A stretch of 64,000 bases of DNA. It comes from Croceicoccus mobilis (lineage in GTDB: Bacteria > Pseudomonadota > Alphaproteobacteria > Sphingomonadales > Sphingomonadaceae). The notes under the pieces were generated by a model. The model saw nothing but the letters and a program-made list of their open reading frames with translations. It made no database searches and was not told where the DNA came from. The position numbers and the translations under genes are program-made. Numbering within the stretch: position 1 is the first letter of the stretch; the number at the start of each line of letters is the position of its first letter. The stretch spans positions 248,001 to 312,000 of the forward strand of contig NZ_LYWZ01000025.1 of the NCBI RefSeq assembly GCF_001661965.1. The letters run 5' to 3'. Positions 1 to 64,000 of this stretch are shown here, in pieces.

Positions 1-195
1 CTGCTGGGGTTTTGCCACATCGACCAGCGGCGCCCGCGGCCCCGATGGCGCGTCATCGCCCGAGCCGCAGGCGGCCAGTAGCAGCAGGAAGGACAGCAGG
101 AGCGGCGAGCGCAGCCCGGCCTTGCCGCCACTCAAGGTGAGGCCATTGGCGGCAAAGGGGCGCAGCGGCAGTGATTGCCGCAATTCACGCATCAT
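1..195 (-). CDS. Lipoprotein, N-terminal part only (possibly an RND efflux periplasmic adaptor)
   Basis: The reading frame starts at one of two tandem ATGs (195 or 192) and runs off the left edge, so only about 65 residues are visible. A Leu-rich stretch ends in a clear lipobox (LLAAC, Cys43), which predicts lipidation and periplasmic anchoring. After the Cys comes a flexible Gly/Asp/Pro segment and then PLVDVAKPQQ, which resembles the first strand of RND-type membrane fusion proteins. That family assignment is inference from a few residues; other lipoproteins are possible. The gene follows the metalloprotease on the same strand with a 38-nt gap, and GGAAAG upstream can serve as ribosome binding site. 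Confidence 0.55.
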   Translation of the reverse strand, partial: MMRELRQSLPLRPFAANGLTLSGGKAGLRSPLLLSFLLLLAACGSGDDAPSGPRAPLVDVAKPQQ

Positions 196-233
196 AGGTC
201 GGCGCTTTCCACTAGACGGATTGGGTCGGGAGG

Positions 234-2651
234 TCAGTCGACGAACCAGCCGGTGTCGCCGCCAATGGGCATGCCGGGTGGTACATCGGGAACCGCCTCC
301 TTTTCACCAACGAGGGCAATCAATCTTTCCCTATCACCAAGCGCGGTCGCCATAAAGCTGGCCCAAGGTGCACCATCGCCCCTGGCGGGCGAAGTAAGCC
401 TCTTGCCGAGACGGGTGAGGTAATCGTCGAGAATGGCCGCGGCACCGGGCGCGGTGTTCTTGTCCATCGCCGCTTCGGCGATGGTGAGCACGGTGCGATA
501 GGCGATGCGGCGCGCAATGGCATTGGGGCGCACGCTCACGACCTTGGCATCCAGCGCGGCGACCAGTTCGGCGGGGCCGGGGATCGAAGGATCGCGGCGA
601 TGCTGGTCAAGCATGCGGGTCAGCCGTTCGGGCGCAAGCAGGCTTTCCAGCGGCAGCTGTGCGCCGATATCCGCCGCGACCAGCGGATCGAAGGCGGCAG
701 CGCCTGCATTGGGCATGACCTCGATGTTGAACTGCTGATCGGGCAGGCGCGTCACCGGCGCGGACAGCAGCGGCACCAGCCGGTCGGGCACGGTCAGCGT
801 CTCGTACGAAAGCAGGTCGATCAGCGCGTTCATCGCCGCGGTCTGGGTTGCGCCTGCCACGGGTTTTGGATCGGGATGATTGTCCCCCACCACGGCATAT
901 TCGTAATCCATGCCGCCGATCAGCTTGCCTGCGGCTTCCACATCATAGCGGTGCAGCAGCCAGATCGGCACGAATTTGCGCCTGAGGTTCGCCTTGGGTT
1001 CACCGGGAAGAAGCGTCTGATAGCCGAAATTGGAAAGCGCGATGTCCCGCACCTTTACCATGTGGTCGAGCGCGGCGATAGGTTCGGGGCCATCGTCCCA
1101 CATGCTGGCCAGCGCGCTGGGAAGGGCGATGTCGCGCCCGTCGATGTCGGTGGCAAAAGCGACGCCTGCCTCTTTGATCGCAAGCGCTTTTTCCGCCGCG
1201 GCGGCATCGGGGTTCACGCCGGGAGCGGGCTGGCCATACAGCCAGTCGACCGAGAAATCGTCCCACGCGCCGCCCGATTTGGCATAGGCGTCGGAAAGGT
1301 CGATCTTCCCGTCGGTCAGCTTGATGCGCGGCGGCGGGTAATCCATCACCGTGGTGCGATCCTGCGTGCTGCCCGCGAAATTATGCATGAAGCCGATAGC
1401 ATGGCCCACTTCATGCGCGCCGAGCTGGCGGATGCGGTCCAATGCGGCGCGAACCGGATCATTGGGACCGCCAGTGCCGTTCTGCGCCGTGCCGACCAGC
1501 CCTTCGAAGATCGCGATGTCCTGCCAGACGCGCAGGGCGCCGATGACGACATTGCCCTTGATGATCTCTCCGGTCCGCGGATCGCGAATGCCGCCGCCGT
1601 ATGACCAGCCGCGGGTCAGGCGGTTGGACCAGTTCACCATGGAATAGCGCACGTCCATCGGATCGGCGCCCTCGGGCAGGACTTCGGCGCGGAAGGCGTC
1701 GATGAAGCCGGCCTTTTCAAAGGATTCCTGCCAATAGTTCACACCTTCGACGAGCGCGGTTCGTACAGGTTCGGGCGCTGCAGGGTCGATGTAGAAGACA
1801 ATCGGCTTCTTGACTGTCGACCGTTCGGCGGTGGGATCGGCCTTCTCCAGCCGGAACTTTGCCGCAAGCTGGATCGCGAGCGGCATGCCAAGGGCGCTGC
1901 CATAGTCGTAAACGACCGGCCCGCCCACTGGCGCGCGCGGATCGGCAAGGCGCGGTTCGAAGCCGGGTTCGGGCAGGCGGATGAAGCTGTGGTGGACCAC
2001 ATAGCTGGTCGATTTCGCATCGGGCGCGATCAGCTTCACCTCGCTCCCCGGATTGTCGGAGGTGAAGGTCTGGACCGCATCGATCTCAATATTGTCGGGA
2101 AAGGCTTTGAGCGATCCGGCATCGACCGCGCTCTGGCCGGGCGCAAAGCGGAAGCTGCCGCCGCCGCGCTTCAGCGCATCGCCGATGCCGATCACGTCGC
2201 TGGCAAGGAACGGCGCCATGTCGACGGTGAGCGATCCGTCCTTGCCGGTGTTCAGGATCGGCAGCATCGCGGGGATGGAAAAGGCAAAGCTTTCCTGCGC
2301 GCCGGTTTCGGTTCCGGCATCGCCGCTGGCGCGGAATTTCGGGTTCTCGAACCGCACTGCGACCTTGCCGCCATAACGCTGGAAGCACAGCAGCTGCTCT
2401 TCCCCGATCATGCCGCGATCAAGGCGGATGCGGGCCGAGCCAAGACCGCTCCTTAGCGTGCTTGCATATATATAGCAGCCTGCCGAGCCATCGGCGTCGG
2501 GTTCGGGCAGGACGAAGCTGACCGTGCCTTTGGCGACATCGACGGCGGTCTTCAGCAGGGGTTCTTCGGCATGTGCGGGTGAAAGGCTTGCGAACATTGC
2601 TGCAGATGCGACCAGTGAAAGTCGCATGCCATTCAGATATCGAGTTTTCAC
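234..2651 (-). CDS. Exported zinc-dependent metalloprotease (DUF5117/DUF4953-type)
   Basis: A protein of about 805 residues with an N-terminal Sec signal (KTR, then a hydrophobic run ending SPAHA). The gluzincin/metzincin-like motif HExxHxxGxxH is complete at about residues 413-423 (HEVGHAIGFMH), so it is a probable zinc peptidase. Length and overall sequence fit the large bacterial zinc-dependent metalloproteases carrying DUF5117 and DUF4953 domains, whose substrates are mostly unknown. The start chosen is GTG 2651, preceded by GGGGG at good spacing; GTG 2663 and ATG 2627 are alternatives. It is divergent from an AsnC regulator that also precedes a TonB receptor and an exported peptidase, so it may supply extracellular or periplasmic peptides (inference). 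Confidence 0.8.
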   Translation of the reverse strand: MKTRYLNGMRLSLVASAAMFASLSPAHAEEPLLKTAVDVAKGTVSFVLPEPDADGSAGCYIYASTLRSGLGSARIRLDRGMIGEEQLLCFQRYGGKVAVRFENPKFRASGDAGTETGAQESFAFSIPAMLPILNTGKDGSLTVDMAPFLASDVIGIGDALKRGGGSFRFAPGQSAVDAGSLKAFPDNIEIDAVQTFTSDNPGSEVKLIAPDAKSTSYVVHHSFIRLPEPGFEPRLADPRAPVGGPVVYDYGSALGMPLAIQLAAKFRLEKADPTAERSTVKKPIVFYIDPAAPEPVRTALVEGVNYWQESFEKAGFIDAFRAEVLPEGADPMDVRYSMVNWSNRLTRGWSYGGGIRDPRTGEIIKGNVVIGALRVWQDIAIFEGLVGTAQNGTGGPNDPVRAALDRIRQLGAHEVGHAIGFMHNFAGSTQDRTTVMDYPPPRIKLTDGKIDLSDAYAKSGGAWDDFSVDWLYGQPAPGVNPDAAAAEKALAIKEAGVAFATDIDGRDIALPSALASMWDDGPEPIAALDHMVKVRDIALSNFGYQTLLPGEPKANLRRKFVPIWLLHRYDVEAAGKLIGGMDYEYAVVGDNHPDPKPVAGATQTAAMNALIDLLSYETLTVPDRLVPLLSAPVTRLPDQQFNIEVMPNAGAAAFDPLVAADIGAQLPLESLLAPERLTRMLDQHRRDPSIPGPAELVAALDAKVVSVRPNAIARRIAYRTVLTIAEAAMDKNTAPGAAAILDDYLTRLGKRLTSPARGDGAPWASFMATALGDRERLIALVGEKEAVPDVPPGMPIGGDTGWFVD

Positions 2652-2789
2652 AGAGACCCCCACGCGAAATTACCCGCCGCTAGCGTGTTGCGGCGCAACA
2701 TGAATAGCAGCGGTCTGCTTGCGTTTCCTACCAAAATCGACAAATTTCCCGGATGTTCACACAGGATTCTTGCGCGGGGAACTGAATTC

Positions 2790-3284
2790 ATGACGGAAAA
2801 CAATTTGCACGGTCTTGATAATACGGACTTTCGAATCCTCAGGGCCTTGGTCGAGGATGGCCGCGCTCCGGACGTCACGCTCGGCGAAAAGGTCAATCTT
2901 TCCAGCACGGCGACCGCGCGGCGGCGCAAGATCCTGGAGGATCGCCAGATCATCACGGGATATGCCGCCGACATTGACGCGAGCCTCCTTGGCTATTCGA
3001 TCAAGGTCCTGGTGCTGATCGAGCTGAGCAGCCAGGCCGAGAACAAGCTGGTGGAATTCGAAAAGGCGGTGCTCGACTGTCCCTCCATGGAATTCTGCAG
3101 TTTCATATCGGGCGAGAACGATTTCATGATGCTGATCTCGGTACGCTCCTTCGACGATTACGACCGAATTTATCGCACCGAGCTGTCGAATCTGCCGCAT
3201 GTGTCCAAGATCCGCACCAGCTTCATGCTGCGCGAGGTCGCGCATCGCCGAATCGCACCTGTCGTGCTGTCGAATACGTTCTGA
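2790..3284 (+). CDS. AsnC/Lrp family transcriptional regulator
   Basis: A protein of 164 residues. It begins with the typical LDNTDFRILRALVEDGRAP opening of the AsnC-type winged HTH and continues into the RAM (Lrp ligand-binding) domain. ATG 2790 is chosen because GGGGA lies upstream and it places the HTH at the N-terminus as in the family; an in-frame upstream extension to about 2685 has no family counterpart. It is divergent from the metalloprotease and upstream of a TonB receptor and an M20 hydrolase on its own strand. Lrp/AsnC proteins usually sense amino acids and control nearby genes, so it probably regulates this module (inference). Confidence 0.85.
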   Translation: MTENNLHGLDNTDFRILRALVEDGRAPDVTLGEKVNLSSTATARRRKILEDRQIITGYAADIDASLLGYSIKVLVLIELSSQAENKLVEFEKAVLDCPSMEFCSFISGENDFMMLISVRSFDDYDRIYRTELSNLPHVSKIRTSFMLREVAHRRIAPVVLSNTF

Positions 3285-3540
3285 CACTCGAAATGCCCGA
3301 AGATTTGGCAAAGAGGATTGGATATCCGGCGCGCTGATCCCGTTTGGCGCTGTATTCCTGCAACGGGCCGTGAATTTTGTATTAATTTAGCCGCAAATCC
3401 CCATCGTTTTTGAAATATAAATGTTTCTGACAGGGGGGTTTGTGGTCGAAGATTATTCTAGACCGCAAATGGGACGGACAACCCCCGGGCAAAAGAGTGG
3501 GGGAGGATCGACTTTTTCTGACTGATCAGGGAGTTGGTCT

Positions 3541-6450
3541 ATGAATGCAGTTAACGGGCGGATTGCACCGCAATCGTGCAGTAAATTTTCGAGGAACATC
3601 CTTCTGGCTGGCGCGGCGAGCGTAAGTTCGCTGATGTTCATGCCGGGAACGGCCATGGCTCAGGATGCCGAGGACGCCGAGGAACCGATCGTGGTCACCG
3701 GCTCGCGCATCGTGCGCGACGGTAACGACGCACCGACGCCTGTCAGCGTCATCAGCGCCGAGGAAATCGCGACCGAGGCCCCGGCCAACATCTCCGATTT
3801 CGTCAACTCGCTGCCTGCCGTTGCTGGCAGCCAGACGGCGCAGAGCAACTCGGGCAGCCTTTCCAGTTCGAACTCGGGCATCAACGCGCTCAACCTGCGC
3901 GAACTGGGCAGCAACCGCACGCTCGTCCTGCTCGATGGTCGCCGCTCGGTTACCTCTTCGGCTGCCGGCCTGGTCGACATCAACACCTTCCCGCAATCGC
4001 TGATCAAGCGCGTCGAGGTCGTGACCGGCGGTGCATCGTCGGTGTACGGTTCGGACGCTGTTGCCGGCGTCGTGAACTTCGTGCTCGACCGCGAATACGA
4101 AGGGTTCAAGGCCAATTACGAATACGGCATCACCACCTATGGCGACGTGCCCAACCACAAGCTTGAACTGACCGGCGGCACCAGCCTTATGGATGATCGC
4201 CTGCATGTCATCGGCAGCGTGGAATATTTCGATCAAACCGGCGTCGACACCATCGATCGCGACTGGAACACGCACACCTTCATCGTCGACAATCCGGACT
4301 ATGTGATCGGCAACGGACAGCCTGAGCGTATCTGGGGCAGCGGCATTGGTGAGGCTATCCTCTCACCGGGCGGCCTGATCACCAGCGGCCCGTTCAAGGG
4401 AACCTATTTCGGCGCCATCAGCCCCACGACCGGCGAAGCTTCGGTCAACCAGTTCGCCTATGGCCAGACCACCGGTCGCTACACCATCGGCGGCGACTAT
4501 CTGCTCGACGATTACCACTTCGGGTCGAACTCGCTGGCTTCGCATGAGCAGCGCCTTGGCTTCTTCGGCCGTGTCGGTTTCGAAGTGACACCGACGCTCG
4601 AAGTGTTTGCGCAGGTGTCGTGGAACCGGTTCAAGGGCCGCAGCTATTACCAGCAGACGCCTTCGTCCGCGACGATCCAGCTTGACAACCCCTATCTGCC
4701 GCAGTCGCTGGTGGACGAGGTCAACGCCTATAATCTCGCGAATGGCACTGATATCTCCTCGATCACGATCGGCACTTCCAACGCGGGTATCCCCGCAGCG
4801 GGCGGCGCCAATGAACGTACGGTTGAGCGCTATCTCTTTGGTGCCGAAGGCGAATTCGACCTGCTCGGCGGTGTGAACTGGGACGCGTCCTATCAGATGG
4901 GTCGCGCCGATCTTGATCAGAACCTGATCAACACCTGGCTCAACTCGCGTCTGGCTGCGATGACCGACGCTGTCGACGACGGGACCGGCAATATCGTTTG
5001 CCGTGTCAACATCGATGGCGATGCCACGAATGACCTGCCGGGCTGTGTTCCGATCAATCGGATCGGTATCGGCGGCGTGACGCAGGAAGCGGTCGATTAC
5101 CTGTTCCAGCTGACCCCGTTCCGTAATCAGGTCATCAAGCAGGACGTGGCAGCGGTCAATTTCTCGATGCCGAACCTGATCGACCTGTGGGCAGGCCCGC
5201 TCTCGATCGCTTTCGGCGCCGAATATCGCGAGGAATCGCTGAAGAGCAACCTCGACCCGCTGCAGTACGAAGAGCGCTGGCTTTACGGTAACTACAAGCC
5301 CGACAATGGTTCGTTCGATGTGAAGGAAGCCTATGTCGAAGCGATCGTCCCGCTTTTCGACGGGGCCGAATTCAACGGCGCGTTCCGCCTGACCGACTAC
5401 AGCAGCTCGGGCACAGTGAACACGTGGAAGCTGGGTCTTGTCTGGCAGGTAATCGACGACATCAAGCTGCGCGCGACCTATTCGCGTGACATCCGCGCCG
5501 GTAACCTGCTCGACCTGTTCGCAACCGGTACCGCGCGTACCAATGCGATCAGCCGTCCGCTGCTCGATGGCGCGGGCAATGTCACCGGCGCTTCGGTATC
5601 CGACCAGTTCGTGCAGAGCGCGACGGGTAACCCGCAGATCGATCCCGAGGTCGCCAAGACGATCGGTATCGGCGCGGTCTTCACCCCGACGTTCATGCCC
5701 GGCTTCGCCTTCTCGGCCGACTATTTCAACATCGACCTGAAGGACGCCATCGGCTCGTTGAGCGCTGAACAGGCCGTGCTCTTCTGCTATGAGCAAAAGA
5801 TCGCGCAGCAGTGCCTCAACATCGAGTACACCGGCGGGCAGCGTTTCAGCACCGGCCAGAACCTCGACATCGCGACGATCGATCTGCCGCTGTTCAACTT
5901 TGCCAAGCAGAAGGTCAGCGGCATCGACTTCGAGGCCAACTACCGCACTCCGCTTGGTCCGGGCGACCTGTCGCTTCGTGCCGTGGCCACCCACTACATC
6001 GAAAACGTTTCGGACGATGGCCTGAGCTATCCGGTCGATTCCGCAGGCGCGGGTCTGCCCAGCTGGCGCTATCGCCTGTCGGCATCCTATGAATACGAGG
6101 GCTTCCGTACCTCGATCGTGGGTCGCGGGTTCGATGATGGCGTGATCAGCAACGACTATGTCGTTTGTACGGTGAACTGCCCGCTGTCCTATCCGGATGC
6201 GCGTACGATCAACAACAACTACCGTGCCGGCGCCTTCTATCTCGATACGAACTTCACCTATTCGTTCGATCTGGAAGGGACCAGCGCCCAGTTGCTGTTC
6301 GCGGTCAAGAACCTCTTCGACAAGGACCCGTACATCTACGGTGCCGGTTCGGTCGGCGGTAACAATGTCGCGGCTTATCCGCGCACCGATCGCAGCCTGT
6401 ACGACACGCTGGGTCGTACTTTCCGCCTCGGCTTCCGGGTCGAACTCTGA
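3541..6450 (+). CDS. TonB-dependent receptor
   Basis: A protein of 969 residues. A long signal peptide ends near AMAQ (about residue 40) and is followed by an acidic spacer and a TonB-box-like EEPIVVTGSRIVRDG. The plug domain shows TPVSVISAEEI and VEVVTGGASSVYGSDAVAGVVNF, and the rest is an outer-membrane beta barrel ending in FRLGFRVEL with the aromatic/hydrophobic C-terminal signature. It would import a substrate across the outer membrane using TonB energy. It lies downstream of an AsnC regulator and upstream of an exported M20 amidohydrolase with a strong terminator between, so the ligand may be a peptide or amide compound (inference). The start ATG is preceded by GATCAGGGAG. Confidence 0.93.
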   Translation: MNAVNGRIAPQSCSKFSRNILLAGAASVSSLMFMPGTAMAQDAEDAEEPIVVTGSRIVRDGNDAPTPVSVISAEEIATEAPANISDFVNSLPAVAGSQTAQSNSGSLSSSNSGINALNLRELGSNRTLVLLDGRRSVTSSAAGLVDINTFPQSLIKRVEVVTGGASSVYGSDAVAGVVNFVLDREYEGFKANYEYGITTYGDVPNHKLELTGGTSLMDDRLHVIGSVEYFDQTGVDTIDRDWNTHTFIVDNPDYVIGNGQPERIWGSGIGEAILSPGGLITSGPFKGTYFGAISPTTGEASVNQFAYGQTTGRYTIGGDYLLDDYHFGSNSLASHEQRLGFFGRVGFEVTPTLEVFAQVSWNRFKGRSYYQQTPSSATIQLDNPYLPQSLVDEVNAYNLANGTDISSITIGTSNAGIPAAGGANERTVERYLFGAEGEFDLLGGVNWDASYQMGRADLDQNLINTWLNSRLAAMTDAVDDGTGNIVCRVNIDGDATNDLPGCVPINRIGIGGVTQEAVDYLFQLTPFRNQVIKQDVAAVNFSMPNLIDLWAGPLSIAFGAEYREESLKSNLDPLQYEERWLYGNYKPDNGSFDVKEAYVEAIVPLFDGAEFNGAFRLTDYSSSGTVNTWKLGLVWQVIDDIKLRATYSRDIRAGNLLDLFATGTARTNAISRPLLDGAGNVTGASVSDQFVQSATGNPQIDPEVAKTIGIGAVFTPTFMPGFAFSADYFNIDLKDAIGSLSAEQAVLFCYEQKIAQQCLNIEYTGGQRFSTGQNLDIATIDLPLFNFAKQKVSGIDFEANYRTPLGPGDLSLRAVATHYIENVSDDGLSYPVDSAGAGLPSWRYRLSASYEYEGFRTSIVGRGFDDGVISNDYVVCTVNCPLSYPDARTINNNYRAGAFYLDTNFTYSFDLEGTSAQLLFAVKNLFDKDPYIYGAGSVGGNNVAAYPRTDRSLYDTLGRTFRLGFRVEL

Positions 6451-6459
6451 TCCGGGCAT

Positions 6460-6490
6460 GCGCGGAGCCGTCCCCGAAACGGCTCCGCGC
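6460..6490 (+). terminator. Rho-independent terminator after the TonB receptor
   Basis: A perfect 12-bp stem (GCGCGGAGCCGT / ACGGCTCCGCGC) with a 7-nt loop is followed by ACCCTTTTTC. It lies just after the receptor stop and 50 nt before the amidohydrolase start, so the amidohydrolase is read by partial readthrough or from its own promoter. Confidence 0.9.
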
Positions 6491-6540
6491 ACCCTTTTTC
6501 AAGTTTTCAAGACAACTGCCAGTCCAAGGATTGCAATTCC

Positions 6541-8145
6541 ATGATTTCACTTCGCCTGCGCCATTTCGCCGCAGCCTGCGCCATCGCCGCCGCCGCCCCC
6601 GTGGCGCTAGCGCCGACGGCCGCCCATGCCGAGGCCCCCGTTCCCATGAAGGAAGAGGCCATGGCCGGCGTCGATGCGCGCGCCAAGCTGGTGCAGGAGA
6701 TGGTCGATTCCATTTTCAGCTTCGCAGAGCCCGGTTTCCAGGAATTCCAGACGATGGAATATGTGACCGCCATCCTCGAAAAGGAGGGGTTCACCATCGA
6801 GAAGGGCGCCGCCGGCATCCCCAGCGCGTGGACCGCGACCTGGACCCACGGCAAGGGCGGGCCGAAGATCGCGCTGGGCAGTGACGTCGATGGTCTCCTC
6901 GGCCTCAGCCAGAAGCCCGCGACGGGCGGACTTGAGCCGCTGGTCGAAGGCGCGCCGGGCCATGGCGAAGGCCATAACTCCGGCATCCCCGCCATGGTCG
7001 CCGCCGCGCTGGCGGTGAAGGACATCATGGTGAAGGACAATATCCCCGGCACGCTGATGATCTGGCCGGGCATCGCCGAGGAGCTGCTGGCGACCAAGGC
7101 GTTCTTCGTGCGCGAAGGCATGTTCGAAGGCTATGACGCGTGCATCTTCACCCATGTCTCCAACGGTTTCGGCACCAGCTATGGCCAAAGCGGCGGCAAT
7201 GGCATGGTCTCGGTCGAATATACGTTCAAGGGCAGCTCCTCGCATGGTGCGGGCGCGCCGTGGGCAGGCCGTAGCGCGCTCGACGGTGTGGAGATCATGG
7301 ATATCGCGTGGAACTTCCGCCGCGAACATCTCTTTCCGACGCAGCGTTCGCATTATGTCATCACCAATGGCGGCGGGCAGCCCAACATCGTCCCTGACGT
7401 GGCATCGGTCTGGTATTATTTCCGCGAACGTGAATTCGATTCGATCCGCAACCTGTATGAAACCGGCAACAAGATCTCTGAAGCGGCGGCAATGGCGACC
7501 GACACCACCGTGTCGCACCGGATCCTGGGCTATGCCGCGCCGCAATGGGCGAGCAAGCCGATCGCCGAGGCTGCGCAGAAGAACATCGAGATGGTCGGCA
7601 TGCCGAAGTGGTCGGCTGCCGACCAGGGCTTTACCAAGGCGATGCAGGAAGCGTTCGACCGCGATCTGAAGCCGCTGGGAACGGAAGTGAACGACCTGCG
7701 CGAACCGCCCGAATTCTCACTGGGCGGCGGTTCGGACGACATCGGCGACATCATGTGGGCGCTGCCCACGATTACCATCCGCTTCCCCTCGAACATTCCC
7801 AACATGACCGGGCACCACCAGACCGCCGCGCTCGCCATGGCGACGCCGGTCGCGCACAAGGGCGCGGTTGCCGGGGCCAAGGCGGTGGCGCTGACCACGC
7901 TCGATCTTCTCACTTCGCCTGATCTGCTGGCCGAAGCGAAGAAATATCGCGAGGAAGTACAGTTTGCCGAAGGACGCAAATATGACCCGGTGCTTACGCC
8001 CGAGGACATGCCCGGCATCCATTTGAACAAGGAAATCATGGAGCAGATGCGCCCCAAGATGACCCCGTACTACTACGACCCGTCGAAGTACGATTCCTAT
8101 CTCGAACAGCTGGGCGTCGACTACGAAAGCTTCGCCGCGAAATAA
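6541..8145 (+). CDS. Exported M20-family amidohydrolase/peptidase
   Basis: A protein of 534 residues with a clear signal peptide (hydrophobic Ala-rich run ending AAHA|EA near residue 30), which predicts a periplasmic location. The M20 metallopeptidase core is visible: D115/D117 in GSDVDG, the metal-binding HGEGHNSG at 141-148, and the catalytic acidic pair E180-E181 in GIAEE. Overall it resembles AbgB-like amidohydrolases that release amino acids from N-acyl or aminobenzoyl conjugates. Most AbgB relatives are cytoplasmic, so export is notable. It follows the TonB receptor and probably processes the imported compound (inference). The exact substrate cannot be read from the sequence. Confidence 0.85.
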   Translation: MISLRLRHFAAACAIAAAAPVALAPTAAHAEAPVPMKEEAMAGVDARAKLVQEMVDSIFSFAEPGFQEFQTMEYVTAILEKEGFTIEKGAAGIPSAWTATWTHGKGGPKIALGSDVDGLLGLSQKPATGGLEPLVEGAPGHGEGHNSGIPAMVAAALAVKDIMVKDNIPGTLMIWPGIAEELLATKAFFVREGMFEGYDACIFTHVSNGFGTSYGQSGGNGMVSVEYTFKGSSSHGAGAPWAGRSALDGVEIMDIAWNFRREHLFPTQRSHYVITNGGGQPNIVPDVASVWYYFREREFDSIRNLYETGNKISEAAAMATDTTVSHRILGYAAPQWASKPIAEAAQKNIEMVGMPKWSAADQGFTKAMQEAFDRDLKPLGTEVNDLREPPEFSLGGGSDDIGDIMWALPTITIRFPSNIPNMTGHHQTAALAMATPVAHKGAVAGAKAVALTTLDLLTSPDLLAEAKKYREEVQFAEGRKYDPVLTPEDMPGIHLNKEIMEQMRPKMTPYYYDPSKYDSYLEQLGVDYESFAAK

Positions 8146-8185
8146 GTTTCGATCGGGGCGACCCGAGACTGACCGGTTCCCTCGT

Positions 8186-8220
8186 CCGGGCGGGAAGTGT
8201 CCAAGCCACTTCCCGCCCGG
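8186..8220. terminator. Bidirectional terminator between convergent genes
   Basis: A perfect 14-bp inverted repeat (CCGGGCGGGAAGTG / CACTTCCCGCCCGG) with a 7-nt loop is followed by TTAATTT. It sits between the amidohydrolase stop and the convergent HExxH protein stop, and so could end transcription from both sides. Confidence 0.8.
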
Positions 8221-8241
8221 TTAATTTCTGGTTCGCCCTCT

Positions 8242-9096
8242 TCAGTTTTCCTCGTCGGGGTCCGTTTCCGGCTCGGTCGGCAGTTTCGGATGGGTTGGAA
8301 GGGCGAAACCGCGCCCCTCGAACAGGGTGTCCTTCACGATCTCGTACTCACCGTTCTTCGTGTCGAAGATCGCGAATTGCACCACGGGGCGCTCGCTTTC
8401 GGCGCGCACGTCCGGATTGTCGGCGGCGTCAGGGTGGCAGACCAGCCGCTGCTCGCTGGCGTACCACGCGTCGAGCAGGGCGGCTTCCTTGTCGCGCACG
8501 TCCTGTTCGTAATCATTGTTCTTCATTTCCTCGCCGCCAGCATAGCTGGCCGCCGCGCTGGTCGCATATTCGCCGATGTCGAGCCCGGCGGCATATTGCG
8601 CGACATGGGCCAGCTCGTGAAAGAACAACCGCTCGTTCAACTGGTCGAGGTTCGAAGGCTCCTTGGGCACGGCGATATAGATGTCGTTCTGGCGGGTGAT
8701 GCCCAGCACACCGCGGGCAAAGGCGACCTCATTGATGATGTCGTCATTGCGGAATTCTGGATGAAAGCGAACCTTGCGCCAGTCGGCGCTGCCGATCAGA
8801 TCTTCCTGCTCTTCGAGGAAAGAGATTACGCAGGGGTTCAGCGGGGTGCCATTGCGGCGAAGCCCCGCGATGTCGACAGGGCGCAGCCCTTCTTCGGGCA
8901 TCGCGTCATATTCGAGCACTGCGTTCTTCGCCGCCGGAGAGATCTTGGGCGTGCCAATGGTGTTGAGCACCCACCACGTGCCTGCCGCACCGCCGATGGC
9001 GCCACCAGCCAGACCCAATATTCCCGCACCCGCAATCGCCGTTGCGACGAGCCTGCGTCGTCCTTTTCTTCTGGCTTTGGCGGGTCCGTCTGCCAA
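8242..9096 (-). CDS. Membrane-anchored protein with HExxH motif, function unknown
   Basis: About 284 residues when started at TTG 9096, which has AGGAG ten bases upstream; longer in-frame starts lack a ribosome binding site. A basic N-terminus (ARRKGRRR) is followed by a Gly/Ala-rich hydrophobic segment (about 16-45), consistent with a signal anchor. The middle region contains FFHELAHVAQY, an HExxH zinc-peptidase-like motif at 160-164, similar to the HELAHVxQ signature of peptidase-like DUF4157 and aminopeptidase-like families. A weaker tail is rich in Glu and Pro. Whether it is an active protease is not shown; a third zinc ligand is not obvious. Confidence 0.65.
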   Translation of the reverse strand: MADGPAKARRKGRRRLVATAIAGAGILGLAGGAIGGAAGTWWVLNTIGTPKISPAAKNAVLEYDAMPEEGLRPVDIAGLRRNGTPLNPCVISFLEEQEDLIGSADWRKVRFHPEFRNDDIINEVAFARGVLGITRQNDIYIAVPKEPSNLDQLNERLFFHELAHVAQYAAGLDIGEYATSAAASYAGGEEMKNNDYEQDVRDKEAALLDAWYASEQRLVCHPDAADNPDVRAESERPVVQFAIFDTKNGEYEIVKDTLFEGRGFALPTHPKLPTEPETDPDEEN

Positions 9097-9467
9097 GGTT
9101 AGGCATCTCCTCTTGCGTGTCGGTAGAGCGTGTCGTGGCTGCGGGTGTTCCCGGCATATCGGCGGGCGGGGCGCATCATGCGTCCTGTCGGCCATTCAAA
9201 GGCCGGCAGGGGCCTCGATCGCGTCTCGCCGTCGTCCCGATTTGGCCGGGCTGGCGTTCGCTCCCTTCATGTTCACGGTATAACGCATCGCTGCTTGCGG
9301 GTTGCTTAACCCCGTGGGAAGATTGGCATAGAGCAGGCCGCTGGCGCTTGACTCTGCAAAAGAGAACGTTCAAGTGAACGTTCACAACGCGAGCTCGGGA
9401 TTAATCCGAGTCGCAGTATTTGCAGAACCCGGCACGAGGCCGGGCGCACAGTGCAGGGGAGAGGACT
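9097..9467. promoter_or_regulatory. Divergent intergenic region with promoter of the glucan receptor
   Basis: A gene-free interval between the HExxH protein and the glucan-locus TonB receptor. On the plus strand TTGACT at 9348-9353 can act as a -35 element, and the double GAACGTTC operator lies where the -10 region would fall. A short imperfect inverted repeat centred on GATTAATC lies at about 9393-9409. The half nearer the HExxH gene shows nothing else recognisable. Confidence 0.45.
9364..9385. promoter_or_regulatory. Tandem palindromic operator, candidate LacI-family site
   Basis: Two copies of the 8-bp palindrome GAACGTTC lie at 9364-9371 and 9376-9383, 12 bp apart. The second is part of the perfect 12-bp palindrome GTGAACGTTCAC (9374-9385). 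A CG-centred palindrome is typical of LacI-family operators. A related site occurs before the GH3 gene (19479-19492), next to the LacI regulator gene of the same locus. It lies downstream of a TTGACT -35 candidate, so binding would block transcription of the receptor. Regulator assignment is inference. Confidence 0.65.
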
Positions 9468-12467
9468 ATGGCGCGTAGCTCACGCGTAACTTCGATTCGA
9501 TTCTTGTCCGGCGCATCCGCTCTGGCTCTGGCGGCGCTTCCCGCTGTCGCCATGGCGCAGGATACGGCCGAGACCCAAAGTGAAGAGGCAACTGCCGGCG
9601 ATGACGTCATCGTCGTTACCGGCATTCGTGCGTCGCTGCGCGACGCGATGAATATCAAGCGTGACGGGCAGGGCGTTGTCGATGCTATCTCGGCAGAAGA
9701 CATTGGCAAGTTTCCCGATACCAATCTCGCGGAATCGCTCCAGCGCATCACCGGCGTGTCGATCGACCGCTCCAATGGCGAAGGCTCGACCGTTACGGTT
9801 CGCGGCTTCGGTCCGGAATTCAACCTCGTCACGCTGAATGGTCGCCAGATGCCGACCTCGACGCTGGGCGATGGTGCCAGCCCGCCGTCCTCGCGCAGCT
9901 TCGACTTTGCCAATCTCGCGTCGGAAGGCGTTGCCGCGGTCGAAGTGTACAAGACTGGCCGCGCCGATGTCCCCTCGGGCGGTATCGGCTCGACCATCAA
10001 CATCCGCACCCCGCGTCCGCTCGACAAACCCGGTCTTTCGGGCAGCGTCGCGGTCAAGGGCGTGCTCGACAGTTCGCGCAACAGCGGCAATCCGATCACG
10101 CCGGAAGTGTCGGGCATCCTGTCCAGCACCTTTGCCGATGACCGCATCGGCATCCTCGTCGCCGGTTCCTACCAGGACCGCAAGGCGAGCGTGAACACGG
10201 CGAGCGTCGGCTGGCGCGACGGCTATCTGGGCAGCGAAAACAACTGGGGCAGCCTGGCGCAGGAAGGCAGCGCCGGTTACGACCAGATCACCAACCGTCC
10301 CGGCCCTAACGATGTCTATGCCGTTCCGCAGAACGCCAGCTATACGCTGACCGACATCGACCGCGAACGCATCAACGGGCAGGCCGTGCTGCAGTATCAG
10401 CCGACCGACACGCTGACTGCGACACTGGACTACACCTTCAGCCAGAACACGGTCGAGGCGCGTTCGAGCGATGTCGGCATCTGGTTCAACTTCGCCAACA
10501 CCTCCAGCGCATGGACCGATGGTCCGGTGGCGGGCCCGATCTTCTATTCGGAAAACTTCGGCACCGATCCCGCGGGGTGGTCCGACCTGTCTTACTCGGG
10601 CGCGCTTGTAGCCAATCGTTCGATCAACAAATCGCTTGGTTTCAACCTCGAATGGGAGCCGACCGACCGCCTCAGCTTCACGCTCGACGCGCATGATTCC
10701 AGCGCGGAATCCAAGCCGACGAACAAATACGGCACCTCGGTTTCCGTTGGCACTGCCGTCTTTGGCCTGGCCGAACAGGGCATCAATTTCGAAAACGACC
10801 TGCCGGTCATCTATTACACGCCCGGCGACGGCATCGACCCCAACGACCCGGCCGAACGTTTCGCGACCGGGCAGGCGTTCCGCAACGCCTATTTCAAGGA
10901 CGAGATCCGCCAGGTGCAGATCAGCGGCCGTTACGACGCCGACATGGGCTTCCTGAAAAGCGTGGACTTCGGCGCGACCTATACCGAGAACAAGGTCCGC
11001 AGCGCCTATGGCTTCCTTCAGAACGAGACATGGGGCGGCATTCCGGGCGCAGGGCCGGGCGATATTCCGGACGACATCTTTTACGAGATCAGCCTGCCGG
11101 ACAAGTTCTCCGGCCTGTCGGGTTCGAACGATCCGGCGATGATCCAGAGTTTCTATGGCTTCAATTTCGAAGACATGGTCACGATCCTCGACGATCAGTT
11201 CGGCATCTGTGACGCGGCGGCCGTTTCGGGCACCTGCCTTGCGGATTACAACACCGACCGCCGGATCAAGGAAACGACCTGGGCGCCCTATATCCAGTTC
11301 AACAACGAATTCGACCTGATGGCGGGCCCGGCCCATGTCATCGCCGGTCTTCGTTACGAGAACACGGATGTCGACAGCTCGGCACTGGTGCCGATCCCCG
11401 AAACGATCCGCTGGGTTTCGGTCAATGAATTCGCCATCGACTACGGTCCGGACGATTATTCGCAGCTCAAGGGCGGGTATGATTTCTGGCTGCCCTCGAT
11501 CGACTTCGATTTCCGTCCGATCGACGATGTGGTGGTCCGCGCTTCCTATAGCCAGACGATCACCCGGCCGAGCTATGCCGACCTTCAGGGCGGCCAGTCG
11601 ATCGATCCCAATCCGCGTATCGAGAACGGCACCGGTTCGCAGGGCAATCCCGGCCTTCTGCCGTATAAGTCGGAGAATTTCGACGCCTCGGCGGAATGGT
11701 ACTATGGCCCCTCGAGCTATGTCTCGATTGGCTATTTCCGCAAGAACGTCGAGAACTTCATCGGATCGGGCCGCGCCAATGTCTTCATCGACGGTGTGAC
11801 CAACCCGGCATCGGGTCCGCGTGTGGAGGCTGCCTATGCGGCGCTGGGCGCGGATGCCCCGCTGACCGAGGTGCGGCAGTACATCTTCGACAATTATCCG
11901 GAATCGACGATTGCCACGGGCACCGACACCAATGGCTTCACCACGGGGTCGATCCTGTCGCTGCCCGAAGACGATCCGATGCGCTTCGAGGTTACCCAGC
12001 CGGTCAATTCCGACCAGACGGCGACCATCGACGGTCTCGAATTCGCGGTGCAGCACAGCTTCTGGGACACCGGCTTTGGCGTCATCGCGAACTACACCAT
12101 GGTCAATGGCGATGCGAAATACGACAATACGCAGCCCTATAATGTCACGCAGTTCGCGCTGACGGGCCTGTCGGACAGCGCCAATCTCGTCGGTTTCTAC
12201 GACAAGGGACCGCTTCAGGCCCGCGTCGCGTGGAACTGGCGCGACAAGTTCCTGGGCGGCACCGGTCCGAACCCGTTCTATGTCGAGGAGTACTGGCAGA
12301 TCGACGCCAGCGCTTCCTATGAATTCGACATGGGCGTTTCGGTCTTTGTCGAGGCGATCAACCTGACGGGCGAAAGCCGCCGCGGGCATCGCCGTTCGGA
12401 CAACACCGTCTATTTCGCATCGCCGGGCTTTGCCCGCTATGCGGCAGGCGTTCGCTACAATTTCTAA
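9468..12467 (+). CDS. TonB-dependent receptor for carbohydrate (beta-glucan) uptake
   Basis: A protein of 999 residues starting at ATG 9468, which has GGGGAGAGG just upstream. The signal peptide ends AVAMAQ, followed by a TonB-box-like DDVIVVTGIRASLRDAMNIK and the plug segment AEDIGKFPDTNLAESLQRITGV. That plug sequence is characteristic of the large Caulobacter/Sphingomonas-type receptors usually tied to sugar uptake. The barrel ends in ARYAAGVRYNF. It heads a locus with two halogenases, SapC, a cupin-like protein, GH16, GH3 and a sugar transporter, which makes beta-glucan oligosaccharides the likely ligand (inference). A double LacI-type palindrome lies before it. Confidence 0.93.
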   Translation: MARSSRVTSIRFLSGASALALAALPAVAMAQDTAETQSEEATAGDDVIVVTGIRASLRDAMNIKRDGQGVVDAISAEDIGKFPDTNLAESLQRITGVSIDRSNGEGSTVTVRGFGPEFNLVTLNGRQMPTSTLGDGASPPSSRSFDFANLASEGVAAVEVYKTGRADVPSGGIGSTINIRTPRPLDKPGLSGSVAVKGVLDSSRNSGNPITPEVSGILSSTFADDRIGILVAGSYQDRKASVNTASVGWRDGYLGSENNWGSLAQEGSAGYDQITNRPGPNDVYAVPQNASYTLTDIDRERINGQAVLQYQPTDTLTATLDYTFSQNTVEARSSDVGIWFNFANTSSAWTDGPVAGPIFYSENFGTDPAGWSDLSYSGALVANRSINKSLGFNLEWEPTDRLSFTLDAHDSSAESKPTNKYGTSVSVGTAVFGLAEQGINFENDLPVIYYTPGDGIDPNDPAERFATGQAFRNAYFKDEIRQVQISGRYDADMGFLKSVDFGATYTENKVRSAYGFLQNETWGGIPGAGPGDIPDDIFYEISLPDKFSGLSGSNDPAMIQSFYGFNFEDMVTILDDQFGICDAAAVSGTCLADYNTDRRIKETTWAPYIQFNNEFDLMAGPAHVIAGLRYENTDVDSSALVPIPETIRWVSVNEFAIDYGPDDYSQLKGGYDFWLPSIDFDFRPIDDVVVRASYSQTITRPSYADLQGGQSIDPNPRIENGTGSQGNPGLLPYKSENFDASAEWYYGPSSYVSIGYFRKNVENFIGSGRANVFIDGVTNPASGPRVEAAYAALGADAPLTEVRQYIFDNYPESTIATGTDTNGFTTGSILSLPEDDPMRFEVTQPVNSDQTATIDGLEFAVQHSFWDTGFGVIANYTMVNGDAKYDNTQPYNVTQFALTGLSDSANLVGFYDKGPLQARVAWNWRDKFLGGTGPNPFYVEEYWQIDASASYEFDMGVSVFVEAINLTGESRRGHRRSDNTVYFASPGFARYAAGVRYNF

Positions 12468-12505
12468 GCTGGCGACCGCTTGATATGAATTGAGCAATCG
12501 GGAAA

Positions 12506-12540
12506 GGTCGTCGCGGGCACAAAAGCCCCGGCGGCCTTTT
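12506..12540 (+). terminator. Terminator or attenuating hairpin after the glucan receptor
   Basis: The arm at 12506-12518 can pair with 12525-12536 through a GC-rich stem with some G-T pairs and is followed by TTTT. It sits between the receptor stop and the halogenase ribosome binding site (CAGGAG). It would let the abundant receptor be expressed more than the enzymes downstream. T-tract is short, so termination is probably partial. Confidence 0.6.
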
Positions 12541-12573
12541 CCGCCTTATAGAACAACAGGAGAGTGACGGGCC

Positions 12574-14118
12574 ATGTCGGGCGTTACGCCCCCAAAGGGC
12601 GAGATCAGCAGGATCGTGATCGCAGGCGGCGGCACCGCCGGCTGGCTGTCGGCCTGCACGATCGCTGCGCGCGCCCGCACCGATGGCCGCGATCTTTCCG
12701 TTACGCTGGTCGAGGCTCCCGACATCCCCACCATCGGCGTGGGTGAGGGAACATGGCCGACCATGCGCGGCACGCTGGCCACCATTGGGATTGCCGAAGA
12801 GGAATTCCTGCTCGCCTGCGATGCCTCGTTCAAGCAGGGGTCGCGATTTGACGGATGGCGCGACGGATCGGCAGGCGACAGCTATCTCCACCCGTTCACC
12901 GCCCCGCCTGCGGGATCGCTTGCGCCGATGCTATCGGCGTGGAACGCGATGGGGTCGTTTGCCAGCGCCATGACCCCGCAGGCCGATGCCTGCGCCGCCG
13001 ATCTGGCCCCGCGTCAGCGTACGATGCCGGGCTATGCCGGTGCGCTCAATTATGGCTACCACCTCGACGCGGGCAAGTTCGCGGCGCTGCTGAAGCGCCA
13101 TGCCACCGGGCGGTTGGGCGTTACCCATATCGCCGACCGCATTACCGGCGTTGAGCCGGATGAAGGCGGCAATATCAAGGGCCTGCACCTTTCCTCTCAC
13201 CCCATGCTCGAAGGGAATCTGTTCCTCGACTGCACCGGCATGCGGGCGCTTTTGATCGACGGCCATTGCGGCGCGGGCTTCATCGACCGCTCGCAAGTCC
13301 TCTCCAACGATCGCGCGCTCGCCATGCAGGTGCCGGTCGAAGCGGGCAGCGCGATTGCATCCCAGACCATCGGCACGGCGCACGAGGCCGGTTGGCTGTG
13401 GGACATCGCGCTGCCCGCACGTCGCGGCATCGGCTGCGTCTTCTCCTCCGCCCATATGGATGAAACCCGCGCCGCGGACGTGCTGCGCGCCCATGTCGCC
13501 AAAGCCGTGCCGGGTGCGGATATCGACGCACTGGAACCGCGCCTGCTGCGTTTCGCCAGCGGGCACCGTGATAGTTTCTGGAAAGGCAATTGCCTTGCCG
13601 TCGGCCTGTCCGCCGGGTTCGTCGAACCGCTGGAAGCATCGGCCATCGTCATGATCGAATTGTCGCTGACGATGCTGATGGACAATTTCCCGCAGAGCCG
13701 TGCGACCATGCCGGTCCACGCCCGCCGTTTCGATGCGCTGTTTCGCCAGCGCTGGGACCGGATCGTCGATTTCCTCAAACTGCATTATGCGCTCTCACAG
13801 CGGACCGAACCCTATTGGCGCGACCATGTCTCGAGCGTGCCCGATACGCTGTCCGACATGCTGGCGCTTTGGCGCGAACAGCCGCCTGCCGCCGATGATT
13901 TTCCATTGGCAAATGAAGTGTTTCCCGCGGCAAGCTGGCAATATGTGCTATATGGCATGGGCCATGATCTTCCCGCCCATTTGCCGCCAGCGGCATCAGA
14001 TCCGCTGGCCGATGTGCGCGAACGTGCGCGGCGAATGACCGCCGCGCTGCCGACCAATCGCGCCTATCAAGATGCCTTGCGTCAGGCCGCCCCCATTCCC
14101 GCTGGAGCAAACCGATGA
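12574..14118 (+). CDS. Flavin-dependent tryptophan halogenase family protein
   Basis: A protein of 514 residues. The N-terminal FAD dinucleotide-binding motif GGGTAGW lies at 18-24. The Lys equivalent to the catalytic lysine of tryptophan halogenases is present (K87 in CDASFKQGS). The second family signature, WxWxIP, appears as W274-L-W276-D-I278-A279, so the Pro is replaced by Ala. It is the first gene of a tightly overlapping run: the stop TGA overlaps the SapC start by 4 nt. In sugar-utilisation loci of this kind these proteins are frequent but their substrate is unknown; a true halogenation reaction is not proven. A reduced-flavin partner is not encoded nearby. Confidence 0.85.
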
Positions 14119-14831
14119 CCAGTCACGCCATTCTCGACAGCAACACCCACCGCGACCTGCGCGTCGCCTCCGACCCGTCCGCGGACATGGGCGATGGGGT
14201 AATGAGCTGCATCACCTTTCCCGATGAATTCCGCCGGGTGCAGGGCGAGTTTCCGATCCTGTTCCGCATGGACGCCGCGCGCGAGAATTTTCACGCGCTC
14301 GCCATGTTCGGGTTTGAGCAGGGGGAGAACCTGTTTCTCGACAATGGGAAATGGGATGCAGCCTATCGCCCGCTGGCTCTCTCGATCCAGCCGTTTCTGA
14401 TCGGGAGGAACCCGGATGGCGAGGGGCCGGGGCAGGTGCATGTCGACATGGAGCACCCCCGCGCCAATGCCGCCGAAGGCACACGCGTTTTCGACGAGGA
14501 TGGCCGACCCACGCCATATCTGGAAGGGATCGCCGAACAGCTGGGTGCAGTCGACCAGGGCTATCGCGGGCAGGACGCGTTTTTTGCGGCCTTGAAGCGG
14601 CATGAACTGCTCGAACCCTTCACGCTGGAGATTACGCTGGCGGATGGGGCCAAAAACAATCTCGTGGGCTTCCACATCATCGATGAGGCAAAGCTGCAGG
14701 CGCTGGACGGCGAGGCTGTGGCCGAGCTGCATGCCGAAGGGCACCTTATGCCGATCTTCATGGCATTGGCTTCGCTGTCGCAGATCGGCGAGCTGGTCGC
14801 GCGCAAGAACCGGCGCGAAGGACACATCTGA
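14115..14831 (+). CDS. SapC family protein
   Basis: A protein of 238 residues starting with ATG that overlaps the upstream stop (ATGA at 14115-14118). It is a member of the SapC family named after a Campylobacter paracrystalline-surface-layer gene, recognisable by the [20 protein letters not shown] region, the [20 protein letters not shown] block and the late FLDEQ-like [10 protein letters not shown] stretch. No signal peptide or membrane segment is visible. SapC genes are regularly next to tryptophan halogenases and cupin-like proteins in TonB-receptor loci; their biochemical role is not established. Translational coupling with both neighbours suggests a complex or shared step (inference). 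Confidence 0.85.
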
Positions 14832-15862
14832 TGGCTGAGGCCGATCCCGGCCCTCTCACTGGCCTCACGCCGGTGCGCGAGATCGCGGTGGCCGACGCCG
14901 CTGACCTTTCCGAACGTCTGCGCGGGGCGGAGCGGCCTTTCATCATTCGCGGGCTGGTGAAGGACTGGCCGTTGGTGCAGGCGGGGCTGGCCGGTAGCCG
15001 CAATGCGCGCGATTATTTGCTGAGAAAGCGTCAGGACCGGCCCTTCACCGTTTCCATCGCGCCGCCGGATGCGGGTGGCCGCCTGTGGTACACCGACGAT
15101 TTCGCCATGAATTTCCGCATGGCAAAGGCAAAACTGCCCGAGATATTCCAGAAGATCGACGAAGCCGAGGCCGAGGAGGATAGCCCCGCAATCTATCTCG
15201 CCTCCATCGACATGCACGAATATTTCGACGGGTTGGTGGAGGAAAATGATGTCGACCTGTCGGGCCGCGATCCGCTGCGATCCATCTGGATCGGGACAGC
15301 GACGCGGATCGCTGCGCATAACGACTTCCCCGACAATCTCGCCTGCTGTGCGGTGGGGAGGCGGCGTTTCACCCTGTTTCCGCCTGACCAGTTCCGCAAT
15401 CTCTACCTTGGCCCGGTCGACAACACGCCAGCGGGGCGGGCGGTATCCATGGTCGATTTCGCCGCGCCCGATTACGATGCGCACCCCCGCTTCCGCGAGG
15501 CGCTGGCCCATGCGCAAGTGGCAGAGCTAGAGCCGGGCGATGCTCTCTTCATCCCGTCGATGTGGTGGCACCATGTCGAGGGATTGTCCGACTTCAACGT
15601 GCTGGTGAACTATTGGTGGCGCGATACGCCGCGCTGGCTGGGGCAGCCGCAGGATGCTCTCAATCACGCCATGATGTCGATCCGCGACCTGCCCGAAAAG
15701 GACCGCGCGATCTGGCGCGATCTGTTTGAACATTACGTGTTCGGCGCGGGCCCCGAAGTCACCGACCACATCCCCGAAAAGGCGCGCAGCGTGCTCGGCC
15801 CGCTGACGCCCGAAAGCGCGGGCCGCATCCGCGCATTCCTGCTTAGGAGCCTTTCGCGATGA
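14831..15862 (+). CDS. Cupin-like (JmjC-type) Fe(II)/2-oxoglutarate oxygenase-like protein
   Basis: A protein of 343 residues whose start overlaps the SapC stop (TGATGG). Family marks of the cupin_8/JmjC-like group are visible: PFIIRGLVKDWP near the N-terminus, the facial-triad HxD at H163-N-D165 (AAHNDFPDN), the FTLFPPDQFRNLYLGP strand, and the distal His in IPSMWWHHVEGL (about 247/248). All three iron ligands therefore seem present, and a hydroxylase acting on protein or small molecule is possible. In these loci the gene is a constant companion of SapC and halogenases; the substrate is unknown. Confidence 0.82.
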   Translation: MAEADPGPLTGLTPVREIAVADAADLSERLRGAERPFIIRGLVKDWPLVQAGLAGSRNARDYLLRKRQDRPFTVSIAPPDAGGRLWYTDDFAMNFRMAKAKLPEIFQKIDEAEAEEDSPAIYLASIDMHEYFDGLVEENDVDLSGRDPLRSIWIGTATRIAAHNDFPDNLACCAVGRRRFTLFPPDQFRNLYLGPVDNTPAGRAVSMVDFAAPDYDAHPRFREALAHAQVAELEPGDALFIPSMWWHHVEGLSDFNVLVNYWWRDTPRWLGQPQDALNHAMMSIRDLPEKDRAIWRDLFEHYVFGAGPEVTDHIPEKARSVLGPLTPESAGRIRAFLLRSLSR

Positions 15863-17370
15863 AACCGACCCCGCGCCGTATCGTGATCGCAGGCGGCGGC
15901 ACCGCAGGCTGGATGGCCGCTGCCGCTATCGCCCGCACCTTGGGTGAGATGGTCGATGTGACGCTGGTGGAAAGCGAGCAGATCGGCACCGTCGGCGTGG
16001 GTGAAAGCACGATCCCGCCGCTGGTGGGCTTCAACCGCCTGCTCGGCATTAACGAGGCCGAGTTCATGCGCGCCACGCAGGCGACGTTCAAGCTGGGCAT
16101 CCAGTTTGAAAACTGGCGCGAGCCGGGCGAATTCGATTCAGGGAACGGCTATTTCCATAGCTTCGGCATCACGGGGAAGGACCACTGGTCGGCAGGGTTC
16201 CAGCACTTCTGGCTGAACGGGCGCGAGCGTGGACACAGCGAAAGCTATGACGAGTACTGCCTTGAACTGAAGGCCGCCCATGCGGGCAAGTTCGCGCATC
16301 TGCCCGATAATCGCCTGAACTACGCCTATCAGCTCGACAGCGCGCTTTACGCAAAGTTCCTGCGCGCCATGGCCGAAGCCGACGGCGTCACCCGTGTCGA
16401 GGGCAAGATCGCCAAGGTGGAGCTGAACGGCGAGACCGGCGACATCGCCGCGCTGACGCTGGACGCGGGCACGCGGATCGAGGGCGATCTCTTCCTCGAC
16501 TGCACCGGCTTTCGCGCCTTGCTGATCGAGGGGGCTTTGCATGCAGGGTACGACGACTGGACGCATTGGCTACCGTGCGACCGCGCCATCGCGGTGCAGA
16601 CTGCCAGCGTTCGCCCGCCGATCCCTTATACGAAGGCGATCGCGCATGAGGCGGGCTGGCAATGGCGCATTCCGCTGCAGCACCGGGGCGGCAATGGCAT
16701 CGTCTATTGCAGCCGCTACATGTCGGATGACGAGGCCGAGGCGAAGCTGCTCTCAACAGTCGAGGGCGAGGTGCTGACGAAGCCCAATCGCCTGCGCTTC
16801 ACCACAGGGGCGCGGCGGCGGCAGTGGCATCGGAACTGCATCGCCATCGGCCTGTCGGGCGGGTTCATGGAACCGCTGGAATCGACCTCCATCCACCTCA
16901 TCCAGCGTGCTATCCTGCGCCTGATCCGCATGCTGCCGGCAGGCACGATCAGCGCCCGCGACATTGCCGAATTCAACGACCAGCAGTTGACCGACATGGA
17001 GCAGATCCGCGACTTCCTGATCCTCCATTACAAGGTCACCGAACGGCGCGATTCCCCGTTCTGGCGGCAATGCGCCGTGATGCCGGTGCCCGATACGCTC
17101 ACGCAAAAGATCGAGCTGTTCCGCGAAACCGGACGTGTCTTCCGCAAGAACGACGAGCTTTTCGTCGAGAACAGCTGGGTGCAGGTGATGATGGGGCAGG
17201 GCATCGTGCCGCAATCCCATCACCCCATCGCCGCCAAGCTTTCGGACGAGGAAATGGCGCAGTTCCTGAAGACCATCCGCGAAAGCGTGGCGAAGACCGT
17301 CGCCAGTCTTCCCGACCACCATCATTATGTCTCCCGCACCTGCGGTGCGCGCGAGGCGGAGGCCGCATGA
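15859..17370 (+). CDS. Flavin-dependent tryptophan halogenase family protein, second copy
   Basis: A protein of 503 residues starting in a 4-nt ATGA overlap with the cupin-like gene. It has GGGTAGW (12-18), the catalytic-type lysine K78 (ATQATFKLG) and an intact WxWxIP motif at W267-Q-W269-R-I271-P272. Unlike the first copy, all canonical halogenase signatures are kept. The two copies are clearly diverged rather than a recent duplication. The final codons overlap the GH16 start, so the whole run from 12574 to 18296 is one translationally coupled operon. The substrate is unknown. Confidence 0.88.
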   Translation: MKPTPRRIVIAGGGTAGWMAAAAIARTLGEMVDVTLVESEQIGTVGVGESTIPPLVGFNRLLGINEAEFMRATQATFKLGIQFENWREPGEFDSGNGYFHSFGITGKDHWSAGFQHFWLNGRERGHSESYDEYCLELKAAHAGKFAHLPDNRLNYAYQLDSALYAKFLRAMAEADGVTRVEGKIAKVELNGETGDIAALTLDAGTRIEGDLFLDCTGFRALLIEGALHAGYDDWTHWLPCDRAIAVQTASVRPPIPYTKAIAHEAGWQWRIPLQHRGGNGIVYCSRYMSDDEAEAKLLSTVEGEVLTKPNRLRFTTGARRRQWHRNCIAIGLSGGFMEPLESTSIHLIQRAILRLIRMLPAGTISARDIAEFNDQQLTDMEQIRDFLILHYKVTERRDSPFWRQCAVMPVPDTLTQKIELFRETGRVFRKNDELFVENSWVQVMMGQGIVPQSHHPIAAKLSDEEMAQFLKTIRESVAKTVASLPDHHHYVSRTCGAREAEAA

Positions 17371-18296
17371 AACTTCTCACCTTGCTTGCCGCGACAGCAC
17401 TGGTCGCGCCCGTTACCGCGCATGCGCAAGATAACGACGACAGCAAATGGCAACTGGTCTGGTCGGACGAGTTCGACGGGGACGCCATCGACCCGATGAA
17501 ATGGGAGCTGGAGGAGAACTGCTGGGGCGGCGGCAATAATGAGCGCCAGTGTTACACCGACAGCCCCCGGAATGCGCATGTCGAGGACGGCCATCTGGTC
17601 ATCACCGCGCGCAAGGAAAGCATGACGGGCCCCGCGCTTCCGCTGGATCAGCGTGGCGGGGGCGATGTGCCGGACGCGACCAAGCCCTTCACCAGCGCGC
17701 GGCTGACCACGCGCGATCGGGCTGCGTGGCGCTATGGCCGGATCGAGGTGCGGGCCGAACTGCCGCAGGGGCAGGGCACGTGGCCCGCGATCTGGATGCT
17801 GCCCGAAAGCGGCGCCTATGGCCGCTGGGCCGCATCGGGCGAGATCGACATTCTGGAAGCGGTGAACCTTGGCACCAAATGCGCCGATTGCCCCACCGGC
17901 AAGGAGGATACGGTCCTCGGGACCCTGCATTTCGGCGGCTTCCCGCCTGAAAACGCGCACAAGGGCGAAGAAATCCATTACCCCGAAGTGCTCTTGGGCT
18001 TTCACACCTTCGCCATCGAATGGAGCGAAGGGCGGATCGAATGGTTCGTCGATGGAAAAAGCTACCAGGTGCAGACCGCCGGGGATTGGTACACGCCGGC
18101 AAGCGATGATCCGCTGTCGCCCTTCGACCGGCGTTTCCACCTGATCCTCAATCTCGCCATTGGTGGCGGGCTTGCCGAAAGTCGCGGGCTGAAGGGCGTC
18201 GACGAGACCGGCTTTCCCAAGCAGATGAAGGTTGATTGGGTGCGCGTCTGGCAATGCGGCGCGGATCAGGCTACCGGAAAGGCGTGCGAACGCTAA
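17367..18296 (+). CDS. Exported GH16 glycoside hydrolase (beta-1,3-glucanase/laminarinase type)
   Basis: A protein of 309 residues starting at ATG 17367, which overlaps the halogenase stop (ATGA). The signal peptide MKLLTLLAATALVAPVTAHA is followed by QDND. The GH16 catalytic motif ExDxxE is present at E159-I-D161-I-L-E164, and the flanking GTWPAIWMLPE, GTLHFGG and FHLILNLAIGG blocks are typical of laminarinase-like members. It would cut beta-1,3- or mixed-linked glucan in the periplasm or outside, supplying oligosaccharides for GH3 and the transporter. Start chosen from signal peptide position and overlap. Confidence 0.9.
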   Translation: MKLLTLLAATALVAPVTAHAQDNDDSKWQLVWSDEFDGDAIDPMKWELEENCWGGGNNERQCYTDSPRNAHVEDGHLVITARKESMTGPALPLDQRGGGDVPDATKPFTSARLTTRDRAAWRYGRIEVRAELPQGQGTWPAIWMLPESGAYGRWAASGEIDILEAVNLGTKCADCPTGKEDTVLGTLHFGGFPPENAHKGEEIHYPEVLLGFHTFAIEWSEGRIEWFVDGKSYQVQTAGDWYTPASDDPLSPFDRRFHLILNLAIGGGLAESRGLKGVDETGFPKQMKVDWVRVWQCGADQATGKACER

Positions 18297-18349
18297 CAGC
18301 GGGGGCTGGAGGCGCCTTGGCATGAACGTAAGCGGGGTAGACGGAAACA

Positions 18350-19411
18350 ATGGCTAGGCGGCGTCAGGCGGTCACGATCAAGCATGTGGCGGCGGATGCG
18401 GGCGTATCGCTTCAGACCGTCAGCCGCGTCATCAACAAGGAACCCAATGTCCGCCCCGAAATGCAGGAGCGGGTGCAGGCCTCCATCGACAGGCTGGGCT
18501 ATGTCCCCTCCATCGCGGCCCAGCGGATGAGCGGGTCGCGGTCTTATCTTATCCTCGCATTGAATGACCGCGACCGCACCATTGCCGACTGGCGCGAACG
18601 GCAAGGCGCCGACTGGGTCGACCAGATGCTGCTGGGCGGCATGCTGAAATGCGCCGAACATGGCTATCGCCTGATGTTCGAACTGGTCGACACTCATTCC
18701 GACCATATCCGGCGCGAACTTGCCGCCACTATCGCCGCGTTGCAACCCGATGGCGTGATCCTCACGCCGCCGCACTCCGAAAACCCGCTGATCACGGGCA
18801 TGCTGGCAGAGCAGAAAATCCCCTTCGCCCGCATCGGTTCGGCGCAGGAAGGGCCGGGCATCGCGCTCACCATGGATGACGAGGGCGCGGCCCGCAGCGC
18901 GACTGAGCGGCTGATCGAGCTTGGTCACAAGCGGATCGCGATGATCGCGGGGCCGGCGGATTATTCGGTCAGCGGATGGCGCGTCGATGGCTGGAAAAAG
19001 GCCATGGCCGGGGCGGATCTGCCGATTGATGATCTTTGCGAGGCGGGTGATTTCGGCTTCGACAGCGGCCTTGTCGCGGCAAAGGCGCTGCTTTCGCGCG
19101 AAGACCGGCCCAGCGCCATCATCGCCAGCAGCGGACCGATGGCGCTCGCCACGATGCAGGTTGCGCGCGAGATGGGGCTGTCGCTTCCCACCGATCTGTC
19201 GATAATCAGTTTCGACAACACGCCGCTGGTGCGCTTTACCCATCCCACCATGACCGCCGTTGACCAGCCCATCGCGGCGGTGACCAGCCGCGCGGTCGAG
19301 CTCTTGATCGAAGCGCAAAAGGGCGAGAAGCCGCCAGCGCAGCCCGTGGTCGTGCCTGCGACCTTGGTGGAGCGGGATTCGACTGCCGCTTCGGGGGCTT
19401 CGCCCGCCTGA
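18350..19411 (+). CDS. LacI-family transcriptional regulator of the glucan locus
   Basis: A protein of 353 residues. The N-terminal LacI HTH is plain (VTIKHVAADAGVSLQTVSRVIN, then YVPSIAAQRM), followed by a periplasmic-binding-protein-like sensor domain that includes GHKRIAMIAGP and the late SIISFDNTPLVRFTHPTMTAV block. It lies between GH16 and GH3 and is read in the same direction. The CG-centred palindromes at 9364-9385 and 19479-19492 are its likely targets, with a glucan-derived sugar as inducer. The binding assignment is inference from position and symmetry. Confidence 0.9.
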   Translation: MARRRQAVTIKHVAADAGVSLQTVSRVINKEPNVRPEMQERVQASIDRLGYVPSIAAQRMSGSRSYLILALNDRDRTIADWRERQGADWVDQMLLGGMLKCAEHGYRLMFELVDTHSDHIRRELAATIAALQPDGVILTPPHSENPLITGMLAEQKIPFARIGSAQEGPGIALTMDDEGAARSATERLIELGHKRIAMIAGPADYSVSGWRVDGWKKAMAGADLPIDDLCEAGDFGFDSGLVAAKALLSREDRPSAIIASSGPMALATMQVAREMGLSLPTDLSIISFDNTPLVRFTHPTMTAVDQPIAAVTSRAVELLIEAQKGEKPPAQPVVVPATLVERDSTAASGASPA

Positions 19412-19478
19412 ACCGGGCGGAAATCAAAATTCCCCGAAGGCTTGATTTTTCCGGATCGCCGTGCGATTGGCTCATTAT

Positions 19479-19492
19479 TGAGAACGTTCACA
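19479..19492. promoter_or_regulatory. Palindromic operator before GH3, candidate LacI site
   Basis: TGAGAACGTTCACA contains the same GAACGTTC core (19482-19489) as the receptor promoter and matches the symmetric form TGTGAACGTTCACA at 13 of 14 positions. It overlaps a promoter-like arrangement (TTGGCT, 18-nt spacer, CATAAG) upstream of the GH3 gene, so a bound repressor would block it. Confidence 0.6.
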
Positions 19493-19529
19493 TAAGAACG
19501 GCCAGCAGCAAAGAAAGACGGGATTGGGG

Positions 19530-22052
19530 ATGGCAGGCAAGCTTGCATCACTCGCGATGGCGGGGCTTTTGGCAGGGACCGCGGCAGTGGCCCATGCAGG
19601 GCAGAACGCGCCGGTACTCACGAGTGAGAACACACGCGCTACCGCGCATGACATCACGCTTTGGCCAGAGGCGCGATCGCCATCGGCGATCACCGACACG
19701 GCAACCGAAAACCGGATTTCGGCAATTCTTGCCGCGATGACGCTGAAGCAGAAGATCGGGCAGCTGATCCAGGCCGACATCAGTACGATCACGCCTGATG
19801 ACCTGGCCCAATATCCGGTCGGCAGCCTGCTCGCGGGCGGCAATTCGGGGCCTTATGGCGACGAACGCGCCAATGCCAGCGAATGGGACCGGATGATCCG
19901 CGAATTCCGCGCAGCATCCACCGCGCCGCGCGCGCAGGGTGTGGCGGTGCCGATCATCTTTGGCATCGACGCGGTGCATGGCCACAATAACGTGCCGGGT
20001 GCGACGATCTTTCCGCATAATGTCGGCCTTGGCGCGGCGCATGATCCTGATCTCATCCGCCGCATCGGCGAAATCACCGCTGACGAGATCGCGGGCAGCG
20101 GCATCGAATGGACCTTCGCGCCTACGCTCGCCGTGCCTCAGGACTTGCGCTGGGGCCGCGCTTATGAGGGCTATTCATCCGATCCCGCAATCGTCGCCAG
20201 CTATTCGAAAGCGATGGTGCTGGGCCTGCAGGGGCCGCTGAAATCGGGCGTTGAAATCGACGCGACCCATGTGGCCGCAACTGCCAAGCACTTCCTTGCC
20301 GATGGCGGCACCGAAGGGGGCAAGGACCAGGGCGACGCGAAGATCGGCGAGGACGAGCTTGTCCGCGTCCATAACGCCGGATACCCCGGCGCGATTGATG
20401 CCGGGGCGCTGACCGTGATGGCCAGCTTCTCCAGCTGGAACGGGGCGAAGAACCACGCCAATCCGTATCTTCTGTCCGACGTGCTCAAGGGGCGCATGGG
20501 CTTTGGCGGTTTCGTAGTGGGTGACTGGAACGGCCACGGGCAGGTTCCGGGCTGCACCGTCACCGATTGCGTGCCCGCGCTGATGGCGGGGCTCGACATG
20601 TTCATGGCGCCCGACAGCTGGAAGGGCCTGTTCGACAACATGTACAGCCATGCCCGTGCCGGTGATATCCCGCAGGCGCGCATCAATGATGCTGTGCGCC
20701 GCATCCTGCGGGTCAAGGCGAAGCTCGGCCTGCTTGACGATCCGATCCCGGCGCGGCGCGATTATGCTGCCATCGGCGCGCCCGAACATCTGGCCGTGGC
20801 GCGCGAGGCGGTGGCGAAATCGCTGGTGCTTTTGAAAAATTCCGGTTCGGTCCTGCCGATCAAACCCGGCGCGAAAGTGCTGGTCGCGGGTGAGGGCGCG
20901 AACAGTTTTGCCATGCAGTCGGGTGGCTGGACGATCAGCTGGCAGGGCACGGATGTGACCCGCGAGGATTTCCCCAATGGCCAGACCATCTGGGACGGCA
21001 TCGACGCCGCCGTGACCGAAGCGGGCGGCAGCGCGACCTTGTCCGAAGACGGCAGCTTTGCCGAAAAGCCCGATGTCGCCATCGTGGTGTTCGGCGAAAA
21101 ACCCTATGCAGAATTTCAGGGCGATGTCCCGACGCTCGCCTATCAGCCCAGCGGCGCGAGCGATCTGGCGCTCCTGAAAAAGCTGAAGAGCGAAGGGGTA
21201 AAAGTCGTTTCGGTTTTCCTGTCGGGCCGTCCCATGTTCATGAGCCGCGAAATAAACGCCTCCGATGCGTTCGTTGCCGCATGGCTTCCCGGGTCGCAGG
21301 GCGCGGGCGTGGCCGATGTGCTGGTCGCGGGGGCGGATGGCAAGCCGGTGCGTGATTTCACCGGCGCGCTGTCGTTCCCATGGCCAAGAGACGCGGTATC
21401 GCCGATCGCCGATCCGCTGTTCGATCTGGGCTATGGCCTGAGCTATACGAAACCCGGCACCGTGCCGAAACTGGCAGAGGGTTTCGGCCTCGACATTGCG
21501 CAGGCGCTGAACGTGGAGGATTTCTTCGTCGCGGGCCGCGCGCAGGCACCGTGGGAGATGAGCCTGACCGACGCAGGCGGCAAGCGTTCGGTCGGCCCCG
21601 CGCCGTCCAGCAGCGCGGGCGGTGCCATCGTGGCACGCTCAGTCGATTACGCGGCGCAGGAGGATGCGAAGTCCATCGTTTTCACCGGCCCCGGCACGGT
21701 GTCCATCGACGGCCCTGCCGCCGATCTGTCGCGCCAGCTCAACAATGCGTTTGCGCTGCGGCTCGACTGGCGGATCGATGCGCGCGGCGATGCGCCGGTG
21801 TCGCTGGGCATGGGCAATAACATGGTATCGCTCGATGATTGGCTGGACGGCGCGCCCATCGGAGAGGCGACCACCTTGCGGATTCCGCTGCGTTGTTTTG
21901 CTGACTTGGGCGCAGATTTTGCGCAAGTGGGCAATGCCCTGCGAATCGATGCGGGCGTAGGGTTTGCGGCAACGCTGATCGGCGCCAATGTCGAAGCGGT
22001 GGGCGAAAACTACGATTGTCCCCCGGCCGCGCCGGTAGCGCCCGCACAGTAA
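19530..22052 (+). CDS. Exported GH3 beta-glucosidase / exo-beta-glucanase
   Basis: A protein of 840 residues from ATG 19530 (a TTG six bases earlier is in frame but has no advantage). A signal peptide ends AVAHA. GH3 features in order: MTLKQKIGQLIQ, the N-terminal barrel with VPIIFGIDAVHGHNN, KHFLADGGTEGGKDQG, the nucleophile region GGFVVGDWNGHG (D332), then the C-terminal sandwich with LVLLKNSGSVLPIKP and a long extra C-terminal region typical of exo-1,4/1,3-beta-glucosidases of about 840 residues. It releases glucose from beta-glucan oligosaccharides in the periplasm, followed by the transporter gene 37 nt downstream. Confidence 0.92.
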   Translation: MAGKLASLAMAGLLAGTAAVAHAGQNAPVLTSENTRATAHDITLWPEARSPSAITDTATENRISAILAAMTLKQKIGQLIQADISTITPDDLAQYPVGSLLAGGNSGPYGDERANASEWDRMIREFRAASTAPRAQGVAVPIIFGIDAVHGHNNVPGATIFPHNVGLGAAHDPDLIRRIGEITADEIAGSGIEWTFAPTLAVPQDLRWGRAYEGYSSDPAIVASYSKAMVLGLQGPLKSGVEIDATHVAATAKHFLADGGTEGGKDQGDAKIGEDELVRVHNAGYPGAIDAGALTVMASFSSWNGAKNHANPYLLSDVLKGRMGFGGFVVGDWNGHGQVPGCTVTDCVPALMAGLDMFMAPDSWKGLFDNMYSHARAGDIPQARINDAVRRILRVKAKLGLLDDPIPARRDYAAIGAPEHLAVAREAVAKSLVLLKNSGSVLPIKPGAKVLVAGEGANSFAMQSGGWTISWQGTDVTREDFPNGQTIWDGIDAAVTEAGGSATLSEDGSFAEKPDVAIVVFGEKPYAEFQGDVPTLAYQPSGASDLALLKKLKSEGVKVVSVFLSGRPMFMSREINASDAFVAAWLPGSQGAGVADVLVAGADGKPVRDFTGALSFPWPRDAVSPIADPLFDLGYGLSYTKPGTVPKLAEGFGLDIAQALNVEDFFVAGRAQAPWEMSLTDAGGKRSVGPAPSSSAGGAIVARSVDYAAQEDAKSIVFTGPGTVSIDGPAADLSRQLNNAFALRLDWRIDARGDAPVSLGMGNNMVSLDDWLDGAPIGEATTLRIPLRCFADLGADFAQVGNALRIDAGVGFAATLIGANVEAVGENYDCPPAAPVAPAQ

Positions 22053-22089
22053 CGAGCGGCAAAACCGCCAGCCGAAGAGAGGTTTCCCG

Positions 22090-23388
22090 ATGGCACTAGC
22101 CCCCGACGTTTCGTCGAGCACTGACACCGCGCCCATGACCGACGATACCCCGCCGGTCGATGCGCCGGGCCTTCAGTATTTCGTGTTCGCGCTGTTCTTC
22201 ATTTTTGGCGGGATCACCTCGCTGAACGATGTCATCATCCCGAAGCTGAAAGAGCTTTTCACGCTCAATTACACGCAGGCAATGCTTGTGCAGTTCTGCT
22301 TCTTCACCGCCTATCTGGTGATCGGCATTCCCGGCGCGAAGCTGGTGAAGAAGCTGGGCTATATGCGCGGTGCGGTCGCGGGGCTGGTGCTGATGATGGT
22401 GGGCTGCCTGCTCTTCATCCCGGCCAGCCAGAACGCGGTCTATGGCCTGTTCCTGTTTGCCTTGTTCGTGCTGGCCTCGGGCGTGGTGATCATCCAGGTG
22501 GTCGCCAATCCGCTGATCTCGATGCTGGGCAAGCCTTCCACCGCGCACAGCCGCCTGACTTTCGCGCAGGCGTTCAATTCCTTTGGCACCTATATCTTCC
22601 CGCTGGTTGGCGCCGGGCTGATCCTGGGCAAGCTGGCTGACGTTTCGGCGGACGAGCTGGAGGGCGCAGCGCTTGCCGCCTATCGTTCGGCCGAAAGCGC
22701 GATGATCGCCAATACCTATATCGGCCTCGCCGTTGCCATCGGCATCGTGGCGCTTGCGGTCTGGATGTTCCGCAACAAGCTCAAGGGTGAAAACCACGAA
22801 GACACCAGCATCGCCGAAGGCCTGTCCCTGCTGAAGCGTCCGCGCTTCGGTTACGGTGCGCTGTGCATCTTCCTTTACGTCGGTGCGGAAGTGTCGATCG
22901 GGTCTGTCATCATCAACTATCTCATGCTCGAAGACGTTCTGGGCCAGCCCGAGAACGTGATCGGCTGGATGATCAGCCTCTATTGGGGCGGTGCGATGAT
23001 CGGGCGGTTCATCGGTTCGCTGGTGCTGCGTTTCGTCAGCCCCGGGCTGGTGCTGGCGTTCAACACCTGTGCGGCAATCGCGCTGATCGCGATCTCGACC
23101 AATACGACGGGCGTGGTCTCGGCCTATTCGCTGCTGGCTATCGGCCTGATGAATTCGATCATGTTCCCGACGATCTTCAGCCTCGCCTGCGAAAAGCTGG
23201 GCCCGCGCGCGGCGGATGGATCGGGCATCATCAATGTCGCGATCTTCGGCGGCGCGGTCGTGCCGCTGGCAACCGGAGCATTGGCCGACCTGTCGGGCAG
23301 CCTCGGTTTTGCGCTGATCCTGCCGGCGATCTGCTACGCAATCATTGCCGGCTTCGGAATATTTGCCAGAAAGCCTGCGGTCAGCTAA
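22090..23388 (+). CDS. Sugar:H+ symporter, FucP/GluP-type MFS transporter
   Basis: A protein of 432 residues with about 12 hydrophobic membrane segments. FucP-family marks include FALFFIFGGITSLNDVIIPKLK in the first helix, QVVANPLISMLG and RLTFAQAFNSFGTYIFP. It is thus a probable glucose/galactose-like importer in the inner membrane. It follows GH3 with 37 nt between and a GAAGAGAGG ribosome binding site. It completes the pathway: receptor, GH16, GH3, then monosaccharide uptake. The sugar specificity (glucose) is inferred from context. Confidence 0.9.
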   Translation: MALAPDVSSSTDTAPMTDDTPPVDAPGLQYFVFALFFIFGGITSLNDVIIPKLKELFTLNYTQAMLVQFCFFTAYLVIGIPGAKLVKKLGYMRGAVAGLVLMMVGCLLFIPASQNAVYGLFLFALFVLASGVVIIQVVANPLISMLGKPSTAHSRLTFAQAFNSFGTYIFPLVGAGLILGKLADVSADELEGAALAAYRSAESAMIANTYIGLAVAIGIVALAVWMFRNKLKGENHEDTSIAEGLSLLKRPRFGYGALCIFLYVGAEVSIGSVIINYLMLEDVLGQPENVIGWMISLYWGGAMIGRFIGSLVLRFVSPGLVLAFNTCAAIALIAISTNTTGVVSAYSLLAIGLMNSIMFPTIFSLACEKLGPRAADGSGIINVAIFGGAVVPLATGALADLSGSLGFALILPAICYAIIAGFGIFARKPAVS

Positions 23389-23436
23389 CGGGCCGCTCAT
23401 TACTGCTCTTGCACCGCACTTTGCGGTCATGAGACC

Positions 23437-23470
23437 ATACGCCGGGCCCATCCCGTGGGGTCCGGCGTAT
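23437..23470 (+). terminator. Terminator-like hairpin closing the glucan locus
   Basis: ATACGCCGGGCCC can pair with GGGTCCGGCGTAT (one mismatch) across a short loop. The T-tract after it is weak (TTGCG), so efficiency is uncertain. It lies between the sugar transporter and the PHA synthase gene. Confidence 0.6.
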
Positions 23471-23531
23471 TTGCGTCAGGTCAAGGACGCGCGCGCCGGC
23501 ATCGTGGCAGGGCATAAGCGCAGGAGTGACC

Positions 23532-25298
23532 ATGGCCTTACCCGACAAGCGCGCAAGTATTATCGAAAGCCACGCCGACCCGCTGGACGGCGTGGCCGAG
23601 ACGATGGACCGATCCAGCTTTTCGGTGATCGCGCAGGCGACGCACGGCCTGTCCCCTGTCACCATGATGCAGGCGTGGTCGGACTGGGCGATGCATCTGG
23701 CAGTATCCCCCGGAAAGCAGATGCAGCTGACGTCGAAAGCGGCGCGTAAGCTGGCGCGGCTTGCCACCACCACGCTGTCGGGCCAGCTCGCCGATCATCC
23801 CGCGATCGAGCCTCTGGAGCAGGATCACCGCTTCGACGACGACGCGTGGAAGCATTGGCCCTTCAACGCGATCAGCCAGTCCTTCCTCCTTCAGCAGCAA
23901 TGGTGGCATGCGGCCACGACCGGGGTGATGGGCGTGACCCGCCACCACGAGAACATCGTCGATTTCGCCACGCGCCAGATGCTCGACATGATGGCCCCCA
24001 GCAATTTCATCGCGACCAATCCGGTGCTGCAGGAAAGGATCGTCGAAACGGGCGGCAAATGCCTCGTCGACGGGGCGCGGCTGTTCCTTGAAGATTTCAC
24101 CGCAACGATCCGCGGCGAACCTTCGGTCGATACCGGCGATTTCAAGGTGGGCGAGACTTTGGCCGTCACGCCGGGGAAGGTCGTGTTCCGCAACCGGCTG
24201 ATCGAGCTGATCCAATATTTACCCACGACCGACAAGGTCAGGCCCGAACCGGTGCTGATCGTGCCGGCGTGGATTATGAAATATTACATCCTCGACCTGT
24301 CGCCCCATAACTCGCTGATCGCGTGGCTGGTGGGGCAGGGTTATACCGTGTTCGCGATCAGCTGGCACAACCCGGTCAGCCACGACCGCGATCTCGACCT
24401 TGACGATTATCGCACTTTGGGGCCGATGGCGGCGCTGGATGCGATTGGCGCGATCACCGGGGCGGAAAAGACGCATGCGCTGGGCTATTGCCTTGGCGGG
24501 ACGCTGCTTTCGATCACTGCCGCCGCAATGGCGCGGGACCGCGATCACCGGCTTGCCAGCCTTACCCTGCTTGCCGCCCAGACCGAGTTTTCGGAGCCGG
24601 GGGAACTGGGCCTCTTCATCGACGAAGCGCAATTGAACCTGCTTGAAAACATGATGTGGGGATCGGGCTATCTCGATAGTAGCCAGATGGGCGGGGCTTT
24701 CCAGATCCTCAGGTCCAGCGATCTCATCTGGTCGCGCGTTCTGAAAACCTATTTGATGGGCGAGCGCGAGGAGATGAGCGACCTGATGGCGTGGAACGCC
24801 GATGGCACGCGCATGCCTTACGCCATGCACAGCCAGTATCTGAAAAAGCTGTTCCTGCACGATGCCTTGGCCGAGGGGCATTTCAAGGCAGGCGGCAAGG
24901 GCGTGAGCCTGTCGTCCCTTCGCCAGCCGATATTCCTTGTCGGGACCGAACGCGATCATGTCGCCCCATGGCATTCGGTGCATAAGCTGCACTGGCTGAC
25001 GCCGGCAGAGATTACCTTCGTGCTGACCAGCGGCGGGCATAATGCCGGCATCGTGTCCGAACCGGGTCACCGGCACCGGCATTACAAGATCATGACCCGG
25101 GAAAAGGACGGCCCCGCCATTGGCGCGGAAGAATGGTGCCACATGGCCGAAAGCCGCGAAGGATCGTGGTGGAGCGCATGGGGCGAATGGCTGGCTACGC
25201 AATCGGGCACGCCGGTAAAACCGCCGCCGATGGGCAATTCCCGATGCGGATATCCGGCCATCGAGGACGCGCCCGGTTCCTATGTGATGGAGCGATAG
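23532..25298 (+). CDS. phaC: Class I poly(3-hydroxyalkanoate) synthase
   Basis: A protein of 588 residues from ATG 23532, preceded by AGGAG at 5 nt. The PhaC lipase-like box is G-Y-C320-L-G-G with the catalytic Cys. The Asp (GTERDHVAPW) and His (TSGGHNAGI) of the triad follow in the expected C-terminal positions. The region YILDLSPHNSLIAWLVGQG and FAISWHNP are class I hallmarks, and the N-terminal PhaC domain is complete. It polymerises 3-hydroxyacyl-CoA into storage polyester granules. No phaA, phaB or phasin gene is adjacent. The next gene is a MaoC-phosphotransacylase fusion 4 nt downstream, so the two are likely co-transcribed. Confidence 0.93.
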   Translation: MALPDKRASIIESHADPLDGVAETMDRSSFSVIAQATHGLSPVTMMQAWSDWAMHLAVSPGKQMQLTSKAARKLARLATTTLSGQLADHPAIEPLEQDHRFDDDAWKHWPFNAISQSFLLQQQWWHAATTGVMGVTRHHENIVDFATRQMLDMMAPSNFIATNPVLQERIVETGGKCLVDGARLFLEDFTATIRGEPSVDTGDFKVGETLAVTPGKVVFRNRLIELIQYLPTTDKVRPEPVLIVPAWIMKYYILDLSPHNSLIAWLVGQGYTVFAISWHNPVSHDRDLDLDDYRTLGPMAALDAIGAITGAEKTHALGYCLGGTLLSITAAAMARDRDHRLASLTLLAAQTEFSEPGELGLFIDEAQLNLLENMMWGSGYLDSSQMGGAFQILRSSDLIWSRVLKTYLMGEREEMSDLMAWNADGTRMPYAMHSQYLKKLFLHDALAEGHFKAGGKGVSLSSLRQPIFLVGTERDHVAPWHSVHKLHWLTPAEITFVLTSGGHNAGIVSEPGHRHRHYKIMTREKDGPAIGAEEWCHMAESREGSWWSAWGEWLATQSGTPVKPPPMGNSRCGYPAIEDAPGSYVMER

Positions 25299-25302
25299 GG
25301 CA

Positions 25303-26715
25303 ATGCACGACACCGCGACCATCGAGAACCGCACATTCGACGAAATATCCGTCGGCGACAGCGCCAGCGTGTCGCGCACGCTGACAGAGCGTGACATCCA
25401 GCTATTCGCCTTGGCATCGGGCGATGTGAACCCCGCGCATATGGACCCGGAATATGCCGAAGGGGACATGTTCCACCATGTGATCGCCCATGGCCTGTGG
25501 GGCGGCGGTCTGATCAGCGCGGTGCTGGGGACGGAATTGCCGGGGCCGGGCACGATCTATCTGGGGCAGAGCTTTCGCTTTCTCAAACCCGTCAGCCTTG
25601 GCGATCACATCACCGCCACCGTCACGGTGAAGGAAAAGCGCGAGAAGCATCACGCACTGACGCTGGACTGCCAATGCACCAACCAGCGCGGCGAAGCGGT
25701 GATCACGGGAGAGGCCGAGGTCATGGCCCCGACCGAGAAGATCCGCCGCAAGCGGGTCGAACTTCCGCGGGTCGTCATCCCCGATCACGATGTCCACGCC
25801 GCGCTGGTCAAACGCTGCCGGGGCGGCGAACCGGTGCCCACTGCGATCGTTCACCCGTGCTCCGCCGTGGCATTGTCCGCAGCGCTGGAGGCCGCGGAGG
25901 CGGGCATGATCGTGCCCATCCTCGTCGGCCCGCAGGTAAAGATCGAAAGCGTGGCGCAGGAAGCCGGGATCGACATTTCGGGCCTTCGCATCGAAGCGGC
26001 CCCGCACAGCCATGCCGCCGCCGCGCGCGGGGTGGATCTGGTGATTTCGGGCGAGGCGCGGCTGCTGATGAAAGGCTCGCTCCACACCGATGAGCTGATG
26101 CATGCGGTATTGGACAAGACGCATGGGCTGCGCACCGAACGCCGCCTCAGCCATGTCTATGTGATGGATGTGCCGGGGCACGAACCGCCGCTGCTGATTA
26201 GCGATGCCGCGATCAATGTCGCGCCCACCTTGATGGAAAAGGCCGACATCATCCGGAACGCCATCGATGTCGCCCACGTCATCGGCATCGAAACGCCCCG
26301 CGTCGCCATCCTGTCCGCATCGGAAACGGTGATGCCGGTGATGGAATCGACACTGGATGCCGCCGCCTTGTGCAAGATGGCGGATCGCGGGCAGATCACC
26401 GGCGGAGTGCTGGATGGGCCGCTGGCCTTCGACAATGCGATCAGCGCGATTGCGGCGCGGGAAAAGGGCATCGTCTCACCCGTTGCGGGCAATGCCGAGA
26501 TCCTGATCGTGCCGACACTGGAAGCGGGCAACATGCTGGCCAAGGAACTGACCTTCCTTGCCGGTGCGGATGCCGCCGGCATCGTGCTGGGCGCGCGCGT
26601 GCCGATTATCCTGACCAGCCGCGCCGATAGCGAAAGGACGCGCATCGCATCCTGCGCGCTGGGCGTATTACTGTCGCGCGCGGGCACTCTGGCCGCGCCG
26701 GGATTGGCGGAGTGA
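25303..26715 (+). CDS. MaoC-like hydratase fused to phosphate acyltransferase (PTA/PTB)
   Basis: A protein of 470 residues. The first about 140 residues are a MaoC/hot-dog enoyl-CoA hydratase domain (FALASGDVNPAHMDPEYA with the Asp/His dyad, and HGLWGGGLISAVLGT). Residues from about 155 form a phosphate acetyl/butyryl-transferase domain (AVALSAALEAAEAGMIVPILVG, ISDAAINVAPTLMEKADII, VAILSASETVMPVM). This fusion is a known bifunctional family. It starts 4 nt after phaC, linking acyl-CoA hydration and acyl-CoA/acyl-phosphate exchange to polyester metabolism (inference). The usual acetate kinase partner gene is not in the window. Confidence 0.9.
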   Translation: MHDTATIENRTFDEISVGDSASVSRTLTERDIQLFALASGDVNPAHMDPEYAEGDMFHHVIAHGLWGGGLISAVLGTELPGPGTIYLGQSFRFLKPVSLGDHITATVTVKEKREKHHALTLDCQCTNQRGEAVITGEAEVMAPTEKIRRKRVELPRVVIPDHDVHAALVKRCRGGEPVPTAIVHPCSAVALSAALEAAEAGMIVPILVGPQVKIESVAQEAGIDISGLRIEAAPHSHAAAARGVDLVISGEARLLMKGSLHTDELMHAVLDKTHGLRTERRLSHVYVMDVPGHEPPLLISDAAINVAPTLMEKADIIRNAIDVAHVIGIETPRVAILSASETVMPVMESTLDAAALCKMADRGQITGGVLDGPLAFDNAISAIAAREKGIVSPVAGNAEILIVPTLEAGNMLAKELTFLAGADAAGIVLGARVPIILTSRADSERTRIASCALGVLLSRAGTLAAPGLAE

Positions 26716-26826
26716 CGGGCAAAAATGCTGCGCAGCATGGACGGCGGTGACACCACTGCGCCCATGGCGTAAACTGCCCCAAAAATCATTGGGAAAGAGA
26801 AAAATCATCGCGAAGGAGAGGGCGTG

Positions 26827-28449
26827 ATGGCAGACCATGGACCGAAATCGGCAGAGGGCTATCCGCTCTCATTGCGCTTTCACGGGGCGGCGCGCACCGT
26901 CACCGGCAGTTGCATGGAATTCGCGCAAAAAGGCGTTTCGTTGCTGGTCGATTGCGGCATGTTCCAAGGGTCGCGCACGCTTGAATATCTGAACGCCGGA
27001 CCGTTCGAATTCGACCCCGCGAAAATTCCCGCCGTCATCCTCACCCATGCGCATATCGACCATAGCGGGCTGCTGCCGAAACTGGTCGCGCAGGGGTTCA
27101 AAGGCACGATCTGGTGCACCGGGCCTACCGCCGATCTCCTTGAATTCATGCTGGCCGATGCGGGCCGCATCCAGGAATCCGAAGCCGAGCGCCACAATCG
27201 CCGCCGCGACCGCGCGGGCGAAGAGGCGTTTCAGCCGGTCTATACCGAGGCCGACGCCATCGCCGCATGGCACCTTTGCCGCAAGGTCGAGCTGGAGGAA
27301 TGGTTCGAACCCGCGCCCGGTTTTCGTGCGCGCCTGTGGAACGCGGGGCACATATTGGGCGCAGCATCGGTGGAACTGGTGGCAGGCGGGGTGCAGATCA
27401 TGTGCTCTGGCGATATCGGCCCCGACAACAAGGCATTCCAGCCCGATCCCGAAGGGCCGTCGGGTTTCGACCATGTCATTTGCGAATCCACCTATGGCGG
27501 GCGTCAGCGCGAGCGCGTCTCTATCGCGGAACGTCGCCGCCTGCTGGGCGCAGAGGTCCGCTCGGCACTGGCACGGGGCGGAAACCTCATCATCCCGGTC
27601 TTCGCGCTGGAGCGGACACAGGAATTGCTGCTCGATCTCGCATCTTTGCTGCGCGAAGGGCAGGTGCCGGACGTGCCCGTCTTCATCGACAGCCCGCTCG
27701 CCAGCCGCGTCACCGAAGTCTTTGCCCGCTATGCGGCGGAGCTTGAGGATACGGGCGGAGCCAATGTCTTTGCCAGTCCGTCTTTCCATTTCACGGCAGA
27801 TGTATCGGAATCGATCCGCCTCAATTCGATGACCGGCGCGATCATCATGGCCGCATCGGGCATGTGTGAAGGCGGGCGCATCCGGCACCACCTGATCCAC
27901 AATCTCCACCGCCGGGGCAGCACCGTGCTGTTCGTCGGGTTTCAGGCGCAGGGGTCATTGGGCCGGGTGATACAAGAGGGTGCAAATGCCGTCCGCATTT
28001 CCGGCACCGATGTGCGGGTGAGGGCGCAGATCCGGCGGATCGACCATTACTCCGCCCATGCCGACGAATGCGAGTTGCTGGACTGGGTGGCGGCGCGCGA
28101 ACCCATCGGGGGCACATTGTTCCTTGACCATGGCGAACCCGAGGGGATGGAGCAGATGCGCCGCGAATTGCAGCGCCGCCGCCCGGATCAGAACGTGCGC
28201 CTGCCGGAAATAGGGGAGAGCTATGCGCTGGCGGCGGGTAAGCCGGCCAAGCGCATCGGCACGGGTCGCACCGAATTGCAGCAGGCGCTGGGCCGCGACT
28301 GGCAGAACGATTACGCCGCCTTTGTCACCGGGCTGAAAAGCGATCTTGCCCATATTCATGACGAGGCCAAGCGGCGCGAGGCGCTGAAGAAGATGAGCGA
28401 AATCCTCGATTCCTATTCCGAGTTTCGCGAGGGCAAGGCGAAGGCCTAG
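26827..28449 (+). CDS. MBL-fold metallo-hydrolase with beta-CASP and RMMBL domains
   Basis: A protein of 540 residues from ATG 26827, with GGAGAGG upstream. The zinc motif HxHxDH is complete at H74-A-H76-I-D78-H79 (THAHIDHSG). Then come the beta-CASP region (IPVFALERTQELLLDL, ASGMCEGGRIRHHL) and the C-terminal RMMBL strand RIDHYSAHADECELLDWV. This is the CPSF/Ysh1-like RNA-processing nuclease family; bacterial members often sit beside phosphotransacylase genes. The role is inferred as RNA processing. The stop codon lies in CTAG (28446-28449), shared with the convergent L,D-transpeptidase stop. Confidence 0.88.
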   Translation: MADHGPKSAEGYPLSLRFHGAARTVTGSCMEFAQKGVSLLVDCGMFQGSRTLEYLNAGPFEFDPAKIPAVILTHAHIDHSGLLPKLVAQGFKGTIWCTGPTADLLEFMLADAGRIQESEAERHNRRRDRAGEEAFQPVYTEADAIAAWHLCRKVELEEWFEPAPGFRARLWNAGHILGAASVELVAGGVQIMCSGDIGPDNKAFQPDPEGPSGFDHVICESTYGGRQRERVSIAERRRLLGAEVRSALARGGNLIIPVFALERTQELLLDLASLLREGQVPDVPVFIDSPLASRVTEVFARYAAELEDTGGANVFASPSFHFTADVSESIRLNSMTGAIIMAASGMCEGGRIRHHLIHNLHRRGSTVLFVGFQAQGSLGRVIQEGANAVRISGTDVRVRAQIRRIDHYSAHADECELLDWVAAREPIGGTLFLDHGEPEGMEQMRRELQRRRPDQNVRLPEIGESYALAAGKPAKRIGTGRTELQQALGRDWQNDYAAFVTGLKSDLAHIHDEAKRREALKKMSEILDSYSEFREGKAKA

Positions 28450-29639
28450 AAACAGCCCCCCGCCGCCGCCAGCCGGACCGGCTTTACCGGCGCGGGCGCC
28501 ATGGCGACAGACCGGATGCGTCCGTCGCGGCGATAGATGTCGGGCATGATCTTCACGCCGCCATCATCATCGGCCATAGCGGTGAAATAGGTGATGTAGA
28601 TCGCCAATGGCCGGTTCAGATCGACCACGGTCGATTTGTTCGTCGCGACCACGGCATCGACCTCTTCGCGGGTCATCTGCGTATCCAGCAAGGTGGCGGC
28701 AAAGCCAAGCGCATCGCCGACGCGGACACAGCCATGGCTGAAAGCGCGAACCTCTTTCTCGAACAGGGTCTTGTTCGGCGTGTCATGCAGATAGACGCTG
28801 AAACGATTGGGCATGACCAGCTTCATCTGGCCCAGCGCATTGGTCGGTCCCGGCCTCTGCCGCACGCCGCTGGCATCCCAGACATAGCCGCGCGCCTTTG
28901 CGGTCTGCGGGCTCTTGCGGATCAGCGATCCCACGCTTTCGCGCACGATGCTGGCGGGCACATACCACCAGGGGTTGAGGTTCACGCCCGTGACCTCTGC
29001 CTGAAACACAGGGGTCGGCGTGCTGGTCTTGCCGTTGATCACGCGCCAGTCGCCGACATGGCTGCCATCGCGCCAGAGCGCCAGTTTGAAAGCGGCGGCA
29101 TTGACGATGATGAAGTCGCGCCCCAGCCGCTGCGGCATCCAGCGCCAGCGTTCCATGTTGCGCGCGATGGTCGTGCGGTTTTCGGCATCGGTCTCTCTCG
29201 CCAGCGCCTGTTTCAAAACCGCATAGTCGGGATAGGCGGGGGCGAGACCTGCGAAGAACCTATCAAGCTTTCCGGCTGCCAGGGCCCGGTCGATGCGTGC
29301 GGGCAAGTCGATATCGGCATCGCTGTCGGTGATGTTCCATCCGGCGCGCTCCGCCTTTGTCGCGGCACCCAGCAGATGGCCGCGCGCCAGTTCCAGCGCG
29401 AGCGCATCGGCAGCCGCGTCGATCGCCTGCGCTTCATCCGACGCCCGCGCGGCGTCAAGCGCGCGCATCGAGGGTGAGGGCAGCGCATCGAGCGGTGCGG
29501 CTTCGACCCAGCGGGCCAGCACGGCGATTTCGGCAGGCGACCATTTCGCACGCTCCGGTGGCGAGCCGCCCTGCGCGATGACCGGCGCAGCGGCAAACCC
29601 CATCAGCATTGCAGCAAGAAGCACCAACCCCCGCTCCAT
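28446..29639 (-). CDS. L,D-transpeptidase (YkuD domain), exported
   Basis: A protein of 397 residues from ATG 29639 (GGAG nine bases upstream; a longer in-frame start at 29669 is unlikely). A signal peptide ends PVIAQ. A middle region of helical character is followed by the YkuD catalytic domain. The active site signature SHGCVRV is present with Cys304, preceded by YLHDTPNKTLFEKEVRAFSHGCVRV-type context. Such enzymes form 3-3 peptidoglycan cross-links or attach proteins to the wall. It is divergent from a second, unrelated L,D-transpeptidase gene with only 71 nt between them. Confidence 0.88.
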   Translation of the reverse strand: MERGLVLLAAMLMGFAAAPVIAQGGSPPERAKWSPAEIAVLARWVEAAPLDALPSPSMRALDAARASDEAQAIDAAADALALELARGHLLGAATKAERAGWNITDSDADIDLPARIDRALAAGKLDRFFAGLAPAYPDYAVLKQALARETDAENRTTIARNMERWRWMPQRLGRDFIIVNAAAFKLALWRDGSHVGDWRVINGKTSTPTPVFQAEVTGVNLNPWWYVPASIVRESVGSLIRKSPQTAKARGYVWDASGVRQRPGPTNALGQMKLVMPNRFSVYLHDTPNKTLFEKEVRAFSHGCVRVGDALGFAATLLDTQMTREEVDAVVATNKSTVVDLNRPLAIYITYFTAMADDDGGVKIMPDIYRRDGRIRSVAMAPAPVKPVRLAAAGGCF

Positions 29640-29710
29640 CGAAATACTCCATATTGTGTTGACTAACATATCTCAAACACTATATCTTGTGTCTAACGGG
29701 ATCGAAAGAC

Positions 29711-30322
29711 ATGAACTTCAACAGACGCAACCTTCTGCGCTCCGGTGCTGCCGGCTTGTCCGGCCTTGCGGCCCCGCGCGCCTTTGCCGCGCCCGCTGGC
29801 TCCCGGCCACCCGCTGCACTTGGTGCGGCCCTTGCGGCGCTCGATGCTCATTCCGCTACTCCGACGGGCCGCTCGATCAAACGGGATTTCGTCGGCCTTG
29901 TCGACTTCAATCAGCACTCCCGCGAAAAGCGTTTCGACATCGTCGATGTCGGCAATGGGCGCGTGATGAAAAGCTATCTCGTCTCGCATGGGAAGGGGTC
30001 GGACCCGGCGCATACGGGATGGGTGCAGACCCTTTCCAATCGGGTGGGTTCGAACCAGTCTTCGGACGGCGCTTTTCTCACCGGCGCGGCCTATTACGGC
30101 AAGCTTGGACGCTCGCGCCGCTTGCATGGGCTCGACCCCAGCAACAGTCACGCCTTTGCCCGCGCCATCGTCATGCACGGCGCCGATTACGTCAGCCCGT
30201 CGCTGATCATGCGCCATGGCAAGATCGGGCGCAGCCTTGGCTGTTTCGCGGTCGAACAGCATGTGCGCGACGAGGTGCTGGACATCATGGGTGAGGGCCG
30301 CCTGCTTTTCGCCGCGCGTTGA
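29711..30322 (+). CDS. Murein L,D-transpeptidase catalytic domain protein (YkuD_2 type)
   Basis: A protein of 203 residues from ATG 29711. The N-terminus N-R-R-N-L-L-R-S-G followed by a hydrophobic stretch to AFAAPA looks like a signal peptide with a twin-Arg. The catalytic core has H156 (IVMHGADYVSPS) and Cys178 in GRSLGCFAV, the arrangement typical of the second YkuD family. It is divergent from the classical YkuD gene. Both may act on peptidoglycan cross-linking (inference). Confidence 0.82.
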   Translation: MNFNRRNLLRSGAAGLSGLAAPRAFAAPAGSRPPAALGAALAALDAHSATPTGRSIKRDFVGLVDFNQHSREKRFDIVDVGNGRVMKSYLVSHGKGSDPAHTGWVQTLSNRVGSNQSSDGAFLTGAAYYGKLGRSRRLHGLDPSNSHAFARAIVMHGADYVSPSLIMRHGKIGRSLGCFAVEQHVRDEVLDIMGEGRLLFAAR

Positions 30323-30421
30323 TCAGGCTCGGCATCGCGCCCTCCATCTGCATTTTGCCATTGAGCGCCGCGTGATCCTGCGCATAAGCCTGTGCGACGA
30401 GCATCGTGGCGGGGGCAAATC

Positions 30422-31495
30422 ATGGCGAGTGCTGAATTGAACGCGGGCGATCCGCAGGCAGCGGGTCTGGGCACGTTCGAGAAATTCCTGTCGGTCTGGG
30501 TCGGCGGAGCAATCCTAGCCGGTATCGCGCTCGGCAATCTGGCGCCGGGGCTGTTCGCCTCGCTGGCGGCAATCGAATATGCTTCGGTCAATCTGGTCGT
30601 CGCGGTGCTGATCTGGGCGATGATCTTCCCGATGATGGTCGCGGTCGATTTCTCCGCCATCCGCCGGGTGGGTGAAAAGCCCAAGGGGCTGGTCATCACG
30701 CTGATCGTCAACTGGCTGATCAAGCCCTTCACCATGGCGGCGCTGGCCGTATTGTTCTTCAAGGTGATCTTTGCCGGCCTCATTCCCGCAGGTGATGCCA
30801 GCCAATATATTGCCGGGCTGATCCTGCTGGGCGCAGCGCCCTGCACCGCGATGGTGTTCGTATGGTCGCAGCTGACGCGCGGGGACCCGGCCTATACGCT
30901 GGTGCAGGTGGCGGCGAACGATCTGATCATGATCGCGGCCTTCGCGCCCATTGTCGCGCTCTTGCTGGGCGTGACCGACATTGCGGTGCCGTGGGAAACG
31001 CTGCTGCTTTCGGTGCTGCTCTATGTCGTGGTGCCGCTGGCGGCGGGCTCGTTCGTGCGCGGGCGGCTGCTTAAATCGCATGGCGGAGACGAGGGGGCGG
31101 TCAGCGCCTTTACCGCGCGGGCCAAGCCGCTCTCGATCCTGGGCCTGCTGGCGACCGTGCTGCTATTGTTCGGCTTTCAGGCCAGCACCATCGTTTCGCG
31201 CCCGCTGCTGATCGCGCTGATCGCCGCGCCGATCATCGTGCAAAGCTATGGCATCTTCTTCATCGCCTATGGCGCGGCGAAAGCGTGGAAAGTGCCCCAT
31301 GCCATTGCCGCGCCTTGCGCGCTGATCGGCACGTCCAATTTTTTCGAACTGGCCGTCGCGGTCGCGATCGGTCTGTTCGGTCTTGGCAGCGGGGCGGCGT
31401 TGGCCACGGTGGTCGGCGTGCTGGTGGAGGTGCCGGTGATGCTCTCGCTCGTCGCCATCGCCAACCGGACGCGGGGCGCGTTTCCGGCGCGCTAG
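30422..31495 (+). CDS. acr3: ACR3-family arsenite efflux transporter
   Basis: A protein of 357 residues from ATG 30422 with a G-rich ribosome binding site. About ten hydrophobic segments fit the BART/ACR3 fold. The essential ACR3 cysteine region is present ([16 protein letters not shown]141), as are [12 protein letters not shown] and [23 protein letters not shown]. It would export arsenite (or antimonite) across the inner membrane. No arsR, arsC or arsH gene is adjacent, which is unusual. Its stop is interlocked with that of the convergent ThpR gene (CTAG 31492-31495). Confidence 0.9.
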
Positions 31496-32031
31496 GCTCT
31501 CAGCGGAAAGCTCATCACCGGGTCGTAATGCGCGCCATGCGATGACAGCGTGCTTTCGAACAGGATGAACTGGCTGACCGTAAAAGGCGGCGATTTCAGG
31601 TCGCCCCATTTCGTCAGAAACGGTCCGACCGCCCCGGCGCTGCCCGAAAGCCGCGCCAGCGTGATATGCGGCGCATAGCTGCGCGTTTCGGGCGGCAGGC
31701 CGACGCTGCGGCAGGCGCTTTCCACCCGCTTTTGCAGCGCCAGCAACGCAGGCGATGGCGCGATCCCCGCCCAGAGCGTGTGGGTTCGCCCCTTCTTTTC
31801 AAAGTGGCCGGTGCCGCGAATGGCCAGATCGAACGGCTCACAGCGCACCTGTGTCAGCGCATCGGCGAGATCATTGGCCGCAGGGCTGTCGATTTCACCC
31901 ACGAAACGCAGGGTCAGGTGCATCTGCTCGTCCGATTGCCAGCGGGCATTGTCGATCCCGTCCATCGTGTCGATCAACAGGTCGAGCACGGGTTCGGGTG
32001 GCTTGATGGCGACGAACAGGCGGTGTGTCAT
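31492..32031 (-). CDS. thpR: RNA 2',3'-cyclic phosphodiesterase (2H family)
   Basis: A protein of 179 residues from ATG 32031, where the family consensus begins ([12 protein letters not shown]). Both 2H-phosphoesterase motifs are intact: H38-L-T40-L and H122-I-T124-L. This family opens RNA 2',3'-cyclic phosphates to 2'-phosphates and was first known as a 2'-5' RNA ligase. It is convergent with acr3 and lies 41 nt downstream of the exported amidohydrolase on the same strand. Confidence 0.92.
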
Positions 32032-32072
32032 GGTTGCGGCGCTTCTAGGGCAGGGCGGGGCAATCCGCCAGC

Positions 32073-33509
32073 CTAGCGTCCGGTCGGAACCCCGTCCCAC
32101 GCGGCGGCATTGGCGGCGATATCCGCCTGCATCGCATCGAGCGCCGCCCGGTCGAAGGCACGCCCATTGGCGATGACCATGGCGATCTGCCGCGTCGCGC
32201 CGATATCGGCCAGCGGATCGGCATCGAGCACGAGCAGGTCGGCGAGGAAGCCCGGCTGCACCAGTCCCAGATCCTTCATCCCTGTCATGCGCGCCGGATT
32301 GATCGTGGCTGCACGGATCGCCTCTCCTTGGGAAAGTCCGGCGTCCACCAGCGCGAACAATTCTTCATGCAGCCCGTCGCCCGGAACATAGAACGGCTTT
32401 ACCGTGTCGGTTCCGGCAAGGATCGGCACGCCGCGCTGCGCCAACATGCGCACGGCCTCACTTTCGAGGCGCAAATTGGCCTGCCATTGCGCGATTATCT
32501 CTGGCGTGGTGGGGCGCTCACCCATTTTCCATGCGTCGAGATAGGGGCGCGGGATGAAGCGTAGCGCCGGATTGTCCAGAACAAAGTCGCTCTTTTCGGC
32601 AAGGCCGATGAAATGCCGCCGCAGGTTCAGCGTAGGATCGAGCCACGTGCCGTTTTCGCGGAAGGTCGCGGCCATCTCGTCGGCTTTTTCGGCGCTCAGG
32701 CGATTTTCCAGCGCGGTCCAGTCGGTATAGCCGCCCGCAAGCTTCGGGATCTCACCCTCGATCAGCGCCAGCGCGACTTCGCGGGCATGTTCGATAACCC
32801 GCTGTCCGGCGCGGGACGCTTCCAGCGGGGGGATCGCATCGGGATCATGCCCATCGACCGGAAGGCCCTGCGCTTTCGCCTCTGCCAGAATCGCGCGGTA
32901 ATTTTCGGGCGTGAGGTCGGAATAGACCTTTACGAAATCCGCGCCTTCGCGTTTCAGCCGGTCGACGGCGGCGCGGGCTTCGTCCGGGTCATGCACGACG
33001 GTGATATGCGACCAGCGCGCACCGGGATTATTGAGCACCGTGCCCGCCGTCCACCAGCGCGGGCCGACGCGCGTGCCCGCCGCGATCTCGCGCCGCCATG
33101 CCAATTGCTCGGGCAAATGCTCCCACGGGCCGCCAAGATCGCGGGTGGCGGTGATCCCGTGGCTGATCAGCAGCCGCAAATGGTCGATCCCCTTGTAGCG
33201 CGAATGGATATGCGCATCCCACAGGCCGGGGATGATCCAGCGGCCCCGCATATCGACGATCTGCGCACCATCGGGTATCGGCGTTTCCGCTGCCGGTCCG
33301 ATGGCGGTGATGCGATTGCCGGTGACGATGACGGTCCGGTCATGCGCCCATGTGGCGAAATCGGGGCCCAGCACCTCGGCACCGACAAGGGCGATTGTCT
33401 TGGGCGCATCCTCAGCCGCTGCCGGACCGGCCAGCGCCATGATGCCCAGCGACATGATACCAAGCGCCATGCATGTGGCGCGAACGATATTCCTGATAAA
33501 GACCCCCAT
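32073..33509 (-). CDS. Exported amidohydrolase-superfamily protein
   Basis: A protein of 478 residues from ATG 33509. A signal peptide (MGVFIRNIVRATCMALG, hydrophobic to GPAAAED) predicts periplasmic location. The metal-binding HxH of the amidohydrolase superfamily is H100-I-H102 in GLWDAHIHSRYKG, followed by a conserved GADFVKVYSDLTPENY-like lysine strand, then PVDGHDPD and a late AGTDT containing the catalytic Asp. It resembles imidazolonepropionase-like or prolidase-like exported enzymes; the substrate cannot be told. It is divergent from uvrA with the LexA box between them. Confidence 0.85.
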   Translation of the reverse strand: MGVFIRNIVRATCMALGIMSLGIMALAGPAAAEDAPKTIALVGAEVLGPDFATWAHDRTVIVTGNRITAIGPAAETPIPDGAQIVDMRGRWIIPGLWDAHIHSRYKGIDHLRLLISHGITATRDLGGPWEHLPEQLAWRREIAAGTRVGPRWWTAGTVLNNPGARWSHITVVHDPDEARAAVDRLKREGADFVKVYSDLTPENYRAILAEAKAQGLPVDGHDPDAIPPLEASRAGQRVIEHAREVALALIEGEIPKLAGGYTDWTALENRLSAEKADEMAATFRENGTWLDPTLNLRRHFIGLAEKSDFVLDNPALRFIPRPYLDAWKMGERPTTPEIIAQWQANLRLESEAVRMLAQRGVPILAGTDTVKPFYVPGDGLHEELFALVDAGLSQGEAIRAATINPARMTGMKDLGLVQPGFLADLLVLDADPLADIGATRQIAMVIANGRAFDRAALDAMQADIAANAAAWDGVPTGR

Positions 33510-33638
33510 GGCCGGGAAGATTGCCCGAAGGGCCGCATCGGTCAAGTCAGCGGACCTTTGATACGACCGCAGGCGTTGAAGCCGGAGGGGATGGTCCCCA
33601 AATGGCGAACAAGCCCTCATTACCCGCTTGACGCGGGA

Positions 33639-33653
33639 GAACATCTGCGGAAC
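33639..33653. promoter_or_regulatory. LexA (SOS) box of uvrA
   Basis: GAACATCTGCGGAAC is a perfect GAAC-N7-GAAC direct repeat, the alphaproteobacterial SOS box. It ends only 10 nt before the uvrA ATG, so it lies within or after the promoter and close to the ribosome binding site region. uvrA is a standard SOS gene, which supports the call. Confidence 0.85.
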
Positions 33654-33663
33654 ATCCCCAAGC

Positions 33664-36564
<2,901 letters not shown>

Positions 36565-36679
36565 GGCGATTGGTTCTTACATAGGGCAAGACCGTTGAGG
36601 GGGACTGGAAATATTTAACTCGATAAAATCGCAAATCGTAGCGCAAACTCTGGCTCCGTTCGCGGGGGCCTACTCAGTT

Positions 36680-37240
36680 TTGTGCCTCTTGCTCTCTGGC
36701 AAGGATATTTCCCAATTATTCTCTGATTGGCAAAAAATTATTGCGATTGGGTGTGCCTCCGTAGGGCTTAGCCTGTTGCTAGATTTGATTCCTAAATCAT
36801 TTAAAGAAATTCTAATTTTTTGGAGAATTAGGTTTCGTCTTCCAAGTCATCGGGCATTTGCAAATGGAAGAAAATTCTCGGAAATTTTAGACAGGAATGA
36901 GGTCGTTGACATCGCAATGCGAAGCAGTCTTGGTCCAAAATATCAGAATAGAACTTTTTACAGAATATATGATAAATTTAGAGATGTTGGAAGCGTAAGG
37001 CATTACTCTACACGGTACTTGCAATGGCGTGAGTTGGCGTCTCTTTCCATATTTTTGATAATTATCGGATATATTTATGTAGGAAGTGAAGGAGGGTGGG
37101 CTTCTACACAAGCAGCATTATCGCTAGCGATAGGCATTGCAATTACCCTGTGCTCTATATTAGCTGCACGGAATTCATCTGAAATGCTGATTGATTATGT
37201 TTTGCTGAGTGAGGCGGTCGCTAAAGATGACGGAAAATAA
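36680..37240 (+). CDS. AT-rich-island membrane protein, function unknown
   Basis: The frame is open from 36599 to 37240. The first conventional start codon is TTG 36680, but this would cut a hydrophobic segment (residues around IVAQTLAPFAGAYSVLCLLL encoded upstream), so translation may begin at a non-standard codon near 36605-36611 behind GAGGGGG. The protein has about four hydrophobic helices: two near the N-terminus and two near the C-terminus, separated by a basic, soluble middle (RIRFRLPSHRAFANGRKF to KFRDVGSVRHYSTRY). It overlaps the MBL gene by 14 nt. The base composition is clearly more AT-rich than the surroundings, a sign of transfer. No family was recognised. Confidence 0.6.
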   Translation: MCLLLSGKDISQLFSDWQKIIAIGCASVGLSLLLDLIPKSFKEILIFWRIRFRLPSHRAFANGRKFSEILDRNEVVDIAMRSSLGPKYQNRTFYRIYDKFRDVGSVRHYSTRYLQWRELASLSIFLIIIGYIYVGSEGGWASTQAALSLAIGIAITLCSILAARNSSEMLIDYVLLSEAVAKDDGK

Positions 37241-38315
37241 TGACTTTTTTGAAATCGATTTTTTAGATGTCGAGACTGCAAAAAGCGGAGACTCTATCAC
37301 TATTAGGACAAGAGTCGGTGGCATAGAAACCGTGTCTGTCGTCGATGGAGGTTATGCAGAATGTGGTCAGAAAATAATTGATCATATAAAAAAGTATTAT
37401 GGATCGGTCCCAACAATCCAGCACGTGGTGCTGACGCATCCCGACGGTGATCATGCTGCTGGATTGAAAACGGTTTTAGAAGAATATCCTGTTGAACGTC
37501 TCTGGATGAATCGACCTTGGTTATATGCGACGACGCTCCTGCCGAATTACCCAACTTATAATAGTTTAAAGGCTCTAGAATCGCGATTGAAGAAGAAATA
37601 TCCACACGTCGCTGAGCTAGAGAAAATTGCTCTATCGATGGGGGTTTTAATTGAAGAGGCATTTCAGGGAAATGTCATCGGCAATTTTACTGTTATGTCT
37701 CCGACATTTAATAATTTTATCAATCTTATTTTAAAAGATGACGATAAAGCTGAAGAATTTGAAGAAACGGCTAGTGTTAGGTTCGACAAATATCTTCTCG
37801 AATTAGCTAAATCTGCGATTAGCTATGTTTCATCAATATGGGGCCATGAAAACCTTCCGGAGAAAGATACAAGTCCTCGGAATGAAATGACGATCGTACA
37901 ATATGGAAAAATAGCTGGCAAAAAGATTCTCCTTACAGGTGATGTTGGCCGAGAGGGTTTGCAGACCGTAATCGATTATGCGCCCTCAGTTGGCTTGGAT
38001 TTGCCAGGTATTGACCGGTTTCAGGTGCCACATCATGGGTCACGGCGAAATGTGTCGAGTGAAATTCTCAATCAGTTACTCGGTCCGGTAAAGTCCGAGA
38101 CAGAAAGTCAGCAAACTCATTTTACCGCAGTAATTTCATCAGCAGCCAAGGATGTGCACCATCCGAAAAAGGCTGTTGTCCGCGCGATGATCCATAGAGG
38201 GGCAAAAGTTGTGACAACTGAAGGGCATGATGTGCGGTCACACATGAATGCACCTGTACGCGAAGGTTGGACGAGTTTGAATGGATTGAATTATCCCACT
38301 GAACAGGAAGAGTAG
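37227..38315 (+). CDS. ComEC/Rec2-like MBL-fold metallo-hydrolase of the AT-rich island
   Basis: A protein of 362 residues from ATG 37227, which lies inside the end of the upstream membrane-protein gene. The metallo-beta-lactamase zinc motif is H71-P-D73-G-D75-H76 in VVLTHPDGDHAAGLK, and the later KKILLTGDVG and FQVPHHGSRRN strands match the ComEC/Rec2-type MBL domain. Unlike ComEC it has no membrane channel; the neighbouring membrane protein may supply one. The gene is AT-rich, consistent with recent acquisition. A nuclease or phosphodiesterase activity and a defence role are possible but not shown. Confidence 0.78.
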   Translation: MTENNDFFEIDFLDVETAKSGDSITIRTRVGGIETVSVVDGGYAECGQKIIDHIKKYYGSVPTIQHVVLTHPDGDHAAGLKTVLEEYPVERLWMNRPWLYATTLLPNYPTYNSLKALESRLKKKYPHVAELEKIALSMGVLIEEAFQGNVIGNFTVMSPTFNNFINLILKDDDKAEEFEETASVRFDKYLLELAKSAISYVSSIWGHENLPEKDTSPRNEMTIVQYGKIAGKKILLTGDVGREGLQTVIDYAPSVGLDLPGIDRFQVPHHGSRRNVSSEILNQLLGPVKSETESQQTHFTAVISSAAKDVHHPKKAVVRAMIHRGAKVVTTEGHDVRSHMNAPVREGWTSLNGLNYPTEQEE

Positions 38316-38395
38316 CTTATCTTTAATTTTCCTACACCCCGCCAACCCCATAAATAACCCGGTTCCTTTTCACCCCTCACAGAGAGGAACCGCAA

Positions 38396-38605
38396 ATGCC
38401 CATGGAAATCCCGCCGCCGTCGGATCGTGATGCGCTCGAACATGCTCGCCGTTGGCTTGAGCATGTCGAGGCGGGGCGGATTGGGTGGGGGGCGGTTACT
38501 ACGCCCGCCATCGCCCTCCAGCACCTTCGCAACGAGGAAGTCGTGCTGGGCCGCTCGCGCAGCTTCTCCTTTCCCACGCCGGAACCCTATCGCGGGAGGC
38601 GGTAG
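38396..38605 (+). CDS. Small hypothetical protein
   Basis: 69 residues, no signal peptide, Pro-rich start followed by an amphipathic helix (ALEHARRWLEHVEAG) and a GAVTTPAIALQHLR segment; no known family recognised. It is supported by a good ribosome binding site (GAGGAAC five bases before ATG 38396). GGTTCC at 38361-38366 can pair with GGAACC at 38386-38391, so the ribosome site may be folded in a hairpin. It lies between the AT-rich island and the repeat cluster, in GC-rich DNA. Confidence 0.55.
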   Translation: MPMEIPPPSDRDALEHARRWLEHVEAGRIGWGAVTTPAIALQHLRNEEVVLGRSRSFSFPTPEPYRGRR

Positions 38606-38718
38606 GCTTGCGCCATCGGCTTTGGCGCGCGCCTCTCTTGGCGCGGCTCACGGGCGTTGGTGCATGGGGTGAGGGGAACTGTTGTTCGGTCAGCCGCTAC
38701 GTTTGTGGTTGGCGCCGT

Positions 38719-38825
38719 TTGTTTGTTTGGGTCCCTCAAACGCCGGGCGGGGCGCATCCGCGCCACTTGGCTTCCTCGCATAAGCTCGGGCGCGCTTTCG
38801 CGCTTGCCGGAGTCACCTTCGGTGC
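38719..38825 (-). repeat. Diverged, inverted copy of the multi-hairpin repeat
   Basis: Read on the minus strand, it aligns with the two direct copies in the order GACTCC-GCAAG, GCTTATGCG, GGAAGCCAAG, CGGATGC, GCCCGGCGTTTGAGGGA and AAACAAAC. It keeps small hairpins (GGCGC-ATCC-GCGCC and GCGCG-CTTT-CGCGC) though the bases differ, showing that structure rather than sequence is maintained. Confidence 0.65.
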
Positions 38826-38880
38826 CCGGAGACCCGGCGCGACAGGTTCCAAGCATATGCTCGCAGGTCAGCAGTGGAAC

Positions 38881-38975
38881 GGGGCGCGAAGCGACTCCCG
38901 CAAGGCCGAACGGCCGCCGCCGCTTATTGCGGCGAAGCCAAGGCGGGCGGATGCCCGCCGCCCGGCGTTTGAGGG
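38881..38975 (+). repeat. Multi-hairpin repeat, direct copy 1
   Basis: A 95-bp unit with three consecutive perfect hairpins: GGCCG-AA-CGGCC, CGCCGC-TTATT-GCGGCG and GGCGGGC-GGAT-GCCCGCC. It ends in CCCGGCGTTTGAGGG. It is identical to copy 2 except for one base near the end. This layout resembles REP/BIME-type intergenic palindromic elements. Confidence 0.85.
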
Positions 38976-38994
38976 ATCAAAACAAACCACTCAC

Positions 38995-39089
38995 GGGGCG
39001 CGAAGCGACTCCCGCAAGGCCGAACGGCCGCCGCCGCTTATTGCGGCGAAGCCAAGGCGGGCGGATGCCCGCCGCCCGGCGTCTGAGGG
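38995..39089 (+). repeat. Multi-hairpin repeat, direct copy 2
   Basis: Matches copy 1 over 95 bp with one substitution (CGTCTGAGGG versus CGTTTGAGGG), offset by 114 bp. It ends two bases before the stop codon of the minus-strand small exported protein, so it forms the 3' end of that transcript and could act as a terminator or mRNA stabiliser. Confidence 0.85.
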
Positions 39090-39091
39090 TC

Positions 39092-39388
39092 TTAAGAATA
39101 AAGCCTCGCGCAGGCCTGTGTGACCTCCTGCATCTCGGCTTTCTTGTCTCCGAACGCATCGGTCAGTTTCAAACGGCGCGTGTCGAATTCGCTTTTCATG
39201 CAGCCGCAGATCTGGGGTTTCTTCGCCTCCAGTTCGGGCGGGAACTGGGCGCGGGCGATGCATTGGGGGATGAAATCCTCGTCCAGCTTCCTCTCGACCT
39301 CGGCCCCGATCTCGTCACGCGCGGTGAACGAAAATGCCACCAGAAAGCCGACCACCGCTGCCGCCAGAAATGCGATCAATTTCAGCAT
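39092..39388 (-). CDS. Small exported or membrane-anchored protein, unknown
   Basis: 98 residues: MLKLIAFLAAAVVGFLVAFSF is an uncleaved signal anchor or signal peptide, followed by a soluble domain with three cysteines (PQCIARAQ, ICGCMKSEF and a late QACARLY). GGGGGAG eight bases upstream of the ATG is an excellent ribosome binding site. Cysteines in an exported domain suggest disulfides. No family was recognised. Its 3' end abuts the repeat element. Confidence 0.7.
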   Translation of the reverse strand: MLKLIAFLAAAVVGFLVAFSFTARDEIGAEVERKLDEDFIPQCIARAQFPPELEAKKPQICGCMKSEFDTRRLKLTDAFGDKKAEMQEVTQACARLYS

Positions 39389-39514
39389 TGCTCATTCTCC
39401 CCCGGGAAAACGCTGCCGAACCCTCGCACGAGAGGGTTGAGAACGGGTGAACCGCCATCAGCCCCTGCGATTTTCCGGGATCGCCACCAGCACGATACAT
39501 TAATGGAGCGCCCC

Positions 39515-40093
39515 ATGACGACCGAAACCCACGACGCAGCCTACCGCCCCAAACCCCGCGCCCCGCGCCGGGACCAATGGACCCGCCGCAAGATGGTGAT
39601 CTTCCTGCGCGAACTCGCCGCGTGCCAGTCGGTCACGCAAGCCGCGAAATCGGTCGGCCTCTCGCGCCAGAGCGCCTATCGCCTGCGCGACCGGCTTGTC
39701 GGCACGCCGTTCGCGCTGGGCTGGGAAGTCGCGCTGGAGGCGGGGATCAGCCAGCTGGCCCATGCCATGCTCGACCGCGCGATCAACGGGGTCGAGGTGC
39801 CGCATTATTACCAGGGGGAGCTGATCGGCACCTCGCGCCATTACGATGAACGGCTTGCCATCTGGATCGCCGCCAACCCGTGGAAGATGGGCCGCCACCA
39901 GATGGCCCGCGAATATTCGGCGGAAGGCTGGGACGATCTCCTCAAACGCATAGAGGACGGCCCCCTCGACTGGAGCGGCGACGAACGCGCCCCCGCAGCC
40001 ACCGATATCGCCAAGGGCGATGCGGCGCAAAACCTTGCCAGCTGGTACGGGGCTAATGCCGCCAATGATGGCTCCGGCGCTCAGGTGAATTGA
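39515..40093 (+). CDS. Helix-turn-helix domain protein, function unknown
   Basis: 192 residues from ATG 39515 (GGAG six bases upstream; an ATG four codons earlier is possible). After a basic N-terminus, QSVTQAAKSVGLSRQSAYRLRDRL is a clear HTH of the terminase-small-subunit/transposase type. The middle block (HAMLDRAINGVEVPHYYQGELIG then RHYDERLAIWIAANPWKMGRHQ) is acidic/aromatic and not otherwise recognised. It might be a phage-derived or regulatory DNA-binding protein; no other phage genes surround it. Confidence 0.65.
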   Translation: MTTETHDAAYRPKPRAPRRDQWTRRKMVIFLRELAACQSVTQAAKSVGLSRQSAYRLRDRLVGTPFALGWEVALEAGISQLAHAMLDRAINGVEVPHYYQGELIGTSRHYDERLAIWIAANPWKMGRHQMAREYSAEGWDDLLKRIEDGPLDWSGDERAPAATDIAKGDAAQNLASWYGANAANDGSGAQVN

Positions 40094-40378
40094 GATGCGC
40101 AAAGTTTCCCTTATGCGCCGGTGTGTCACCCAAAGCCGCGAAACCCCAGCATTTGCGCGGGGTTCCGGCGGGTTACGCCGGTTGTAGGGCATGTCACTTA
40201 TGTCACCCTGCACACCGAGATCTGCGCGCAAAACCGCCGTTTCCGGTTCGGTTCGTCGATGCTGGGGCACGGCTGCCACAATTCGGCCTTAATTCCCGCA
40301 CGAGGCATCCGCTGGCCGGTTGCGATGTGGCTTTGGGATCCTGACTCTTGGGTCATCGCAGAAGAGAGGTATTTTTTG

Positions 40379-40870
40379 ATGACCAAGTTCACTGCTCTGA
40401 AATTCACCGGGATTGCTGCCGTTGCCGCGATCGCCGCAACCGCGACCCCCGCATTTGCGCAGGATGCCCAGAACACGATGATGGATCCGCCTGCCGCGCC
40501 GGGTGCAATGGGCAGCGCGCAGGAAGTGCCGGCTCCGCCGTCGAGCGCGGCCCCCGATGCAGCGACCCCGGCTACGCCTGCCGATCCGGCCACTCCGGCG
40601 CAGCCCTCGATGGGCGCTGAAGCCGCCGCCACTGCCGTGACCGATACGGAACTGAAGAGTTTTGCCGAAGCCGCGATGGCGGTGCAGAAGATCCAGGCCG
40701 ACACGACCGTCGCTGCTGCCGACAAGCAGGCGAAGATGGCTGCAGAGGTGCAGTCCTCTGGCCTGACGGCGCAGCGTTTCAATGAGATCAGCACCAAGCT
40801 GCAAACCGATGCCGCGCTTCAAAAGCGGCTGCAGGTCGCCATGGCTGCCGAAATGCAGGCCGGCAGCTGA
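40379..40870 (+). CDS. Exported DUF4168-like protein
   Basis: 163 residues from ATG 40379 with GAGAGG upstream. A Sec signal ends TPAFAQ. A Pro/Ala-rich, low-complexity linker (about 35-80) precedes a helical domain (TDTELKSFAEAAMAVQKIQ and LTAQRFNEISTKLQTDAALQKRL) typical of DUF4168 proteins. The role is unknown; such proteins are usually periplasmic. The 285-bp interval upstream holds no gene. A strong hairpin terminator follows. Confidence 0.75.
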   Translation: MTKFTALKFTGIAAVAAIAATATPAFAQDAQNTMMDPPAAPGAMGSAQEVPAPPSSAAPDAATPATPADPATPAQPSMGAEAAATAVTDTELKSFAEAAMAVQKIQADTTVAAADKQAKMAAEVQSSGLTAQRFNEISTKLQTDAALQKRLQVAMAAEMQAGS

Positions 40871-40920
40871 CCGGGTCTGATCACGCAATAGCTCACGGGG
40901 CCAACTCCCCCGCAGAGCCG

Positions 40921-40956
40921 AGCGGGCGCCTTTCCTTTGCGGGGAGGGCGCCCGTT
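40921..40956. terminator. Bidirectional terminator between convergent genes
   Basis: AGCGGGCGCC (40921-40930) pairs with GGCGCCCGTT (40947-40956), with one G-T pair, across a loop rich in T on one side and A on the other strand. It lies between the DUF4168 and SnoaL-like lipoprotein genes, which converge. Confidence 0.6.
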
Positions 40957-40982
40957 CCCCTGTGGACCTTTGTCGGCCCCTG

Positions 40983-41603
40983 TCAGGCGGCGGGTTTTGC
41001 GGTGCCGGTTTCGGGTCGTGCCGCCGTTTCCGCCGTTTCCGCCGCTGCCGCCGCATCGGGCGGGGTGGTGGCGGAGGATGCAGCATCGGGCGCCTGTGCG
41101 GTGTTGGATTCGGACACGATTTTCCAAAGCCCGTCAGTCTGGCGCTGCCACACGGCCTGGTTGGTGGTGACCGAATGCACCGGCTCCTCGCCGATCATGC
41201 CGTCGAGCGTGATCTTCGACGTGGTGACCGCGAAATCGGCATTGACCGAAACCCAGGTGTTATAGGGCGTGATCTGCATGTCGACATCGTCGTCGCCCAG
41301 CATGGAGGCATACATGGCGCGGATCGCGGCAGGGTCGGTCAGCGGCGGTTCGCCGGGCATGATAATGGTGGCATCGGGCGCGTATACAGCAACGGCCCCG
41401 TCGACATCGCCCTTGTTCAGAGCCTCCACCTTTGCGCGCAGCGCGGCGTCAATGTCCTGCTTCGCGGCCTCGGGGGTGGGGGCTTCCTCCTTCGCGGGCT
41501 TCATCGCCTCGGGCATGTCGGGCGTCTTGTCGCAGGCCGCCAGCGCGGCAAAGGGCAGGACAAGCGCACCGGCCATGGCCAGGCGGCGGAAGGAGGAAGG
41601 CAT
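40983..41603 (-). CDS. Lipoprotein with SnoaL/DUF4440 (NTF2-like) domain
   Basis: 206 residues. The signal ends in a lipobox (ALAAC, about Cys24). Residues about 45-175 form an NTF2-like fold of the DUF4440 type: ALRAKVEALNKGDVDGAVAVYAPDATIIMPG, MYASMLGDD and WKIVSESN. The C-terminus is a low-complexity Ala/Thr/Pro tail. NTF2-like proteins may bind small ligands or be enzymes; the sequence does not say which. It follows otsA on the same strand with a 90-nt gap. Confidence 0.82.
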   Translation of the reverse strand: MPSSFRRLAMAGALVLPFAALAACDKTPDMPEAMKPAKEEAPTPEAAKQDIDAALRAKVEALNKGDVDGAVAVYAPDATIIMPGEPPLTDPAAIRAMYASMLGDDDVDMQITPYNTWVSVNADFAVTTSKITLDGMIGEEPVHSVTTNQAVWQRQTDGLWKIVSESNTAQAPDAASSATTPPDAAAAAETAETAARPETGTAKPAA

Positions 41604-41693
41604 CTGTTATCTCCACGGCGCGGCCAGCCGCCGGAATGCGGGCGCCGCTGATAAGGAAAGGCCTGAAAGCCCCGGACGTTCCCTAATGTGCGA

Positions 41694-43070
41694 TCAGCGG
41701 ATCGTCTCGGTCTCTTCGATCATATTCACGAACTTTTCGCGCCACCAGTGCACGTCTTCCTTCTCGACCCCTTCGCGCAGCGTCTGGAACCGGGCCTTAC
41801 GCTCTGCCAGCGGCATTTTCAGCGCAGTCTGGATGGCCTCGGCGACTTCCTCGGGAGCGTAGGGATTGACCAGCAGGGCGTCCTGCATCTGCGCGGCGGC
41901 GCCGGCAAAGCGCGAGAGGACGAGGACGCCGGGATCTTCCGGGTCCTGCGCGGCGATATATTCCTTGGCCACAAGGTTCATGCCGTCGCGCAGCGGGGTG
42001 ACGAGGCCGACGCGGGCGGCGCGGTAGAGGGCGGTCAGTTCCTCGCGCCGGTAGCCGCGGTTGACATAGCGGATCGGGGTCCAGTCGACCTCGGCGAACA
42101 TGCCGTTGATGCGGCCGGCCAGTTCGTTCAATTCCTCGCGAACGTGGCGATATTGCTCGACCTCTCCGCGCGATGGCGGCGCGACCTGGACAAGGACGAC
42201 GGAACGGTGGAGGTCGGGATAGGCGTTGAGCAGGTGCTCGAAACTGACGAGGCGTTCCTGCAGGCCTTTGGAATAGTCGAGCCTGTCGACGCCCACGATC
42301 ATGGTCAGCTGGCGCAGCGAAACGCGCATGCGTTCGGCCAGCTGGTGAGCAAGGTCGGTTTCGCTGCTGTCGATGAAGTTCTTGAAGTCGATGCCGATCG
42401 GGCAGACCACGGCGCGAAGGCGCTGACCGTCGACGGTGATGTAATCGCCATCAATCGTGCCGCCCAGCTCGTTTTCGCAATAATGGCGGAAGCTTTCGAG
42501 CCACTCGCCGGTCTGGAAGCCCACGACGTCATAGCCGAACATGGAGCGGACCAGCCGTTCATGATGCGGAAGCGAGACGAGCAGCCGGGTGGGCGGCCAC
42601 GGGGTGTGGAGGAAGAAGCCGATCTTGTTCTTGATGCCATGTTCGCGCAGCAGCGATGCCATCGGGATCAAGTGGTAATCGTTGATCCAGATCGTGTCCT
42701 CAGGCTCGATCATGACGTGCAGCGGCTCGGCGAAACGCTTGTTCACGCGTTCATAACCGGAACCGAAACTGCGGTTATATTTGGCAATGTCGATGCGGTA
42801 GTGGAACAGCGGCCAGAGTGTGCGATTGGCAAAGCCGTTGTAATATTCTTCGACATCCTGCGGTTCGAGATCGACAACGGCAGAGCGCACGCCATCGCTT
42901 TCCTCGAAGCTGACGGAACCGTTGAATTCCTCGACTTCGCGCCCGGACCAGCCGAACCAGAGGCCTCCGGATTCGCGCAGCGCCGCCTGCAGCGCCACGG
43001 CAAGCCCGCCCTGCGAGCCATCCGGGCTGGGCATGGATACGCGATTGGAAACGACAATCAGGCGGCTCAT
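41694..43070 (-). CDS. otsA: Trehalose-6-phosphate synthase
   Basis: 458 residues of the GT20 family: [27 protein letters not shown] at the N-terminus, [49 protein letters not shown] and the late [26 protein letters not shown]. It joins UDP-glucose and glucose-6-phosphate to trehalose-6-phosphate in the cytoplasm. It follows otsB with a 45-nt gap on the same strand, giving the full trehalose pathway for osmotic or stress protection. Confidence 0.97.
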
Positions 43071-43115
43071 TCTATTCCCCTGTATTCTTTTAAGGCCTCA
43101 ATGATCCAAGAGGCT

Positions 43116-43856
43116 TTAGTCCATGCGTTCCCTTAACGAGCGAGATAGCCAATCGTTCACGGCGGCGACACCGGCAAGGCGAAAAGTCGCGAGCGTTGGT
43201 CGCATTTCGCCAACCAAAACACCTGCGCCGCCATGCGCATCGACCGCGCGGAAACCGTCTTCATCGGTGACGTCATCCCCCAGGAAAACGGGTCGGTGGC
43301 CGGCAAAGGGGCCGTGGCCCAGCATTTCCGTGATGGCAGAGCCCTTATCGACGCCGGAAATGCGAAGCTCGACCATATCGTGTCCGCGCTGGACGTGAAG
43401 GCCATGATCATCGGCCATCTCCTGCGCCAGATCATGCGCAGCATCCCGCTCGCCCGGCGCGCGACGGTAATGCAGCGCGGCGCCCAGTGGCTTGTCCTCA
43501 AACAGCAGACCCTCGGCACGGGTGGCAAATTCGGTAAACCGCTCGCGCGCGCGATCGAGGCCAGCTGGGCGAGGGCGGTGCTGGCGTTCCCCGCCGGCAA
43601 GGCGCCATTCCGATCCATGGCTTCCGGCGGCAGCCAGTCCCGCCATGCCGAATTCATCCAGCACCTCGAGTGCCCTGCCGCTTACCAGCGCCAGACGGCC
43701 ATTCAGTCGGTCGGTCAATTCATGAAGCGTTGCGATGAGATCGTCTGGTACGGTGATCGCATCCGGGCGATCCGCCAGTTCGACCAGCGTGCCGTCGAAA
43801 TCGAGAAACAACGTGTCCGTAGCGAAATCGAGCAGCGGGGGTTCTGGCAATTGCAT
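43116..43856 (-). CDS. otsB: Trehalose-6-phosphate phosphatase
   Basis: 246 residues from ATG 43856, with AAGGAG five bases upstream; a longer start would add 19 residues without ribosome site. The HAD motif I is D19-F-D21-G-T (LFLDFDGTLVE), with motif II region LALVSGR, K in SGVDKGSAI and motif III FLGDDVTDEDGF. It dephosphorylates trehalose-6-phosphate made by OtsA, the gene immediately downstream. Confidence 0.95.
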   Translation of the reverse strand: MQLPEPPLLDFATDTLFLDFDGTLVELADRPDAITVPDDLIATLHELTDRLNGRLALVSGRALEVLDEFGMAGLAAAGSHGSEWRLAGGERQHRPRPAGLDRARERFTEFATRAEGLLFEDKPLGAALHYRRAPGERDAAHDLAQEMADDHGLHVQRGHDMVELRISGVDKGSAITEMLGHGPFAGHRPVFLGDDVTDEDGFRAVDAHGGAGVLVGEMRPTLATFRLAGVAAVNDWLSRSLRERMD

Positions 43857-43934
43857 ACTCACTCCTTGTGATGTGGCCGCTGGCCGCTTTGGGGTCAACC
43901 CTCGGTGCTGCAAACGCGAATAAAGTAGCGCCGG

Positions 43935-45179
43935 TCAGGGCTGCGAACCATCGCCTCTCAACCAGTTCAGCATGTCTGCATCCGCCTGCGCCTCGGCACG
44001 CAGCGTTCGATTAGCCAGAGTGGATAGCCAGCGTTGACCACGGCTCCATGCCCATGCGGGATAAGCCAGCCATCGTGTCGGATCTGACGCGCGCGTACCG
44101 GCGATGTCGGCCAGTTTTTGCGGTGTGGGGCTGAGCATGCGCGTAATTGCAGCCAATGGGCTGGAAGAGGAATTTCCGCTTGTCTCCAGCCGCCGGGCCA
44201 TGTCTCGGGCTTTGGCCTGCGACGGTGTGCGGAACATGGCGTCGATCGCGTGCGGCACATAAGGTGAAGCCGCATCTGTCTGGGGAAGAAAGTGGTCGGG
44301 AACGGCGATGTCGCCGCTTTCGCGCGCGATGGCAAGCAGCAGGGCGAGCGGACGGGCAAGCGATAAGCTGTCAGCCTCATGCAACAGGCGGTCCCGATCG
44401 AGGGACGGATCGGCCCATAGATGCCGGATGTCGGCAATCGTCAGCGGGCCGTTTTCAAAACAATTGTGCAGCGTTGCATGGACCGTGATATGCAGCAGGT
44501 TTGAAAGCGGGTCGGCCAGCCTTACGGCTGCGGATCCGACCGAGACTTCCTTCGCATTTTGCAACAGCAGTGCGGTCAATCCGCTGTCGCCTGCCCATTG
44601 GCGTGAAAAGACACGGTGATGGATCTCCACCGTGACCGCATGTTCGGGGCTGACAAGTTCGGGCATCTGGTGATACCGCTCGGGACCGTACTGGCCGGCC
44701 CATTCCGCTGTGGTAAACCCATGATCGCGAAGAAGATCGTAAGCCTCTTGTGCGCGCGAACGCGGAACGAGCACATCAATGTCGCGCAAGGGGCGCATGG
44801 CAGGCTGAGGATAGGCCGAAAAAGCGAGCGCCGAACCCTTGAGTGCGACATGACCGATATCAGCCGCGCTTAGCAACGCCGCCACCTGTCCCAGCACGAT
44901 CCGTTGACCCAGAGCGTAGAGAGTCTGCCTGCGGTAAAGATCTGTAATGCGGCGCCTGTTCGGTTCCGGAGCGGCAATGCCTTGTGCCACCATGTGGCGA
45001 TGCAGCAGACACGCTGTGCGGGTTCGCACCGCGATTGCCTCCAATGCATCCCAGCCAGCTTCATCAAGTGCGGTAAAGGTCTCATCCGGCTGCGCATTTC
45101 CTGCACAAATTCCCACCATCAGCCGCTCTGCGAAACCGTCACGTGGGGCGCTGTCATGGCAGCCTGCGGGGTTAGCCAT
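43935..45179 (-). CDS. Nucleotidyltransferase-family protein of the lasso cluster (N)
   Basis: 414 residues from ATG 45179, which overlaps the stop of the lactam synthetase gene (ATGGCTAA). The nucleotidyltransferase signature is visible: VALKGSALAFSAYPQPAMRPLRDIDVLVPRS, with D-x-D for metal binding, as in the large uncharacterised nucleotidyltransferase family (PF14907). The same gene type accompanies lasso-peptide synthetase and kinase genes in paeninodin-like clusters. Its substrate may be the phosphorylated or cyclised peptide (inference). It is the last gene of the operon; otsB lies 78 nt downstream. Confidence 0.82.
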   Translation of the reverse strand: MANPAGCHDSAPRDGFAERLMVGICAGNAQPDETFTALDEAGWDALEAIAVRTRTACLLHRHMVAQGIAAPEPNRRRITDLYRRQTLYALGQRIVLGQVAALLSAADIGHVALKGSALAFSAYPQPAMRPLRDIDVLVPRSRAQEAYDLLRDHGFTTAEWAGQYGPERYHQMPELVSPEHAVTVEIHHRVFSRQWAGDSGLTALLLQNAKEVSVGSAAVRLADPLSNLLHITVHATLHNCFENGPLTIADIRHLWADPSLDRDRLLHEADSLSLARPLALLLAIARESGDIAVPDHFLPQTDAASPYVPHAIDAMFRTPSQAKARDMARRLETSGNSSSSPLAAITRMLSPTPQKLADIAGTRASDPTRWLAYPAWAWSRGQRWLSTLANRTLRAEAQADADMLNWLRGDGSQP

Positions 45180-47130
45180 TGCGGCCACCGACATGCCTGA
45201 AAAACCGCGCAGCAATCAGCCCGCGCCCGACGGCTGAGTATATTCTCGGCCCCTCGCGTCCGCCGATGCTGTCCCTGCCGTCCCATTCCTCAAGCCATTT
45301 GCGAAGACGCGTAAGGTCTAGCATCGCGGAAAGATCCTCATCGTTTTCCAGCCGATCGATCTCTGCCAGCATTGCGGCTCGCTCGCCTGAAAAACGTATT
45401 GGCCAGTCCGAGTTTTGGATCCCGATCCGCCGGGCGGTGCGAACCTCTTCGGGGATCCGTCCGTGCAGCAATCGCCGCGCCAACCAGCGGGTCGTGCCAT
45501 TTCGCAGGAATTGATCGTCGGGAATTCCTGCGCACAGTTCGTATAACGGTCGAAAGCTTGTCGGATCGCGCATCGGAATGCCGTGCAGGAGCTCCATCGC
45601 CTGAATCGCATCGCCTCCCTCCGCCTCACTCATGGCTATAACCGCCTTTCGCCATTGGCGAGAGGATCGCGTTTCGAGAAAGAGCGGGTCATGGCCATCG
45701 CGGGCAGCTCGTTCGGCGACGCCCGATTTTGAAGCGCCGTCCCGATCAAGCGCGCACCAGCTGTCAAACGGATCCATCGCCGTACCGCGGCGATTGGCCC
45801 ATGCCTGGCGCCATCCCAGCGGTAGCTGGGGCATCAGCGCATGGCTTATGAACCGCCGCCATATGGGGCGATCACCGCCGAGTGCGGCCAGTTCGGCGAT
45901 GGCTTTTACTAACCGCCCCTCGCGCAGCCAGGTCGGCGGGCCGGTCCGTCCGTCATAGCTGAAGGAGCCATTCCCCGATGCGCCGGTCAGCATCACGTCA
46001 TGGCCCGATGCGGCTGCTCGCCTCAGCGTCTCGTGCCCCCAATGCATGTTGCTGCCGCCCATTGGGGCAGCCCCTGCCAGCAGAAAGAAATTGTCCTCCC
46101 TGTGCTGCAGGTCAAGCGCGCCGGTATCGACAAGCTCCAGATCAACGCGCCCGTGCATGGATGCAAAGGCCCTGGCGCCGTCGCGTTCGTCCCCTGTCGC
46201 GGCCGGCCAGTCGAGAGGTTCGTAACCCTTCTGCGGAACCCAGCAATAGGCTTTGAGCCGAGCCTCTTGCGCAATCGCGTCGAGCGCGAAGCTGCCGACA
46301 GCTTGCGAATCCAGCCCGCCCGATAGCTGAAGCGCGGGCGACCGAAATGGTGAGAGCATAGCCTCAGTGCCGCGTCGAAACGCCTCTTGCACTGCATCGA
46401 CATAATCCTCGTCACGGGGAAAGCGGACTTCCGGCAGGCGGTCGATGGACCAGTAATTTTCACGGTGGGTGCGGTCGGGCGTAATGTCCGCCAGTTCACC
46501 CGGCGCAATCCGCTCGATCCCGCGAAACCAGCTACGCCGCGCATCGCGGAAATTGAGGAACAGGGCGTCTTCGAGCTTCGTACGGTCGATTTCTTCGGCG
46601 GCGCCAGCGGCAAAGGCGACGCGCGGGGTGGAGGCGACAACCAGCAGACTGCCCTGTCGCCAGAGGTGCAGGGGAGGGGCCTGAATCGGCGAGCGGGCGA
46701 TGCGCACGCGCCTTTCCTCGGGGTAGTAGGCAATCGCGGCGTATTGTCCGTTGATCAGTCGATCGCACGCGTCGCCATGCTGGGCGAGAGCGGTGCCATA
46801 GATTGCGGCCTCATCGCTTTCCCGTGCGGCTTGCGTGATAGCCGTGGGCAATCGGTCAGTCTCGAACAAATCCCCGGCCAGAAGGATGATCGCACCATCA
46901 GGGCCCCGCGCTGCCTGCCATGGCCGCGATCGCGCCCCCAATCCCGTGGCTGGCGCGGCGCTAATTCGAGAGCGAGAGAACAGGAGCCCGCCCGGGGCTT
47001 TCATCGTGCTGACCGGCCCCCCCAGTCCGATGCCGAGGCTGTTGGCGACGCGCTCCTTAAGCCCATCTTGGTGGGCGCCGGGATCTCCTCCGGCCAGATC
47101 GATGACGGCGGCAATAAGCAGGGCACCCAT
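45172..47130 (-). CDS. Lasso peptide macrolactam synthetase (asparagine synthase-like, C)
   Basis: 652 residues. The N-terminal part is glutaminase-like without the nucleophile Cys2 of true asparagine synthetases (starts MGALLIAAVID), as in lasso C proteins. The ATP-pyrophosphatase loop is S270-G-G-L-D-S275 (LQLSGGLDSQAVGS), followed by the MLTGASGNGSFSYDG strand. C adenylates the Asp/Glu side chain of the core peptide and closes the macrolactam with the N-terminus. It sits directly after B2 (7-nt gap) and overlaps N. Confidence 0.92.
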   Translation of the reverse strand: MGALLIAAVIDLAGGDPGAHQDGLKERVANSLGIGLGGPVSTMKAPGGLLFSRSRISAAPATGLGARSRPWQAARGPDGAIILLAGDLFETDRLPTAITQAARESDEAAIYGTALAQHGDACDRLINGQYAAIAYYPEERRVRIARSPIQAPPLHLWRQGSLLVVASTPRVAFAAGAAEEIDRTKLEDALFLNFRDARRSWFRGIERIAPGELADITPDRTHRENYWSIDRLPEVRFPRDEDYVDAVQEAFRRGTEAMLSPFRSPALQLSGGLDSQAVGSFALDAIAQEARLKAYCWVPQKGYEPLDWPAATGDERDGARAFASMHGRVDLELVDTGALDLQHREDNFFLLAGAAPMGGSNMHWGHETLRRAAASGHDVMLTGASGNGSFSYDGRTGPPTWLREGRLVKAIAELAALGGDRPIWRRFISHALMPQLPLGWRQAWANRRGTAMDPFDSWCALDRDGASKSGVAERAARDGHDPLFLETRSSRQWRKAVIAMSEAEGGDAIQAMELLHGIPMRDPTSFRPLYELCAGIPDDQFLRNGTTRWLARRLLHGRIPEEVRTARRIGIQNSDWPIRFSGERAAMLAEIDRLENDEDLSAMLDLTRLRKWLEEWDGRDSIGGREGPRIYSAVGRGLIAARFFRHVGGRNG

Positions 47131-47137
47131 CGTCGTT

Positions 47138-47650
47138 TCAGTCCGTTGGATCAGCAGGGCGCGCCGGGCGAGACGTGAAGATGAGCATCGCGCGATAATC
47201 GTCGCGATCGCAATGGCCTATTACGATTTCCTCGCCATGCTCGACCCACGCATGCCATTCATCGCGGTTACCTTTCTCATGCGAACGCGCCACGATAAGG
47301 CGCGAGGCTATGGCTCGGCGGCGCAGCATCCATTGCAGCGCGATGGCGCGCGGAAGGCATTTCGTTTCCACCGGCAGTTTTTCCGCCGCCCGCTCGACAT
47401 GTCGGCCAAGACGGGCGGCATCACGCCATGCGGCGGTTTGCTGGTCGGTGGGAGAGGCAGCAGAAGAAATCGTGGCCCCCTCGATTTCTCCGAGTGTCCC
47501 ACGCCAGTGCTTCATCTGAACCCGGTTCACCAGGACACGTGCGAGCGGCAGCAGGGCCATGGCCTCAATCGTCAGCAGGCGGGGCGAAGCGATGCGCATC
47601 CTGAATGGCGTGTCATGCGTGTCGGATCGGATCAATGATTTTCGGATCAC
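47138..47650 (-). CDS. Lasso peptide leader peptidase (B2, transglutaminase-like)
   Basis: 170 residues from GTG 47650 (GAGG upstream); ATG 47599 is an alternative. The cysteine-protease triad of the Transglut_core3/McjB C-terminal family is present: C98 in KCLPRAIALQWMLRRR and H133 in WHAWVEHGEEIVIG. It removes the leader from the precursor so that C can cyclise the core. It is separated from B1 by 15 nt and from C by 7 nt, in the usual A-B1-B2-C order. Confidence 0.9.
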   Translation of the reverse strand: MIRKSLIRSDTHDTPFRMRIASPRLLTIEAMALLPLARVLVNRVQMKHWRGTLGEIEGATISSAASPTDQQTAAWRDAARLGRHVERAAEKLPVETKCLPRAIALQWMLRRRAIASRLIVARSHEKGNRDEWHAWVEHGEEIVIGHCDRDDYRAMLIFTSRPARPADPTD

Positions 47651-47665
47651 GAACCTCGTTCGCTC

Positions 47666-47950
47666 TTATTCGAGGCGGCCAAAGCCTGCCTTGGCCAGGC
47701 TCTCGGCAAAGCCTGCAACACTCTTGCGGGCATGCTCGGGATCGACTTCATATTCGTCACATAATTGCTCGGCGATCCGGTCGAGATCGGCTTCGTCGTC
47801 GAGAAGGGTCCAGATGCGCAGCCCGACATCCTTCAGCGCGAAAAACTTTCCCGTATCGACGTCGATCAGGACAAGTTCGTCATCGATGGCGCTGGATTCA
47901 TAACGTGCGGGGATTTTGATCAGGGTGCTTGGCATATCAAGGCGCACCAT
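47666..47950 (-). CDS. PqqD-like RiPP recognition element protein (lasso B1)
   Basis: 94 residues from ATG 47950; GTG 47959 and ATG 47935 are in-frame alternatives and none has an outstanding ribosome site. The sequence is a PqqD/RRE domain: LVLIDVDTGKFFALKDVGLRIWTLL, then the helical EQLCDEYEVDPEHARKSVAGF. RREs bind the leader of the precursor peptide and deliver it to the B2 protease. It lies 150 nt after the precursor gene behind a large stem-loop. Confidence 0.88.
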   Translation of the reverse strand: MVRLDMPSTLIKIPARYESSAIDDELVLIDVDTGKFFALKDVGLRIWTLLDDEADLDRIAEQLCDEYEVDPEHARKSVAGFAESLAKAGFGRLE

Positions 47951-48008
47951 GCCCTGCACGGTGATGCAGCGCCATAGTGGAAAATGCGGGTCACGCTCTT
48001 ATGTGGAG

Positions 48009-48064
48009 AACGCCCCAAACGCAGGCGAGCATGCCATCGGCAAGCAGCCACCTGCGGGGGCGTT
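48009..48064 (-). promoter_or_regulatory. Stem-loop between precursor and processing genes
   Basis: AACGCCCC (48009-48016) pairs with GGGGCGTT (48057-48064), and CGCAGG (48020-48025) with CCTGCG (48051-48056): a 14-bp stem with a 3-nt bulge and a 25-nt loop. A second small hairpin (GCCAAT-CGC-ATTGGC on the minus strand) precedes it. No T-tract follows, so it is more likely a partial terminator or RNA-stability element that keeps precursor mRNA above enzyme mRNA. Confidence 0.65.
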
Positions 48065-48100
48065 TCGGTCAATTAGCCAATGCGATTGGCGTAATGAAAA

Positions 48101-48241
48101 TCAGGACTTGCGCGAGAGGTTGTTCGACACGGAACCGTCGTCGAAATAATTGTTGCCCGATGCGACCGAAGAAAGATCGACGTCAAGCTGTTCGAGCTTC
48201 GGCTCGGTCCAGGCGTTCTTGTGCGCGGCGCGGGTGGTCAT
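48101..48241 (-). CDS. Lasso precursor peptide (A)
   Basis: 46 codons from ATG 48241 (AGGGA eight bases upstream) to TGA 48101. Leader: MTTRAAHKNA then W11-T-E-P14-K-L16-E-Q-L19-D-V, matching the YxxPxLxxL-type motif recognised by B1, with Trp for Tyr. Probable core A27-S46: ASGNNYFDDG followed by SVSNNLSRKS, with S25 in place of the usual Thr at -2, Ala1 as ring N-terminus and Asp8 or Asp9 as ring acceptor. The last residue is Ser, a candidate for phosphorylation by the neighbouring HPr-kinase-like enzyme. Alternative core starts at S28 or G29 are less consistent. It is located between K and B1. Confidence 0.85.
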   Translation of the reverse strand: MTTRAAHKNAWTEPKLEQLDVDLSSVASGNNYFDDGSVSNNLSRKS

Positions 48242-48279
48242 GCCGGAAGTCCCTTTGAGAATTGAATTTTCAATAATTG

Positions 48280-48308
48280 GTCATAGCTCCAGACCGTGAA
48301 ATTCGCAA
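48280..48308 (-). promoter_or_regulatory. Predicted promoter of the precursor gene
   Basis: On the minus strand TTGCGA (48308-48303), a 17-nt spacer and TATGAC (48285-48280) form a sigma70-like promoter that ends about 40 nt before the precursor ATG, in the gap after the kinase stop. This would give the precursor its own transcription start. A TTGAA-TT-TTCAA inverted repeat lies at 48263-48274. Confidence 0.45.
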
Positions 48309-48323
48309 CTGCACAATTGGTTC

Positions 48324-49226
48324 CTAAAGCCTGTTCAGCAGATTTGCGATAAGCGCGACATCATTCGCGAAATTGCAGCGCGAGCGTACTCGAAAGAGGT
48401 TCCAGCATCGCAGGCCGCGCGCAAGGCGCAGTAGAATGGCCCTGTGCGCCTGCTGATTTGCAAGGCCGATGGCAATCTCAATCCGGTACAAGGCATTGGT
48501 AAGCGCAGGGAATTTCTGGCTGCCGACCAGGCTTTCGAGCTTGGGCGGGCCATTTTCGGCCGAATGAATGAACACCAGCTCGCAAAGGGGAAGGGGCAGC
48601 CCGTCGCCTGACAGAGGGCCGGTTTTGCTTATATTGCCCAGATCTGCAAAAAATTTGTCCGCGCCGGGTTCGATCGGCTCCAATCGCGCAGCACCCGTTA
48701 ATTCAAAAGCATCCGCGCAAAGTTTGATTCGGTCCCTGTCAGGCCACGCGTAGATGCCGTCATCACGCATTTCGATGAGCAGCACATCGTCCGATCTATG
48801 CGAGAAGCCATGTTGCGCCAATGCTGCGGCAAGAGTTGACTTGCCCTCTCCCGATTGTCCGGTGAATGCGATGACCCGGCCATCGCTTACGACGCTGCTG
48901 GCATGCAGCGGGATCAGCCCGTTAAGCCAGGCGACCGCGCCATAGACAGTGCCATTATAAAAAAGGTCGGTTTCCTCCGCACTACCCTCGCGCCCTTGCG
49001 AAATGGCAATGCCTTGTCCTTGACGATAATAGAAACGTGTTCCTGCCGGCGTGGTGAACAGGAAGCTGTCAGCACGAAGCTGGATGACCTGATTATCGAC
49101 GAGCGGAGTGTCGAGCCTGTCGGGAACGGGCTCGTTCAGGATCCGCATCTCTTCACGGATGATGGCGGGAAAGCGCGAGGGGGCCGACGCGTCCGGCAAA
49201 GCCTGCTCAATCGGCAAAGGCGGCAT
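48324..49226 (-). CDS. HPr kinase-like lasso peptide kinase (K)
   Basis: 300 residues. The P-loop of the HPr kinase/phosphorylase family is G123-Q-S-G-E-G-K-S130 (IAFTGQSGEGKSTLAAAL), preceded by LNGLIPLHASSVVSDGR and followed by HRSDDVLLIEMRDDGIYAWP with the catalytic-type Asp pair. The two-domain PTS role of HPrK is unlikely here; by context it resembles the PadeK/ThcoK kinases that phosphorylate the C-terminal Ser of a lasso precursor, and this precursor ends in Ser. ATG 49226 lies 20 nt inside the 3' end of recJ. The phosphorylation target is inference. Confidence 0.85.
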   Translation of the reverse strand: MPPLPIEQALPDASAPSRFPAIIREEMRILNEPVPDRLDTPLVDNQVIQLRADSFLFTTPAGTRFYYRQGQGIAISQGREGSAEETDLFYNGTVYGAVAWLNGLIPLHASSVVSDGRVIAFTGQSGEGKSTLAAALAQHGFSHRSDDVLLIEMRDDGIYAWPDRDRIKLCADAFELTGAARLEPIEPGADKFFADLGNISKTGPLSGDGLPLPLCELVFIHSAENGPPKLESLVGSQKFPALTNALYRIEIAIGLANQQAHRAILLRLARGLRCWNLFRVRSRCNFANDVALIANLLNRL

Positions 49227-51015
49227 CTTCCAGAATTAGCTCCGCAGCTGGCGTGTTACCCCAATCATCGATCTTGGCCCGCCCGGCCAGCCACAGCTTG
49301 CGACCGCGCGATCCATGAAGCAACGCCTGCCCCATCTCGGTCTCCTCTGCGCGAAAGGCTATTGCCTTGAAACGGCCGCCATCCTGCCCTGCGGCGATTA
49401 GGCGGACATGCCCCTGTCCGACGACATCTGCCTTGATCAGCGTCACCGGCCCGATCGCGACACGAGGGGCGGGCCAGCCGACGCCATAGGGGCCGGCGGC
49501 CTCCATCTGCTCCACCAGCGCAGGGTTCAGTCCGCGTGGTGACAGCGAGAGATCGAGCGTCAGGGCGCGCGATGCCATCGCCCGTTCCACATCTCGGCCC
49601 AGGCGTTCATCGAGAAAATCGCGGAACGCGTCGAGCCTGGCTTCCTCTATGGTCAGGCCGGCCGCCATGGCGTGACCGCCGCCCTTGACCAGCAGGTCTG
49701 CTTCGCGCGCGGCGATGACGGCTGCGCCCAGATCGACGCCCGCCAGCGACCGGCCCGACCCCTTGCCAAGCATCACGCCGTCTTCCGCTTCGTCATCGAT
49801 GGCGATCACGAAGACCGGCTTGCCCACCTTTTCCTTGAGGCGCCCGGCCACGATGCCGATGACACCCGGATGCCAGCCGCGCCCGGCGACGACGACGACC
49901 TGCCGGTTATGCTGTGCGGAAAGCTGCGCTTCGGCAGCTTCCTGAACCGCGGCTTCGATCGCGCGGCGTTCTTCGTTCAAGACGTCGAGCCGGGCAGCGA
50001 TCTCGCGGGCTTCGTCCATGTCATCGCTGGTCAGCAACCGCACGCCGAGGCTGGAATCGCCGATCCGGCCTGCCGCGTTGATGCGCGGCCCAAGGGCAAA
50101 GCCGAGATCACTTGCCTGCGGTGCGCGTTTGACCCGTCCGGCATCGATCAGCGCGGCAATGCCCGCGTTCTGGCGGCGTGCCATGATCTTCAAGCCCTGA
50201 GCCACGAAAGCGCGGTTCAACCCGTGAAGCGCGGCGACATCGGCGACCGTACCCAGCGCGACCAGATCGAGCAGGGCCATCAGGTCGGGTTCTTGGCGTT
50301 CTTGAAAATAGCCCTTCTGCCGCAAGACCCGCACCAGCGCGATGCCGAGCAGGAACGCCACGCCGACCGCGGCCAGATGTCCGTGCGAAGCCGCATCGTC
50401 GGTGGAATCGAGGCGGTTCGGATTTACCAGCGCCGCTGCGCGCGGGAGCGTGCTGGCACATTTGTGGTGGTCGACGACGATCACATCCACGCCCACCTCC
50501 GCCGCGGCGTCCAGCGCCTCATGCGCCATGGCGCCGCAATCGACGGTGACGATCAGGCTGGAGCCGTCCCTTGCCAGCTGCACCAGGGATTCTCCGGTCG
50601 GACCGTAACCCTCTAGCAGGCGGTCTGGGATGTAATGGCCGGGATCGACGCCCAGTTGCCGTAAGAGCCGGATCAGCAGCGCCGCACTCGTGGCTCCATC
50701 GACGTCGTAATCGCCATAGATGGTGATCGCCTCCCCGCTCAGCACGGCCTGTGCGATACGCTGCGCAGCCTCGTCCATGTCGTGAAAGATCGAGGGGTCG
50801 GGGAGGAAGTCGCGCAAGGTGGGGCGCATCTGGCGATCCACGTCATGCTCCTCCACCCCGCGTGACAGCAGCAGCTGGCGCAGCAGCCCCAGCCCGTCAC
50901 CATCATCGCCAAGCGCCATGTTGCCGCCGCGCCAACGCCACGCCCGCCCGCTCAGCGATGCGGATACGTTGCAGACGAAGCCATGTAGATTGCGTGTTTC
51001 GAGACCGGGACCCAT
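49207..51015 (-). CDS. recJ: Single-stranded-DNA-specific exonuclease RecJ
   Basis: 602 residues from about ATG 51015 (in-frame longer start at 51066 is possible). DHH-family motifs in order: ITIYGDYDVDGATSAALL, IVTVDCGA, DVIVVDHHKC, LDLVALGTVADVAAL, GPRINAAGRIGDSSLG, GRGWHPGVIGIVAGRLKEK and the DHHA1 signature LVKGGGHAMAAGLT. It degrades 5' single-stranded DNA in recombination and repair. Its stop overlaps the start of the lasso kinase gene by 20 nt, so the two may be co-transcribed. Confidence 0.95.
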   Translation of the reverse strand: MGPGLETRNLHGFVCNVSASLSGRAWRWRGGNMALGDDGDGLGLLRQLLLSRGVEEHDVDRQMRPTLRDFLPDPSIFHDMDEAAQRIAQAVLSGEAITIYGDYDVDGATSAALLIRLLRQLGVDPGHYIPDRLLEGYGPTGESLVQLARDGSSLIVTVDCGAMAHEALDAAAEVGVDVIVVDHHKCASTLPRAAALVNPNRLDSTDDAASHGHLAAVGVAFLLGIALVRVLRQKGYFQERQEPDLMALLDLVALGTVADVAALHGLNRAFVAQGLKIMARRQNAGIAALIDAGRVKRAPQASDLGFALGPRINAAGRIGDSSLGVRLLTSDDMDEAREIAARLDVLNEERRAIEAAVQEAAEAQLSAQHNRQVVVVAGRGWHPGVIGIVAGRLKEKVGKPVFVIAIDDEAEDGVMLGKGSGRSLAGVDLGAAVIAAREADLLVKGGGHAMAAGLTIEEARLDAFRDFLDERLGRDVERAMASRALTLDLSLSPRGLNPALVEQMEAAGPYGVGWPAPRVAIGPVTLIKADVVGQGHVRLIAAGQDGGRFKAIAFRAEETEMGQALLHGSRGRKLWLAGRAKIDDWGNTPAAELILEDAAFAD

Positions 51016-51104
51016 GCTGCGATGATAACACGGCTTTTCGCCAATGGGGCGGGCGGGCGTGGCCACGGATGGAATTATCCACCGCTATGGGGCAGGGTGG
51101 GGTG

Positions 51105-51616
51105 ATGGGAACAGATATGGATGAGGGGCTGGTCATAATCTGGCATTCGCGCACCGGCGGAGCGGCCGCGATGGCGCGCGCTGCGATGCAGGGGGCTGCG
51201 AAATATGCTCCCGACATTCCGGCCCGGCTGATTCCGGCGGACGCCGCGAATGCCAAACACGTGATCGGCGCGAGGGCTTGCCTGTTCGTCTGCCCCGAGA
51301 ACCTGGCATCGATGACCGGTGTCATGAAAGAGTTTTTCGACCGCAGCTATTATCCCGTGCTCGCCGCCGGAGAGCGGATAGCGGGCCGCCCATATGCGAC
51401 GGCCATCGCCGCAGGTTCCGATGAGAGGGGGCGACGCGGCAAATCGACCGGATCGTGACAGGCTGGCGGCTCAAGCGATTGGCAGAGCCCCTGATTTGCA
51501 ATTTCCACGCCCAGACACCCGAAGAGATCATGGCCGATAAAGTTCTGGATGAAGAAGACCGCAGGCGGTGCGAGGAACTGGGGGGCGGGCTTGCTGCTTA
51601 TCTTGACCTTTGCTGA
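51105..51616 (+). pseudogene. Flavodoxin-like protein, frameshifted
   Basis: The first frame encodes GTDMDEGLVIIWHSRTGGAA, a flavodoxin-type phosphate-binding start, and runs to LASMTGVMKEFFDRSYYPVL and AAGSD. It then meets a stop shortly after a run of five G at 51427-51431. A second frame continues the same family from RQIDRIVTGWRLKRL to AAYLDLC and ends TGA 51614-51616. One extra G in the run would join them (SDERGATRQIDRI), giving about 170 residues, normal for the family. Either a real loss, phase variation, or a read error in a homopolymer. Confidence 0.7.
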
Positions 51617-51670
51617 AATGCCGGGCGGAAACTTACTTAACGGCAAAGAAATATGTCCTGCTTCGGGATA

Positions 51671-51685
51671 GGTCCAAATTGGACC
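51671..51685. promoter_or_regulatory. Perfect 15-bp palindrome
   Basis: GGTCCAAATTGGACC is a perfect 7-bp inverted repeat with one central base in the 192-bp gap before the DUF4261-like gene. It has no T-tract and could be an operator. No regulator gene is adjacent, so the role is open. Confidence 0.35.
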
Positions 51686-51808
51686 CTACGGCGGCTCGTC
51701 AACAGCGTTAAACTTCGCTAGTGACACATGTCTAAGCGATTGTGATTTGCTGCAATTTTGCACATTTCCATTCGACATTTCGCAATATCACACGGGAACG
51801 TTCGGAAA

Positions 51809-52522
51809 GTGCGGGTTTTTATCTTAACCCTGTTCTTCAAATGCGAGCCGGGGCCACTGCAAGAGCATGTGGCGGCAGAGCTCGACGCACGTGGCTGGCG
51901 CGTGAAGACCACGGATGGAGATGACGGCCTTTTCGTGTCGAGGGATGGCGATGATGCTGGCGTCTATCTCGTGAATACCGGGCTACCGGTCAGTGATGGT
52001 GAAGTCGCGGCGATCGATCATCGCTTCGGGGCCGATCCCGCAGCGATCGCCGGTTGCGCAAAGGTTGAACTCACACCGCGAGAAAACGGTGACCTCGGCG
52101 ATCCGGTCGAGCGGCTGCGGGAGATGGCGGCGATCGCTCTTGCGCTGGTTGACGATAGGGTCACGGCAATATGGTGGGGCGGCGCACGAAGCCTGATTTC
52201 GCCCGACTTGTTTCAGCGTAGCGTTGGCGCCTGGCTTGCCGACGGCGCTTTCCCAGCGCTGGGCTTCACCGCGTTGGAGCGCGATGGCGACGGCCTTGTT
52301 CACTCGATCGGGCTCGGTCTGCTGGCAGGACAGGAGATCGCGGTGCATCCGGGGGGATTGGCAAATTCGCCGCCGGATCAGGCCCGGCTTGCCATCCGGG
52401 TTATAGATTTTCTCGTGCGCGAAGGCCCGTTGATGCAATCGCAGTCGATGGATGTCGAGGGGTTCGGGCCCGTGCGCTTCGAGATCGAGCAAAATAAAGG
52501 TAACATTAACCTTTATTGCTAA
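51809..52522 (+). CDS. Hypothetical protein, DUF4261-like
   Basis: 237 residues from GTG 51809 (CGGAAA upstream); an in-frame GTG/ATG further up would add residues without support. Starts VRVFILTLFFKCEP, then a soluble alpha/beta protein with an acidic middle (DGDDGLFVSRDGDDAGVYLV) and a late GLGLLAGQEIAVHP. The overall pattern recalls DUF4261 proteins but the match is weak. No signal peptide. It precedes an AHH-type nuclease by 44 nt on the same strand, raising the question of a functional pair. Confidence 0.5.
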   Translation: MRVFILTLFFKCEPGPLQEHVAAELDARGWRVKTTDGDDGLFVSRDGDDAGVYLVNTGLPVSDGEVAAIDHRFGADPAAIAGCAKVELTPRENGDLGDPVERLREMAAIALALVDDRVTAIWWGGARSLISPDLFQRSVGAWLADGAFPALGFTALERDGDGLVHSIGLGLLAGQEIAVHPGGLANSPPDQARLAIRVIDFLVREGPLMQSQSMDVEGFGPVRFEIEQNKGNINLYC

Positions 52523-52566
52523 CGCAGGTGATAACATCCCCCCGCTTAGTAGCGGATGGGTCTGAT

Positions 52567-53127
52567 ATGTTAATTGAGCTTCACGTAAGCAATAAACCGG
52601 AACGGAAATTCCGGTCTGTGAACAAGAGAGGTACAGCCGGATACAGTCCGGGCTGGCAACGGCATCACTTGCTGCCGCGCCAGCTATTGCAAAGCAAGTG
52701 CTTGAAACCTTTCCTGAATGAACTCGTTCATGAAGGGTTGGGCTTTGAAGATTTCCGCACGAATGGACTTCTGCTTCCCGGCACGGAAAAGCTGGCATTG
52801 AAGCAGGGCCTGCCGCTGCACAGGGGGCCACACCGCCTCTATAACGAAATGGTGCTAGAAAGGGTCGGCGCAATCGAGATGGCTTGGTCAGAGGCCAAGA
52901 ATGGCAGGACGAATCTGTCCGGAATTCCGGATAAAACACGTCGCGCCCGTGCAAATGCCGAAGCAATGGAGCGTCTTGGCCTGCTGCAGCGCGCCCTGCG
53001 CCGCCGCCTCGTCAGCTCGTCGGGTAAGCCGATGGTGCTCAACCGGAAGGATCCGATCGGCGCGAACATCGACTTCTCGCATCTCGATGCAATGGCTGAA
53101 ACGCTCTGGCAGGATACCTCCGGCTAG
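52567..53127 (+). CDS. AHH-family HNH-like nuclease (predicted)
   Basis: 186 residues from ATG 52567. The AHH nuclease pattern is present: YSPGWQRHHLLPRQLL with H33-H34, and LHRGPHRLYNEM with H85, H89 and Y92. The family belongs to the HNH/EndoVII superfamily and is found mostly as the toxic C-terminal domain of polymorphic toxins; here it is a short stand-alone protein without secretion domains. It could be a cytoplasmic nuclease or a residual toxin domain. A terminator separates it from convergent leuA. Confidence 0.65.
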   Translation: MLIELHVSNKPERKFRSVNKRGTAGYSPGWQRHHLLPRQLLQSKCLKPFLNELVHEGLGFEDFRTNGLLLPGTEKLALKQGLPLHRGPHRLYNEMVLERVGAIEMAWSEAKNGRTNLSGIPDKTRRARANAEAMERLGLLQRALRRRLVSSSGKPMVLNRKDPIGANIDFSHLDAMAETLWQDTSG

Positions 53128-53129
53128 GC

Positions 53130-53156
53130 GGGCGCACCGGCCTGGCCGGCGCGCCC
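53130..53156. terminator. Terminator hairpin between AHH nuclease and leuA
   Basis: GGGCGC (53130-53135) pairs with GCGCCC (53151-53156) and the inner CCGGCC/GGCCGG extends the stem with one mismatch. It lies in the 37-nt gap between convergent genes. No T-tract, so efficiency is uncertain. Confidence 0.55.
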
Positions 53157-53164
53157 ACAACAGA

Positions 53165-54850
53165 TCAGCCTTCCTGTAACTGCCACGCGCCATTCGCGGC
53201 GCTGAGGATCGCGCGGACGCTGGCCGTGGCGATATCTTCGTCAATACCCACGCCCCAGATCGTGTCGCCGCCGGGCAGCACGCATTCGACATAGGCTGCA
53301 GCCCGTGCATCCGATCCCTTGGTCATGGCGTGTTCGGAGTAATCGTTCACCTCCAGCGCCAGTCCGAAACTGTCACGCAAGGTAGCGATGACAGAGCTGA
53401 TGAGGCCATTGCCGCGGCCCGACACGCTCTTCTCTTCGCCATTGACAGCGATCTTGCCGCTGAAGACGCGCGTACCATCGGCGGCGCGGGCCTCTTCATA
53501 TTCGACAAGCTGGAAATGCTGCGGTCGCGACAGCTTGTATTCGTTGCGGAACGCCTGCCAGATATCCTCGGCATTCAGTTCGCGGCCAGTCTCGTCGGCC
53601 ATGTTCTGCACGGCTTTGGAGAAATGCGGCTGCAGGCGCTTGGGCAGCTTCAGGCCCTTGTCCTGCTCCAGCACCCAGGCGAAGCCGCCCTTGCCGGACT
53701 GCGAGTTGACGCGGATCACCGCCTCGTAATTGCGGCCCAGATCGGCGGGGTCGATGGGCAGATAGGGCACGCGCCAGAACTCATCGTTCTGCTGGTCGTG
53801 CGCTTCGAAACCCTTTTTGATCGCGTCCTGATGGCTGCCCGAAAACGCGGTGAAGACCAGTTCCCCGCCATAAGGGTGGCGCTGGTGCACAGGGATCTGG
53901 TTGCAGTATTCGACCGTCTCGATCACGGAATCGATGTCGGAGAAATCAAGCTCCGGATCCACGCCCTGCGTGTACATGTTCAATGCCATGGTCACGAGGC
54001 AGCAATTGCCCGTGCGCTCGCCATTACCGAACAGGCAGCCCTCGATCCGGTCGGCGCCCGCCATCAGGCCCAGTTCCGCCGCGGCAACGCCGGTGCCACG
54101 GTCATTGTGAGTATGCAGGCTGATCACCGCGCTTTCGCGGTTGGGCAGGTTGCGGCAGAAATATTCGATCTGGTCGGCGTAGATATTGGGCGTTGCCGCC
54201 TCGACCGTGGCCGGCAGGTTGAGGATGATCGGCTTTTCAGGCGTCGGCTGCAGGATTTCCATCACCGCCTCACAGCATTGGATCGAGAAATCCAGTTCGG
54301 CCGTCGAAAACGTCTCCGGCGAATATTCGAAATGCCAGTCGGTGTCGGGGCGCTTGGCGGCCTCGTCACGGATGACCTTCGCGCCCTTTACCGCGATCTC
54401 GCGCACTTCGTCCTTCGTCATGCGGAACACGATGTCGCGCCATGCCGGGCTGACCGCATTATAGACGTGGACGATGGCCTGCTTGGCGCCTTCCAGGCTT
54501 TCGAAGCTGCGGCGGATCAGGTCCTCGCGGCTTTGCGTCAGCACCTGCACCATCACGTCATCGGGAATGCGGTCGCCACGCACGAGGCCCTGGATGAAGT
54601 CGAATTCGGTCGCGCCCGCTGCGGGAAAGCCGACTTCGATTTCCTTCAGTCCCACGCTTACCAGCGTGTCGAAAAAGCGGTTCTTCTTCACCGCGTCCAT
54701 CGGGTCGATCAGCGACTGGTTGCCGTCGCGCATGTCGGTCGACAGCCAGCGGGGTGCCTTGGTGATGGTATTGCCCGGCCACTGGCGGTCAGTGATCGGC
54801 ACGGTCGGGAACGGTCGGTATTTGACCGAAGGGTTCTGCAGCATGGTCAT
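53165..54850 (-). CDS. leuA: 2-isopropylmalate synthase
   Basis: 561 residues of the long (type 2) LeuA class: RPFPTVPITDRQWPG, WLSTDMRDGNQSLIDPMD with the metal-site Asp, KEIEVGFPAAGATEFDF, SLHTHNDRGTGVAAAELG with HxH, and a C-terminal LeuA dimer (regulatory) domain. It condenses acetyl-CoA and 2-oxoisovalerate, the first leucine step. ATG 54850 is used (ATG 54844 is also in frame). A Leu-rich leader peptide and attenuator-like structures lie upstream, and the ilvBHC genes follow at 56-59 kb. Confidence 0.96.
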   Translation of the reverse strand: MTMLQNPSVKYRPFPTVPITDRQWPGNTITKAPRWLSTDMRDGNQSLIDPMDAVKKNRFFDTLVSVGLKEIEVGFPAAGATEFDFIQGLVRGDRIPDDVMVQVLTQSREDLIRRSFESLEGAKQAIVHVYNAVSPAWRDIVFRMTKDEVREIAVKGAKVIRDEAAKRPDTDWHFEYSPETFSTAELDFSIQCCEAVMEILQPTPEKPIILNLPATVEAATPNIYADQIEYFCRNLPNRESAVISLHTHNDRGTGVAAAELGLMAGADRIEGCLFGNGERTGNCCLVTMALNMYTQGVDPELDFSDIDSVIETVEYCNQIPVHQRHPYGGELVFTAFSGSHQDAIKKGFEAHDQQNDEFWRVPYLPIDPADLGRNYEAVIRVNSQSGKGGFAWVLEQDKGLKLPKRLQPHFSKAVQNMADETGRELNAEDIWQAFRNEYKLSRPQHFQLVEYEEARAADGTRVFSGKIAVNGEEKSVSGRGNGLISSVIATLRDSFGLALEVNDYSEHAMTKGSDARAAAYVECVLPGGDTIWGVGIDEDIATASVRAILSAANGAWQLQEG

Positions 54851-54878
54851 GTGAGTGTCGCTTTGCTTGATCGGATCT

Positions 54879-54982
54879 CGATGCGTCAGCCTTTTGCCCT
54901 GTGGGCGGTCAGCCGGTCTAAGTCATGTCCCCCGGGGCGCCAGCCGCGCCGTGGACACGACGCATCGCCTCACGCCCGGGGG
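54879..54982 (-). promoter_or_regulatory. Attenuator-like alternative RNA structures before leuA
   Basis: Two mutually exclusive pairings exist: 54929-54939 with 54973-54982 (CCCCCGGGGCG against CGCCCGGGGG) and 54879-54887 with 54959-54967 (9 perfect pairs, CGATGCGTC against GACGCATCG). The first arm of the first pairing lies within the last codons of the leader peptide, so ribosome position would decide which forms. A classic T-tract is not evident, so termination could be Rho-dependent or the structures may act on translation. Confidence 0.6.
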
Positions 54983-55020
54983 CGGATAAGTCGCAGGAGT
55001 AGTCCGAGCTTTGCGTTCAT
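54970..55020 (-). CDS. Leucine-rich leader peptide of leuA
   Basis: A 16-residue open frame from ATG 55020 to TGA 54970 reads MNAKLGLLLRLIRPRA, with five Leu codons, one of them the rarer CTA, close together. It lies 119 nt before the leuA start and is followed by alternative stem structures, the classic layout of a branched-chain amino-acid attenuator, as predicted for several alphaproteobacterial leuA genes. The ribosome site upstream is weak (AGGC). No other short frame in this gap is as Leu-rich. Confidence 0.8.
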   Translation of the reverse strand: MNAKLGLLLRLIRPRA

Positions 55021-55070
55021 GGGGCTGCCTATGATGCCGATTGCATCGTTTGTAAAGTAAAAGCCTTACC

Positions 55071-55102
55071 AAAAAGGGCGCTCTCCCGCAGGAAAGCGCC
55101 CT
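55071..55102 (-). terminator. Rho-independent terminator of the YceI gene
   Basis: AGGGCGCT (55075-55082) pairs with AGCGCCCT (55095-55102); on the minus strand the stem is followed by TTTTT (complement of 55071-55075). It ends the YceI transcript just before the leuA leader. Confidence 0.85.
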
Positions 55103-55123
55103 ATCTTGCATTGGCGGAGCAGC

Positions 55124-55780
55124 TTACTGCTTTTCGAAAGCCGCTTCGATGTCGAGCGTGACCTTGTCGGAGACGTAGGGCACAAAGGCCGACACACCGA
55201 ACTGCGAACGCAGCACCGTGGCGCGACCGTGGAAGCCGATCGTTTCCGCCTTCGTCATCGGGTTGGTGCCAGCGCCGGTGAATTCGGCCGCAATCAGCAC
55301 CGGACGCGTAACGCCGTTCATGGTGAGATCGCCAAAGATATTGGCAGTGGTCGCACCGGTCGGCTCGACCTTGGTCGAAACGAAATGCGCGTCAGCCGGT
55401 TCAGGGCCAAAGAAATCGGGCTCGGCTCCGTCGGCGCCTGCGCGCAGCAGGTGGTCCTTCAGCTCTGGCTCGGCCACGGTGACCGAAGAAACCGGGATCG
55501 TCACATCCAGCTTCGCAGCGGCAGGATTGGCAGGGTCCAGCTCAAGCGAGCCGGTCACGCTGCCGAAGATGCCGAAGTAATCGGTAAATCCGAAATGGTT
55601 GACGCGAAATCCGACCAGCGTGTGGGCGGGGTCAGTGGCATAGGTGCCGGCGGTTACGCGCGACACATCGACCTGGCCGGGCAGGGCGGCATCGTCCTGC
55701 GCGAGCAGCGGGGCAGCGGCAATGCCTGCGCCCGAGAGCGCGAGGGCGGCGATGGCGGCACGGGTCTTCGTGAACTTCAT
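55124..55780 (-). CDS. YceI family periplasmic protein
   Basis: 218 residues from ATG 55780, with a perfect AAGGAGGAG ribosome site upstream. A signal peptide ends PLLAQD. The YceI lipocalin-like beta barrel is typical: GTYATDPAHTLVGFRVNHFGFTDYFGIF, the VTIPVSSVTV strand, ADAHFVSTKVEP and NIFGDLTMNGVTRPVLI. Family members bind isoprenoids such as polyprenyl compounds in the periplasm; the ligand here is unknown. It lies between ilvC and leuA, monocistronic by its terminators. Confidence 0.92.
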   Translation of the reverse strand: MKFTKTRAAIAALALSGAGIAAAPLLAQDDAALPGQVDVSRVTAGTYATDPAHTLVGFRVNHFGFTDYFGIFGSVTGSLELDPANPAAAKLDVTIPVSSVTVAEPELKDHLLRAGADGAEPDFFGPEPADAHFVSTKVEPTGATTANIFGDLTMNGVTRPVLIAAEFTGAGTNPMTKAETIGFHGRATVLRSQFGVSAFVPYVSDKVTLDIEAAFEKQ

Positions 55781-55900
55781 GATCAGTCTCCTCCTTGGAA
55801 TGAGCTTGCGACGTAATTTGGCGCATCGCGGGCAATCCTGAAAGAAGGCACAGAGTTGTAACTGCTGAAGTTTCCGTTTCATCCTATTCTAAAACAAGAG

Positions 55901-55935
55901 AAAAAAATCCCGCCGCCCCGTTAAAGGGCGGCGGG
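55901..55935 (-). terminator. Rho-independent terminator of ilvC
   Basis: CCCGCCGCCC (55909-55918) pairs perfectly with GGGCGGCGGG (55926-55935). On the minus strand the stem is followed by ATTTTTTT (complement of the A-run 55901-55908). It ends the ilvBHC operon 75 nt after ilvC. Confidence 0.92.
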
Positions 55936-56009
55936 CTTCACGACCCGTCGGGGAAGCCATGCGCGCGGCATTTCCGAAACCGCGCGGGACGCATGGCCTT
56001 TTGGCGGAC

Positions 56010-57041
<1,032 letters not shown>

Positions 57042-57137
57042 TTATGCCCGGCGGAATAGTGCAGGGCGGTTAGACGGGCCGACACGCAGGATCAATGGGC
57101 GTGAATGCGGCCGCTCGGTTTCAATAAACTTGTGCTG

Positions 57138-57653
57138 TCAAACCCCGTTGGGGCCGCGCATCATGCCGACGATGCCGGTGCGGCCAACTTCGACAAGGCC
57201 CAGTTCGCGCATCAGCGCGACGAAGCTGTCGATTTTATCGGGGGCGCCGGTGAGTTCGAAAATGAAGCTCTCCGTCGTGGTATCGACCACCTTGGCACGG
57301 AACACATCGGCCACGCGCAGCGCCTCGACGCGGATATCGCCCTTGCCGGCGACCTTCACCAGCGCGAGCTCACGCTCGACATGCTGGCCGCATTCGGTGA
57401 GGTCGACGACCTTGTGAACCGGCACGAGGCGTTCGAGCTGTGCGTGGATCTGGTCGATCACCTGCGGGGGCCCGTGCGTCACGATGGTGATGCGCGAAAC
57501 GCGGTGGTTCTCGGTGATGTCGGCCACGGTCAGCGAGTCGATGTTATAGCCGCGCGCGGTGAACAGACCCGCGATCTTGGCGAGAATACCGGACTCGTTG
57601 TCGACGGTGATGGCAAGGACGTGGCGTTCCTGCTCTCGGTGCTGAATATGCAT
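57138..57653 (-). CDS. ilvH: Acetolactate synthase small regulatory subunit
   Basis: 171 residues from ATG 57653. The N-terminal ACT domain is clear (VLAITVDNESGILAKIAGLFTARGYNIDSL) and the C-terminal ALS_ss_C region follows (ELALVKVAGKGDIRVEALRVADVFRAKVVD). It stimulates IlvB and gives valine feedback sensitivity. It starts 29 nt after ilvB and precedes ilvC, the usual order. Confidence 0.96.
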   Translation of the reverse strand: MHIQHREQERHVLAITVDNESGILAKIAGLFTARGYNIDSLTVADITENHRVSRITIVTHGPPQVIDQIHAQLERLVPVHKVVDLTECGQHVERELALVKVAGKGDIRVEALRVADVFRAKVVDTTTESFIFELTGAPDKIDSFVALMRELGLVEVGRTGIVGMMRGPNGV

Positions 57654-57682
57654 CTTGCTGTCTTTCGCTGGTATCCGGGCGC

Positions 57683-59428
57683 TCACACCGATGCCTTCGC
57701 CTCTGCGGTGACGGTCTGCGCGGCGGGCGCTTCGTCGCCATAGAGCATCATGTCGGTATGCGCCGCGCCCGAACGGAACATCGGCAGGCAATTGGCGAGC
57801 TTCGCCACGCGGCAATCGACGATGACGGGGCCATCGTAATCGATCATCGCCTGGATGCCGGCATCAAGGTCGGCGGGGTCGTCGATGACGATGCCCTTCC
57901 ACCCATAGGCCTCCGCCAGCTTCACGAAATCGGGAAGCGCGTCGGAATAGCTGTTCGAATAGCGCGATTCATAAGTCAGCTCCTGCCACTGGCGGACCAT
58001 GCCCATGAATTCATTGTTGAGGATGAAGATCTTCACCGGCAGGCGATACTGGCTCGCCGTGCCCAGTTCCTGGATGTTCATCTGGATGCTGGCTTCGCCG
58101 GCAATATCGATCACCAGCGCATCGGGATTGCCGATCTGCGCGCCGATCGCGGCAGGCAGGCCATATCCCATGGTGCCCAGACCACCGCTGGTCAGCCATT
58201 TGTTCGGGCCGAAGAAACCGAAGTGCTGCGCCGCCCACATCTGGTGCTGGCCGACTTCGGTCGAGATGATCGGGTCCTTGTCCTTCGTCAGCGCGAACAG
58301 CCGGTCGATGGCGTATTGCGGCATGATCTCGGTTTCGGACTTCGGGTAGTTCAGCGAACCCTTGGCCTTCCAGCCCTCGATACGGGCCTTCCACTCGGTC
58401 AGGTCGTTGGCGTCGTGACCGGCCGCTTTCCACTGCGCGATCATCTGGCGCATGATCTCACCCACATCGCCAAGGATGGGGAGGTCGACGGCGACCGTCT
58501 TGTTGATCGACGAACGGTCGATATCGACGTGAATCTTGCGCGCGTTGGGGGCGAAATCCTCGATCCGGCCGGTAACGCGGTCATCGAAACGCGCGCCAAG
58601 GCACAGGATCAGGTCGGCACGGTTCATCGCGTGGTTCGCTTCCCACGTGCCATGCATGCCCAGCATGCCCAGCCAGTCGGAATGGTCGGCGGGAAATGCA
58701 CCCAGCCCCATCAGGGTCGAAGTGACGGGCGCGCCGGTCAGTTCCTGCAGCTCACGCAGCAGGGCGCTGGCGTGCGGACCGGAATTGATGATGCCGCCGC
58801 CGGTATAGAGGACAGGCGATTCCGCCGCAGCCAGCCAGTCCATGGCCTGCGCGATAGCCTCAGCGTCACCCTCGAACGGAGGGTTGTAGCGCGACGCCAT
58901 CTCGCTTGCCGTGCCGTCGATGCTGGCAACCTGAACGTCTTTCGGAATGTCGATGACGACGGGACCGGGACGACCCGTGGTCGCGATCTTGAACGCCTCG
59001 GCGATAGTCGCTTCCAGCTCCGCGGGGTCTTTCACCAGATAGTTGTGCTTGGTGCAGTGACGCGTGATGCCAACGGTATCGGCTTCCTGAAATGCGTCGG
59101 TGCCGATCATGGCGGTCGCGACCTGTCCGGTCAGCACGACCATCGGGATCGAATCCATGAACGCATCGGCAATGCCGGTGACGGCATTGGTCGCGCCGGG
59201 GCCACTGGTGACGAGAACGACGCCCGGCTTGCCGGTGGAGCGGGCATAGCCCTCTGCCGCATGGGCGGCGCCCGCTTCGTGGCGGACGAGGATGTGGCGA
59301 ATGCGCTCGTCCGAAAACAGAGCGTCATAGATGGGTAGCACCGCGCCGCCGGGATAGCCGAAGACCACTTCGACGCCCTGCTGTGCCAGGCTGTCCATCA
59401 ATATGTCTGCGCCGCTGCGCTCGGTCAC
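57683..59428 (-). CDS. ilvB: Acetolactate synthase large subunit
   Basis: 581 residues from GTG 59428, with GGAG upstream. ThDP-enzyme features: the catalytic Glu in [21 protein letters not shown], the FAD-domain [28 protein letters not shown], and the ThDP motif [21 protein letters not shown] region. It makes acetolactate from pyruvate for valine and leucine, and acetohydroxybutyrate for isoleucine. It heads an operon with ilvH and ilvC whose promoter lies partly in the end of miaA. Confidence 0.97.
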
Positions 59429-59490
59429 GTTTACGCTCCATCGGTTTGATCTGGCCCCGCTGCATGCGCATGCGGGTTGCCGGAATAATC

Positions 59491-59519
59491 AAGGCCCGAG
59501 CGAACTGGCGCCGGGCCTT
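59491..59519 (-). terminator. Hairpin in the ilvB leader
   Basis: AAGGCCCG (59491-59498) pairs with CGGGCCTT (59512-59519). It lies between the predicted promoter and the ilvB start on the minus strand, followed by TTGATTATT. It may be the miaA terminator or a leader element. No Ile/Val/Leu-rich leader peptide was found in this stretch, so classic attenuation is not supported. Confidence 0.5.
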
Positions 59520-59542
59520 GGGATTCTTCCGTCGATGGCGGC

Positions 59543-59571
59543 GAATTAGGTGACGTAAGATTTCATGTCAA
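59543..59571 (-). promoter_or_regulatory. Predicted sigma70 promoter of ilvBHC
   Basis: On the minus strand TTGACA (59571-59566), a 17-nt spacer and TAATTC (59548-59543) form a near-consensus promoter. The -35 box overlaps the last codons of miaA (stop at 59563), so ilvBHC can be started independently of miaA. Confidence 0.65.
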
Positions 59572-60504
59572 GCGCAAATTACGTAACATTGTTGCGATCT
59601 GATCCTCAAATTGGGAATCATATCGCTCCGCTCGGGTCCAATTTTGCGGAGGCTGGCGGCGAAACCAGGTGTATTGCCGCTTGGCATATTGGCGCGTGGC
59701 CCGCGCGCCCTGTTCAATCGCCTCTTCTCGCGTGATTTCCCCTGCAAGCATGGCCGCGATCTCGCAGACCCCGATGGCCCGCATGACGGGGAGTGCCGGA
59801 TCGAGCGATCGGGACAGCAGGGCTTCCACCTCCGCTATCGCTCCGCGCTCCAGCATCACGCCAAAGCGCAGGTCGCAGCGTTGGTAAAGCCAGTCTCGGT
59901 CGGGCAGCAGGACCATTGCGGCAAGATCGATCTCGTTTCCGATTCCGCCTTCGAGCATGCCGTGCCAGTGCGAGAGCGGATGCCCTGTCGATCGTATGAC
60001 TTCGAGCGCGCGCGCGACACGGGTCGTATCAGCCGCGTTCAGGCGGTCGGCGGCTTCTGCATCTTCGGCCTTTAATGCCGCATAGGCATCGCTGACGGGA
60101 AGGGCACGCACTGCTTCGCGAACGGCAGGGTCGATCGCCGGTATGGGAGCGATCCCTTCGATCAGGGTCTTCATGTAAAGCCCTGTCCCGCCAACGAGGA
60201 TGGGAAGGCGCCCGGCATCCTGCGCCTCGGTAATCTCGGCCTTTGCGGCGGCGGCCCAGTCTGCGGCAGAGCACCCTTGCGCGCCATCCCATGCACCGAA
60301 CAGGCGATGCGGCACGCCGCGCATTTCCTCATCGCCAGGTCGTGCCGAGAGGATGGAAAGATCGGCATAGACCTGCGAACTGTCGGCATTGATCACCGTT
60401 GCGGGCAAACCGCGCGCTTCGCTCGCCAAAGCGAGCCTTACGGCAAGATCGCTCTTGCCGCTGGCGGTCGGCCCTGCAATGAGCGCGACCTTCGGTTTAT
60501 CCAT
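59563..60504 (-). CDS. miaA: tRNA dimethylallyltransferase
   Basis: 313 residues from ATG 60504; a longer in-frame start at 60525 is possible, while AAGGG about ten bases upstream supports 60504. The P-loop [61 protein letters not shown] and the C-terminal [12 protein letters not shown] are typical. It transfers an isoprenoid group to A37 of tRNAs reading UNN codons. It is divergent from serB with interlocking start codons, and its 3' end carries the ilvB promoter. Confidence 0.96.
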
Positions 60505-61399
60505 GGAGTCATTACCCTTGCTCATCGCCCGGCTGATAGCAGACCCCGCCGTTCTTGAAACCGCGCTCGCAACGGCGACTGCGGCGTTGGCCGATAAAGG
60601 CTGGCATGTGGCTGAGGCGACGATGCTCGATTTCTGCGGCGACGTGCTGCAGATATCGCTGCCCGATGGCGATGCGGATGGGGTGCGTGCGATCCTGTCA
60701 GACGCTTTTGGGCCGAGCGACCTGCTGCTTTCCAGCGGTCCCATCGAAGTGCCCCACCTATTCGTATCCGACATGGATTCAACCATGATCGGGCAGGAAT
60801 GCATCGACGAGCTGGCCGATTTCGCCGGGCTGAAGCCACAGATCGCCGCCATTACCGAACGTGCGATGCAGGGCGAACTGGATTTCGCCAGTGCGCTGAC
60901 CGAACGGGTCGGGCTGCTTAAAGATTTGCCCGAAGCTGCCATACAGCAGTGTCTTGATGAGCGGATTCGCCCCATGCCCGGCGCGCGCACGCTGGTCGAA
61001 ACATTGAACGCGCGCGGTTGCCACACGGTGCTGGTCACGGGCGGGTTTCACAGTTTTGCCGACCCCGTGGCGGAAATGCTCGGCTTCACGCGTGTCGTCG
61101 GCAATGTGCTGGGCGTTGCGCAAGGCAAGCTTACCGGCAATCTGGCCGCTGCCATCGTCGACAGCTCGGTCAAGCAGAAGACGCTGGAAGAAGAAATGGC
61201 CCGACTTGGCGCGGGCGCGCGCAGCCTTGCCATGGGCGACGGTGCCAACGACATCCCGATGATCGAGGCGGCGGACTATGGCATATCCTATTACGCCAAG
61301 CCCAAGGCCCGCGCTGCCGCCGATGGCTGGGTGGAACGGGGCGATCTGACGAGCGTGCTAAAACTCTTCGACGTGCCCGAAAGCGAGTGGATCAAGTAG
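60503..61399 (+). CDS. serB: Phosphoserine phosphatase
   Basis: 298 residues from ATG 60503; ATG 60479 is in frame but runs deeper into miaA. HAD motif I is [19 protein letters not shown], followed by [20 protein letters not shown] (motif II) and [29 protein letters not shown] (motif III). The N-terminal about 80 residues are the short SerB-specific domain. It makes serine from phosphoserine. Its ATG shares bases with the miaA ATG on the other strand (CATG 60502-60505). No good ribosome site is visible, so leaderless or weak initiation is possible. Confidence 0.94.
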
Positions 61400-61402
61400 A
61401 CA

Positions 61403-62203
61403 TCAGCAGTCCGGCGCATCGGGGTCGAGCGCGTAGACATGCACGAAATCGACCTTGAGCTTTACCGGATTGGGCGTCTTGTCGATCGGCCAGCCGGCAC
61501 CAAGCGCAAGGTTCACGATCGGATATAGCGGCGGGTCATGCTGCGGCGGTGTCGGCTGTTGCCACACCGGTTTTCGGTCGAGATACCAGGTGATGTATTT
61601 CGGCCCGACCCGCGCGCCGAAACGATGCCAGCGCGCTGGTATTGCCCGCTTTTGGTCGATCCCGTGATCTATATGAATCTCCTCGACCCCCGGCGGCGGG
61701 CGCCAGAGGTGCAGGGCGGTGCGATACTGCGCTGGCTTATGGCCGTAGAATTCGACCACGTCGACTTCGAGCGTAGTGCGTTTCCTGTCGGTAGGTCGCT
61801 GCGCGGCCAGCCAGAATGCGGGCCAGGTTCCCGCTCCGCGCGGCATTTTCATGCGCGCTTCAAAATAGCCGTATTGCGTTCCCGCATTGCCGCGTCCCTT
61901 CGGATCGGATGCGGCAAGCAGGCCTGAACGCCATTTGCCATCGGCGCCTTTTCGCGCGGTGATGGTCAATATGCCATTTTTCACCGTGAAAGGGCCATCG
62001 GGGCCGGGATCCATAAAGCGCGCATCGCCGAAATCGCCGTTCCATGGGGTATGCGCCGTCCAGCGCGCATCGGGGCCGATCTCATCTCGTGATGCGGCGA
62101 GCGTGTCGAACTCCTCCCGGAAAATCGGCCGCATCCGGCAAAGATCGAGCGGTTGCATCGATGGAGCGACGCCGATCGCCAATAGAAGCGACGTGAAGAT
62201 CAC
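61403..62203 (-). CDS. GH16-family glycoside hydrolase, exported
   Basis: 266 residues from GTG 62203, which overlaps the glycosyltransferase stop (GTGA). The N-terminus IFTSLLLAIGVAPS is a short signal peptide. The GH16 catalytic motif ExDxxE is E146-V-D148-V-V-E151 in TTLEVDVVEFYG; AFWLAAQRP and PLYPIVNLALGAGWP are also typical. It differs from the laminarinase-like copy at 17 kb and is more like ExoK/endo-glycanase types. With the coupled glycosyltransferase it may trim an exopolysaccharide (inference). It converges on serB with a 3-nt gap. Confidence 0.85.
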   Translation of the reverse strand: MIFTSLLLAIGVAPSMQPLDLCRMRPIFREEFDTLAASRDEIGPDARWTAHTPWNGDFGDARFMDPGPDGPFTVKNGILTITARKGADGKWRSGLLAASDPKGRGNAGTQYGYFEARMKMPRGAGTWPAFWLAAQRPTDRKRTTLEVDVVEFYGHKPAQYRTALHLWRPPPGVEEIHIDHGIDQKRAIPARWHRFGARVGPKYITWYLDRKPVWQQPTPPQHDPPLYPIVNLALGAGWPIDKTPNPVKLKVDFVHVYALDPDAPDC

Positions 62204-63396
62204 CCGGTGGCGGCGGGCGCGATCAGCGCCTCGCTCAATTCGACATGGCGGCGGATATAGGAATCGGCATCGATCGCGCCGGACAGCATGCGCGATTGCG
62301 CGCGGCGGGCCATGTCGCGGGCGCCCTGCGGATCGGCCGCGATCCGGGCAAACGCATCGGCCATCGCCCTGGCATCGCCGACAGGGACATAATGTGCGCA
62401 GTCCTGCCCGAAATAGGCGTCGAGGCCCCCGGTGTCCGTTGCCACCATGGGGACGCCCGCCAGTGCGGCCTCCTCCATCACGGTGATCCCGCTGGCGTGG
62501 AAGTTGGGCGAAAGCGGCACGCAAACCACGCCGGCCTCGGCGAAGTGGCGGCGCAATTCGTCGTTGGATCGCGCCTGGTGAATTTCCACATTGTCATGCC
62601 CTGCCGCAAGCGATGCCGGGGCAGTGGCCGACAGGATCGTCAGCGCATATTCGGGCCGATCAATGACGGCATCGACCAGAGTGCGCCAGTCGCGGTGCCG
62701 GTCATTGCCCACGGCAAGGATCTTGAGCGGGGCGTCCGAACGCATGCGCGGCTTTTCAAATTTCTCCGCCGGGATGCCAAAGGGGATGAATTCGCATCGC
62801 GTTCCCGGAAACAGGCGCTCTGCCAGCGAACGGTTGTGCGGCGACAGAAAGCTGAGCACATCGACATAGGGCATGAGCTTGCGAGCCAGCGCCCGGCGCC
62901 AGAAACCCATTCGCGACCATTGATCGCAAAGCCACACGGTCTGCCCGACCAGCATGGGGCGCTTCCCTTTTTGCAGGCCGCGACGCTGGAACACGGCGGC
63001 GACGGCAAGGGTCTGGGATTCGGTATGCGTCCAAACGACGTCGGCATCGCGCATTGCCGCCCATTGGCGGCGAGCGTGTATGTAATCGAACCCCGTAATC
63101 ACGCGCAGCGCAAGGCGAACGACTTTCGCGGCCAGCGATTCTGCATGCGAGGTAGAGAATGTGACATTACAGCCCATGTCGACTGCGCGCCCATAGCCAT
63201 AGGGCGTTTCATCGTTCACGCCGACCAGCGTGCCCGCATCATATGCCGCTTTCCAGCGCGCGGCATCCTTGTCGCTGGCGAGATGCACGAATACGTTGAT
63301 CTTGCTTGCTCCAGCATGCCGAACCGCATCGGGCCCGGTTTTCAGGACCGCCTCGTCATACTGCTGTAACCTTGAGCGCTGATCGAGAACGTCCAA
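62200..63396 (-). CDS. Glycosyltransferase, GT4-like (GT-B fold)
   Basis: 398 residues from TTG 63396, supported by AAGGAAGG upstream and the family length. Features include LSPHNRSLAERLFPGTRCEFIPFGIP, the donor-site region LKILAVGNDRHRDWRTLVDAV, and PNFHASGITVMEEAALAGVPMVATDTGGLDAYF with the E-x7-E-like signature of GT4. It adds a sugar from a nucleotide donor, probably to a surface glycan. It is translationally coupled to GH16 by a GTGA overlap, suggesting one pathway for a polysaccharide. Confidence 0.85.
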   Translation of the reverse strand: MDVLDQRSRLQQYDEAVLKTGPDAVRHAGASKINVFVHLASDKDAARWKAAYDAGTLVGVNDETPYGYGRAVDMGCNVTFSTSHAESLAAKVVRLALRVITGFDYIHARRQWAAMRDADVVWTHTESQTLAVAAVFQRRGLQKGKRPMLVGQTVWLCDQWSRMGFWRRALARKLMPYVDVLSFLSPHNRSLAERLFPGTRCEFIPFGIPAEKFEKPRMRSDAPLKILAVGNDRHRDWRTLVDAVIDRPEYALTILSATAPASLAAGHDNVEIHQARSNDELRRHFAEAGVVCVPLSPNFHASGITVMEEAALAGVPMVATDTGGLDAYFGQDCAHYVPVGDARAMADAFARIAADPQGARDMARRAQSRMLSGAIDADSYIRRHVELSEALIAPAATG

Positions 63397-63547
63397 CTTA
63401 ACCTTCCTTTGAACCGAAAGTCTTTTTTTGACTTCGGGGGACGGTTTGATTTTCTTCGAACAGGGGCTTTCTGTCCATCACCTTCAAGGTTTCTGGATGC
63501 GGTAAAGATAGTTGCGGCAACTATCCGATCGAAAACGAAGATTACCC

Positions 63548-63570
63548 GATCGGTTTAATTGAAACCGATC
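63548..63570. repeat. Perfect inverted repeat upstream of the glycosyltransferase
   Basis: GATCGGTTT (63548-63556) pairs with AAACCGATC (63562-63570) across AATTG. It sits in the 224-bp gap between purL and the glycosyltransferase; AGTTGC-G-GCAACT lies just upstream. It could be an operator or part of a terminator. Confidence 0.5.
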
Positions 63571-63588
63571 CAACAGCCATGAGGAAAT

Positions 63589-63622
63589 GAGCCAGCCACT
63601 GGAAATGGCAGGCTGCTGGCTC
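63589..63622 (-). terminator. Terminator-like hairpin at the purL stop
   Basis: GAGCCAGC (63589-63596) pairs with GCTGGCTC (63615-63622), overlapping the purL stop codon; ATTTCC follows on the minus strand. Weak T-tract, moderate support. Confidence 0.5.
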
Positions 63623-64000
63623 AGCCATCCATCCAGTCAGCGAAGAACGCAAGGTGGCTTGCTTTCAGTTCGGAGAGAGGAACCATGCTCTCGGCATTCA
63701 CCGCCCGGAAGACGAGCTTGTCGCCACCGGTTACGCCTAGCGCGATGGCAGCAAGGCCCGCGGCTTCGGCGGCCTCGAGGATCGGTTCGGCTTCGCTTGC
63801 CGTCACGACATAGCGGGCCTGATCTTCGCCGAACCAGAACGCCGCCTGGCTCAGGCGATCCTCCGGCATGGCGACGGTGCAGCCCATGCCGCCCTTCATC
63901 GCCATTTCCGCCAGCGTAACGGCAAGGCCGCCGTCGGAGCAATCGTGCACGGCAGTCACGGCCTTGTCGGCGATAAGCTTGCGCACGGTTTCACCCGCGG
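63621..64000 (-). CDS. purL: Phosphoribosylformylglycinamidine synthase PurL, C-terminal part
   Basis: The frame runs off the right edge, so only about 126 C-terminal residues are seen. VTAVHDCSDGGLAVTLAEMAMKGGMGC is the strongly conserved PurL/AIRS-domain block, followed by AAFWFGEDQARYVVTASEAEPIL. The end LSELKASHLAFFADWMDG fits the short PurL of the PurLQS type. It makes FGAM in purine synthesis. The visible part shows no defect. Confidence 0.95.
   Translation of the reverse strand, partial: AGETVRKLIADKAVTAVHDCSDGGLAVTLAEMAMKGGMGCTVAMPEDRLSQAAFWFGEDQARYVVTASEAEPILEAAEAAGLAAIALGVTGGDKLVFRAVNAESMVPLSELKASHLAFFADWMDG

Follow-up and report, generated by a model that had tools for sequence, protein, structure and literature searches.

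The window, a stretch of 64,000 nucleotides of the Croceicoccus mobilis genome, carries a six-gene cluster (K-A-B1-B2-C-N) that probably makes a phosphorylated and further decorated lasso peptide, exported by an ABC exporter (D) whose gene lies elsewhere in the genome, where it would have been kept from a lost sister cluster. Judged from its sequence, the locus is a phosphorylated-lasso cluster of the paeninodin/Bsf type, a class already known; the new part appears to be a cluster devoid of D together with a relic exporter at another site. The first-pass annotation had called the cluster a little-described version of its class, which is overstated: excerpts of reviews describe SyanK as the Sphingobium kinase of a phospho-lasso cluster, acting on the C-terminal serine, and the available text of PMC10368454 reports Val/Ile(-2) precursors with a kinase in Sphingomonadales. 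Our search of the open PMC literature returned no Croceicoccus lasso-peptide report, the match there concerning Erythrobacter, and no report on orphan or unlinked lasso transporters.

The cluster between recJ and otsB-otsA

The six genes are all open reading frames on the minus strand, flanked by recJ and by two genes which we take from their sequences, without a family search, to be otsB and otsA (Table 1). Precursor A adjoins a split B1/B2 pair and an asparagine-synthetase-like C, the cluster includes an HprK-like kinase with a His-Lys-Asp-Asp motif, and a protein with a nucleotidyltransferase (NTase) fold is encoded with this kinase. The first-pass annotation had seen here a lasso cluster with a tailoring kinase and a nucleotidyltransferase in a sphingomonad-like genome: gene families and order agree with it, the block recurs in Croceicoccus and the host belongs to this genus. 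The reported overlap of C and N was also recovered (8 nt), with a different start for N, probably ATG 45179 as in the overlapping genes of relative L082 instead of the TTG 45215 first proposed. Pfam/NCBIfam searches gave scores above the cut-offs for B2 (NF033537, lasso B2 protein, 55.5 bits versus a curated cut-off of 33), B1 (PF05402 PqqD, 64.2 versus 23.4), C (PF00733 Asn_synthase, 63.7 versus 21) and N (PF14907 NTP_transf_5, 143.6 versus 31.2). K matched HprK-related models, all under their cut-offs. Since A matched the paeninodin-family model NF033524 under its cut-off (18.3 versus 27 bits), we assign the locus to the kinase-type class and not to the PadeA family.

Table 1. Coordinates of the features discussed in the text (plain numbers refer to the window; other features are given by locus or contig)
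Feature	Location	Strand	Remarks
K, HprK-like precursor kinase	48324..49226	-	300 aa; H108, G123, K129, S130, D146-D147 at BsfK spacing
A, precursor	48101..48241	-	46 aa; leader 48161-48241; predicted core 48104-48160 = SGNNYFDDGSVSNNLSRKS
B1, PqqD-like recognition element	47666..47947	-	PF05402 PqqD match
B2, transglutaminase-like leader peptidase	47138..47650	-	C98, H133; NF033537 above cut-off
C, asparagine-synthetase-like macrolactam synthetase	45172..47130	-	SGGLDS at 270; PF00733
N, PF14907 nucleotidyltransferase-like protein	43935..45179	-	414 aa from ATG; invariant K114-G115, D133, D135, E185; NTase fold
recJ, conserved flank	49207..51066	-	
otsB (presumably trehalose-phosphatase), conserved flank	43116..43856	-	
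otsA (presumably trehalose-phosphate synthase), conserved flank	41694..43070	-	
Promoter-like conserved element before A	48302..48316	-	15 bp; exact in 4/4 Croceicoccus loci with A
Hairpin after A	48006..48066	-	region z-score -2.1
Solo D of the window genome	G000:C15:861417-863087		beside rpe
Decayed sister cluster of G009, rpe site	L220 9400-11300		K and N pieces left; middle including D deleted
Sister-type precursors without acidic core residue	L091 5055-5177; L093 5161-5379; L118 5816-5968; L120 3536-3697; L137 11019-11144; L138 3423-3551		
N homologues beside LptA-like gene	L139 6589-8360; L140 5506-7247; L141 6077-7709; L142 5961-7753		

The arrangement of recJ, block and otsB-otsA was found in 5 of 14 Croceicoccus genomes (G000, which includes the window on contig C18, G005, G006, G007 and G012); in the nine others, the 3 to 7.5 kb examined downstream of recJ contain no lasso genes and no otsBA. 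Four genomes keep the full set of six in this order, although C is split into two frames in G006; G012 has lost K, A, B1, B2 and the beginning of C. Both damaged copies come from metagenome assemblies, in which an assembly error is possible. Between species, dN/dS was estimated by the Nei-Gojobori method, given where computable and rough, as many dS values exceed 1 and some ORFs have over-long starts. It ranged from 0.11 to 0.29 for A (6 pairs), 0.12 to 0.21 for K (5/6), 0.11 to 0.20 for B1 (5/6), 0.10 to 0.37 for B2 (6), 0.18 to 0.30 for C (3 pairs, broken copies left out) and 0.16 to 0.29 for N (10). A chance run of ORFs is ruled out by these values, well below 1, and by the conservation of the block in five genomes. 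Nor do K and N regularly lie beside recJ without lasso genes, the situation that the first-pass annotation had named as contrary to its reading: N accompanies C at 5/5 recJ sites, with only remains of C in G012.

The DNA preceding A contains a 15-bp promoter-like element, TTGTGCANTTGCGAA, whose second half can act as a -35 box; a -10 box would then be TATGAC (48280-48285), which follows after 17 nt. TATAAG, TATAGC or TATGAC stands 16-17 nt after the putative -35 box in the relatives and the window. The stretch ATTGTGCANTTGCGAA is identical in the four genomes that have A, and the remaining intergenic DNA has drifted. Exact matches to TTGTGCANTTGCGAA number 2, 1, 1 and 1 in G000, G005, G006 and G007, and one mismatch yields 4 to 6 sites per genome versus 0 or 1 for a reversed control pattern; at up to three mismatches, the count in the window is no more than chance (6 versus 6.14 expected). 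The element was not called by a generic sigma-70 promoter scan. The second exact site of the G000 genome falls in the 3' end of a presumably phytase-like gene and is probably due to chance. A stable hairpin lies 3' of A in the window, L083 and L085 (region z-scores of -2.8 and -2.9 in the latter two) and is not clear in L082 (-0.9 and -0.1 in two stretches); a scan for T-tailed terminators after A in the window found none. The hairpin is perhaps an attenuator or the end of the mRNA.

Among known systems, SyanA/SyanK of Sphingobium yanoikuyae, compared by description only, likewise combines a sphingomonad lasso cluster, an HprK-like kinase and a Ser-terminated precursor; the excerpts describing it mention neither recJ nor a missing D. 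Paeninodin (pade) shares a lasso peptide with a kinase-modified C-terminal Ser. It differs in that the window precursor, which has Val(-2), matches its family model weakly, under the cut-off, and its available description mentions no N. The LPP RiPPs, as presented in the accessible part of PMC13381572, likewise combine a kinase, a discrete RRE, an NTP transferase and an exporter, but their protease is signal-peptidase-like and they lack a macrolactam cyclase, whereas the window has C and B2.

Precursor register and the predicted site of phosphorylation

In order to define the core, we gathered 14 loci of the window type (the window, L082, L083, L085, L086, L087, L089, L156, L157, L158, L159, L161, L164 and L172), L089 being taken in on K, A, B1 and B2 alone, with no C in the 6 kb examined; the precursor set excludes L084, from which A has been lost, and L088, with a C that falls outside the clade. 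Precursors were chosen by motif and place, without regard to Asp8 or Ser. One with the W-x-x-P-x-[L/V] motif lies beside K and B1 in 13 of the 14 loci, and none was found there in L087. The register was set by counting the leader W as -17, as proven by cleavage of the BsfA leader in the accessible text of PMC10368454. With this register, all 13 precursors have Ile/Val(-2), a C-terminal Ser, as the first-pass annotation had observed for the window, and Asp8. This residue is a candidate ring acceptor within core positions 7-9, and the core contains no other acidic residue in 12 of the precursors (the window also has D7). These 13 precursors are not independent, because four come from one genus. 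The window precursor carries Val(-2) in place of the classical Thr(-2), which had escaped the first-pass annotation; we did not count this as excluding the lasso class because Ile/Val(-2) is a variant reported in the available text of PMC10368454.

Core residue 1 is variable (Ser, Asn, Ser, Thr, Gly, Ala, Ser, Gln, Ala, Gln, Gln, Gly, Gln) and is Gly in only two of the 13 precursors. The register thus suggests natural lasso cores in which Ser, Thr, Asn, Gln or Ala replaces Gly1, and such cores would be useful for studying the substrates accepted by macrolactam synthetases. A ring of seven residues, running from residue 2 to Asp8, was rejected as first choice, since in the BsfA register the core begins with Ser28 of A. 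We infer that the window core is SGNNYFDDGSVSNNLSRKS, with a ring between Ser1 and Asp8, a phosphate on Ser19 and N acting on this phosphate. B1 would bind the leader via W(-17)xxPxL(-12), K would phosphorylate the C-terminal Ser of the precursor (core Ser19) with ATP, B2 together with B1 would cut after V(-2)-A(-1), and C would then join the Ser1 amine to the Asp8 side chain, closing the ring around an 11-residue tail. The neutral monoisotopic masses calculated for the window peptide are 2059.92 (linear core), 2041.91 (lasso), 2121.88 (lasso with one phosphate), 2201.84 (two phosphates), 2283.93 (phosphate and hexose) and 2450.93 (phosphate and AMP).

The closest described system for this register is bsf of Bradymonas sediminis (PMC10368454, available text), which shares K, N, split B1/B2, Ile/Val(-2), Y/W(-17)xxPxL and a predicted ring to Asp8. 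It differs by Gly1, a C-terminal Asp, phosphorylation on Ser3 and a D of its own, the window having Ser1, a C-terminal Ser and no D. BsfK, the characterised kinase of this Ile(-2) cluster, which also has an N, thus modifies a Ser inside the core, and the window core has five Ser; K might accordingly phosphorylate Ser1, Ser10, Ser12 or Ser16, with N working there. We hold this to be improbable: the C-terminal Ser is the only one invariant in the 13 precursors, BsfA, as described in the same text, ends in Asp, and the sphingomonad SyanK is reported, in the excerpt of a review, to act on the C-terminal Ser. The Ser-terminated core would favour phosphorylation of the tail despite the Ser3 of BsfK.

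At least six sister-type precursors (W..P[EL]..LG...DVA) lack any Asp or Glu beyond the leader, with a C gene present; either C would join something else or the product would not be a classic lasso ring. In L113, L114 and L116, from Croceicoccus that have a sister cluster elsewhere, the stretch examined contains an A-C pair and lacks K, B1, B2 and D; these pairs may borrow the enzymes of that cluster.

The putative tailoring enzymes K and N

The residues His108, Gly123, Lys129, Ser130 and Asp146-147 of K have the exact spacing of H148, G163, K169, S170 and D186-D187 in BsfK; Gly123 is not conserved across all aligned relatives. In N, Lys114-Gly115, Asp133, Asp135 and Glu185, which include the carboxylates of the NTase motif, are kept in 17/17 sequences. 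The AlphaFold model of N is confident (pLDDT 89.6) and its middle part has a nucleotidyltransferase fold, the closest structures being MenT1 (Z 14.7 over 178 residues) and ANT(2'')-Ia (Z 12.3), followed by other NTases; this search barely tested residues outside about 79-316. FKRP, an enzyme that transfers ribitol-phosphate, also appeared in the Foldseek list for the model (E 0.07-0.09). A PDB sequence search with N returned no match up to E 0.1 and a first scan of genome contigs with N no relatives, while plasmid searches with N and K gave distant matches (6 and 13 records).

The pseudomycoidin cluster (psm) of Bacillus pseudomycoides, although from Bacillus, resembles the window cluster in its K and N tailoring genes and C-terminal Ser, N and PsmN being likened by description only. 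The accessible text of PMC9266682 reports that PsmN, annotated as a nucleotidyltransferase, installs one or two hexoses on the phospho-Ser of pseudomycoidin, and considers that nucleotidylation followed by glycosylation by the host remains possible. The first-pass annotation had described the role of N as unresolved. This was too strong given the hexoses reported for PsmN, which may act either as a glycosyltransferase or via nucleotidylation. We favour, by analogy with PsmN, an N that adds a sugar on the phosphate once the ring is closed. The fold, the FKRP match and the invariant carboxylates would also suit a true nucleotidyltransferase, giving a nucleotide-diphospho-Ser product, or a phospho-sugar transferase; we regard this as a serious if less probable possibility, as a common fold shows no function and the available account of PsmN reports hexoses without mention of a nucleotide adduct.

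Distant relatives of N and of K-N without C occur elsewhere, away from the recJ site. N homologues with no C in the stretch examined directly adjoin an LptA-like gene (PF03968) in L139, L140, L141 and L142, the four loci scanned of five N-only loci (the fifth being L145), which suggests an envelope-linked role of the N family outside lasso clusters. Two genomes of another family of the same taxonomic order have K-N pairs (L143 4806-6811 and L144 4490-6492), around which the 12-14 kb examined contain neither C nor B1 nor B2.

An exporter gene beside rpe

D is absent from the recJ-locus cluster in 5/5 genomes, so the cluster is not complete, as the first-pass annotation had called it; neither this absence nor the solo D described below figured there. 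The C tree unites the recJ-locus Cs with those of nine loci from Novosphingobium, Erythrobacter and others in a single clade (support 100/99). D lies close to C in all nine, in the order C-D-N in eight and upstream on the other strand in L157; in the recJ-locus copies C runs directly into N. A profile of eight lasso Ds detected one clear D each in G000, G005, G006 and G007 (590-604 bits, the next matches reaching 231-241). On one side of this solo D lies rpe; on the other come a DUF2141 gene and then a gene for an M20-type amidohydrolase. The same neighbours flank a sister cluster, K-B1-B2-A-C-D-N, in six other Croceicoccus (L096, L107, L108, L109, L136 and L137), its A being recognised in all except L109. 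In the D tree the sister group of the solo Ds consists of the exporters of those six clusters alone (100/99); the solo Ds thereby group with Ds inside lasso clusters, not with other ABC exporters, the split from this outgroup being supported at only 76/90. The solo Ds are not truncated, their Walker A, signature and Walker B motifs are all intact, and their dN/dS values are 0.21-0.37.

The rpe site thus appears to have lost a whole sister cluster except D, and the disagreement between the C and D trees is in keeping with a D derived from that cluster. A single C of the recJ-locus family is present in every one of the five genomes with this locus (E <= 1e-15; in two pieces in G006 and truncated in G012), and a single D above 500 bits in four of them. 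Taken together, the recJ-locus and rpe-site patterns make a split pathway the simplest reading, in which the mature peptide would leave the cell through the solo D. The co-occurrence in four genomes does not represent four independent cases, because it probably stems from one ancestral event. The lack of a solo D in G012 is uninformative, rpe itself being missing from that assembly, and apparent K and N remnants around the solo D were rejected, as the hits came from ORFs that had been extended too far and read rpe and D in a different frame.

The peptide might instead stay inside the cell or leave by a general pump, the solo D being a relic recruited elsewhere. The missing D is compatible with this, as is the lack of any sequence element common to the regions upstream of A and of the solo D; the available text of PMC10368454 (Duan et al.) describes another cluster, mmv, also without D. 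To see how closely D follows lasso genes, we examined 298 genomes of the family. D scored above 500 bits in 37, of which 31 have a lasso-type C within 5 kb, although this scoring considered the first four candidates per genome and some Cs were possibly missed. The six others are G000, G005, G294 (near a contig end, with D adjoining B2 and N), G336 (D far from its Cs), G176 (D split) and G155. The last has an intact solo D (L222 6573-8258) and no C of the recJ-locus family, its only match scoring 59 bits, which argues for export by another route and suggests that a solo D can persist without an obvious lasso partner. The tie between the D family and lasso genes in 31/37 genomes and the purifying selection on the solo D point the other way. 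So does G009, which has no C of the recJ-locus family (its best match, at 88.6 bits, adjoins a D-like exporter scoring 374 bits) and has also lost D at the rpe site. On balance we find it rather unlikely that the peptide dispenses with the solo D, and retain export by the latter. The distant C-like protein (about 87-89 bits) adjoining a D-like exporter (374 bits) was found in both G009 (G009:C17:12220-16558) and G002 (G002:C20:12225-16560), and is perhaps part of a different, distant peptide cluster.

We infer from these genomic patterns that the solo D serves the recJ-locus peptide, and see an even chance that the pathway is chimaeric, joining the biosynthesis of one lasso family to the exporter of another, sole survivor of a deleted cluster. 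Cluster miners may label such pathways transporter-less although the pump merely sits elsewhere. These related marine bacteria let the addition made by N to the phosphate and the export pump of a phospho-lasso peptide be tested side by side. If the chimaeric pathway is real, lasso exporters would be interchangeable between peptide families, and export or tolerance, rather than synthesis, would be the part that selection retains.
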